NCBI GenBank assembly: GCA_025965315.1
Contig: JAOPXD010000113.1
Coordinates: 1-36,723, forward strand
Direction: 5' to 3'
Source: Marmoricola sp.
GTDB lineage: Bacteria; Actinomycetota; Actinomycetes; Propionibacteriales; Nocardioidaceae
Length of the DNA: 36,723 bases
Part shown: piece after piece, positions 1-36,723 of the stretch
Numbering within the stretch: position 1 is the stretch's first letter
Layout of the letters: each line of letters begins with the position of its first letter
Notes under the pieces: model-generated
The model's input: the letters and a program-made list of their open reading frames with translations, nothing else
Told to the model about the DNA's origin: nothing
The model's database searches: none
Position numbers and translations under genes: made by a program

Positions 1-53
1 TGCGCTTCGGGGTCGGCGACCACACGGCCCTGGTCGCGTCCAGCCTCGCCTGA
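1..53 (+). CDS. C-terminal end of an upstream gene (partial)
   Basis: An open frame enters from the left edge and stops at TGA 51-53. The last 16 residues read [16 protein letters not shown]. This is too short for me to name a family. The end converges on hup, and a hairpin at 61-92 lies between the two stops, consistent with a real gene end. Confidence 0.45.
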
Positions 54-60
54 AACGGCG

Positions 61-92
61 AGCGGCGGCGTCCCTTCCGGGACACCGCCGCT
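61..92 (-). terminator. Hairpin terminator between the upstream gene and hup
   Basis: The 14-base arms 61-74 and 79-92 pair around a 4-base loop. Read as minus-strand RNA, the single mismatch becomes a G-U pair and the loop is GGAA, a GNRA tetraloop, so it fits best as the hup terminator. It may also stop the convergent plus-strand gene. There is no long U tract, as is common in high-GC actinobacteria. Confidence 0.65.
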
Positions 93-106
93 CAACGCAG
101 TCAGGA

Positions 107-763
107 TCAAGCCTTCTTGGCGGGTGCGTTCTTGGCGGGTGCCTTCTTGGCGGGTGCCTTCTTGGCGGGAGCCTTCTTGGCAGGTGCCTTCTTGGCGGGA
201 GCCTTCTTGGCGGGAGCCTTCTTGGCAGGTGCCTTCTTGGCGGGAGCCTTCTTGGCGGGAGCCTTCTTGGCGGGAGCCTTCTTGGCGGGAGCCTTCTTGG
301 CAGGTGCCTTCTTGGCGGGAGCCTTCTTGGCAGGTGCCTTCTTGGCAGGTGCCTTCTTGGCGGGAGCCGCCTTCGTCACGGTCTTCTTGGCCGCACTGGC
401 GGACTTGGTGGCCGTCTTCTTGGCAGCAGCGGCAGTCCGGGTCGCGACGGCGACCGGACGTGCAGCGGCGCGAGCCGGAAGCTTCTTGGCCCCGGAGACG
501 ATCGCCTTGAGCTCGGCGCCCGCGCTGAACTTCGGGACGTTGGTCTTCTTCGACTTCATCCGCGCACCCGTAGCAGGGTTGCGAACCCAACGAGCCTCAC
601 GAACGCGCTTCTCGAAGGACCCGAAGCCGGTGATGGCGACCTTCTCGCCCTTGGCCACCTCACGGGTGATGGTGTCGAGCACCGACTCCAGCGCGTGCGC
701 CGCCGCCTTCTTGTTTCCCTCGAACCGGGTTGCAAGTGCGTCGATCAACTGACTCTTGTTCAC
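107..763 (-). CDS. hup: HU-family nucleoid protein with long Lys/Pro/Ala tail
   Basis: This is a histone-like DNA-bending protein of about 218 residues. Residues 1-90 form the canonical HU fold, starting [11 protein letters not shown] and containing the GFGSFEKR and RNPATG DNA-binding-arm motifs. A basic Ala/Lys linker follows, then about 17 near-perfect APAKK pentapeptides. The tail resembles those of mycobacterial HupB and Streptomyces HupS, which bind DNA non-specifically and are acetylation targets. I chose the GTG start at 763 because HU proteins begin at this residue and GGGAAG lies just upstream. The frame is open for 36 more codons upstream, but that extension is unlike HU. It sits downstream of leuCD on the same strand, with the leuD terminator between, so it probably has its own promoter. 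Confidence 0.95.
108..367. repeat. 15-bp tandem repeat array encoding the HU tail
   Basis: Sixteen contiguous 15-bp units fill 121-360, with partial units at both ends. Two main unit types alternate irregularly: one starts CGGGAGC, the other CAGGTGC (plus-strand reading). They differ only at synonymous positions. One unit has an AAG-to-AAC change that gives AKN instead of AKK. Synonymous interspersion implies unit duplication or conversion while the peptide is kept under selection. Copy number is likely to vary between strains. Confidence 0.95.
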
Positions 764-819
764 AGTCTTCCCTTTCGTGAACGTCTGGTATCGAGCGCCT
801 TGCTCGACTTTCCCTTTGC

Positions 820-848
820 ACGCTAGGCAAAAGCAGGGGTCGCCACAA
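820..848 (-). promoter_or_regulatory. Candidate hup promoter
   Basis: On the minus strand, TTGTGG (848-843) and TAGCGT (825-820) are separated by exactly 17 bases. The -10 matches the actinobacterial TANNNT pattern. It would give a leader of about 50 nt before the GTG at 763. The -35 is only a partial match. Confidence 0.35.
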
Positions 849-944
849 TGCACCTTCGCGCGTGTCGGCAAATGAAATTACTGAGCATTCTCAGCGCTTT
901 CGGCTCCCCCTTCCCCGCCAATCAGAACAACGCGAAATGCACAC

Positions 945-980
945 GGCGCGTTTCCCCATCTCTGCAAGGGGAAACGCGCC
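945..980 (-). terminator. Terminator downstream of leuD
   Basis: A perfect 13-bp inverted repeat (945-957 with 968-980) with a 10-base loop lies 21 bases past the leuD stop. On the minus strand the arms read GGCGCGTTTCCCC and its complement. It separates leuCD from hup. Confidence 0.8.
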
Positions 981-1000
981 GCGCGGCGAGTGCTGACGGG

Positions 1001-1603
1001 TCAGTGCTGGGTCAGCGGCTTCCAGGAAGGTCGGGAAGTCTCGAACTCGGAAATTACGTCGGCGTGCGACAACGTGATGCCGACGTCGTCGAGACCTTCG
1101 AGCAGCCGCCACCGGGTGTAGTCGTCGATGTCGAACGAATCCACGATCGCGTCGGGGCCCTCACCGGCCCGGACCGTGCGGCTCTCGAGGTCGACCGTGA
1201 CGGTCGCACCGGGGTGCTCGTCGAGGTGGTCCCAGATCCGCTGGACGACCTTCTCGTCGACCTGCGCGGCCACCAGCCCGGCCTTGCCCGAGTTGCCGCG
1301 GAAGATATCGGCGAAGCGCGAGGAGATGACCGCTCTGAAGCCGTAGTTCTGCAGCGCCCAGACCGCGTGCTCGCGTGACGAGCCGGTACCGAAGTCCGGT
1401 CCGGCGACGAGCACCGAGGCGCTGGCGTACTCCGGTTTGTTGAGCACGAAGTCGGGGTCCGAGCGCCACGCGGAGAACAGGCCGTCCTCGAAGCCGCTGC
1501 GAGTGACCCGCTTCAGGTACACCGCCGGGATGATCTGGTCGGTGTCGACGTTGCTGCGCTTCAGCGGGACCGCGACGCCGGTGTGGCTGGTGAACTTGTC
1601 CAT
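1001..1603 (-). CDS. leuD: 3-isopropylmalate dehydratase small subunit
   Basis: LeuD, with LeuC, isomerises 2-isopropylmalate to 3-isopropylmalate in leucine synthesis; it supplies the swivelling aconitase domain 4. It has 200 residues, normal for the family. Visible family motifs are the N-terminal [11 protein letters not shown], the substrate-contacting [10 protein letters not shown] around residues 71-80, and [16 protein letters not shown]. The ATG start at 1603 is 3 bases after the leuC stop, so the two are translationally linked in one operon and the subunits are made together. It is cytoplasmic. Confidence 0.97.
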
Positions 1604-1606
1604 GAC

Positions 1607-3025
<1,419 letters not shown>

Positions 3026-3053
3026 GGCTCCTCCTTCGTCTGCGCCGTGAATC

Positions 3054-3095
3054 TTCAGCTGAACCGACTGTACTCTTGCATCTCAGCGAGTGAGA
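3054..3095. promoter_or_regulatory. leuC-ndgR divergent control region with two palindromes
   Basis: The 85-bp divergent gap holds a perfect 10-bp palindrome TTCAGCTGAA (3054-3063) and an inverted repeat TCTCA-GCGAG-TGAGA (3081-3095). Between them the minus strand carries TACAGT, a possible -10 for leuC. Either palindrome could be the operator of the adjacent IclR-family protein. That role is inference. Confidence 0.4.
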
Positions 3096-3110
3096 CGGCA
3101 GTATTGCTAT

Positions 3111-3833
3111 ATGGACAACTCTAGCGGAGTCGGCGTACTCGACAAAGCCGCTCTCGTTCTTGCCGCCCTCGAGTCGGGCCCGGCCACGCTGGCCGGTCTC
3201 GTCGCCGGAACCGGGCTGGCGCGACCCACCGCGCACCGGTTGGCGGTCGCCCTCGAGCACCACCGTCTGGTCGCCCGCGACATGCAGGGTCGCTTCGTTC
3301 TGGGGCCCCGGCTGGCCGAGCTGTCCGCAGCCGCCGGCGAGGACCGCCTGCTCGCTGCCGCCGGGCCGGTCCTGGCCCGGCTGCGCGACATCACCGGCGA
3401 GTCCGCCCAGCTCTGGCGTCGTCAGGGCGAGTACCGCGTGTGCGTCGCCGCCGCAGAACGTCCGAGCGGCCTGCGCGACACGATCCCGGTCGGTTCGCAG
3501 CTGACCATGCGGGCCGGGTCCGCCGCTCAGGTCCTGCTCGCGTGGGAAGACCCGGAGCGGATTCACCGGGGCCTGCAGAACGCCGCCTACTCGGCGACTG
3601 CTCTGGCCGGCATCCGCAGGCGGGGATGGGCCCAGTCGATCGGCGAGCGCGAACAGGGTGTCGCGTCGGTCTCGGCGCCGGTCCGCTCCCCCAGCGGCAA
3701 GATCATCGCGGCCGTCTCGGTCTCCGGGCCGCTGGAGCGTCTCTCCCGCCAGCCGGGGCGGATGCACGCACCCGCTGTGCTCGCCGCCGCGGACCGGCTC
3801 TCGGAATCCCTGCGACGCGCCGCAGCCGAGTAG
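3111..3833 (+). CDS. ndgR: IclR-family regulator of leucine/amino-acid genes (NdgR/LtbR-like)
   Basis: This is a transcriptional regulator of 240 residues. An N-terminal winged helix-turn-helix (residues about 5-65, with LAGLVAGTGLARPTAHRL) is followed by an IclR effector-binding domain (about 75-240). The start MDNSSGVGVLDKAALVL and the recognition helix match what I recall of Streptomyces NdgR closely, which is why I chose ATG 3111 over an open-frame start seven codons upstream. No Shine-Dalgarno is visible, so the mRNA may be leaderless. Divergence from leuC is the arrangement seen for NdgR and LtbR, which control branched-chain amino-acid genes. Confidence 0.9.
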   Translation: MDNSSGVGVLDKAALVLAALESGPATLAGLVAGTGLARPTAHRLAVALEHHRLVARDMQGRFVLGPRLAELSAAAGEDRLLAAAGPVLARLRDITGESAQLWRRQGEYRVCVAAAERPSGLRDTIPVGSQLTMRAGSAAQVLLAWEDPERIHRGLQNAAYSATALAGIRRRGWAQSIGEREQGVASVSAPVRSPSGKIIAAVSVSGPLERLSRQPGRMHAPAVLAAADRLSESLRRAAAE

Positions 3834-3952
3834 CCGTCACGCACGGAGCCCGCGTCATCCTTGCTGGTGCGTCACCTCGGCGGTGACCGACCGGTGGGCT
3901 GCTGTAAAGTACAGCGACTCACTACACTTTCGACCAGGACGGATCCGGACCT

Positions 3953-5518
3953 TTGCCACTCGCCGTGACCGACGACCACGTGAGCGTTCCGCGAAGCTCG
4001 CGCGGCACCTTGGTCGTCACGTTCGACGACTCGTACGTCTGGTCGTTCACCACCCCGCGGGACGGCTCCTGGACGCCGAAGGGGTGGCGGGTGGCTTGGC
4101 CGGAGCTCCTCAGGACCCGGCTGAGCGGAACCACCCGCGTCCGTGTCGCCGACGCCGAGGGCCCCCTGTTCGAGAAGGACATCGCCTTCGGTGGCAACAC
4201 CGATCCGTTGGCCCTGCGTGACTCGAACGGGTATCCGCTCTCGATCGACAGTGCCGGTCACCTGACCCGGAGCTTCTCGGACACCGCCCAGGACTCGCGC
4301 GCTGACATCATCGAGGGCACCCGGCGCGCCCTCGTCGACCTGCGGCACGCAGGGTTCGACGCCCACCTCAGCTACGGCTGCCTGCTGGGCGCGGTCCGCG
4401 ACGGCCAGATGATCGGCCACGACTCCGATGCCGACCTCGCCTACCTCTCGCACCAGAACACCCCGGCCGCGGTCACCCTCGAGTCCTACGCGATGGAGCG
4501 CACCATGCGTCGACTCGGCTGGAGGGTGATCCGGATGTCCGGAGCCGACCTCAAGCTGCTCTACAAGCTGCCCGACGGCCGGAACGTGCACATCGACATC
4601 TTCGGTGCCTTCCACGTCGGCGAGACCTTCTACCAGCTCGGTGGCCGGAGCGGGGACCTGCCCCGCTCGGCACTGACGCCCGCGAGCACGATCACGCTCG
4701 AAGGCATCGAGCTCCCGGCCCCCGCCGACCCGGAAGCGGTGCTGGCGTTCCTCTACGGGCCGTCGTGGCGGGTCCCCGACCCGGCCTTCCAGAACGAGGA
4801 TCCGCCCGGTGGACTGCGACGGATCCAGGGGTGGATGCGTGGCGTCCGGACCGACGTCGTCGGTTGGAACGAGTTCTACCGGGACCGCCGCAGCGACGTT
4901 CCCTGGCAGCCTTCGGCGTTCGCCCGGTGGGTCCACCGTCGCCTCGACGAGGGTGCCGCTGTCGCGGACCTCGGCAGCGGTACCGGACGCGATGCCGCGT
5001 GGTTCGTGCGCAAGGGTCGACCGGTGCTGGCCTTCGACATCTCCGGCGCGGCACTGCGCCAGACGACGCGACGGCTGACCCGGGCGGGGACGGACCGGAG
5101 CGCCGTGCGCTCGCTGGCCCTCAACGACCGCCGTTCGGCGATGGTGGCCGGCGCCGAGCTCGCCCGGACGACCACCCCGGTCAACCTGTACGCACGACAG
5201 CTCGTGGGGTGCATCGACGAGGAGGCCCTCGATCACCTGTTCCTGGTCGCCTCGATGGCACTGCGTCGCGGCGGGTCGCTGTTCCTCGAGTTCTCCGCCG
5301 GCCGCGGCCCGGCACCCGACCCGAGCGCCCTGATCAGCCGCGTCGACGTCGACAAGGTCAGCGCTGCGATCACCGCACGCGGCGGGATCGTCGACGAGGT
5401 CGTGGTGGAACCCGGTCAGGACTTCTTCGACCAGCCGGACCCGTCCATCGCCAGGATCGTCGCCCACTGGCACCACGCAGCAAGCAGCCCGCAACCCGCA
5501 CGAAAGGACCAGCCATGA
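3953..5518 (+). CDS. LicD-like nucleotidyltransferase fused to a SAM methyltransferase
   Basis: The 521-residue protein has three parts. Residues 1-90 form a small beta-rich domain I do not recognise. Residues about 112-265 look like the LicD/fukutin nucleotidyltransferase fold: YGCLLGAVRDGQMIGHDSDAD carries the DxD metal site (Asp157/Asp159/Asp161), and VHIDIFGAF follows at about 212-220. Residues about 325-500 form a class I methyltransferase with VADLGSGTGRDAAWF (339-351). LicD relatives move phosphocholine or similar groups onto cell-surface glycans, so a role in envelope polymer decoration is plausible; the substrate is unknown. The TTG start at 3953 has AGGACGGA nine bases upstream. A TANNNT box (TAAAGT, 3905) could be the -10. 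It overlaps the next gene by 4 bp. There is no transmembrane segment. Confidence 0.8.
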   Translation: MPLAVTDDHVSVPRSSRGTLVVTFDDSYVWSFTTPRDGSWTPKGWRVAWPELLRTRLSGTTRVRVADAEGPLFEKDIAFGGNTDPLALRDSNGYPLSIDSAGHLTRSFSDTAQDSRADIIEGTRRALVDLRHAGFDAHLSYGCLLGAVRDGQMIGHDSDADLAYLSHQNTPAAVTLESYAMERTMRRLGWRVIRMSGADLKLLYKLPDGRNVHIDIFGAFHVGETFYQLGGRSGDLPRSALTPASTITLEGIELPAPADPEAVLAFLYGPSWRVPDPAFQNEDPPGGLRRIQGWMRGVRTDVVGWNEFYRDRRSDVPWQPSAFARWVHRRLDEGAAVADLGSGTGRDAAWFVRKGRPVLAFDISGAALRQTTRRLTRAGTDRSAVRSLALNDRRSAMVAGAELARTTTPVNLYARQLVGCIDEEALDHLFLVASMALRRGGSLFLEFSAGRGPAPDPSALISRVDVDKVSAAITARGGIVDEVVVEPGQDFFDQPDPSIARIVAHWHHAASSPQPARKDQP

Positions 5519-5745
5519 GCCGGAAGAAGTCGTACGGTATCCGCCGCTACCTCTCCGAGACCGTGCACCTGCCCCGCCGCATCCTCGACCTCGAGGACGC
5601 GGCGATGGAGAACCGGCAGCTCAACCGGCAGCTCGCCGAGCTGACCGACATCCTGGCCGAGCTGCTGGTGCCGGCGACCGAACGCGACGAGGAGAAGCTC
5701 GCTGCCCTGCTCGCGAAGTTCCGCGAGGAGTCGCTGGCGATCTGA
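5515..5745 (+). CDS. Small basic coiled-coil protein, partner of the LicD/methyltransferase gene
   Basis: This 76-residue protein has a basic N-terminus (MSRKKSYGIRRYLSE). It is followed by a predicted coiled coil at about 22-70 rich in Leu, Glu and Asn (ENRQLNRQLAELTDIL). There is no signal peptide or membrane segment. ATG 5515 overlaps the upstream stop in an ATGA arrangement, with AAAGGA just before it, so the two genes are almost certainly co-translated. It may be a scaffold or activator of the fusion protein, but that is inference. I do not recognise the family with certainty. Confidence 0.75.
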   Translation: MSRKKSYGIRRYLSETVHLPRRILDLEDAAMENRQLNRQLAELTDILAELLVPATERDEEKLAALLAKFREESLAI

Positions 5746-5762
5746 TCGCCGGTGCGATCGTC

Positions 5763-6305
5763 CTAGAAGAGCGCGTCCTGCTCGAGCTCGAGCAGCTGCT
5801 GCTTGCGGTCGACCCCGCCGGCGTACCCGGTCAGCGAGCCGTTCGCACCGATCACCCGGTGACACGGGATCACGATCGGGATCGGGTTGCGTCCGTTCGC
5901 CAGTCCTACCGCTCGCGAGGCGGCGTTGGTGTGCCCGAGGCGGTGCGCGACCTCGCCGTACGACGTGGTCTCGCCGTACGGGATCTTCTCGAGCTGGTCC
6001 CATACCTGGGCCTGGAACTCGGTCCCCCGCGGCGCGAGAGGCAGGTCGAAGTCGCGCAGCTCGCGGGCGAAGTACGCCGTCAGCTGGCCGACCGCGCGCT
6101 GCAGCAGCGGGTCCGCGTCCTCGCGCTCACCGATCGGACGGCCGTCGGCGAGTCCGCGGAACGGACTGAACTCGATCGCCAGGATCGCCTCCGGGCTCGC
6201 GATGATGCGCAGGTCGCCGATCGGCGAAGGCATCACGGTCCACATCGTCGCGGTTTCTCTCTCGACTTCTTTTCGGGCTCCGGGGATGGTCGTTGTCGTC
6301 GTCAC
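5763..6305 (-). CDS. ogt: Methylated-DNA-[protein]-cysteine S-methyltransferase
   Basis: This suicide repair protein removes O6-alkyl groups from guanine onto its own cysteine. It has 180 residues, with the active-site motif IPCHRV (Cys148). Other family motifs are the helix-turn-helix region YGETTSYGEVAHRLG and the NPIPIVIPCHR-GANG-LTGYAGG block. The GTG start at 6305 overlaps the upstream stop by 4 bp (GTGA) and has GGAG eight bases upstream. A later Met, in ATMWTVMPSP, is a possible alternative. It is the second gene of an operon with the Ada-AlkA fusion, so both steps of alkylation repair are co-expressed. Confidence 0.96.
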   Translation of the reverse strand: MTTTTTIPGARKEVERETATMWTVMPSPIGDLRIIASPEAILAIEFSPFRGLADGRPIGEREDADPLLQRAVGQLTAYFARELRDFDLPLAPRGTEFQAQVWDQLEKIPYGETTSYGEVAHRLGHTNAASRAVGLANGRNPIPIVIPCHRVIGANGSLTGYAGGVDRKQQLLELEQDALF

Positions 6306-7771
6306 TGTATGACTCCTTCTCGTTGCGGGTCGGTCAGCCCCGACCACAGGTGGATGAGTGCGTAGGAGCGCCACGGGCGCCAGCGCTCGCTGCACGCTTC
6401 GATGTCGTCGATCCCGTGCCGTGCTGCTGCGTGCCGGACCCCGAGGTCGCCCGGCAGGAAGATGTCGGGATCACCGAGGGCGCGCAGAGCGATGTAGTCC
6501 GCGGTCCAGGGCCCGATCCCGGGGAGGGCGAGCAGCGCGGCCCTGGTCCCGGCACGGTCGGCACTGCGGTCCAGGGCCACGGTGCCGTCCGCCAGCGCGC
6601 CGGTCACCGCCACCAGCGCACGGCCGCGGGCTCTCGGCATCGCGATCTCCTCGGGATCGATGCCGGCCAGAACGCCGGCCTCCGGGAACAGCCGGGTCAC
6701 CCGGTGGTCCCCGGCCAGCTCCAGCGGTTCGCCGTAGGTGGCGACCAGGCGGGCCGCGAGCGTCCGCGCGCCGACGACACTCACCTGCTGGCCGAGGACC
6801 GCGCGGACGGCGACCTCGACCCCGTCGACGTGACCTGGCACGCGGAGTCCGGGACGCGCACGAACCAGTGGAGCAAGCAGCCTGTCCCCGGCGAGCTCCT
6901 CGTCGATCGCGACCGGGTCGGCGTCGGCATCGAGCAGGCGCCGGGTCCGTTCCAGCGCGGGCGCGAGGTCGCGTGCGTCGGCCAGGGACAGCCGCGCCGG
7001 CACGTAGCCGACCGGACGAGCGGTGAGCTGCACCCGAACCACGCCCGGCCCGTGCGGGAGGGACAGCGATCGTTCGTACCAACCGGCGTCGAGGTCGACG
7101 GCCTCGATCCCGGACACCGCACGCAGCGCGAGGTACCCGAGCAGCTCCTGGCCCTCGAACGGCTCCCGGACGCCGATCCGGGTCCCGATCGTCCCGGACG
7201 CGCTGGCGCTTCCCCGACGTCCGCGCAGCTCGCTCGGGGTCGACGCGTACACCTCGCGCACGGTGTCGTTGAACTGCCTGATGCTGCTGAAGCCCGAGGC
7301 GAAGGCGATGTCGGCGAACGACAGCTCGGTGGTCTCGATCAGCACCCGCGCGGTCTGGGAACGACGGGCGCGGGCGAGCGCGAGCGGGCCTGCTCCGAAC
7401 GTTCCGGTGACGACGCGGTTGAGCTGGCGCACCGAGTAGCCGAGTCGGCCGGCCAGGCCCTCGACCCCCTCGCGCTCGATGGTTCCGTCCGCGATCAGGC
7501 GCATCGCCCGCCCGGCGGCATCCGCCGCGATGTCCCACTCCGGCGAACCCGGGGTCGCATCGGGCAGGCAGCGCTTGCAGGCGCGGTACCCGGCCTGCTG
7601 GGCCGCGGCGGCACTCGGGTGGAAGGTCACGTTCTCGAGCTTCGGCGTGACCGCCGGGCAGCTCGGTCGGCAGTAGATACCGGTGGTCCGGACCGCCGTG
7701 TAGAAGACCCCGTCGAACCGGCGGTCCCTGCTCTTCACGGCGCGGTAGCAGGCCTCGCTGTCCTGGTACAT
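6302..7771 (-). CDS. Ada-type methyl sensor / AraC regulator fused to AlkA glycosylase
   Basis: This bifunctional protein of about 489 residues controls and carries out the adaptive response. Residues 1-75 form the Ada zinc domain, with the four ligands in YCRPSC (Cys34, Cys38) and CKRC (Cys65, Cys68); Cys34 matches the methylphosphotriester acceptor of E. coli Ada. Residues about 80-180 are an AraC helix-turn-helix pair ending FSSIRQFNDTVREVYA. The rest is AlkA: a helix-hairpin-helix LPGIGPWTADYIALRAL, then FLPGDLGVR, where the Asp fits the catalytic residue. I chose the ATG at 7771 because Ada proteins begin this way; ATG 7786 and GTG 7810 are in-frame alternatives, and no start has an ideal ribosome site. 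It heads the operon with ogt and probably activates itself when methylated. Confidence 0.93.
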   Translation of the reverse strand: MYQDSEACYRAVKSRDRRFDGVFYTAVRTTGIYCRPSCPAVTPKLENVTFHPSAAAAQQAGYRACKRCLPDATPGSPEWDIAADAAGRAMRLIADGTIEREGVEGLAGRLGYSVRQLNRVVTGTFGAGPLALARARRSQTARVLIETTELSFADIAFASGFSSIRQFNDTVREVYASTPSELRGRRGSASASGTIGTRIGVREPFEGQELLGYLALRAVSGIEAVDLDAGWYERSLSLPHGPGVVRVQLTARPVGYVPARLSLADARDLAPALERTRRLLDADADPVAIDEELAGDRLLAPLVRARPGLRVPGHVDGVEVAVRAVLGQQVSVVGARTLAARLVATYGEPLELAGDHRVTRLFPEAGVLAGIDPEEIAMPRARGRALVAVTGALADGTVALDRSADRAGTRAALLALPGIGPWTADYIALRALGDPDIFLPGDLGVRHAAARHGIDDIEACSERWRPWRSYALIHLWSGLTDPQREGVIQ

Positions 7772-7991
7772 GCCGGTGCGGTACATGGCTCCAGTCTGTA
7801 CGCCGACCACCGACAGTTCTAGCGGAAATCGGCCATCACCGTGACGGGGATGTGGTCCGCCCGGCCCGCTTCACTGGTGGCCACGTCGCAGCTGCCTTGT
7901 TTCCGCCGATTCACCCGCTGCACGGTGATTCGCACCACCCCGTACGCGTGTCGCAGCAAAGGTCGCCGTGCAACTTGTCGTAGAAATGTGT

Positions 7992-8022
7992 GAGGCCAGC
8001 GAAGTATGAGTTCGCTGGCCTC
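7992..8022 (-). terminator. Terminator of the adenosine deaminase gene
   Basis: A perfect 12-bp inverted repeat (7992-8003 with 8011-8022) has a 7-base loop and near-complementary flanks (TGTGT and TACACA). The stem touches the add stop codon. It insulates add from the Ada-AlkA operon. Confidence 0.75.
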
Positions 8023-9059
8023 TACACATCCCCGGACGTAGCGACGTACGCGTCGATCTCCGCGCTCAACCCGGCCTTGAACGCATCGTCCGCGAACGAC
8101 GCCCGGACGGCGGCCTTGGCCAGCTCCCCGATCCCGGCCTCGTCCAGGCCGAGCAACCCGGCGGCGATCTCGTACTCGCGGTTGAGCGTGGTCCCGAACA
8201 TCGGCGGGTCGTCACTGTTGATCGTGATCACCACCCCGGCATCGCGGAACGCGGCGATCGGGTGCTCCTCGATCCGCTCGACCGCACGGGTGGCGATGTT
8301 CGAGGACGGGCACACCTCCAGCGGTACGCCGGTCGCCGCCAGGTGCGCGAGCAGCTCGGGGTCCTGAGCGGCTGAGGTCCCGTGGCCGATCCGCTCGGCC
8401 CCGAGCAGGGTCAGGGCGTCCCAGATCGTCTGCGGTCCGGTGGTCTCACCGGCGTGCGGGACGCTGTGCAGCCCGGCGGCACGGGCCGCCTCGAAGTGCG
8501 GTTGGAACTGCGGTCGCGGGACGCCGACCTCGGGACCACCGAGACCGAAGGCCACCAGTCCGTCCGTCGGGTGGTTCAGCGCGTAGTCCAGGGTCGCATC
8601 GGCGGCCGGGAGACCGGACTCCCCCGGGATGTCGTAGATCCACTGGAGCCGGAGCCCGAAATCGCGCAGCGCGGCGGCCCGGGCGTCCTCGATCGCCTCG
8701 CCGTACGCCTCGATCGGGATCCCCCGGATCACCGACGTGTACGGCGTGCAGGTCAGCTCGGCGTACCGGAGGTTCTGGCCCACGGCCATCTCGCGGGCGA
8801 CCTCGTAGGTGAGCAGCCGGATGTCCTCCGGCGTACGGATCAGGTCCACGACGGCGAGGTAGACCTCGATGAAGTGCCCGAAGTCGCGGAACGCGAAGAA
8901 CTCGGCGAGCGCCACCGGATCGCTCGGTACGACGCCGGGGTACTGCGCTGCGAGCTCGGCGACGGCGCGTGGTGACGCCGATCCGACGTGGTGCACGTGC
9001 AGCTCTGCCTTCGGCAACCCGGCGATGAAGCCGGACAGGTCGCGGGTGAGGTCGCTCAT
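8022..9059 (-). CDS. add: Adenosine deaminase
   Basis: This enzyme deaminates adenosine (and deoxyadenosine) to inosine in purine salvage; it is a cytoplasmic zinc amidohydrolase of 345 residues. Zinc and catalytic residues are visible: HVH (His21, His23), HAGE (His202, Glu205), RIGHG (His226) and SDDP (Asp283, Asp284). The SNIATRAV block is also typical. The ATG at 9059 has AAGGTGAG upstream and lies 4 bases after the stop of the small membrane protein, so they are co-transcribed. Some family members prefer other aminopurines or adenine; sequence alone does not settle this. Confidence 0.94.
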   Translation of the reverse strand: MSDLTRDLSGFIAGLPKAELHVHHVGSASPRAVAELAAQYPGVVPSDPVALAEFFAFRDFGHFIEVYLAVVDLIRTPEDIRLLTYEVAREMAVGQNLRYAELTCTPYTSVIRGIPIEAYGEAIEDARAAALRDFGLRLQWIYDIPGESGLPAADATLDYALNHPTDGLVAFGLGGPEVGVPRPQFQPHFEAARAAGLHSVPHAGETTGPQTIWDALTLLGAERIGHGTSAAQDPELLAHLAATGVPLEVCPSSNIATRAVERIEEHPIAAFRDAGVVITINSDDPPMFGTTLNREYEIAAGLLGLDEAGIGELAKAAVRASFADDAFKAGLSAEIDAYVATSGDV

Positions 9060-9063
9060 GACC

Positions 9064-9321
9064 TCACCTTACGAACAGCCAGCCCACGGCCGCCGGGATG
9101 ATGCCGATGACCAGCCAGACGCTCACCGGGTTCTTGTCGTGGATGACCCGGGTGGCTGCAGCGGCCGCGACCCCGACGATCCCGGCGATGATCAGCAGGC
9201 CCGGCTTCGCGCCGGCACGGTCGGAGTTGCCCGCCAGCAGCGCGAGCCCGGTGGCGAAGATCACCGCGGTCGTCGCCATCAGCGTCGACATGACCGTCTT
9301 CTGTACCCGCTCGATCTGCAT
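9064..9321 (-). CDS. Small hypothetical membrane protein
   Basis: This 85-residue protein has three likely transmembrane segments (about 11-31, 40-57 and 67-83) and short charged loops. I do not recognise the family. It starts at ATG 9321. The minus-strand hexamer CACAAT lies 6 bases before the start, a weak match to the leaderless pattern seen in this window. Its stop is 4 bases before add. Confidence 0.7.
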   Translation of the reverse strand: MQIERVQKTVMSTLMATTAVIFATGLALLAGNSDRAGAKPGLLIIAGIVGVAAAAATRVIHDKNPVSVWLVIGIIPAAVGWLFVR

Positions 9322-9351
9322 GCTTCGATTGTGCCCGACGTGCCGGCCGGG

Positions 9352-10050
9352 TCAGGAGGCGGCGTCGACCGCGCTCTCGATCTGCGTGGCGAGGTCGTCC
9401 ACGTTGGTGGCGACGAGCCGCCTGCCGTTGAGGATCACCGTCGGCGTACTGGTCACCCCGGCTGCGACCGCGGCGCGGTGCACCGCGGTGAGAAAGCCGG
9501 TGTTCAGGACCGAGAGCGCTTCTTTCACCGGCTTCTCGGTCGCGCCCGCCTTGGCGACCAGGGCCGCCAAGGCGTCGTCGGAGGCGTTCTCAGCGGCGGG
9601 AGCTGCTGGCTGGTCCTCGAAGAACAGGTCGTACAGCTTGAGCGCCTGGCTCGGCGTGCCGTGGTCCAGGACCGCCGACCAGGCGTTCAGGGTCTGCTGG
9701 GGGTACGTCATGCCGACGGTCTCGACGATCGGCTGGTAGGTGATCTGGACCTTGCCGCCTGCTGCGTTCTCGCGCAGGTAGTCCCGGGTCGCAGCCTCGA
9801 GCGCAGCGGAGTCAGCCGAGCCGAAGTCCTCGTAGATCGTCACCTTCACCGGCGCAGCTCCTCTGCCGACCACGACCGAGCTCGTCCCCGCGGCGACGGT
9901 GAGCGTCGTCCTGGCGACGCTGGTCCCGCCCCCGGAGGTGTAGATCGCAACAGCGGCGAACAGGACGCTGATCACGATGATCATCCCGCCGATGATCGCG
10001 ATCCGACGGTTGCGCTCCTCGCGCTCCTTCTCGAGCGGGTCGACGGGCAT
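9352..10050 (-). CDS. Membrane-anchored DsbA/thioredoxin-fold protein lacking CXXC
   Basis: The 232-residue protein has a charged N-terminus, one transmembrane anchor (about 17-38) and an extracellular DsbA-like domain from about 55. The strand before the active site is present (VKVTIYEDF, 68-76), but the expected CPYC is GSADS (77-81). The cis-proline loop is preserved as STPTVILNG. There is no cysteine anywhere in the protein, so thiol-disulfide chemistry is excluded. It may be a binding or chaperone-like relative of the actinobacterial DsbA/MdbA group. It is divergent from orn and upstream of the add operon, 30 bases before the small membrane protein gene. Confidence 0.85.
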   Translation of the reverse strand: MPVDPLEKEREERNRRIAIIGGMIIVISVLFAAVAIYTSGGGTSVARTTLTVAAGTSSVVVGRGAAPVKVTIYEDFGSADSAALEAATRDYLRENAAGGKVQITYQPIVETVGMTYPQQTLNAWSAVLDHGTPSQALKLYDLFFEDQPAAPAAENASDDALAALVAKAGATEKPVKEALSVLNTGFLTAVHRAAVAAGVTSTPTVILNGRRLVATNVDDLATQIESAVDAAS

Positions 10051-10056
10051 GAGGAC

Positions 10057-10062
10057 AATCTA
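10057..10062 (-). promoter_or_regulatory. -10 box for the DsbA-fold gene (leaderless)
   Basis: Minus-strand TAGATT ends 6 bases before ATG 10050, with no Shine-Dalgarno between. Transcription would start at or next to the A of the ATG. Confidence 0.5.
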
Positions 10063-10088
10063 GAGGTCGCGTCTGAGGTGAACCTGAG

Positions 10089-10094
10089 TAGGCT
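10089..10094 (+). promoter_or_regulatory. -10 box for orn (leaderless)
   Basis: TAGGCT ends 7 bases before the orn GTG at 10102, again without a ribosome-binding site. It is back to back with the -10 of the divergent gene, 27 bases away. Confidence 0.45.
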
Positions 10095-10101
10095 CCGCAT
10101 C

Positions 10102-10743
10102 GTGAACGACCGACTTGTGTGGATCGACTGCGAGATGACCGGCCTCGACCTGGGTGCTGACGCACTGATCGAGGTGGCGGCCCTGGTCACCGACTTCGAT
10201 CTCAACGTCATCGGCGACGGGATCGACGTGATCATCAAGCCGCCCGCCGAGGCGCTGGACCAGATGGTGCCGTTCGTGCGCGAGATGCACACCAGGTCCG
10301 GGCTGCTCACCGAGCTCGACGACGGGACCACGATGGCCGACGCCGAGGCGCAGGTGCTGGCCTTCATCAAGCTGCACTGCCCGGAGGGCAGCCGGCCCCC
10401 GCTCGCCGGCAACACGGTCGCCACCGACCGCTCGTTCCTGACCCGGGACATGCCCGAGCTCGAGGCGTTCCTGCACTACCGGATCGTCGACGTCTCCTCG
10501 ATCAAGGAGCTGTCCCGGCGCTGGTTCCCGCGCACGTACTTCAACGCTCCGGCGAAATCGGGGGGGCACCGCGCCCTGGCCGACATCCAGGAGAGCATCG
10601 AGGAGCTGCGGTTCTACCGCGAAGCCGTCTTCGTGCCCTCGCCCGGCATCGACACCGACGAGGCCCGTCGGATCGCGGCCGTCCACCAGGGCGCGCTGAC
10701 CGGCGCGACGGCCGCGGGGAAACCCGGTGCGAAGCACCCCTGA
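10102..10743 (+). CDS. orn: Oligoribonuclease
   Basis: This 3'-5' exoribonuclease degrades 2-5 nt RNA fragments, including pGpG from cyclic-di-GMP turnover. It has 213 residues, slightly longer than E. coli Orn because of a C-terminal tail. DEDD-family catalytic residues are visible in WIDCEMTGLD (Asp9, Glu11), in NTVATDRSFLTRDMPEL, and in HRALADIQES. I chose GTG 10102 because Orn proteins begin NDRLVWIDCEMTG. The frame is open far upstream, but that part is antisense to the neighbouring gene. It is cytoplasmic and essential in many bacteria. Confidence 0.96.
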   Translation: MNDRLVWIDCEMTGLDLGADALIEVAALVTDFDLNVIGDGIDVIIKPPAEALDQMVPFVREMHTRSGLLTELDDGTTMADAEAQVLAFIKLHCPEGSRPPLAGNTVATDRSFLTRDMPELEAFLHYRIVDVSSIKELSRRWFPRTYFNAPAKSGGHRALADIQESIEELRFYREAVFVPSPGIDTDEARRIAAVHQGALTGATAAGKPGAKHP

Positions 10744-10787
10744 TCCTTCGGTACACTTCTTCCTGCTCGCGCCCCGGTGCGAGCGAT

Positions 10788-10864
10788 GGTGGGTATAGCT
10801 CAGCTGGTAGAGCGCCGCCTTGTGGTGGCGGATGTCGCGGGTTCAAGTCCCGTTACTCACCCCA
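10788..10864 (+). tRNA. tRNA-His (GTG anticodon)
   Basis: The cloverleaf folds completely: acceptor GTGGGTA (10789-10795) pairs with TACTCAC (10854-10860), anticodon stem CCGCC/GGCGG, loop TTGTGGT with anticodon GTG at 10822-10824. G10788 is the encoded extra G(-1) opposite discriminator C10861, the hallmark of tRNA-His. CCA is encoded (10862-10864). A TACACT box at 10752 may be its -10. Confidence 0.97.
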
Positions 10865-10866
10865 GT

Positions 10867-10895
10867 GAAGGCCCCTTCGACACGAAGGGGCCTTC
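10867..10895 (+). terminator. Terminator after tRNA-His
   Basis: A perfect 12-bp stem GAAGGCCCCTTC (10867-10878) with 10884-10895 has a 5-base loop and lies 2 bases past the CCA. A short run with three Ts follows. Confidence 0.8.
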
Positions 10896-11022
10896 GTCAT
10901 TTCCGGAACCTCGGGTCGACCGCCGTATCGGTAGTGATCCAGGTCACCCTCGAAGCCTCGTCAGATCTCGCGCTCCTCGGGGTCTTTCTGGGGACAGTCG
11001 CCTTCCCCTCCCAGGAGACCGC

Positions 11023-11436
11023 GTGCCCAGCAGAGACAGAGACCGTGCCGAGCCCCGCCACCGCAAGCCCGGTCGCGCCCACAAGCGGGGCGCGCAGGTC
11101 CCGGGACGCCGCGTGCTCGTGGGCGGCGAGGTCGTCCCGCCAGGGGCGTACCCGGTCGAGAACCTGGCCGGGATGAGCCCGGGCGCCGCCGCGCTGCTGC
11201 TGCGACGTGCCGCCCTCGAGGAGAAGGCAGGCGCGGCGACCTACCCGCACTTCGTGATCATCCGGCACTCCGACTCCGGAGCCGCTACCTCCAGCGAACC
11301 GTTCAGCACGGGCCTGGAGGCGCTGACGACGGCGTACCGGTTCCTGGAGGGCTCCCGGGCACAGGGTGGCGACCAGGCTGCACCGCTCCCGTTCACCCTG
11401 ACCGTCGCGCCCCAGCTGCCCGGCAGGACCTCCTAG
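11023..11436 (+). CDS. Hypothetical protein
   Basis: This 137-residue protein has a basic, Arg-rich N-terminal 30 residues and then a small folded-looking domain (RRVLVGGEVVPPGAYPVENLAG through LTTAYRFLEGS). There is no signal peptide or membrane segment, and I do not recognise the family. The GTG at 11023 has AGGAG five bases upstream, the best ribosome site in the region. Its stop overlaps the convergent pirin stop in a shared CTAG (11433-11436). The 158 bases before it, after the tRNA-His terminator, hold no other gene that I can see. Confidence 0.7.
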   Translation: MPSRDRDRAEPRHRKPGRAHKRGAQVPGRRVLVGGEVVPPGAYPVENLAGMSPGAAALLLRRAALEEKAGAATYPHFVIIRHSDSGAATSSEPFSTGLEALTTAYRFLEGSRAQGGDQAAPLPFTLTVAPQLPGRTS

Positions 11437-12413
11437 CCCTCCTGGAGGGTGGTCGGCGCCCCGTGCACGCTCGGGATGGTGCCGAGCCTGCCCTTCTGGA
11501 AGTCCTCGAACGCCTGCATGACCTCGGCCTTCGTGTTCATCACGAACGGTCCGGCCATCGCCACCGGCTCACGGATCGGCTTGCCGCCGATGACGATCAC
11601 GTCGAACGCCGGCGTACGGCCGTCCTGGTTCGCCGCGCCCGCAAGGGTGACGAAGTCGCCGGCGCCGAGGACGGCCAGGTTGCCCGTCCGCAGCGGCTTC
11701 TTCTCCAGGCCCACGGTGCCGTGCCCGGACAGGACGTAGACCAGGGCGTTGTACTCCGCGTTCCACGGCAGCTCGAGCTGCGCTCCGGGAGAGACGGTGG
11801 CGTGCACCATCGTCATCGGCGAGAAGGTCGACCCCGGGCCCTTGGTGGCGCCGACCTCGCCGGCGATGACCCGGACGAGTGCACCGGCGTCGGCAGAGGT
11901 GGTCAGGCCCACCTGGCCCGAGCGGATGTCCTGGTACGCCGGGGCGTTCCACTTCGCGGCCTTGGGCAGGTTCACCCAGAGCTGGATGCCGTGGAACAGG
12001 CCGCCCGAGGTGACCAGCCACTCCGGCGGGGCCTCGATGTGCAGCAACCCGGACCCGGCGGTCATCCACTGGGTGTCGCCGTTGGTGATCGTGCCGCCAC
12101 CACCCTGGCTGTCGTGGTGGTCGAAGACGCCGTCGATGATGTAGGTGACGGTCTCGAACCCGCGGTGCGGGTGCCACGGCGTGCCCTTGGGCTCGCCGGG
12201 TGCGTACTCGACCTCGCCCATCTGGTCCATGTGGATGAAGGGATCGAGATCGCGCAGGTCGACCCCGGCGAAGGCCCGGCGTACCGGGAAACCCTCGCCC
12301 TCGAAGCCGGACGGGGCGTCGATGATCTGCTTGACAGGGCGGACCGTGTCGCCGAGCCCGGGAACGGGGAGGCGGTCGAGAACGGTCAGGTCGTCAACGG
12401 TGACTGCTGGCAT
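11433..12413 (-). CDS. Pirin family protein
   Basis: This is a bicupin of 326 residues. The metal ligands of the pirin N-terminal cupin are present: WHPHRGFETV (His81, His83) and LLHIEAPP (His125, Glu127). Bacterial pirins include quercetin 2,3-dioxygenases and regulators of metabolic enzymes; the physiological substrate is not predictable here. The C-terminal cupin covers about 195-300. The start ATG lies 7 bases from a near-consensus promoter, implying a leaderless transcript, with a palindromic operator between -35 and -10. Many pirin genes respond to stress through MarR-type repressors, which would fit. Confidence 0.94.
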   Translation of the reverse strand: MPAVTVDDLTVLDRLPVPGLGDTVRPVKQIIDAPSGFEGEGFPVRRAFAGVDLRDLDPFIHMDQMGEVEYAPGEPKGTPWHPHRGFETVTYIIDGVFDHHDSQGGGGTITNGDTQWMTAGSGLLHIEAPPEWLVTSGGLFHGIQLWVNLPKAAKWNAPAYQDIRSGQVGLTTSADAGALVRVIAGEVGATKGPGSTFSPMTMVHATVSPGAQLELPWNAEYNALVYVLSGHGTVGLEKKPLRTGNLAVLGAGDFVTLAGAANQDGRTPAFDVIVIGGKPIREPVAMAGPFVMNTKAEVMQAFEDFQKGRLGTIPSVHGAPTTLQEG

Positions 12414-12420
12414 GTCACGA

Positions 12421-12449
12421 ACAATAGTTGAAGATTAAACATCTTTCAA
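12421..12449 (-). promoter_or_regulatory. Pirin promoter with embedded palindromic operator
   Basis: On the minus strand, TTGAAA (12449-12444), a 17-base spacer, and TATTGT (12426-12421) form a near-consensus promoter. The -10 ends 7 bases before the ATG. The spacer and -35 together form an imperfect inverted repeat, TTGAAGAT...ATCTTTCAA in plus-strand reading (12428-12449). A repressor bound there would block polymerase directly. The half-site resembles MarR-family operators; that assignment is inference. Confidence 0.65.
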
Positions 12450-12458
12450 GGCCCTCGC

Positions 12459-12824
12459 TCAGGGACACACGCCGAGCACCCAGACGTCGTCGGCCTCCGA
12501 GCTGTCGTGGTTCAGGTGCCAGGCATCGTCGAAGGCGACCTTCTCGGTCGCACCGTCGTTGAACCGGTGCACCACCACGTCGTCGGCGAGCTTGCCCGGG
12601 GGCCACGTCGCAGAGTCCACGCAGCCCGGGTACGCCGCCTGGTCGGAGGCGTCCCACGTCGGCACCGAGGAGATGTCGGACGACAACGGCGCAGCGGACG
12701 GGCTGAACGCCATCGCCTGCCCCACCAGCAGCGCTCCGGTGATCGCGGCGAAGGCGACCATCCGCGGGATGAGCACGCGCAGCAGCACCGACCGCAAGGT
12801 CCTCGGTGTGCGCTGGCGTTTCAT
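12459..12824 (-). CDS. Hypothetical exported or membrane-anchored protein
   Basis: The 121-residue product starts MKRQRTPRTLRSVLLRVL, then a hydrophobic segment (about 23-40) that could be a signal anchor. An extracellular domain with two cysteines (in PGCVDS and the last residues VLGVCP) follows, possibly forming one disulfide. I do not recognise the family. A GTG at 12848 eight codons upstream is an alternative start. No ribosome site is clear. It ends just upstream of the pirin promoter and points towards that gene. Confidence 0.65.
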   Translation of the reverse strand: MKRQRTPRTLRSVLLRVLIPRMVAFAAITGALLVGQAMAFSPSAAPLSSDISSVPTWDASDQAAYPGCVDSATWPPGKLADDVVVHRFNDGATEKVAFDDAWHLNHDSSEADDVWVLGVCP

Positions 12825-12893
12825 GTACAGGTCAACGAGGACCGGCACCCGACGTTATGCGTGACGCGGGCCACGAAACGGTGTGAAACGGAC

Positions 12894-12899
12894 TACCGT
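12894..12899 (+). promoter_or_regulatory. -10 box for the FAD oxidoreductase gene (leaderless)
   Basis: TACCGT ends 6 bases before ATG 12906, with no Shine-Dalgarno in between. The same hexamer and spacing precede bcp at 25744. Confidence 0.5.
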
Positions 12900-12905
12900 T
12901 CTCCC

Positions 12906-14480
12906 ATGAGCACCCGGGGGTCGACGTACGACGTCGTCGTGGTCGGGGGCGGCCACAACGGCCTCACGGCTGCCACCTACCTGGCGAAGGCAGGGCTGTC
13001 CGTGCTGGTCCTCGAGCGGCTCGACCACGTCGGTGGCGCTGCCGTCAGTACCGAGGCGTTCCCGGGCCTCGGCGCCCGGCTCTCGCGCTACTCCTACCTG
13101 GTCTCGCTGCTGCCCGAGAGCATCGCCCGCGACCTGGACCTGGGGATCGAGCTGCGCTCGCGCGCCGTCGCCTCGTACTCCCCCACCCTGCGCGACGGTC
13201 GGAGCACCGGGCTCTTCGTCGAGCACGTCGAAGGCCCGGCCACCCGCAGGTCGTTCCGCGAGCTGACCGGCAGCGACGACGAGTACGCCGCGTGGACCGC
13301 CTTCTACGCCGACGTCGCGAAGATGGCCACCCGGGTCGCGCCCAGCCTGACCGAGCCGCTGGTCACCGCCCGCGAGATGGCGGCCGGGGTCGACCCGGAG
13401 ATCTGGTCGGCACTCGTGGACCGGCCGCTCGGCGAGGTCGTCGAGGCCCGGTTCGCCGACGACCTGGTCCGCGGGGTTGTCGCCACCGACGCCCTGATCG
13501 GCACGTTCGCCGGGATGCACGACCGTTCGCTGGTCCAGAACCGGTGCTTCCTCTACCACCTGATCGGCAACGGCACCGGGGAGTGGCGGGTGCCCGTCCG
13601 CGGCATGGGAGCGGTGACCGACGCGCTCGCCCGTGCCGCCGTCGAGGCAGGGGCCGAGATCGTGACCGGGGCCGGCGTCAGCGCGATCGACGCCGACGGC
13701 GACGGCGCTGAGGTGCGCTGGCACGACGGCCACCGGGAGCACTCGGTCCGGGCCGGGCACGTCCTGAGCAACGTGGCGCCCTGGGTGCTGCGGATCCTGC
13801 TGGGCGAGGAGCCGGAACCTGCGACGAAGCCTGCCGGTTCCCAGCTGAAGATCAACTTCCTGCTCTCCCGCCTCCCGCGGCTGCGGTCCGGGGTCGACCC
13901 GAGGACCGCGTTCGCCGGCACCTTCCACGTCGCCGAGGAGTACGGCGCGCTCTCGACGGCGTACGACGAGGCTGCCGGTGGGCAGATCCCCGGCACACCT
14001 CCCGGCGAGCTCTACTGCCACTCGCTGACCGACCCCTCGATCCTCGGCGGGCTCGCCGACTTCGGCGCGCACACCCTGACCTACTTCGGGTTGCACATGC
14101 CCGAAGCGCTGTTCGCGGTCGATCAGGATGCTCGCAAGCTCGAGGCCGTACGCCGCGCGATCGCCGCGATCGACGTCCACCTCGTGGAGCCGCTGCTGAG
14201 CTGCGTGATGACCGGACCGGACGGCCGGCTCTGCGTCGAGGCGAAGATCCCCCAGGACATCGAGGCCGATCTGGCGATGCCGGGAGGGCACATCTTCCAC
14301 GGCGATCTGGCCTGGCCGTGGGCCTCGAACCGGGAGGCGCTGCGGACGCCGGCGCAGCAGTGGGGGGTGGCGACCGACATCGACTCGGTCCTGCTCTGCG
14401 GTTCCGGGGCACGTCGCGGCGGAGCCGTCAGCGGGCTGGGCGGTCACAACGCCGCGCACGCGGTTCTGAGCCTCCGGTGA
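12906..14480 (+). CDS. Phytoene-desaturase-like FAD-dependent oxidoreductase
   Basis: The 524-residue flavoprotein begins with a dinucleotide-binding Rossmann motif, VVVVGGGHNGLTAATYLAKAG (9-29 region), followed by VLERLDHVGGAAV. The C-terminal FAD-contacting block is LLCGSGARRGGAVSGLGG. The layout fits the amine oxidase/phytoene desaturase superfamily, and especially the PYROXD2-like branch rather than true CrtI. No carotenoid genes are nearby, so the substrate is unknown. It has no signal peptide. It is a single-gene unit, followed by tRNA-Lys. Confidence 0.9.
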   Translation: MSTRGSTYDVVVVGGGHNGLTAATYLAKAGLSVLVLERLDHVGGAAVSTEAFPGLGARLSRYSYLVSLLPESIARDLDLGIELRSRAVASYSPTLRDGRSTGLFVEHVEGPATRRSFRELTGSDDEYAAWTAFYADVAKMATRVAPSLTEPLVTAREMAAGVDPEIWSALVDRPLGEVVEARFADDLVRGVVATDALIGTFAGMHDRSLVQNRCFLYHLIGNGTGEWRVPVRGMGAVTDALARAAVEAGAEIVTGAGVSAIDADGDGAEVRWHDGHREHSVRAGHVLSNVAPWVLRILLGEEPEPATKPAGSQLKINFLLSRLPRLRSGVDPRTAFAGTFHVAEEYGALSTAYDEAAGGQIPGTPPGELYCHSLTDPSILGGLADFGAHTLTYFGLHMPEALFAVDQDARKLEAVRRAIAAIDVHLVEPLLSCVMTGPDGRLCVEAKIPQDIEADLAMPGGHIFHGDLAWPWASNREALRTPAQQWGVATDIDSVLLCGSGARRGGAVSGLGGHNAAHAVLSLR

Positions 14481-14549
14481 GCCACGTCACGACGGACGTA
14501 TCCGATTTCTGATCGGTCCGAGCGCCTGCTAATGTTCGGGACGCTTCAC

Positions 14550-14622
<73 letters not shown>

Positions 14623-14634
14623 CAAAACGGCACA

Positions 14635-14667
14635 AAGCCCTCCCCGACCTCTGGTCGCGGAGGGCTT
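14635..14667. terminator. Bidirectional terminator between tRNA-Lys and the convergent secreted EEP gene
   Basis: The outer stem AAGCCCTCC/GGAGGGCTT (14635-14643 with 14659-14667) and inner stem CGACC/GGTCG are separated by one C-C mismatch, with a TCT loop. It serves tRNA-Lys on the plus strand and the gene ending at 14689 on the minus strand, where TTTG follows. Confidence 0.75.
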
Positions 14668-14688
14668 CGTCGTTCGGGTCCGTCCGGG

Positions 14689-16245
14689 TCACCGGAACGG
14701 GACCACCAGGTTCGCGAACACGAGGTTGTGGTCCGACGGCGTCCAGTGCCCCGCGGCGTTGTCGACGTTCTCGTACCGGGCGCTGCCGGCGAATCCCTCG
14801 AGCAGGATGTAGTCGGACCGCACGCCCACGCCGTACGCGCTGATCGTCTGCCGCTTGTGCTCGTTCGAGGTGGCGTAGCCGATCCCGACCTTCGTCCGCG
14901 CCGCCATCGCGTCGTAGTACCCGGCTCGGACGAAGGTCGGCTGAGCCTCGACCGCGCACGACTCCGATCCGCCGTCGTCGTCGCAGAACGGCTCGCGCAG
15001 GTACTTGAGGTCACCGGCGACGATCACCGGTAGGCCGCCGCTGTTGATGCTGTTGATCGCCCTGATCGCCACCTGCGCGTTCTCACCCGCGGTCTTCTTC
15101 GCGGCGAGCTGGGACGCCTTCGAGTTCTGGCCGAGGTGGATCGAGACCACGAACAGGTCCTGGCTCCTCGACGCGTCCCCCGGGTGCAGCGGGTGCAGAT
15201 CCGCCCACGGGGTCGGGATCTGGCGGAAGAACCCGGACGGGTTCGCGTTCGGGATGTCGAAGGACCCGTCCGAACGATCCTGGTAGAGGTCGTTGCGGTA
15301 CAGGATCTGTCCGTCCGCGCCGCGGACCGGCGGCACCGCGCTCCAGGACGAGCCGAGCACGCGCAGCATCGCGCTGACGGTCCCCGCGTTGGCCTCCTGC
15401 AGAGCGACGATCTGGAGATGGTGGCTGGCGATGTTGCGGGACAGCGCGTCGATCCTGGACCCGTCGCCCGCACCGGGGAAGAGCTCGACGTTGTAGGTAC
15501 CCATCGCGAGCTTGTCGCCGGCACCGGGATCGGGGGTGCCGGGGAAGTACGGCAACCAGCGGCTGTGCGGGACCTTGGTCGGCCGACAGCTGTTGTTCGC
15601 GTCGATCTGGGCGTACACCGGGTTCGCGTACGCGGTCGCCATCATCCGGTCCCCTGCGTGCGGACTGCTGGTCAGTCGCAGGGTCGCGCTCCGGGTGTAC
15701 TGGCTCACCCAGCCGTCGCCGCCGTTGACGTACGTGTCGGCGTACGGCCACCGGTCGAACGGCGCGGCGGACCAGCGGACCCGGAAGCGCGAGGCGTACG
15801 GCGTGTAGGGCCAGCTGAACCGGACGGCGTTGGAGAAGCCCGAGCCGGACAGCTTCGGCGCGACCGGGCGCTGGTAGGGGAACCGCAAGCCCTTCGCCGT
15901 CGACCACGGCCCGGTCCTGCCGCCGCGGACGGCCCGGACCTGCGCGTAGCTGGTGACGCAGCGGTTCAACCGCGGAGACGTCGCGCTCGTCCCGGTCACC
16001 GACAGGATCCGGGCCCGGGCGAGGCCGGCGGTGGAGCTCGCCCAGCGCACCTGGTAGCTCGAGCCCGACACCGCCTTCCAGTGGATCGTCAGCCGCGCGC
16101 CCGGCCAGTCCTCCCGTGCCGACGCGACACCGGCGACGCGTGCTGGCGCAGACCCTCCCGCGCTCGCACCGGGGGTCAGCCAGAAGACCGCCCAGAAGAG
16201 GGCACAGCCGACCAGCAGCACGGGCAGGCGAAGTCGCGAGATCAC
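14689..16245 (-). CDS. Secreted endonuclease/exonuclease/phosphatase-fold protein, copy 1
   Basis: The 518-residue protein has a signal peptide (residues 1-29, ending ASA). Two fibronectin-III-like modules follow (about 34-125 and 128-225; YQVRWASST is a diagnostic strand). A C-terminal EEP (DNase I-like) domain covers about 247-517. EEP motifs are GTYNVELF, ALQEAN (metal Glu), SIHLGQN, and the final PSDHNLVFA (catalytic His). The usual GDxN is GDLK, so the Asn is replaced. GTG 16245 has GGAAGGA five bases upstream. It is a paralogue of the next gene upstream, 16358-17953. Probable roles are extracellular nucleic acid or phospholipid hydrolysis, not determined. Confidence 0.86.
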   Translation of the reverse strand: MISRLRLPVLLVGCALFWAVFWLTPGASAGGSAPARVAGVASAREDWPGARLTIHWKAVSGSSYQVRWASSTAGLARARILSVTGTSATSPRLNRCVTSYAQVRAVRGGRTGPWSTAKGLRFPYQRPVAPKLSGSGFSNAVRFSWPYTPYASRFRVRWSAAPFDRWPYADTYVNGGDGWVSQYTRSATLRLTSSPHAGDRMMATAYANPVYAQIDANNSCRPTKVPHSRWLPYFPGTPDPGAGDKLAMGTYNVELFPGAGDGSRIDALSRNIASHHLQIVALQEANAGTVSAMLRVLGSSWSAVPPVRGADGQILYRNDLYQDRSDGSFDIPNANPSGFFRQIPTPWADLHPLHPGDASRSQDLFVVSIHLGQNSKASQLAAKKTAGENAQVAIRAINSINSGGLPVIVAGDLKYLREPFCDDDGGSESCAVEAQPTFVRAGYYDAMAARTKVGIGYATSNEHKRQTISAYGVGVRSDYILLEGFAGSARYENVDNAAGHWTPSDHNLVFANLVVPFR

Positions 16246-16357
16246 GGCAGTCCTTCCAAGACGCTCGGAGCACCTAGTCTATGTCCGATTTGTCCTAGAT
16301 GGCAGACGATCGGTCAGGTCCGGCGTCAGGTGAGGTAGATGCCCCTTGCTGACCGGT

Positions 16358-17953
16358 TCACTCGCTGTAGGGAACGGTCGTCACCGCATAGATCAGGTTG
16401 TGGTCGCTCGGGTACGGGTCCGGCCAACCAGCGGTGACCATGGCCGGGAAGGTCCGGTTCGCGACGTTCTCGTACTTCGCCACGCCGGTGAAGCCGAGCA
16501 GCATCAGGTGGTCCGACCGCACCCCTACGCCGTACGCGACGTTCGGGGTCTGGACCTTGTGGGTCCCCGAGGTCGCGTACTGGGTCCCCACCTTCTGCAC
16601 GGCCGCCATCGCGTCGTAGTAGCCGGCGCGAACGAACCGGACCGGCGACTCGATGTGGCCCGGCTCCTCGGCGAACCGGTTGCTCTGGGTCGTGTCCTCG
16701 CGCAGGTACCGGTAGTCACCGGCCGCGACCACGGGCGCCACCGGTGCCGTGTCGACTGCGGTGATCTGATCCATCAGGTAGGAGCCGGCCGCACCGTTGT
16801 CCGACTTCTGCTGGGCGATCGTGCCGGTGGTCGAGTCGATGTGGACCGAGACCACAAAGATGTCCTGGCTGTTCGCGGTTGCGCCGGCATCCACCCGGTG
16901 CAGCCGGACCCACGGAGTCGTGGCCGGGATCCCGGCTGGCGGAGTCGCGAAGATGCCGTGCGCGACGTCCTGGTAGACCCCGGTGCGCCAGATGATCTGG
17001 CCGGATCCGGACCCGTACGACGTCCAGTCCGAGTTCGTGAGGCTGTTCAGGGCGCTGGCCAGTGCGGTTCCGGTCCCGTTGTTCGCCTCCTGCAGGGTGA
17101 CGACCTGCAGCCCGAGGCCGCTCGCATCGGCAGTGTCGATGTTCTTGGCCAGCGCGGCGACCCTTGCTTGACGCTTGGTCGGGTCCGGATCGTTCGTCGT
17201 CCCGGGGAAGTGCTCGACGTTGTAGCTACCGACCGCCAGGGGGTCTCCGGTCGTGCCCGGGTTGCCTGCCGCCGGGAAGAACGGTTTGGGGCCGGCCGAC
17301 TGCACGCTGGTGGTCGAGCAGGCGCGGTTGGCCTGGATCCGGGCATAGACAGGATTGGCGTACGCCGTACCCATCTGCTGGTCCCCCGGGCCGTACTCGG
17401 CCGGTGTCGGCAGGTTCAGGGTCGCCGAGGTCGTCGTCGCGCTGACCGTCTGGCTCTTGATCGGGGACAGGCTCGAAGGAGCTGCGTACCAGTGGATCGT
17501 GTAGCTGGCCGCGTTGGTGACCGCAGGCCAGGTGAGCTCGACCGCGTTCGGCTTGCCCACGGAGTTCATCGTCGGGACGCCGGGCTTGCCGATCTTGAAC
17601 TTCAGCGACTTCGCCGTGGACCAGGGCCCGTACTTCCCGCTCTTCTTCGCACGAACCTGGCCGTAGGTCGTCGTGCACCGGTTCTCGACCGGCGACGTGG
17701 CGCTGGTCCCGGTGACGGCGTACTTCTTGGCCGACTTGAGCTTGGACGTGGAACTGGCCCAGCGCACCTGGTACGTCGCGCCGCTGACCTTCTTCCACTT
17801 GAGCTTCAGCGTCGAGCCGGCGAAGTACTGACCGTTGCTCGCCAGCCCGCTGACCTTGGGCACGCCGGACGCTTGTGCAGACGAGGCCGAGAGTCCGACG
17901 GCGATGAGTGCGCCGACCAGCGTGACGATGATCAGGCGGGAACGAGAGAGCAA
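16358..17953 (-). CDS. Secreted endonuclease/exonuclease/phosphatase-fold protein, copy 2
   Basis: This 531-residue paralogue of the downstream gene has the same architecture: signal peptide (1 to about 29, ending AQASG), two fibronectin-III-like modules (YQVRWASST again; Lys-rich), and an EEP domain. Motifs are GSYNVEHFPG, TLQEAN, SVHID, RSDHLMLL and PSDHNLIYA. GDYR stands where GDxN is expected, the same Asn loss as copy 1. I chose TTG 17953 because it directly precedes the signal peptide and has GGAAGG nine bases upstream. The open frame continues upstream without signal-like sequence. The strings SYNVE, QEAN and VRAGYYDAMAA show clear common ancestry with copy 1. Confidence 0.84.
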   Translation of the reverse strand: MLSRSRLIIVTLVGALIAVGLSASSAQASGVPKVSGLASNGQYFAGSTLKLKWKKVSGATYQVRWASSTSKLKSAKKYAVTGTSATSPVENRCTTTYGQVRAKKSGKYGPWSTAKSLKFKIGKPGVPTMNSVGKPNAVELTWPAVTNAASYTIHWYAAPSSLSPIKSQTVSATTTSATLNLPTPAEYGPGDQQMGTAYANPVYARIQANRACSTTSVQSAGPKPFFPAAGNPGTTGDPLAVGSYNVEHFPGTTNDPDPTKRQARVAALAKNIDTADASGLGLQVVTLQEANNGTGTALASALNSLTNSDWTSYGSGSGQIIWRTGVYQDVAHGIFATPPAGIPATTPWVRLHRVDAGATANSQDIFVVSVHIDSTTGTIAQQKSDNGAAGSYLMDQITAVDTAPVAPVVAAGDYRYLREDTTQSNRFAEEPGHIESPVRFVRAGYYDAMAAVQKVGTQYATSGTHKVQTPNVAYGVGVRSDHLMLLGFTGVAKYENVANRTFPAMVTAGWPDPYPSDHNLIYAVTTVPYSE

Positions 17954-18033
17954 GACGAAAACCCTTCCTGGGGGGATTGCTTCCAGACTAGGTCGAAACG
18001 GGCGAAGAATCCTTCTTCCGAGCCTGATCAGTA

Positions 18034-18073
18034 CCCGGAACGGCGCGGACGAACAGTTCCGGGCAACTATGTT
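18034..18073 (+). promoter_or_regulatory. Inverted repeat and -10 box upstream of the secreted propeller-like gene
   Basis: CCCGGAAC (18034-18041) and GTTCCGGG (18056-18063) form a perfect inverted repeat with a 14-base spacer. It lies immediately before TATGTT (18068-18073), which ends 7 bases before ATG 18081. The placement over the expected -35 region suggests an operator. No -35 consensus is visible. Confidence 0.4.
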
Positions 18074-18080
18074 TCGCACC

Positions 18081-19622
18081 ATGAAGCGGTCCCTCCCAGC
18101 CGTGCTCGCTCTCGCGACCGTCGCCGTCCTCGCCGCGGTAGTGCCAGCCGCCCTGGCCTCGTCCGCCCTCCCGATCCCCTCTGATCCGCGCGACGCGCTC
18201 CTCAAGCCGTTCACCGGAACGCCTGCAGTGGCCCACCCGCTGCCGTTGCAGAGCATCCCGCAGAACCCGTACATGGCGGCCAACGGCGGCAGCAACATCC
18301 ACGACGACGCCTACCAGTCGGACGCCTACAACCAGCCCGGCCCGCTCGGACGCAACCTCAAGGTCAGGAGCACCGCGTTCGTCCAGGACTGCGGCTCGGT
18401 CACCTTCGACAAGGCAGGCAGGATCGTCACGGTGTGCGTCGGCGTCACCGGCGCCACCCTGCGGCTGATCAATCCGACGACCCTGGCGACGATCGCGTCG
18501 TACACCCTGCCGGCACGCAAGGACGTCACGACGTTCTCGTTCCAGAACTTCTCCGGTGGCGGCTACTTCTACCTCGACAACGCCGACCGGGCGGTGGTCT
18601 CCACGTTCACCGGCCACATCGTCACGATCCAGGACACCGGCTCGGCGCTGAAGAAGGTCCGCGACATCGACGTCAGTGCCGTCACCCAGGGCTCCGGGAT
18701 CCAGTCGGCACTCCCCGACTGGTCGAACCGGCTCTGGTTCGTCACCGTCTCGGGCAAGGTCGGCTTCGTCACCCCCGCCGGCGCCGTGCGCAGTGTCAGC
18801 CTGCCGGCGGGCGAGACCATCGCGAACAGCTTCGCGATGGACGAGTCGGGCGGGGTCTTCATCGTCTCGACGCACGCGTTGTACCGGTTCGACGTCCGTG
18901 CCGGGAAACCGTTCGTCACCTGGCGCCAGCCGTACGACGACGGGACCCGGATCAAGCCCGGCCAGGTCAGCCAGGGCAGCGGCACCACGCCGACGCTGAT
19001 CGGCGATGCCGACTCCCCCGGCGGCGGATCGATCGCGATCACCGACAACGCAGACCCGCGGATGCACGTGCTCGTGTTCCGGCGTGGCAAGGCCGGCCCC
19101 GGTCCCGCGCTCTGCAACCAGCCGATCTTCGGCGCGAACACCGGCTCCGACGAGAACAGCCTGGTCTCGGTCCCGGGTGGCGTGATCGCGGAGAACAATT
19201 ACGGGTACAGCGGACCACTCCCCAAGAAGGTCACGACCAGGACCCCGGACACGGTCCCGGGCGTCGTGAAGGTCGCGGTCGACTACCAGCACGGCGGCTG
19301 CCACGTCGCGTGGGAGAACGACACCGTGCGGCTGCCGTCCGTGGTCTCGAAGGCCGACCTGGCCACCGGACTGCTCTACGGCTACTCGCACCCCAGCGCC
19401 GCCGAGCTGCCCTGGAAGCGCACGCCCCTGCCCGAGCTCGCTGCCCCCGAGTCCTGGTTTTTCACCGCACTGGACCTACGCACCGGCAGGACGGTCTGGT
19501 CGCGACTGGCGGGCAGCAACCTCGGCTTCAACAACAACTACGCCCCGGTGAGCATCGGGCCGGACGGGGCCGCGTACGTCGGCAGCCTGGGCGGCCTGAT
19601 CAGGATCGCGGACTCGGACTGA
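18081..19622 (+). CDS. Secreted beta-propeller-like (quinoprotein-type) hypothetical protein
   Basis: The 513-residue product has a clear signal peptide (MKRSLPAVLALATVAVLAAV region, cleavage near ALASS). Repeated beta-strand blocks follow that resemble PQQ/YVTN-type propeller blades: GRIVTVCVGVTGATLRLINP, GGVFIVSTHALYRFDVRAGK and GAAYVGSLGGLIRIADSD, the last as a closing blade. Four cysteines could pair. No enzymatic motif is evident. ATG 18069 four codons upstream is an alternative start; I prefer 18081 because the -10 box would give a leaderless mRNA starting there. It diverges from the secreted EEP gene. Confidence 0.78.
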   Translation: MKRSLPAVLALATVAVLAAVVPAALASSALPIPSDPRDALLKPFTGTPAVAHPLPLQSIPQNPYMAANGGSNIHDDAYQSDAYNQPGPLGRNLKVRSTAFVQDCGSVTFDKAGRIVTVCVGVTGATLRLINPTTLATIASYTLPARKDVTTFSFQNFSGGGYFYLDNADRAVVSTFTGHIVTIQDTGSALKKVRDIDVSAVTQGSGIQSALPDWSNRLWFVTVSGKVGFVTPAGAVRSVSLPAGETIANSFAMDESGGVFIVSTHALYRFDVRAGKPFVTWRQPYDDGTRIKPGQVSQGSGTTPTLIGDADSPGGGSIAITDNADPRMHVLVFRRGKAGPGPALCNQPIFGANTGSDENSLVSVPGGVIAENNYGYSGPLPKKVTTRTPDTVPGVVKVAVDYQHGGCHVAWENDTVRLPSVVSKADLATGLLYGYSHPSAAELPWKRTPLPELAAPESWFFTALDLRTGRTVWSRLAGSNLGFNNNYAPVSIGPDGAAYVGSLGGLIRIADSD

Positions 19623-19692
19623 CACCTCGCGGCCACGCAAATCAGCCGCAGCACTACTGTTGGGTTGATCGTCGCGCGCAGGAGGAGGGCCG

Positions 19693-21774
19693 ATGAGCAG
19701 GAACCTGAGCCTTCGCGTGACCGGCCTGCTGGTGCTGATGTTCGCACTAGGCATCGGCGCGGTAACGACCTCGGCGACGGGCGCGCACATCGGCTTCATG
19801 TGGCCGGTGGGCCTGGCCTCGGGCACCTTGGTGATCGCGCCTCGCCGGTACACGCCGTACCTGGTGCCGCTGATCGCGGTCCTCGCCGCGCTCTCGTACG
19901 TCATCGGCGGGTACCCGGGCGACGTGGCGGTGGGCTACGGGGTCGGGATCGCTCTGGAGGCCGTCGTCGCCCAGAGCGTGCTCACCGTGGGCTGGACCCA
20001 ACGGCTGATCCTGGTCGACATCAACGACCTCGGCAGGTTCGCGCTCGCCTGCCTGCTCGGTTCGCTCTCGGCCGCCTTCATGTTCACCATCGTCGCCTCG
20101 CTGACCGGCTTCGGCGTCCCGTGGCGGGTCGGGGTCGCCGTCCTCGTGACCCACACCGCGGGCGAGGCGATCCTGCTCGGGGTCTTCAAGCAGCAGCTCG
20201 GATCGGGCCAGTCCTACGGGATCACCGAGCGCACCATCGCCTGGACCCTGACCATCTGGGTCACGGTGCTGGCCTTCATCCCGCACGAGTTCCCGAGCAC
20301 GGCGTTCCTGATCATCCCGCTGCTGGGCTGGGTGGCCTTCCGGGCGCCGATGCGCGAGGCCATGTTCCAGCTCGTCACCGTCGGGGTGATCTCGAGCGCC
20401 CTCACCAATGCCGGACACGGGCCGTTCACGGACCCGGTGCTGATCAACCGGCTCGACCCCGAGTTCCAGCTGATGCCGCTGCAAGCCTTCCTGCTGGCCT
20501 GCGCGATGGTGTCGATCCCGTTCTCGATGGCGGTCTCGATGCAGCGGCGCAGTGCGGCCTCGGCGCTGCGTGAACGTGCGCGGAGCGAGCTGCTGGTCCA
20601 GAGCGCGCGCGGCATCGCGATCATCGGAACCGACGACATCGGTCGGATCAACCTGTTCAGCCCCGGCGCCGAGTCGATCCTCGGGTACACCCCGGAGGAG
20701 GTCTTCGGGCAGTCGACGCGGATGTTCCACACCGAGGCCGAGCTCGCCCGGCACGCGCGCGAGCTCCGGGTGGACCCGACGTACGTGTCGGTGGTGCGAG
20801 CCACCGGCGAGCTGCCCCCGGGCACCGCCAGGATCTGGCAGTACGTCCGCAAGGACGGCATCCCGCGCACGCTGTCGACGATCCTCAGCCCGATCACCGA
20901 CGACACCGGGAACTTCCTCGGGTACGTCGCCACCGCCGACGACATCACCGACCGGATCGACGCACAGGTCGCACTGGAGAAGGCGCTGCGGACCGAACGC
21001 CGCGCGGTCCGTCGGCTGACCGAGATCGACCAGGTCAAGGACGCGTTCGTGTCCTCGGTCAGCCACGAGCTGCGGACCCCGATCACCAACATCGTCGGCT
21101 ATCTCGAGCTCCTGATGGACGGCGTCTACGGCTCCCCCAATACCGAGCAGATCGACGCGATGAACCGGATCGACCTGAACAGCCACCGGCTGCTCACCCT
21201 GATCGACGACCTGCTGACGCTCTCGAGCATGGAGAGCATCGACCAGCGGCGCCGCCGCGGTCAGGTCGACCTGGCCGGGGTGGTCACCAAGGCCTCGGAG
21301 ATGGTCCTGCCGAGCCTCACCGGCCGGAGCCTGGTCCTCCAGCTCGACCTGCCCGACGAACGGGTCGCGGTGACCGGCGACGCCGGCGAGCTCGAGCGCC
21401 TGGTGATCAACCTCGCGACCAACGCGGTGAAGTTCACCCCGGACGGTGGCCGGATCGTGCTGCGCCTCCGGGCTGCCGACGGGACCTGCGGACCGACGAT
21501 CGAGGTCGCCGACACCGGGGTCGGTATCCGCGAGGAGGACCGCGCGCTCCTCTTCACCCGGTTCTTCCGTGCCCCCGACGCCCACGAGCGGGGCGTGCCC
21601 GGGAGCGGGCTCGGGCTCTCGATCGCCAAGGCCATCGCCGACGTCCACCGTGGCACGATCAGCGCGATCTCCGAGCCCGGGAAGGGTTCCACCTTCCGGG
21701 TGGAGTTCGCGGGAGGACCGCCCGACATCGATCACGACGGCACCCTGCTCGACGCCGCTACGGACGAGCAGTGA
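19693..21774 (+). CDS. MASE1-type membrane sensor histidine kinase with PAS domain
   Basis: The 693-residue kinase has a membrane-sensing N-terminus with about eight transmembrane helices (1-285, MASE1-like). A PAS domain follows (about 303-425, ending DDITDRIDAQ). HisKA carries SSVSHELRTPITN (His458) and the HATPase domain (about 560-675) has NLATNAVKFT, DTGVGI and GSGLGLSIAKAIADVH. ATG 19693 has GGAGGAGGG upstream, one of the best ribosome sites in the window. TACTGT at 19655 is a possible -10. No response regulator is adjacent; the next gene, overlapping by 4 bp, is a DNA methylase. It is therefore an orphan kinase by position. Confidence 0.93.
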   Translation: MSRNLSLRVTGLLVLMFALGIGAVTTSATGAHIGFMWPVGLASGTLVIAPRRYTPYLVPLIAVLAALSYVIGGYPGDVAVGYGVGIALEAVVAQSVLTVGWTQRLILVDINDLGRFALACLLGSLSAAFMFTIVASLTGFGVPWRVGVAVLVTHTAGEAILLGVFKQQLGSGQSYGITERTIAWTLTIWVTVLAFIPHEFPSTAFLIIPLLGWVAFRAPMREAMFQLVTVGVISSALTNAGHGPFTDPVLINRLDPEFQLMPLQAFLLACAMVSIPFSMAVSMQRRSAASALRERARSELLVQSARGIAIIGTDDIGRINLFSPGAESILGYTPEEVFGQSTRMFHTEAELARHARELRVDPTYVSVVRATGELPPGTARIWQYVRKDGIPRTLSTILSPITDDTGNFLGYVATADDITDRIDAQVALEKALRTERRAVRRLTEIDQVKDAFVSSVSHELRTPITNIVGYLELLMDGVYGSPNTEQIDAMNRIDLNSHRLLTLIDDLLTLSSMESIDQRRRRGQVDLAGVVTKASEMVLPSLTGRSLVLQLDLPDERVAVTGDAGELERLVINLATNAVKFTPDGGRIVLRLRAADGTCGPTIEVADTGVGIREEDRALLFTRFFRAPDAHERGVPGSGLGLSIAKAIADVHRGTISAISEPGKGSTFRVEFAGGPPDIDHDGTLLDAATDEQ

Positions 21775-22853
21775 TCAAGTACCTGGGCTCCAAACGACTG
21801 CTCGTCGGGACCCTGGGAGACATCGCCGAGGCTGTCGGAGCCCGTACGGCGCTGGACCTGTTCACCGGCACGACCCGGGTCGCGCAGGAGCTGAAGAGCC
21901 GCGGGCTGCACGTCACCGCTGCCGACGTCGCGTCGTACTCGGCCGTGTTCAGCGACTGCTACATCGCGACCGACGCGGCAGCGGTCGACCCGGACGAGGT
22001 CCGCGCTGCGCTGGCCGAGCTCGCCGCGCTCCCCGGGGTGCGCGGCTACGTGACCGAGACGTTCTGCGAGCAGTCGCGGTTCTTCCAGCCGCACAACGGG
22101 ATGCGGATCGATGCCATCCGCGATGCCATCGAGGATCGCTACAGCAGCGGCCCGCTGCGTCCGATCCTGCTCACCTCGCTGATCGACGCTGCGGACCGGG
22201 TGGACTCGACCACAGGCCTGCAGATGGCGTACCTGAAGGATTGGGCACCACGGTCGTACGACGACCTCAGCCTGCGGCTGCCAGCGCTCCTGCCCGGGCC
22301 CGGCGCGACCGTCCAGGGCGATGCGCGCGAGATCGCCGGCATGCTCCCCCGGGTCGACCTCGCGTACCTGGATCCGCCGTACAACCAGCACCGGTACTTC
22401 ACGAACTACCACGTGTGGGAGACCCTCGTCCGCTGGGACGCCCCGGAGTTCTACGGGGTGGCGTGCAAGCGGATCGACGCCCGCGAGGCCGAGACGAAGA
22501 GCGTCTTCAACCGCAAGCGCGAGATGCCGATCGCGTTGCGCGACCTGATCGGATCGGTCGACGCCGAGGTCGTGGTCGTCTCCTACAACGACGAGTCCTG
22601 GGTGACGTCGGAGGAGATGACCTCGTGGCTGCGCGAGGCCGGGCACGAGGAGGTCGGCGTGCTCGCCTTCGAGGGCCGTCGCTACGTCGGCGCCCGGATC
22701 GGCATCTTCAACGGCGCCGGCGAGAAGGTCGGCAAGGTGGGCAGGCTCCGCAACAACGAGCTCGTCTTCGTCGCCGGGCCCCGGGAGAAGGTGGCAGCGG
22801 TCCTCGACGGCAGCATCAGCGCGCCGGGATCCGTCGCCAGCCCACGCCGGTGA
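21771..22853 (+). CDS. D12-class (Dam-like) adenine-N6 DNA methyltransferase, orphan
   Basis: The 360-residue protein methylates adenine in DNA with S-adenosylmethionine. Motif order is that of the alpha class: motif X at the N-terminus (IKYLGSKR), motif I DLFTGTTRVAQ, and catalytic motif IV DPPYNQHRYFTNY near 200-212. No restriction endonuclease is nearby. The GTG start overlaps the kinase stop (GTGA), implying translational coupling. The 3' end overlaps an oppositely transcribed gene by 38 bp. An orphan methylase suggests an epigenetic or replication/repair role, but the recognition sequence cannot be read from the protein. Confidence 0.88.
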   Translation: MIKYLGSKRLLVGTLGDIAEAVGARTALDLFTGTTRVAQELKSRGLHVTAADVASYSAVFSDCYIATDAAAVDPDEVRAALAELAALPGVRGYVTETFCEQSRFFQPHNGMRIDAIRDAIEDRYSSGPLRPILLTSLIDAADRVDSTTGLQMAYLKDWAPRSYDDLSLRLPALLPGPGATVQGDAREIAGMLPRVDLAYLDPPYNQHRYFTNYHVWETLVRWDAPEFYGVACKRIDAREAETKSVFNRKREMPIALRDLIGSVDAEVVVVSYNDESWVTSEEMTSWLREAGHEEVGVLAFEGRRYVGARIGIFNGAGEKVGKVGRLRNNELVFVAGPREKVAAVLDGSISAPGSVASPRR

Positions 22854-23511
22854 GGAACGACCTCTGCTCGGCCGGGGTCAGGTTTTGGGTCGACGACGGT
22901 CCGAACAGACCCGCCGAGTAGTTGATCAACCGCCAGCCGCCGGACTCCCAGGCCACGTCGAAGCGATCCCGGTACCAGTCCTGGACCTGCAGAGGTCGGG
23001 AGACGAGATTTGCCGCGACCTCGACGTCGACCCGACGTGGGTCCGGCGACGGGCCAACGGCCTCGGACCGGATCCAGATGTCGAGCCCGGTGTCGTAGTG
23101 ACGCTCGGACCGGATCTGCCGCTGATCCTTGGCGTCGTGGAGCAGGTAGTCACGTACCGACCGCGGCATGCGTGCCGACTCCACCCGGCTGAGTGCACCG
23201 GGCCCGGGGTCCGCGGCTCGGGTGTCGGTGATCAGCTGGGCGACGAGCAGCGCGAACTGCTCGCCACCGGTTCTCGTGTGCGCGTGGTGCGCGACGGCGT
23301 CGATCTGGATCAGGTCAGGTCGTGCGGGGAGCGCCGAGGGAACCGGACCTGTCCCGACGGTGCCGTTGACCGGGACCCACGGCGGATCATCCTGGGTCCT
23401 CGTCGCCCGTGGCGCCGAAGGTCCTGCCGCGTGCCCGTGCACGACGAGGAGCCCACCCGCGACCAGGAGCGCGCATCCGAGGACGGCGGCAACCAGACGG
23501 TGGCGGCTCAT
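22816..23511 (-). CDS. Hypothetical exported protein
   Basis: The 231-residue protein has a signal peptide or anchor (MSRHRLVAAVLGCALLVAGG). A Pro-rich linker (to about 60) and a globular domain ending WRLINYSAGLFGP follow. The pattern of a mixed fold with WYRDRFDVAWESGGWRL resembles small NTF2-like or lipoprotein-type exported proteins, but I cannot assign a family. ATG 23511 overlaps the stop of the SGNH hydrolase gene (ATGA), so it is the second gene of that operon. The last 38 bp are antisense to the methylase 3' end. Confidence 0.78.
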   Translation of the reverse strand: MSRHRLVAAVLGCALLVAGGLLVVHGHAAGPSAPRATRTQDDPPWVPVNGTVGTGPVPSALPARPDLIQIDAVAHHAHTRTGGEQFALLVAQLITDTRAADPGPGALSRVESARMPRSVRDYLLHDAKDQRQIRSERHYDTGLDIWIRSEAVGPSPDPRRVDVEVAANLVSRPLQVQDWYRDRFDVAWESGGWRLINYSAGLFGPSSTQNLTPAEQRSFLTGVGWRRIPAR

Positions 23512-24935
23512 GACGTCCTGACGAGCAGCGCGGTGTTGAACCCGGCCGCGTACGCCAGCTGGCCGTCGTCAGTGGGATGAAAAGTCTTCGGATTGACGAT
23601 TCCGGACACGCCACCGAACTTCAGGCTGCCGGCATGGATCCAGTTGCGTCCGCCATCCGTGCAGGCGTTGTGACCGAGGAAGGCCTGCCGGACCATCAGG
23701 CCGACGCTCCAGATACCGGCGTCGTCCGCGGCTTCGGCGATCACCATGTTCAAGTGGTTCGAGAGCCGGCCCAGCATCTCGCGCTCAGGAGGATTGATCC
23801 TGATGCACAACGGATTCCGGGACTCGCCCTTCGGCTCGAGGACCTGCGGGTAGCCCCCGGCGATGATGTCCGCATACGGGTGCAACGCCCGGATCTCTCG
23901 GTAGAAGGCCGCCAGCAGGGGCCTCGTCGCCGTGATGCGGTCCAGCCAGTCGCTCTCCGAACCGGCGCAGGCCGTCTCGACGCAGCGCCCCAGGACCTTG
24001 GAGAAGCCGACATCGTTTCCGCCCACCGTCACCGTGATCAGCTGGGGTGCTCGCGGGTGCTTCGCGAAGAACCGGTTCATCGGCTTGAACTGGTCCGAGA
24101 CCAGGGGCATCGTGGCTCCGGCGCAGGCGAGAAGCCTGGTCGCACGTTGGTCGCTGGACTCGAGCTGGTAGGCCCAGGCATGCCGGTTCCGGTGGCAGGA
24201 CCCGCCGCTGTCCTGGCCGCTGCCCCCGAGTCCCGCCGAGTAGGAGTCACCGAGGGCGGCGTACAGGCGTCTCGTCGGAATGCCGTGCATCCGGGTGACG
24301 GCGCTGATCGTGGGACGACCCCGCACCTCGCCCCGGACGGGCTGGACCCGGAACTGGTACCGGCGCCCGATCAGGAACGGCTGGAGCGTCCAGGAGTGGT
24401 GCGCGATCGGGGCCGGAAAGGTGCTCCAGGGCTCGCTGGCGTCGGTCATCAACCGGCTGGAGACGAGGTATCCGGTCGCGCCGGCCGACGGCGACCAGGA
24501 GACGGTCGCGACCTTGCCGCCGTAGATCGAGTAGCCGCCGGGACTGACGCGGACGGAACGGACCGCCGGGGGTCGATGCCGATCCGACGACGCCCGCGCC
24601 GGCTGCTCCGGTGGCAGGCGCCAGGCACCCCGGGACCAGGTCATCACGCCACCCACCGGACCGCCGGGACCCCGCGCCTCGAGCATCACGTCGGTCGGCG
24701 CAGCCCGGCTGCCGTCGTACCCGACGACCCGGACCCGGCCGTCACCGGCAGCCGCTGGTTCGTGCGCCCGGAACTCCGAGACGGCGTCAGCGAGACTGCG
24801 GTGCGGGTCGGCGGCGGTCGACGGCTGCGCGGAGACCACCGCACCGCAGGTGCCGGCCACGACGGCCAGTCCGACCACCAGTGTCGTCCGGACTCGTAGG
24901 GTGCGGCGTGCTCGTTCGACGAACCTGACTGTCAC
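23508..24935 (-). CDS. Secreted SGNH/GDSL hydrolase with fibronectin-like module
   Basis: The 475-residue protein has a signal peptide (residues 1 to about 42). It continues with a linker, a fibronectin-III-like domain (about 123-217; VSWSPSAGATGYLVSS) and a C-terminal SGNH hydrolase domain. The catalytic blocks are ALGDSYSAG (nucleophile Ser231), TVGGNDVGF (oxyanion Gly/Asn) and FHPTDDGQ (catalytic Asp/His region). Six cysteines in the domain suggest disulfides, as in Streptomyces secreted lipases of this type. GTG 24935 has GGAGG six bases upstream; the open frame runs 36 codons further without signal-like sequence. It is likely an extracellular esterase or lipase. Confidence 0.9.
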   Translation of the reverse strand: MTVRFVERARRTLRVRTTLVVGLAVVAGTCGAVVSAQPSTAADPHRSLADAVSEFRAHEPAAAGDGRVRVVGYDGSRAAPTDVMLEARGPGGPVGGVMTWSRGAWRLPPEQPARASSDRHRPPAVRSVRVSPGGYSIYGGKVATVSWSPSAGATGYLVSSRLMTDASEPWSTFPAPIAHHSWTLQPFLIGRRYQFRVQPVRGEVRGRPTISAVTRMHGIPTRRLYAALGDSYSAGLGGSGQDSGGSCHRNRHAWAYQLESSDQRATRLLACAGATMPLVSDQFKPMNRFFAKHPRAPQLITVTVGGNDVGFSKVLGRCVETACAGSESDWLDRITATRPLLAAFYREIRALHPYADIIAGGYPQVLEPKGESRNPLCIRINPPEREMLGRLSNHLNMVIAEAADDAGIWSVGLMVRQAFLGHNACTDGGRNWIHAGSLKFGGVSGIVNPKTFHPTDDGQLAYAAGFNTALLVRTS

Positions 24936-24960
24936 AAGGGGCCTCCGGGGCTGCGAAACG

Positions 24961-25054
24961 CCCGGACACCTGCCGGGGCGATGCGCATTGCTACCAGCGC
25001 GAGAGCCGCTGGTCCGAGCCCCGACGTCACTGCCTGTGGACAACCAGGCGTCGG
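24961..25054 (-). other. Structured leader upstream of the SGNH hydrolase operon
   Basis: Within 160 bases upstream of GTG 24935, three hairpins are visible: CCCGG/CCGGG (24961-24965 with 24973-24977), ACCAGCG/CGCTGGT (24993-24999 with 25007-25013), and a two-part stem CCGAC...GCCTG/CAGGC-GTCGG (25021-25025 and 25032-25036 with 25045-25054). I recognise no known riboswitch consensus (cobalamin, TPP, ydaO). This may be a novel leader or chance pairing in GC-rich DNA. Confidence 0.3.
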
Positions 25055-25095
25055 CGTCGACCGTGGAGAGTCAGCACGCCGGGTGAGCGTTCAGC

Positions 25096-25449
25096 TCAGA
25101 GGTACAAGCCCGTCGGGCTCTCGCCGACCCGCTCGGCTGCCACGGCGTGCAGGTCCCGTTCGCGGACGACGACGTAGACCTCGCCGTGCACCTCGACCTC
25201 GGCCTTGTCCTCGGGGTCGAACAGCACCCGGTCATCGACCTCGACGCTGCGCACCAGAGAACCGATCCCGACGACGCGGCACCAGGAGAGCCGCTTGCCG
25301 CCCATCGCTGCTGTGGCCGGGATCAGGATCCCGCCGCTGGACTTCCGCTCACCGGCCTCGCCGTCGAGCGCGACCAGGACCCGGTCGTGAAGCATCCGGA
25401 TCGGGGTCTTGTCGCCCGTCCCCTCCGGGTCGGCCTGACGCTTGCTCAC
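25096..25449 (-). CDS. GroES-like (Cpn10-family) protein
   Basis: The 117-residue protein carries the Cpn10 signature IRMLHDRVLVALDGEAGER and the mobile-loop region KSSGGILIPATA, then a beta-barrel part with VGIGSLVRSVEVDDRVLF. It is longer than GroES (about 97-100 residues) at both ends. No groEL is adjacent, so it is a second, non-canonical co-chaperonin whose function is unclear. Streptomyces has, as I recall, a similar gene beside DUF3618 and bcp. It starts at GTG 25449, 10 bases after the DUF3618 gene, with no ribosome site. Confidence 0.85.
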   Translation of the reverse strand: MSKRQADPEGTGDKTPIRMLHDRVLVALDGEAGERKSSGGILIPATAAMGGKRLSWCRVVGIGSLVRSVEVDDRVLFDPEDKAEVEVHGEVYVVVRERDLHAVAAERVGESPTGLYL

Positions 25450-25459
25450 GCCGGACGGA

Positions 25460-25705
25460 TCACTTCACGATCTTGCGGATCAGGGCGAACACGGCGATCG
25501 TGCCGGCGACCCCGGCGGCGACCTTCGCGATGTTGTCGACGCGGGGGCCGTTCGCGTTCACGAAGAACGCCTTGAACTGGCCGACCTCACGCTTGGCGAT
25601 GGTCTTCGGGCTCGTCCGGTACGCGAGCTGGTCGATCGTCGAGGCCAAGCGCGTGCGCGCGTCCTCGATCTCGCTCTCGATCGAGCTCAGGTTCCTGTCT
25701 CCCAC
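25460..25705 (-). CDS. DUF3618-type small membrane protein
   Basis: The 81-residue protein has a soluble helical N-terminal half matching the DUF3618 pattern (SSIESEIEDARTRLASTIDQL). A single C-terminal transmembrane helix (about 58-78) ends in a basic tail, IRKIVK. I chose GTG 25705 because GAGGA lies six bases upstream; another in-frame GTG at 25711 is too close to that site. It is co-transcribed with the GroES-like gene and divergent from bcp, 50 bp away. The function of the family is unknown. Confidence 0.85.
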   Translation of the reverse strand: MGDRNLSSIESEIEDARTRLASTIDQLAYRTSPKTIAKREVGQFKAFFVNANGPRVDNIAKVAAGVAGTIAVFALIRKIVK

Positions 25706-25743
25706 GACCACTCCTCGCTACTCGGTGCTCTGCGGGGAAACGT

Positions 25744-25749
25744 TACCGT
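25744..25749 (+). promoter_or_regulatory. -10 box for bcp (leaderless)
   Basis: TACCGT ends 6 bases before ATG 25756. There is no Shine-Dalgarno in the 50-bp divergent gap on this strand. Confidence 0.5.
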
Positions 25750-25755
25750 GTCGCC

Positions 25756-26229
25756 ATGACCTCCCGACTCACGCCCGGCGACGCAGCGCCGACCTTCGAC
25801 CTTCCGACCGACGACGGCGGCACCGTCAACCTGGCCGATCTCCGCGGCCGCAAGGTGATCGTTTACTTCTACCCGGCCGCGATGACCCCGGGCTGCACCA
25901 AGCAGGCGTGTGACTTCACCGAGTCCCTGAACACCCTGGAGACGGCCGGCTACACCGTCGTCGGGATCTCCCCGGACAAGCCCGAGAAGCTCGCGAAGTT
26001 CCGTGAGCGCGACAGCCTGACGATCACCCTCGCCTCGGACGCGGACCGATCGGTGATGACGGCCTACAGCGCCTTCGGCGAGAAGAAGCTGTACGGCAAG
26101 GTCGTCCAGGGCGTGATCCGTTCGACGATCGTCGTGGACGAGGAAGGCTTGGTCAGCCTCGCGCAGTACAACGTCAAGGCCACCGGCCACGTTTCGAAGT
26201 TGCGTCGCGACCTCGGACTTGACGCCTAA
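25756..26229 (+). CDS. bcp: Thioredoxin-dependent thiol peroxidase (atypical 2-Cys peroxiredoxin)
   Basis: The 157-residue Bcp/PrxQ peroxiredoxin reduces hydroperoxides with thioredoxin. The active-site block YFYPAAMTPGCTKQACDF contains peroxidatic Cys47 and resolving Cys52, the five-residue spacing of the atypical two-cysteine type. A conserved Arg lies in GVIRSTIVVDEEG. It is cytoplasmic. The mRNA is probably leaderless. A tRNA gene begins 11 bases after its stop codon and may be co-transcribed. Confidence 0.96.
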   Translation: MTSRLTPGDAAPTFDLPTDDGGTVNLADLRGRKVIVYFYPAAMTPGCTKQACDFTESLNTLETAGYTVVGISPDKPEKLAKFRERDSLTITLASDADRSVMTAYSAFGEKKLYGKVVQGVIRSTIVVDEEGLVSLAQYNVKATGHVSKLRRDLGLDA

Positions 26230-26240
26230 ACTCTGGTTCG

Positions 26241-26313
26241 GCGCCCGTAGCCCAACGGCAGAGGCACATCGTTTAGGTCGATGGCAGTGAGAGTTCGAAT
26301 CTCTCCGGGCGCA
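26241..26313 (+). tRNA. tRNA with UAG (Leu, CUA-reading) anticodon but class I body
   Basis: The 73-nt cloverleaf folds well. Acceptor GCGCCCG (26241-26247) pairs with CGGGCGC (26306-26312) and the discriminator is A26313. Anticodon stem CATCG/CGATG closes loop TTTAGGT, so the anticodon is TAG (26274-26276) with G37. The T-arm is GAGAG-TTCGAAT-CTCTC. The D-stem is GCCC with GAGGC and needs a bulged A26262. The variable loop is only GCAGT. A normal tRNA-Leu is class II with a long variable arm. The body looks to me more like bacterial tRNA-Arg (from memory). CCA is not encoded. TAAACT, overlapping the bcp stop, could be a -10. Amino acid identity is uncertain. Confidence 0.85.
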
Positions 26314-26314
26314 C

Positions 26315-26941
26315 TCAGGTCAGGGCGGACGTGACGATCGGGGCGATCGCGCGCAGGGACATCCCCCGGTGCGAGATCAGGTCCTTCTCGGCCGGGCTCA
26401 TCTCCGCTGAGGTGCGATCCCCGTCCTGGTCGTCGGGGACGAACAGGACGTCGTACCCGAAGCCGCCGGCTCCGCGGACCTCGCGGATGACCCGGCCGCG
26501 CATGACGCCGTCGACGAGCTCCTCGTGGACGGTCCCGGCTGCGTCGGCGTACACGAGCGCCACTGCGCACCGGAACTCCGCACCACGGCGCCCGTCCGGT
26601 ACGTCGGCGAGCTGGTCGAGCAGCAGCCGGTTGTTGCGGTCGTCGTCCTTCGGCGGCCCCGACCAGCGAGCCGAGAGCACCCCCGGCATCCCGTTGAGCG
26701 CATCCACGCAGAGTCCGCTGTCGTCGGCCAGCGACGGCAGCCCGGAGACCGCGAACCCCGCGCGTGCCTTGAGCAGCGCGTTGCCGGCGAAGTCGGGCTC
26801 GTCCTCGACCGGTTCGTCGTACGGCGGCACGTCGTCGAGGCCGATCACGCGCAGCCCGGGCAGGGTCCCGCCCAGGATGCGCTGCATCTCGGCGAGCTTC
26901 TTGGCGTTGCGCGAGGCCAGGAAGATCTCGACCGCGGTCAT
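26315..26941 (-). CDS. rdgB: XTP/dITP pyrophosphatase (RdgB/HAM1)
   Basis: The enzyme removes dITP, ITP and XTP from nucleotide pools, releasing pyrophosphate. It has 208 residues, normal for the family. Motifs are FLASRNAKKLAEM (substrate/metal region), LADDSGLCVDAL, GFGYDVLFVPD, EMSPAEKDLISHRGMSLRA. ATG 26941 overlaps the rph stop by one base. Its stop lies one base past the 3' end of the convergent tRNA, so the two units are packed with no room for a terminator between them. Confidence 0.96.
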   Translation of the reverse strand: MTAVEIFLASRNAKKLAEMQRILGGTLPGLRVIGLDDVPPYDEPVEDEPDFAGNALLKARAGFAVSGLPSLADDSGLCVDALNGMPGVLSARWSGPPKDDDRNNRLLLDQLADVPDGRRGAEFRCAVALVYADAAGTVHEELVDGVMRGRVIREVRGAGGFGYDVLFVPDDQDGDRTSAEMSPAEKDLISHRGMSLRAIAPIVTSALT

Positions 26942-27666
26942 CAGAGCGAGGTCGCCAGGGCTTCGTGCTGGAGCCGGGTCAGGTCGGCACAGCCCTTCTC
27001 GGCCAGCGCGAGCAGGGCGTCGAGCTCGCTGCGGTTGAACGGTGCGCCCTCGGCGGTGCCCTGGACCTCGATGAAGGACCCGTCGCCGTTCATGACCACG
27101 TTCATGTCGGTCTCGGCACGGACGTCCTCCTCGTAGGGAAGGTCGAGACGCGGGACGCCACCGATGATGCCGACCGACACCGCGGCCACCGAGGCCACCA
27201 GCGGCTCACCGGCGAGCGCGCCCTGCGCCTTGAGGTGGGCGACCGCATCGGCCAGAGCCACGTAGGCGCCGGTGATGGCCGCCGTACGGGTGCCGCCGTC
27301 GGCCTGGAGCACGTCGCAGTCCAGCACGATCGTGTTCTCGCCGAGAGCCTTGTAGTCGATCGCAGCGCGCAGCGAGCGGCCGATCAGTCGGGAGATCTCG
27401 TGGGTGCGGCCGCCGATCCGGCCCTTGACCGACTCGCGGTCGGAGCGGGTGTTCGTGGCTGAGGGGAGCATCGCGTACTCGGCGGTGACCCAGCCCAGGC
27501 CGGAGCCCTTGCGCCAGCGCGGTACGCCGACGCTCGCCGACGCAGCGCAGAGCACCTTGGTGCGTCCGAACTCCACCAGCACCGAGCCCGCCGGGTGGTC
27601 CTGCCAGTTCCGGGTGAAGGTGATCGGGCGGAGTTCGTCGTCGGCGCGGCCGTCTGCTCGGGTCAT
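26941..27666 (-). CDS. rph: Ribonuclease PH
   Basis: This phosphorolytic 3'-5' exoribonuclease trims tRNA 3' ends. It has 241 residues, as usual. Motifs are [22 protein letters not shown] at the start (split here by positions about 13-34), [21 protein letters not shown] and [17 protein letters not shown]. It forms a two-gene operon with rdgB, the same order as in Mycobacterium and Streptomyces. The minus-strand hexamer TAGGCT ends 6 bases before the ATG, with no Shine-Dalgarno, so its mRNA is probably leaderless. Confidence 0.97.
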
Positions 27667-27672
27667 GATCCG

Positions 27673-27678
27673 AGCCTA
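27673..27678 (-). promoter_or_regulatory. -10 box for rph (leaderless)
   Basis: Minus-strand TAGGCT ends 6 bases before ATG 27666. It is identical to the hexamer before orn. Confidence 0.5.
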
Positions 27679-27690
27679 CTGACGTACGCC

Positions 27691-27726
27691 GACGCCGGCG
27701 TCCTCGGGAGGGAGGACGCCGGCGTC
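27691..27726 (-). terminator. Terminator after the ABC exporter operon
   Basis: A perfect 15-bp stem (27691-27705 with 27712-27726) with a 6-base loop lies 12 bases past the permease stop. It is the strongest hairpin in the window, and isolates the exporter from rph. Confidence 0.85.
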
Positions 27727-27738
27727 GAGCGGTAGGAC

Positions 27739-28527
27739 CTACTTCACCTCGGTGCGCAGCACCCGCCACACACCGATCACGAACGGCAGCAGGACCCAGA
27801 AGGCGCCCGTCACCAGGAGCTGGCTCCACTCCTTGCCGCTCAGGTTCCCCTCGCCGAAGGTGAACAAGTTGCCCTGCGCTGTCTTGAAGTCGAGCCAGCC
27901 CGCCTTGTCCGTCAGCGACGGGATCACGTTCACGAGGATCGTGATCACCTGCGGAAGCACGAAGTAGGTCACGATCGCTCCGGCGCTGGCGAGCAGCAGC
28001 AGTCCGAAGCTGAAGCCTTGGGCCGTACCGGTGAACTGTCCGACCGAGATCTTGAGGATGTCGATCGGAGTGAAGTCGGACCAGCGGTTGCTGCCTCCGA
28101 AGATCACGGTCGTCACCAGGGCTACGACGAACGAGAGCACGATCGCCGCCGCAGCGAGCACGGACATGGCGAGGACCTTCGCTCCTAGTACCCGACCACG
28201 GTGCGGTACCAGGGTGAAGGTCACCATCCCGGTGCGCTGGCCCCACTCCTGGGTCACCAGCAGGATGCCCAGCACCGGAAGCAGGAAGCCCTGCGGCGTG
28301 CCGGCGAAGCCGAGGAAGTCACCGAAGTTCCGGTCCTGGTCGTGCCCGACGAACCCGAAGATGATGCTCGCGATAGCAGTGATCGCCCCGATGGCGACCA
28401 ACAGCCACATGCCCGCCTTGGTGTCGATCATCTTGCGCAGCTCGACCCTGACGAGCCGGGACAGCGGGATGCCCGGGGTCTTCGAGACGTCGAGCGTATC
28501 GCCGTACGGAACTGTCGTGGTACTCAT
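27739..28527 (-). CDS. ABC-2 type transporter permease
   Basis: The 262-residue protein has six likely transmembrane helices (about 40-62, 78-94, 118-143, 163-186, 190-207 and 236-254). The cytoplasmic N-terminus carries the ABC-2 style LVRVELRKMIDTKAGMWLL. It should form the membrane channel for the ATPase encoded just upstream, whose stop it overlaps (ATGA). The substrate is unknown; related systems export drugs, bacteriocins or lipids. Adjacent two-component genes suggest induction by envelope stress. Confidence 0.9.
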   Translation of the reverse strand: MSTTTVPYGDTLDVSKTPGIPLSRLVRVELRKMIDTKAGMWLLVAIGAITAIASIIFGFVGHDQDRNFGDFLGFAGTPQGFLLPVLGILLVTQEWGQRTGMVTFTLVPHRGRVLGAKVLAMSVLAAAAIVLSFVVALVTTVIFGGSNRWSDFTPIDILKISVGQFTGTAQGFSFGLLLLASAGAIVTYFVLPQVITILVNVIPSLTDKAGWLDFKTAQGNLFTFGEGNLSGKEWSQLLVTGAFWVLLPFVIGVWRVLRTEVK

Positions 28528-29438
28528 GCCATTGCTCCTTCGAAGTCAACGTTCTCGCGGGCGTGGTCGCCGGTCAGCTCGAGGAACAGCTCCTCGAGGC
28601 CCGCACCTTCGGCGGGTCGGAGCTCGGAGAGCACGATCGCCTCGGCGGCCGCGATCCGGCCGACGTCGATCGGGTCGGACTCGGTCCGCATCCCGCCGTC
28701 GCCCGACGGGCTGGCCTTGATCCCGGCCCGCTCCAGCGCAGCGTGCAGCTTGGTCAGGTCCTCGGCCTTCACGAAGGTACCGGCGGTCTGGAGCAGCTCT
28801 GCCTTGGTGCCCTCGGCAACGATCTTGCCGCGGCCGATCAGTACCATCTCGTCGGCGATCATCTCGACCTCGTGCAGCAGGTGCGAGGACAGCAGCACGG
28901 TGCCGCCGCGCTCGGCGAAGTGCCGCAGCAGGCTGCGCATCCAGTGGATGCCGGCCGGGTCGAGGCCGTTGGCCGGCTCGTCCAGGATCAGCACCGACGG
29001 GTCACCGATCAGCGCGTTCGCCAGTCCGAGGCGCTGGCGCATGCCGAGCGAGTAGTTCTTGACCCGACGCTTGGCCTCGGACTCGGAGAGCCCGACGAGC
29101 GCGAGCATCTCCTCGACCCGCGCCTCGGGAAGACCCATCGTCAGGGCGCTCAGCATCAGCACCTCCCGACCGGTCCGTCCGGCATGCTGGGCGGACGCGT
29201 CCAGCAGGACACCGACATGACGCCCGGGGTTGGGGATGTCGGCGTACTTGAGGCCGCCGATCGTGGACGTGCCGCGATCAGGGGGCGTCAGCCCGACCAT
29301 GATCCGCATGCTGGTGGACTTGCCGGCTCCGTTGGGCCCGAGGAACCCGGTCACGCGACCGGGCTTGGCCACGAAGGACACGTTGTCCACGGCGGTGAAT
29401 TCGCCGTACGTCTTGGTAACGCCTTCGAATTTGATCAT
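28524..29438 (-). CDS. ABC transporter ATP-binding protein
   Basis: The 304-residue ATPase has Walker A GPNGAGKST (34-42), signature YSLGMRQR (129-136), Walker B VLILDEP (149-155) and switch His186 (SSHLLHE). The C-terminal region of about 80 residues, after the canonical domain, is common in drug-export ATPases. I chose ATG 29438, since the family starts MIKFEGVTKTYG; an open frame continues 11 codons upstream. It overlaps the permease start by 4 bp. It diverges from a histidine kinase gene across 130 bp holding GTAG direct repeats (GTAGACGAAAGTAG, 29496-29509) that could be a regulator site. Confidence 0.94.
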   Translation of the reverse strand: MIKFEGVTKTYGEFTAVDNVSFVAKPGRVTGFLGPNGAGKSTSMRIMVGLTPPDRGTSTIGGLKYADIPNPGRHVGVLLDASAQHAGRTGREVLMLSALTMGLPEARVEEMLALVGLSESEAKRRVKNYSLGMRQRLGLANALIGDPSVLILDEPANGLDPAGIHWMRSLLRHFAERGGTVLLSSHLLHEVEMIADEMVLIGRGKIVAEGTKAELLQTAGTFVKAEDLTKLHAALERAGIKASPSGDGGMRTESDPIDVGRIAAAEAIVLSELRPAEGAGLEELFLELTGDHARENVDFEGAMA

Positions 29439-29556
29439 GGCCCCAGCCTGCCCGCGCCCGGGCGGGAGCACATCGGTCCAGGGGCTCGATCGCGGGTAGA
29501 CGAAAGTAGGGGGTCGGCGGAACCCCGGGCACTGTCGGCTGCGAGCGACGCACCCC

Positions 29557-29562
29557 TAGCCT
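29557..29562 (+). promoter_or_regulatory. -10 box for the NarL-type kinase operon (leaderless)
   Basis: TAGCCT ends 6 bases before GTG 29569, with no Shine-Dalgarno. Confidence 0.5.
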
Positions 29563-29568
29563 GACAAC

Positions 29569-30747
29569 GTGCGCGACACCGCCCCGGACCACTACAACCC
29601 CCCGCTGACGAGGTGGGGGCACCTCTGGCGCGCGGTGATCTGCCTGGCGATCTCCGGTGCGGCCTGGAGCCAGCACATCCAGCCGCAGTGGCACCACCAA
29701 CGCCCGTTGTTCTGGATCGACCTCGCTGGCGGGGTGGTCGCGTTCGTCCTGGTCGCCTTCCGGCGGCGCTGGCCGGTCCAGGTCGGCGTCGCCACCCAGC
29801 TGCTCGGCCTGGTCTCGGTGTCCTCCGGCGGTCCGGCCGCTCTCGCGCTGATCTCGCTGGCAACGCGCCGCAGGGTGCCCGAGATCGCTGTCGTCGGGGT
29901 CCTGGGCGTGATCACCGGCCAGCTCTACAGCCACTGGCACCCGCTGGCCGACGACGGGCCGCCATGGCTGAACCTGACCTTCGTGATCGCGATCACGATC
30001 GCGGTCTGCATGTGGGGCATGTACATCGGGTCGCGCCGGGAACTGCTCTGGACGCTGCGTGAACGCGCCACCCAGCTCGAGTCCGAGCAGGAGCTCCGGG
30101 TCGACCAGGCCCGTTCGGCCGAGCGCGAGCGGATCGCCCGGGAGATGCACGACGTACTTGCGCACCGGATCTCGCTGGTCACCATGCACGCCGGAGCCCT
30201 GGCCTACCGCACCGACCTGCCTCCCGAGCAGATCCGCGAGACCGCCCAGATCATCCAGGCCAAGGCCCACGAGGCGCTCGCCGACCTCCGCCAGGTCCTC
30301 GGTGTCCTGCGCAGTGCGGACGGGGTCGGGGACCGCCCGCAGCCGACGTACGGCGACCTGGACGTGCTGATCGCCGAGGCCACCGCCGGTGGCACCGTCG
30401 TCGACCTGGCCCAGGAGCTGCCCGACGGGCTGCAACCCCCCGACCAGGCCGGACGGACCATCTACCGGGTGGTTCAGGAAGCCCTCACCAACGCGCGCAA
30501 GCACGCCGTCGGCGCCCACGTCCACATCAGGGTCAGCGGAGACCCCGACTCTGGCGTGACGGTCGTGGTACGCAACGCCCAGCGGGTCGGCGTCCTCGGG
30601 ATGCCGACGACTCCCGGCGCAGGTCTCGGCCTGGTCGGGCTCCGGGAGCGCGCCGAGCTCGGCGGCGGCACCCTGACCACCGTCGACGACGGTCAGTCCT
30701 TCAGCCTGCAATGCTGGTTGCCGTGGACGCAGGGAGTGAGCTCGTGA
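29569..30747 (+). CDS. NarL-type sensor histidine kinase
   Basis: The 392-residue kinase has about four or five N-terminal transmembrane helices (20-155). A HisKA_3 dimerisation domain has ERERIAREMHDVLAHR (phospho-accepting His194). A HATPase domain has VVQEALTNARKHA and GAGLGLVGLRERAELGGG. There is no large extracellular domain, so it probably senses within the membrane, like intramembrane-sensing kinases linked to exporters. The stop overlaps the response regulator start (GTGA). It diverges from the ABC exporter, its likely target. Confidence 0.94.
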   Translation: MRDTAPDHYNPPLTRWGHLWRAVICLAISGAAWSQHIQPQWHHQRPLFWIDLAGGVVAFVLVAFRRRWPVQVGVATQLLGLVSVSSGGPAALALISLATRRRVPEIAVVGVLGVITGQLYSHWHPLADDGPPWLNLTFVIAITIAVCMWGMYIGSRRELLWTLRERATQLESEQELRVDQARSAERERIAREMHDVLAHRISLVTMHAGALAYRTDLPPEQIRETAQIIQAKAHEALADLRQVLGVLRSADGVGDRPQPTYGDLDVLIAEATAGGTVVDLAQELPDGLQPPDQAGRTIYRVVQEALTNARKHAVGAHVHIRVSGDPDSGVTVVVRNAQRVGVLGMPTTPGAGLGLVGLRERAELGGGTLTTVDDGQSFSLQCWLPWTQGVSS

Positions 30748-31403
30748 GCGAGCCGATCAGGCTCCTGATCGTCGACGACGACCCCTTGGTCCGGAGCGGG
30801 CTCGCGATGATCCTCGGCGGCTCCCCGACGCTGGCCGTCGTCGGACAGGCGGCCGACGGGCTCCAGGGAATCGCGGCCGTCAAGGAGCACCGTCCCGACG
30901 TCGTGCTCATCGACATCCGGATGCCGGTGATGGACGGGATCGAGGCCACGACCGCCCTGGTCGCGCTCCCGGATCCGCCGAAGGTGATCGTGCTGACCAC
31001 CTTCGACGCCGACGACTACGTGATGCGCGCGTTGGCGGCCGGGGCGAGCGGTTTCCTGCTCAAGGACACCGCGCCCGAGGCCATCGTCGAGGCCGTGCAC
31101 CGGGTTGCCGGCGGTGATCCGATGCTCTCCCCCAGCGTGACGACCACCCTGATCCACCAGCTGACCACCCAGCACTCGCCGGACCGCAGCCACGCCGCGC
31201 TGCAACGCCTCGAGCGCCTCACCGAACGTGAGCACGAGGTCGCCCTCGCGGTGGGGCGTGGCCTGAGCAACGCGGAGATCGCCGGCGAGCTCTACCTCAG
31301 CGTCCCGACGGTCAAGGCCCACATCGGGCGGCTGTTCGCCAAGCTCGAGGTCGAGAACCGGGTGCAGATCGCGCTATGCGTCCACGACGCCGGGCTGGGC
31401 TGA
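30744..31403 (+). CDS. NarL/LuxR-family response regulator
   Basis: The 219-residue regulator has a receiver domain with the acidic pocket DDD (11-13), phospho-acceptor Asp57 (LIDIRMPVMDG) and conserved Lys in FLLKDT. A C-terminal LuxR helix-turn-helix follows (LTEREHEVALAVGRGLSNAEIA, split by positions about 157-178; and VPTVKAHIGRLFAKL). I chose GTG 30744, which overlaps the kinase stop and has GGGAG seven bases upstream. Codon 211 (31374-31376) is CTA, a codon read by the unusual tRNA of this window. It pairs with the kinase and likely controls the divergent exporter. Confidence 0.95.
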   Translation: MSEPIRLLIVDDDPLVRSGLAMILGGSPTLAVVGQAADGLQGIAAVKEHRPDVVLIDIRMPVMDGIEATTALVALPDPPKVIVLTTFDADDYVMRALAAGASGFLLKDTAPEAIVEAVHRVAGGDPMLSPSVTTTLIHQLTTQHSPDRSHAALQRLERLTEREHEVALAVGRGLSNAEIAGELYLSVPTVKAHIGRLFAKLEVENRVQIALCVHDAGLG

Positions 31404-31421
31404 GACTGCGGGCACGTCACC

Positions 31422-31483
31422 GGGTCTCGACTATTCGCTCGTTGCTCGACCAGCGGGGTCTCGACCAGCCGGTGGTCGAGACC
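31422..31483. repeat. REP-like palindromic element with bidirectional hairpin
   Basis: The gap between the convergent response regulator and metallo-beta-lactamase genes is mostly a repeat. GGTCTCGAC occurs at 31423-31431 and again at 31457-31465. CTCGACCAGC occurs at 31445 and 31460. A perfect 11-bp inverted repeat, GGTCTCGACCA/TGGTCGAGACC (31457-31467 with 31473-31483), abuts the next gene's stop codon. I recall elements of this kind as common between genes in Nocardioides-like genomes. It probably acts as a terminator for both genes. Confidence 0.65.
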
Positions 31484-32242
31484 TCAGATCTCGTACGTCG
31501 TCCCGGTTGCTGCGAGCTCGACCGGACCGTCGTAGGTCTGGTGCGCCTCGGCCAGCATCGTGGCCGGGTCGTGCCACGGCGGGACGTGGGTGAGGACCAG
31601 GCGCCGGGCTCCGGCCCGGGTCGCCATCGCGCCGGCCTCGGCCCCGGTCAGGTGCAGGTCGGGCGGGTTGTCGGCGCCCTCGATGAACGACGCCTCGCAG
31701 AGGAAGAAGTCGGCGTCGCGCGCGGTCTCGACCAGGGCGTCGCAGGTTCCGGTGTCCCCGGAGTACGCCAGCGTCCGGCCGTCGGCGCAGATCCGCAACC
31801 CGTACGCCGTGACCGGGTGCGCGACCAGCTGCGCGGTGACCTCGAACGGCCCCACGGAGAAGGTCTCGCTCGGGTAGAGGGTGAAGTCGAACTCCTCGTT
31901 CATCCCCGGGTCCTCGTCGAGGTCGTAGGCCTTCGCCATCCGGCGGTCGGTGTCCTCGGGACCCCAGACCGGGATCCGCGGGCACGCGCCCTCCGGGTGG
32001 TACTTGCGGAGCACGTAGAAGCCGGTGAGGTCCAGGCAGTGATCGGCGTGCAGGTGCGAGAGCAGCACCGCGTCGACCGTGACCGGGTCGATGTGCCGGT
32101 GCAGGGCGCCGAGCGCGCCGCTGCCCATGTCGAGGATCAACCGGAAGGTGCGTCCCTCGAACTCGGACTCGAGCAGGTAGCAGCTCGCCGGCGAGTCCGG
32201 ACCCGGGTAGGACCCCGAGCAGCCGATCACGGTGAGCCTCAC
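31484..32242 (-). CDS. Metallo-beta-lactamase-fold hydrolase (Rv1339-like phosphodiesterase)
   Basis: The 252-residue protein has the MBL metal motif SHLHADH (His63, His65, Asp67, His68), further ligands in YSGDTG and [10 protein letters not shown], and the first strand [13 protein letters not shown]. The family includes RNase Z and the mycobacterial protein Rv1339, reported to hydrolyse cyclic AMP. Position beside murI matches Rv1339, so a cyclic-nucleotide phosphodiesterase role is a reasonable inference. GTG 32242 overlaps the murI stop in GTGA. The stop directly abuts the REP-like element. Confidence 0.9.
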
Positions 32243-33078
32243 AGGCCCACCACCTGGGAGACGACGTGCCCGCTCGTCGGCACTCCGCCGGCGAACTGCA
32301 GGACGGTCTCCAGCTCGGGGCCGAGGAACCTGCGGCCGATCACGGCGAAGTCGTCGGGCTGGCCGGTCGTCAGGAAGCGGTGCACCGGGTCGACCGCGGC
32401 GGCCTGCTCGAGGCCTCGTTCGGTGAGAACCCGGTAGACGTCCTTCGCGCACTCCTCGGCGCTGCTGACCAGCGTGACACCGTCCCCGACGACGTACGAG
32501 ATCACGCCGGTGAGCAACGGGTAGTGGGTGCAGCCGAGGACCAGGGTGTCGACGCCGGCGTCCACCAGCGGATCGAGGTACTCGTGCGCGACGGCGAGCA
32601 GCTCGGAGCCGCCGGTCACACCGTTCTCGACGAACTCGACGAACCGTGGGCACGCCTGGGTGGTCAGGGTGACCTGCGTCGCGGCAGCGAAGGCGTCGTC
32701 GTACGCCTGGGAGCCCGCGGTGGCCTGGGTGCAGATCACGCCGATCCGACCGCTCCGGGTGGCGGCGACCGCACGACGCGTGGCCGGCAGGATGACCTCG
32801 ACGACCGGGACGTCGTACCGCTCCCGGGCGTCGCGCAGCATCGCGGCGCTCGCGGAGTTGCAGGCGATCACGATCATCTTCACACCCTGGTCCACCAGGT
32901 GGTCGAGGCACTCGAGCGCGTACTCGCGCACCTCGCCGATCGGCTTGGGCCCGTAGGGCTGACGCGCGGTGTCACCGAGGTACAGGACCGACTCGTGCGG
33001 AAGCTGGTCGATCACCGCACGGGCCACGGCGAGACCACCGAAGCCAGAGTCGAAGATGCCAATGGGAGCGTCCGCCAC
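32239..33078 (-). CDS. murI: Glutamate racemase
   Basis: The enzyme converts L-glutamate to D-glutamate for peptidoglycan. It has 279 residues. The two catalytic cysteines are in ACNSAS (Cys73) and GCTHYPLL (Cys183), and the N-terminal block is [11 protein letters not shown] (Asp10, Ser11). GTG 33078 has TAACCT six bases upstream on the minus strand and no ribosome site, so it is probably leaderless even though the MFS gene ends 50 bases upstream. It overlaps the metallo-beta-lactamase gene by 4 bp. Confidence 0.97.
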
Positions 33079-33084
33079 CCCGCA

Positions 33085-33090
33085 AGGTTA
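33085..33090 (-). promoter_or_regulatory. -10 box for murI (leaderless)
   Basis: Minus-strand TAACCT ends 6 bases before GTG 33078, in the 50-bp gap after the MFS gene. Confidence 0.5.
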
Positions 33091-33128
33091 GTGGTCGGCA
33101 GCCGAAATGGGGACGACCGCGACGGACA

Positions 33129-34352
33129 TCACCTATCGGCGCGGCGCGAGCCCTCAGGTTGGAACTTCGGGAGCAGTCCGACACCGAACACGATGAACCC
33201 GAGCCCGGCCAGCCCGGCTCCGACCAGGCTGGGCGCCCGGTAGCCGTGCCCGGCCTCGATCACCACCGACCCCAGCCAAGCGCCGAGACCGTTCGCGACG
33301 TTCAGGGCCGAGTGGTTCAGGGCGGCGCCGAGCATCTGGGCATCACCGGCAGCGTGCATCAGCCGGAGCTGGAGGTTGATCGCGACCACCGAACCGAGGA
33401 GGCCGACCACGCCGACGAGCACCCAGAGCGCGATCGGGGTGCCGGCGAGAAGCACGATCAGGACGAGCACCACGATCGTCGCCAGGAAGCCGGCGAGGAC
33501 CGACCGCTCGACGTTCCAGTCGGCGAGCCGGCCCGCGAGCCACGCGCCCAGGACCGAGCCGATGCCGTAGGCCAGCAAGAAGGACGGGATCGCGGAACGT
33601 GACATCCCGCCGACGTCGGTGACCAGCGGAGCGACATAGCTGTACATCGCGAAGATGCCGCCGAAGCCGACCATGCCGGCCGCCAGGGCGAACAGCACCT
33701 GGGGTCGTCGTAGCGCCTGGAGCTCGCCACGGACGGTGGCGTCCGGGTGGCCCGCCGTGCGTGGGACGAACACCAGCAGGCTTACCGCGGTGAGGACGGC
33801 GATCCCGAGCACGGCCCAGTAGGCGCTGCGCCAGCCGAGGTCCTGCCCGAGCCAGGTGCTGGCCGGGACACCGATGACCGTGGCCACCGACAAGCCGAGC
33901 ATCACCCCGCTGACGGCGCGTCCGCGTCGCTCGGGAGGCACCAGCGACGCCGCGATCAACGAGGCGACACCGAAGTAGGCACCGTGCGGCAGACCGGCGA
34001 CGAACCGCGCGACCATCACCTGGGTGTAGCCGTGCGCGAGAGCCGTCGCAGCGTTCCCGATCCCGAGCGCGAGCACCAGGCCGATCGCCAGCGCGCGACG
34101 CGGCAGCCTGGCTCCGAGCGACACGATCACCGGCGCACCGACGACCACCCCCAGCGCGTACGCCGAGATGATGTGCCCGGTCCTCGGGATCGAGGAGTGA
34201 ATGCCGGTGGCGATCTCCGGCAGCAGGCCCATCGTCACGAACTCGGTGGTGCCGATCGCGAAGCCGCCGAGCGCCAGTGCCGTGATCGCCAGTCCGACGT
34301 GCTTGGTGCGCACGGCGTCGAGCGGTGTCGAGGTCGTGCTCGTGGTCGTCAT
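33129..34352 (-). CDS. MFS transporter, DHA1-type (AraJ/CmlA-like)
   Basis: The 407-residue protein has 12 predicted transmembrane helices. The first helix region, LALGGFAIGTTEFVTMGLLP, is diagnostic of the DHA1 drug/sugar efflux branch that includes AraJ, YdhP and CmlA, and the motif RFVAGLPHGAYFGVA follows. I chose ATG 34352 because the N-terminus is Thr/Ser-rich and then hydrophobic; 27 further upstream codons are open but overlap the neighbouring gene. It is likely an efflux pump. It follows two small membrane proteins on the same strand. Confidence 0.9.
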   Translation of the reverse strand: MTTTSTTSTPLDAVRTKHVGLAITALALGGFAIGTTEFVTMGLLPEIATGIHSSIPRTGHIISAYALGVVVGAPVIVSLGARLPRRALAIGLVLALGIGNAATALAHGYTQVMVARFVAGLPHGAYFGVASLIAASLVPPERRGRAVSGVMLGLSVATVIGVPASTWLGQDLGWRSAYWAVLGIAVLTAVSLLVFVPRTAGHPDATVRGELQALRRPQVLFALAAGMVGFGGIFAMYSYVAPLVTDVGGMSRSAIPSFLLAYGIGSVLGAWLAGRLADWNVERSVLAGFLATIVVLVLIVLLAGTPIALWVLVGVVGLLGSVVAINLQLRLMHAAGDAQMLGAALNHSALNVANGLGAWLGSVVIEAGHGYRAPSLVGAGLAGLGFIVFGVGLLPKFQPEGSRRADR

Positions 34353-34359
34353 GTCGCGC

Positions 34360-34738
34360 TCATTCCGGGCGGGTTCGGTACAACCACCAGAGCCCGACGA
34401 ACGGCAGCACGAGCGGGACGTATCCGTACCCACTGCCGAACCCCGACCACACGGTCGCCTTGTGCGGGTCGCTCGTGTGAATGGTTGCCCCGACGATGAT
34501 CACGCCGAGCATCTCGACGACGACGGCGCAGGTGGCGACCGAGTGGCGACTGGTTCCCAGCGCCCAGGTGGCAACGATGTAGACGATTGCCGCGAACGCG
34601 GACAACGAGTACGCCAACGGAGCTTCGGACGCGTGCGCGATCAGCTGGTACGACGACCTTCCGCTCGCACTGAACGCAAAGATCCCGTAGACGAAGACGA
34701 GTACCCGACCGAAGCCGGTCCCGGTCGCCCGGCCCGCG

Positions 34739-34746
<8 letters not shown>
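34360..34746 (-). CDS. Small integral membrane protein
   Basis: The 128-residue protein has four likely transmembrane helices (about 14-30, 42-62, 71-88 and 104-122). The sequence between helices is short and uncharged, with no catalytic motif. I do not recognise a named family. The start ATG 34746 overlaps the preceding gene by 8 bp, so they are translationally coupled. It ends 7 bases before the MFS start. Confidence 0.78.
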
Positions 34747-36054
<1,308 letters not shown>

Positions 36055-36345
36055 CTACGCTCGACCGGCCGAGGCACCGCCGGCGACCGCAGGCAGGACC
36101 ACGATCTGGTCGCCGTCCTTCAGCGCGGTCTCGAGGCCACCGGTGAAGCGGACGTCCTCGTCGTTGACGTAGACGTTCACGAACCGACGCAGGTCGCCGT
36201 CGTCGAGCAGGCGGTCCCTGAGTCCGGGGTGGTTGGCCTCGAGGTCGTCGATGAGCGCGGACAGGGTGGCGCCGCTGGCGTCCACGGCCTTCTCGCCGCC
36301 GGTGTACGTGCGCAGGATCGTCGGGATCCGGACCTCGATGGGCAT
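36055..36345 (-). CDS. cysO: Sulfur-carrier protein CysO (MoaD/ThiS family)
   Basis: This small ubiquitin-fold carrier (96 residues) delivers sulfur as a C-terminal thiocarboxylate to CysM. The family ends in Gly-Gly. Here the last strand reads IVVLPAVAGG (81-90), but six more residues, ASAGRA, follow before the stop. The extension would block thiocarboxylate formation unless removed, possibly by the JAMM protease encoded next to it. The DNA of the extension resembles a repeat found at 31422. The start ATG 36345 has AGGAA upstream. Confidence 0.94.
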   Translation of the reverse strand: MPIEVRIPTILRTYTGGEKAVDASGATLSALIDDLEANHPGLRDRLLDDGDLRRFVNVYVNDEDVRFTGGLETALKDGDQIVVLPAVAGGASAGRA

Positions 36346-36382
36346 TGCGTTCCTCTGCTTCTTGGGGTTGCTGCTCGTGCGA

Positions 36383-36723
36383 CTAGGAGTCGGTCAGCGT
36401 GACGTCTTCTTCGGTGACGGTTCCGTCGATGATCCTGTAGGACCTGAACTCCACCGGGCCCTCACTATTCCCGTGTTCCCGTGTGGACACCAACACGTAG
36501 TGCGCGCCGGGCTCGTTGGCCAGGCCGATGTCGGTCCGGCTCGGGTAGGCCTCGGTGGCGGTGTGCGAGTGGTAGATCACCACAGGTTCCTCGTCGCGGT
36601 CCCACATCTCCTTGTAGAGCGCGAGCAGCTCGGAGGAGTCGAACTCGTAGAAGGTGGGTGATCCGGCGGCGTTGATCATCGGCACGTGCCGGCTCGGGGT
36701 GTCGGAGCCCTCGGCGCCGGCGA
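36383..36723 (-). CDS. mec: Mec-type JAMM/MPN+ cysteine-releasing protease (5' end outside window)
   Basis: About 113 C-terminal residues are present, running off the right edge, so the N-terminal metal Glu is not seen. The JAMM motif HSHTATEAYPSRTD is intact (two His, Ser and Asp). The family, Mycobacterium Mec, is a zinc metalloprotease that frees cysteine from the CysO-Cys adduct. It ends 37 bases before cysO and starts the operon mec-cysO-cysM. The first in-window Met is not the true start; the frame is open to the edge and upstream residues (AGAEGSDTPSRHVPM) continue the family pattern. Confidence 0.93.
   Translation of the reverse strand, partial: AGAEGSDTPSRHVPMINAAGSPTFYEFDSSELLALYKEMWDRDEEPVVIYHSHTATEAYPSRTDIGLANEPGAHYVLVSTREHGNSEGPVEFRSYRIIDGTVTEEDVTLTDS

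Follow-up and report, generated by a model that had tools for sequence, protein, structure and literature searches.

A class I tRNA-Leu(UAG) alternates with its class II counterpart between bcp and rdgB in the Nocardioidaceae

The long variable arm is called specific for tRNA-Leu, tRNA-Ser and bacterial tRNA-Tyr in the available sections of a review that describes bacterial tRNA genes as structurally uniform (PMC4033280). In E. coli, according to the accessible part of PMC9976931, the leucine identity set consists of A73, the A15-U48 pair, G18G19 and A20a; the sequence and folding of the long arm are uncorrelated with leucylation, and truncated, arm-less tRNAs are still active. Short-armed forms have been mentioned in passing: a tRNA-Leu(TAG) with a short variable loop occurs in a tRNA gene cluster in genomes of the Mycobacterium mucogenicum clade (PMC6582537, in excerpt), and some Leu, Ser and Tyr tRNAs in one data set are short-armed (PMC2474678, in excerpt). 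For M. tuberculosis, tRNA-Leu-2, 3 and 5 are named as having long loops in the available text of PMC11541572, which implies that its other tRNA-Leu are not long-looped. The accessible portions of PMC9569102, PMC6297222 and PMC10264068 contain nothing on short-arm tRNA-Leu, and in the open-licence literature we found no systematic treatment of class I tRNA-Leu as a set, or of a locus that switches class, although either may have been described elsewhere. The molecule reported here is already visible in databases; the isoacceptor pattern to which it belongs and its recurrent swap appear undescribed in the literature searched.

The window analysed here is a stretch of 36,723 nucleotides from a Marmoricola sp. 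genome (GCA_025965315.1, contig JAOPXD010000113.1), in which a class I tRNA with a UAG anticodon had been recognised at 26241-26313. ARAGORN called this gene as tRNA-Leu(tag) at 26241-26314, and the Rfam model RF00005 matched 26241-26313 over its full length, not truncated, with 53.6 bits (E 5.8e-9), well above the gathering score of 29, which confirms the original prediction; its five-base variable loop GCAGT, anticodon TAG, G37 and A73 were each found again when the sequence was re-read (Table 1). The acceptor stem (7/7), anticodon stem (5/5) and T-stem (5/5) are fully paired and the anticodon loop has 7 nt. An intact cloverleaf with a variable loop of 5 nt places the tRNA in class I (variable loop of 4-5 nt) and outside class II (variable arm of >10 nt). 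The A at 26262, previously taken for a bulge in the D-stem, was misread: it belongs to the leucine-type D-loop CAACGGCAGA, which in the numbering assigned in this analysis comprises positions 13-21 with 20a and 20b, and AACGGCAGA, representing 9 of the 10 bases of this loop, recurs in the class II tRNA-Leu(CAG) of the same genome. An identical copy (100%) of the tRNA is present in another genome of the genus (G004), and class I homologues occupy the same site in congeners, including one assembled as a single contig (G009); chance or a fault of the assembly is thereby excluded. Elsewhere in the window, 107-754 (minus strand) encodes what by eye is an HU-like DNA-binding protein with a long tail of tandem AKKAP-type repeats, 33129-34433 (minus strand) an MFS exporter that resembles the Cmx/CmrA family and scores below the cut-off of that model, and 14689-16245 and 16358-18298 (minus strand) adjoining secreted proteins with C-terminal parts similar by eye, apparently a tandem duplication.

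Table 1. Coordinates of the tRNA, its parts, its neighbours and CTA codons in the window.
Position	Strand	Feature	Basis or remark
26241..26313	+	tRNA-Leu(UAG), class I, 73 nt, no encoded 3' CCA	ARAGORN, Rfam, sequence
26253..26262	+	Leucine-type D-loop CAACGGCAGA	contains A14, A15, G18, G19, A20a, G20b, A21
26274..26276	+	Anticodon TAG (UAG), decodes CUA	ARAGORN, sequence
26284..26288	+	Variable loop GCAGT, 5 nt; U48 able to pair with A15 (Levitt pair)	sequence
26313	+	Discriminator A73	sequence
26227..26232	+	-10-like TAAACT, overlaps the bcp stop codon	sequence
25756..26229	+	bcp, thioredoxin-dependent thiol peroxidase, left neighbour	NF006960, 147.5 bits (cut-off 140)
26315..26941	-	rdgB-like XTP/dITP diphosphatase, right neighbour	NF011397 169.2 bits, TIGR00042 136.8 bits; both below curated cut-offs
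26941..27666	-	rph, ribonuclease PH, next neighbour	annotated rph at matching loci
19747..19749	+	CTA codon, MASE1-type kinase gene	relatives counted: Leu 2, Phe 3
28186..28188	-	CTA codon, ABC permease gene	relatives counted: Leu 4
31374..31376	+	CTA codon, response regulator gene	relatives counted: Leu 4, Ile 4

The draft genome to which the window belongs (4.07 Mb in 217 contigs, 90.5% complete; the window is contig C36) contains 45 distinct tRNAs by ARAGORN, including five leucine isoacceptors. Those with the anticodons UAG, CAA and UAA have variable loops of 5 nt and are class I, and those with CAG and GAG have variable loops of 15 and 17 nt and are class II. The leucine isoacceptors of the complete congener G009 are split between the classes in the same way, as established from 17 stretches comprising all long tRNAs and the lowest-scoring short ones among 45 tRNA matches. 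RF00005 scored the other two class I tRNA-Leu of the genome at 53.3 and 52.9 bits, and the His and Lys tRNAs of the window at 64.2 and 70.0 bits. A search of this genome for a second, class II tRNA-Leu(UAG), suggested with the original prediction, revealed none, and the gene at 26241-26313 is the only UAG tRNA seen there. In aligned codon cells CTA, TTA and TTG together account for 279 of 8,623 leucine codons (3.2%), on which basis the class I tRNAs (UAG, UAA and CAA) would serve the rare leucine codons of high-GC actinobacteria and the class II tRNAs (CAG and GAG) the common ones. With respect to other tRNAs, a tRNA-Gln(UUG) of ~40 bits and 80 nt by ARAGORN was observed both in this genome (L048, G000:C193:4864-4942) and in G009 (L172, G009:C1:891853-891931), seemingly with extra nucleotides between the D-arm and the anticodon arm. 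Contigs G000:C76 and G000:C149 carry an identical Gly-Cys-Val/Val tRNA cluster in opposite orientations, an arrangement suggesting that the draft includes a duplicate or a second strain.

The leucine set defined in E. coli (A73, A15-U48, G18G19 and A20a) is present in its entirety in the tRNA at 26241-26313. We compiled 292 distinct class I tRNAs with leucine anticodons (375 places), drawn from 415 loci; in these related sequences, whose counts are not independent, A73 was found in 292 of 292, position 73 being fixed by no search pattern. Positions 15 and 48 were A-U in 277, G-C in 8 and A-C in 7, with base 48 free in three of the four class I patterns and fixed in the strict Actinomycetes one, and A15 fixed in all four. 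The patterns themselves prescribed A14, A15, G18, G19, the greater part of the D-loop and the spacing typical of class I, the conservation of which is therefore no evidence. A73 alone discriminates little, since it is also present in 22 of the 40 non-leucine tRNAs of this genome. Outside the anticodon and variable loop, the best matches within the genome were Leu-CAA (score 81), Leu-CAG (72), Arg-CCG (71) and Arg-ACG (70); the resemblance to tRNA-Arg that had been pointed out is thus real but modest, and two leucine tRNAs score higher. The identity elements of tRNA-Arg are A20 and C35. The tRNA has C20, a position that the original prediction had already remarked is not A, and A35; with the leucine set kept and these Arg features lacking, kinship with tRNA-Arg was rejected as the source of its identity. 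LeuRS would be expected to charge class I tRNA-Leu via A73, the A15-U48 pair and the corner of the D- and T-loops, and not via the long variable arm. LeuRS itself was not found in the draft of this genome, where weak matches were read as ValRS, MetRS and IleRS. It was above the cut-off in 18 of 18 relatives, with one gene each by our reading of the matches, and in a draft that is 90.5% complete its absence is taken as an assembly gap.

The CTA codons to which attention had been drawn, at 19747-19749, 19476-19478 (in the gene for a secreted propeller protein) and 31374-31376, are all present, and there are 7 CTA codons in plausible genes of the window; at 28186-28188, in the ABC permease gene, a looser count than that in Table 1 adds isoleucine in two more distant relatives. 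For the codon test, 30 genes of the window were aligned with orthologues from 30 relatives, each of which contributed 4 to 19 genes, giving 86,853 codon cells in all. CTA occurred in 22 cells, of which 17 were usable and 5 were dropped, a usable column being one with at least 4 other usable codons once CTA, TTA and TTG of the others had been left out. Leucine was the consensus in 14 of the 17 columns, and the exceptions were Pro (MTase 494), Phe (MASE1 18, Leu 2 versus Phe 3) and Val (RdgB 29, a position at which Leu stands in the window and in three congeners). The mean leucine share of CTA columns (0.81, 17 columns) was comparable to that of TTG (0.79, 149 columns) and CTT (0.78, 78 columns). 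Twelve of the 17 CTA columns derive from genomes known to have a class I UAG tRNA; leucine was the consensus in 9 of these 12, shared with Ile in one of the nine (RR 221), and the 3 misses all belong to the 12. The remaining five, from one class II genome and four untyped ones, were all leucine. As judged from this small and indirect sample, the CUA codon appears to be read as leucine, which is how the class I tRNA-Leu(UAG), once charged, would read it.

We then considered the site of the gene in relatives. None of 61 genomes of the family was found to have both a class I and a class II gene for one anticodon: class I versus class II CAA genes were seen in 10 versus 20 genomes and UAG genes in 16 versus 2, in each case with no overlap, and class II UAA was not seen with the class II pattern of this comparison, a pattern that misses a UAG type found later. 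A pattern for UAG genes of either class, which demands C at position 20, gave a single match in each of 33 genomes out of 62 and none in the other 29, so that tRNA-Leu(UAG) is the sole UAG tRNA where typed. Within the genus, 15 of 24 genomes were matched by this pattern, G001 and G006 were typed from fetched rph regions, and 7 are untyped (G003, G005, G355, G360, G363, G366 and G368); the typed genomes have a class I homologue at the same site in 13, including G009, and a class II gene in 4. With rph as the anchor for finding the locus, tRNA-Leu(UAG) was located between bcp and rdgB in 18 of 20 regions and was absent in G123 and G327; it is class II, with 83-84 nt, in G002, G011, G082 and G045 and class I in the other 14. 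At 29 of the 30 loci obtained with the either-class search, a set that overlaps the rph regions in some genomes, bcp adjoins the tRNA, and at the remaining one (G195) rdgB does, irrespective of class. Class I and class II tRNA-Leu(UAG) therefore alternate in place at the bcp-rdgB locus, and the genes of the two classes have different acceptor, D-stem and T-stem sequences. Of the 31 class I loci 21, and of the 17 class II loci 14, have a -10-like hexamer similar to that in Table 1 placed 4-14 nt upstream; some genomes appear twice in these counts, which have no chance control.

The history of the exchange was followed on trees of proteins, a tRNA of 73 nt being too short for a reliable tree. 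A tree of six proteins from 23 genomes of the genus, 16 of which were typed, shows 3 changes of class, each imposed by branches with good support. The tree built from bcp and rdgB covers 35 genomes (G195, which has no bcp, was left out), and 11 of its 32 inner branches are unresolved; here there are 8 class changes, 5 of them forced. Within the genus the tRNA has hence changed class no fewer than 3 times, and across the family sample no fewer than 5 times. Since the flanking genes broadly follow genus and species, the tRNA moved without bcp and rdgB; G367, G352 and G221 are exceptions, placed away from their own genera and each with less than half of the columns.

When the search was widened, 112 of 296 Actinomycetes genomes contained a match to a strict class I pattern open to any NAR anticodon, and the reversed pattern in the same search gave none among the matches listed. 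The 134 strict-pattern matches had the anticodons UAA (60), CAA (55) and UAG (19), and none had CAG or GAG. A class I pattern restricted to UAG detected at least 118 stretches in species genomes and at least 120 in viral contigs, and of the listed stretches 117/118 and 118/120, respectively, passed a cloverleaf filter. By their titles, the 80 named records among the listed matches are 75 Actinomycetota (Amycolatopsis, Nocardioides, Actinopolyspora, Corynebacterium flavescens, Acidimicrobiia and others), 4 Bacteroidota (L192, L205, L228 and L255) and 1 unplaced (L183); L205, the 3' half of which is not tRNA-like, was the only named record to fail the structure filter. Class I tRNA-Leu with GAG, CAG or AAG were few among the 292, with 7 in viral contigs and 1 in a Bacteroidota genome. 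In Gordonia phage GodonK and an Enterobacter Certrevirus the CAA genes passed the cloverleaf filter and the UAG genes failed it by one extra base before the T-loop. The Certrevirus UAG tRNA matched 251 phage records, 218 of them over at least 80% of the query, by sequence match to this tRNA and not by the variable loop of each, and the hosts of these phages range over Mycobacterium, Escherichia, Vibrio and Enterococcus. The class I tRNA-Leu family is widespread in Actinomycetes and viral contigs. Two of the Bacteroidota records (L228 and L255) have further class I tRNA-Leu genes nearby, as in tRNA arrays, and one viral contig (L357:2749-3002) carries class I tRNA-Leu with a CCAGC variable loop and the anticodons CAG and GAG, neither of which occurs among the 134 Actinomycete matches.

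The original prediction had offered two readings: either LeuRS accepts an unusual substrate, or another synthetase charges the tRNA and CUA codons receive a different amino acid. The latter, with the arginine, threonine, alanine or another enzyme responsible and CUA recoded as CUN is in some yeast mitochondria, could draw on the class I build, on the likeness to tRNA-Arg, whose scores lie near that of the class II Leu-CAG, on the 3 of 17 CUA columns that are not leucine and on the precedent of the yeast mitochondrial tRNA-Thr(UAG) and tRNA-Ala(UAG). The features of these two, as given in the accessible part of PMC7609411, are an 8-nt anticodon loop (Thr) and G3-U70 (Ala), whereas the tRNA described here has a 7-nt loop and G3-C70. 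Moreover, its leucine identity set is kept, with A-U and G-C at 15-48 in the family, C20 and A35 leave it without the features of tRNA-Arg, CUA columns are leucine in 14 of 17, and it alternates with a class II tRNA-Leu(UAG) at one locus. Recoding is not supported by these results and we regard it as barely credible. The alternative that the gene is a pseudogene or an unexpressed relic, CUA being read by some other tRNA, might be suspected from the rarity of CUA and from a score below those of the His and Lys tRNAs of the window; however, the lower score is common to the other two class I tRNA-Leu, the stems are all intact and conserved across congeners, and no second UAG tRNA was seen in the genomes that matched. 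The leucine anticodons CAG, GAG, CAA and UAA are, furthermore, not expected to read CUA by standard wobble, and a relic is accordingly very unlikely. A chief role outside translation, such as that of a donor for a tRNA-dependent enzyme, or the status of a phage-derived spare would fit the abundance of the family in phages and viral contigs, but is hardly tenable for the only UAG tRNA seen in its genome, which sits between housekeeping genes and alternates there with an ordinary tRNA-Leu. We consider it very probable that 26241-26313 is a working and presumably expressed class I leucine tRNA, charged by LeuRS and reading CUA as leucine, that it belongs to a class I family for rare codons and that it alternates with class II at its locus. 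The first of the two original readings is supported by the retained leucine elements, the two further class I isoacceptors, the leucine in CUA columns and the alternation with class II, all of which point to charging by LeuRS; the substrate is unusual in its class I build, but less so than had been thought, the form being widespread.

How the two classes came to alternate can be envisaged in more than one way. The class I and class II genes at bcp-rdgB are probably interchangeable alleles that replaced each other several times, conceivably by recombination between homologous neighbouring genes; alternatively, the ancestor may have carried both as a tandem pair, of which one copy or the other was later lost. 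The same mosaic, with flanks following the species, would be expected from such losses, yet none of the 33 matched genomes has both classes, the gap between the reading frames of bcp and rdgB in the window measures only 85 nt, 73 of them taken by the tRNA, and the class II gene of G011 stops ~10 nt short of the rdgB match; we thus hold loss from a tandem pair, as opposed to replacement, to be doubtful. As for replacement, we tentatively suggest a scenario in which two ancient alleles of one Nocardioidaceae locus have repeatedly replaced each other, a mobile class I tRNA-Leu lineage carried by phages having supplied the class I allele, perhaps since an arm-less tRNA escapes nucleases or toxins that recognise the arm.

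Overall, the best reading is that of a leucine tRNA that is unusual in structure, decodes in the ordinary way and has behaved unexpectedly in evolution. Three of the five leucine isoacceptors of one bacterium lack the long arm, contrary to the rule stated in the review cited above, and if charging by LeuRS holds true, they constitute a natural experiment showing that leucine identity in vivo does not require the arm. The repeated swap at a single locus, which left the neighbouring genes in place, provides pairs of related species for testing the role of the arm in charging, decoding and sensitivity to toxins, and for annotation a leucine anticodon on a class I tRNA is by itself no sign of recoding. 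Compared with the bacterial class II tRNA-Leu(UAG), the class I form shares the anticodon, A73, A14, A15-U48, G18G19, the A20a-type D-loop and the genomic locus, but is without the long arm, has a D-stem of GCC/GGC in place of GTG/CAC and differs in its acceptor and T-stem; these differences indicate a separate sequence lineage and not a mere deletion of the arm. The short-loop tRNA-Leu(TAG) of the M. mucogenicum clade is likewise a class I tRNA-Leu(UAG), but is, as far as the excerpted text of PMC6582537 goes, an additional, cluster-borne gene in genomes that also have a normal class II isoacceptor, whereas here it is the sole UAG tRNA, at a conserved chromosomal locus and accompanied by class I CAA and UAA. 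Phage tRNA-Leu (GodonK, Certrevirus and viral contigs) have the short-armed form and the D-arm motif in common with it, the GodonK tRNA-Leu(UAG) being 87.8% identical over the match, but they lie in phage tRNA arrays, and the UAG tRNAs of GodonK and Certrevirus are one base longer between the anticodon stem and the T-loop than the host form. The human mitochondrial tRNA-Leu(UUR) is similarly leucylated without a long arm, through A73 and A14 (PMC9976931, accessible part), but in an organelle, with its own LeuRS and a partly unfolded anticodon branch. Finally, the nematode nev-tRNAs, as described in the available sections of PMC4033280, also break the link between class I or class II build and codon set and represent the reverse case, a class II build reading class I codons.
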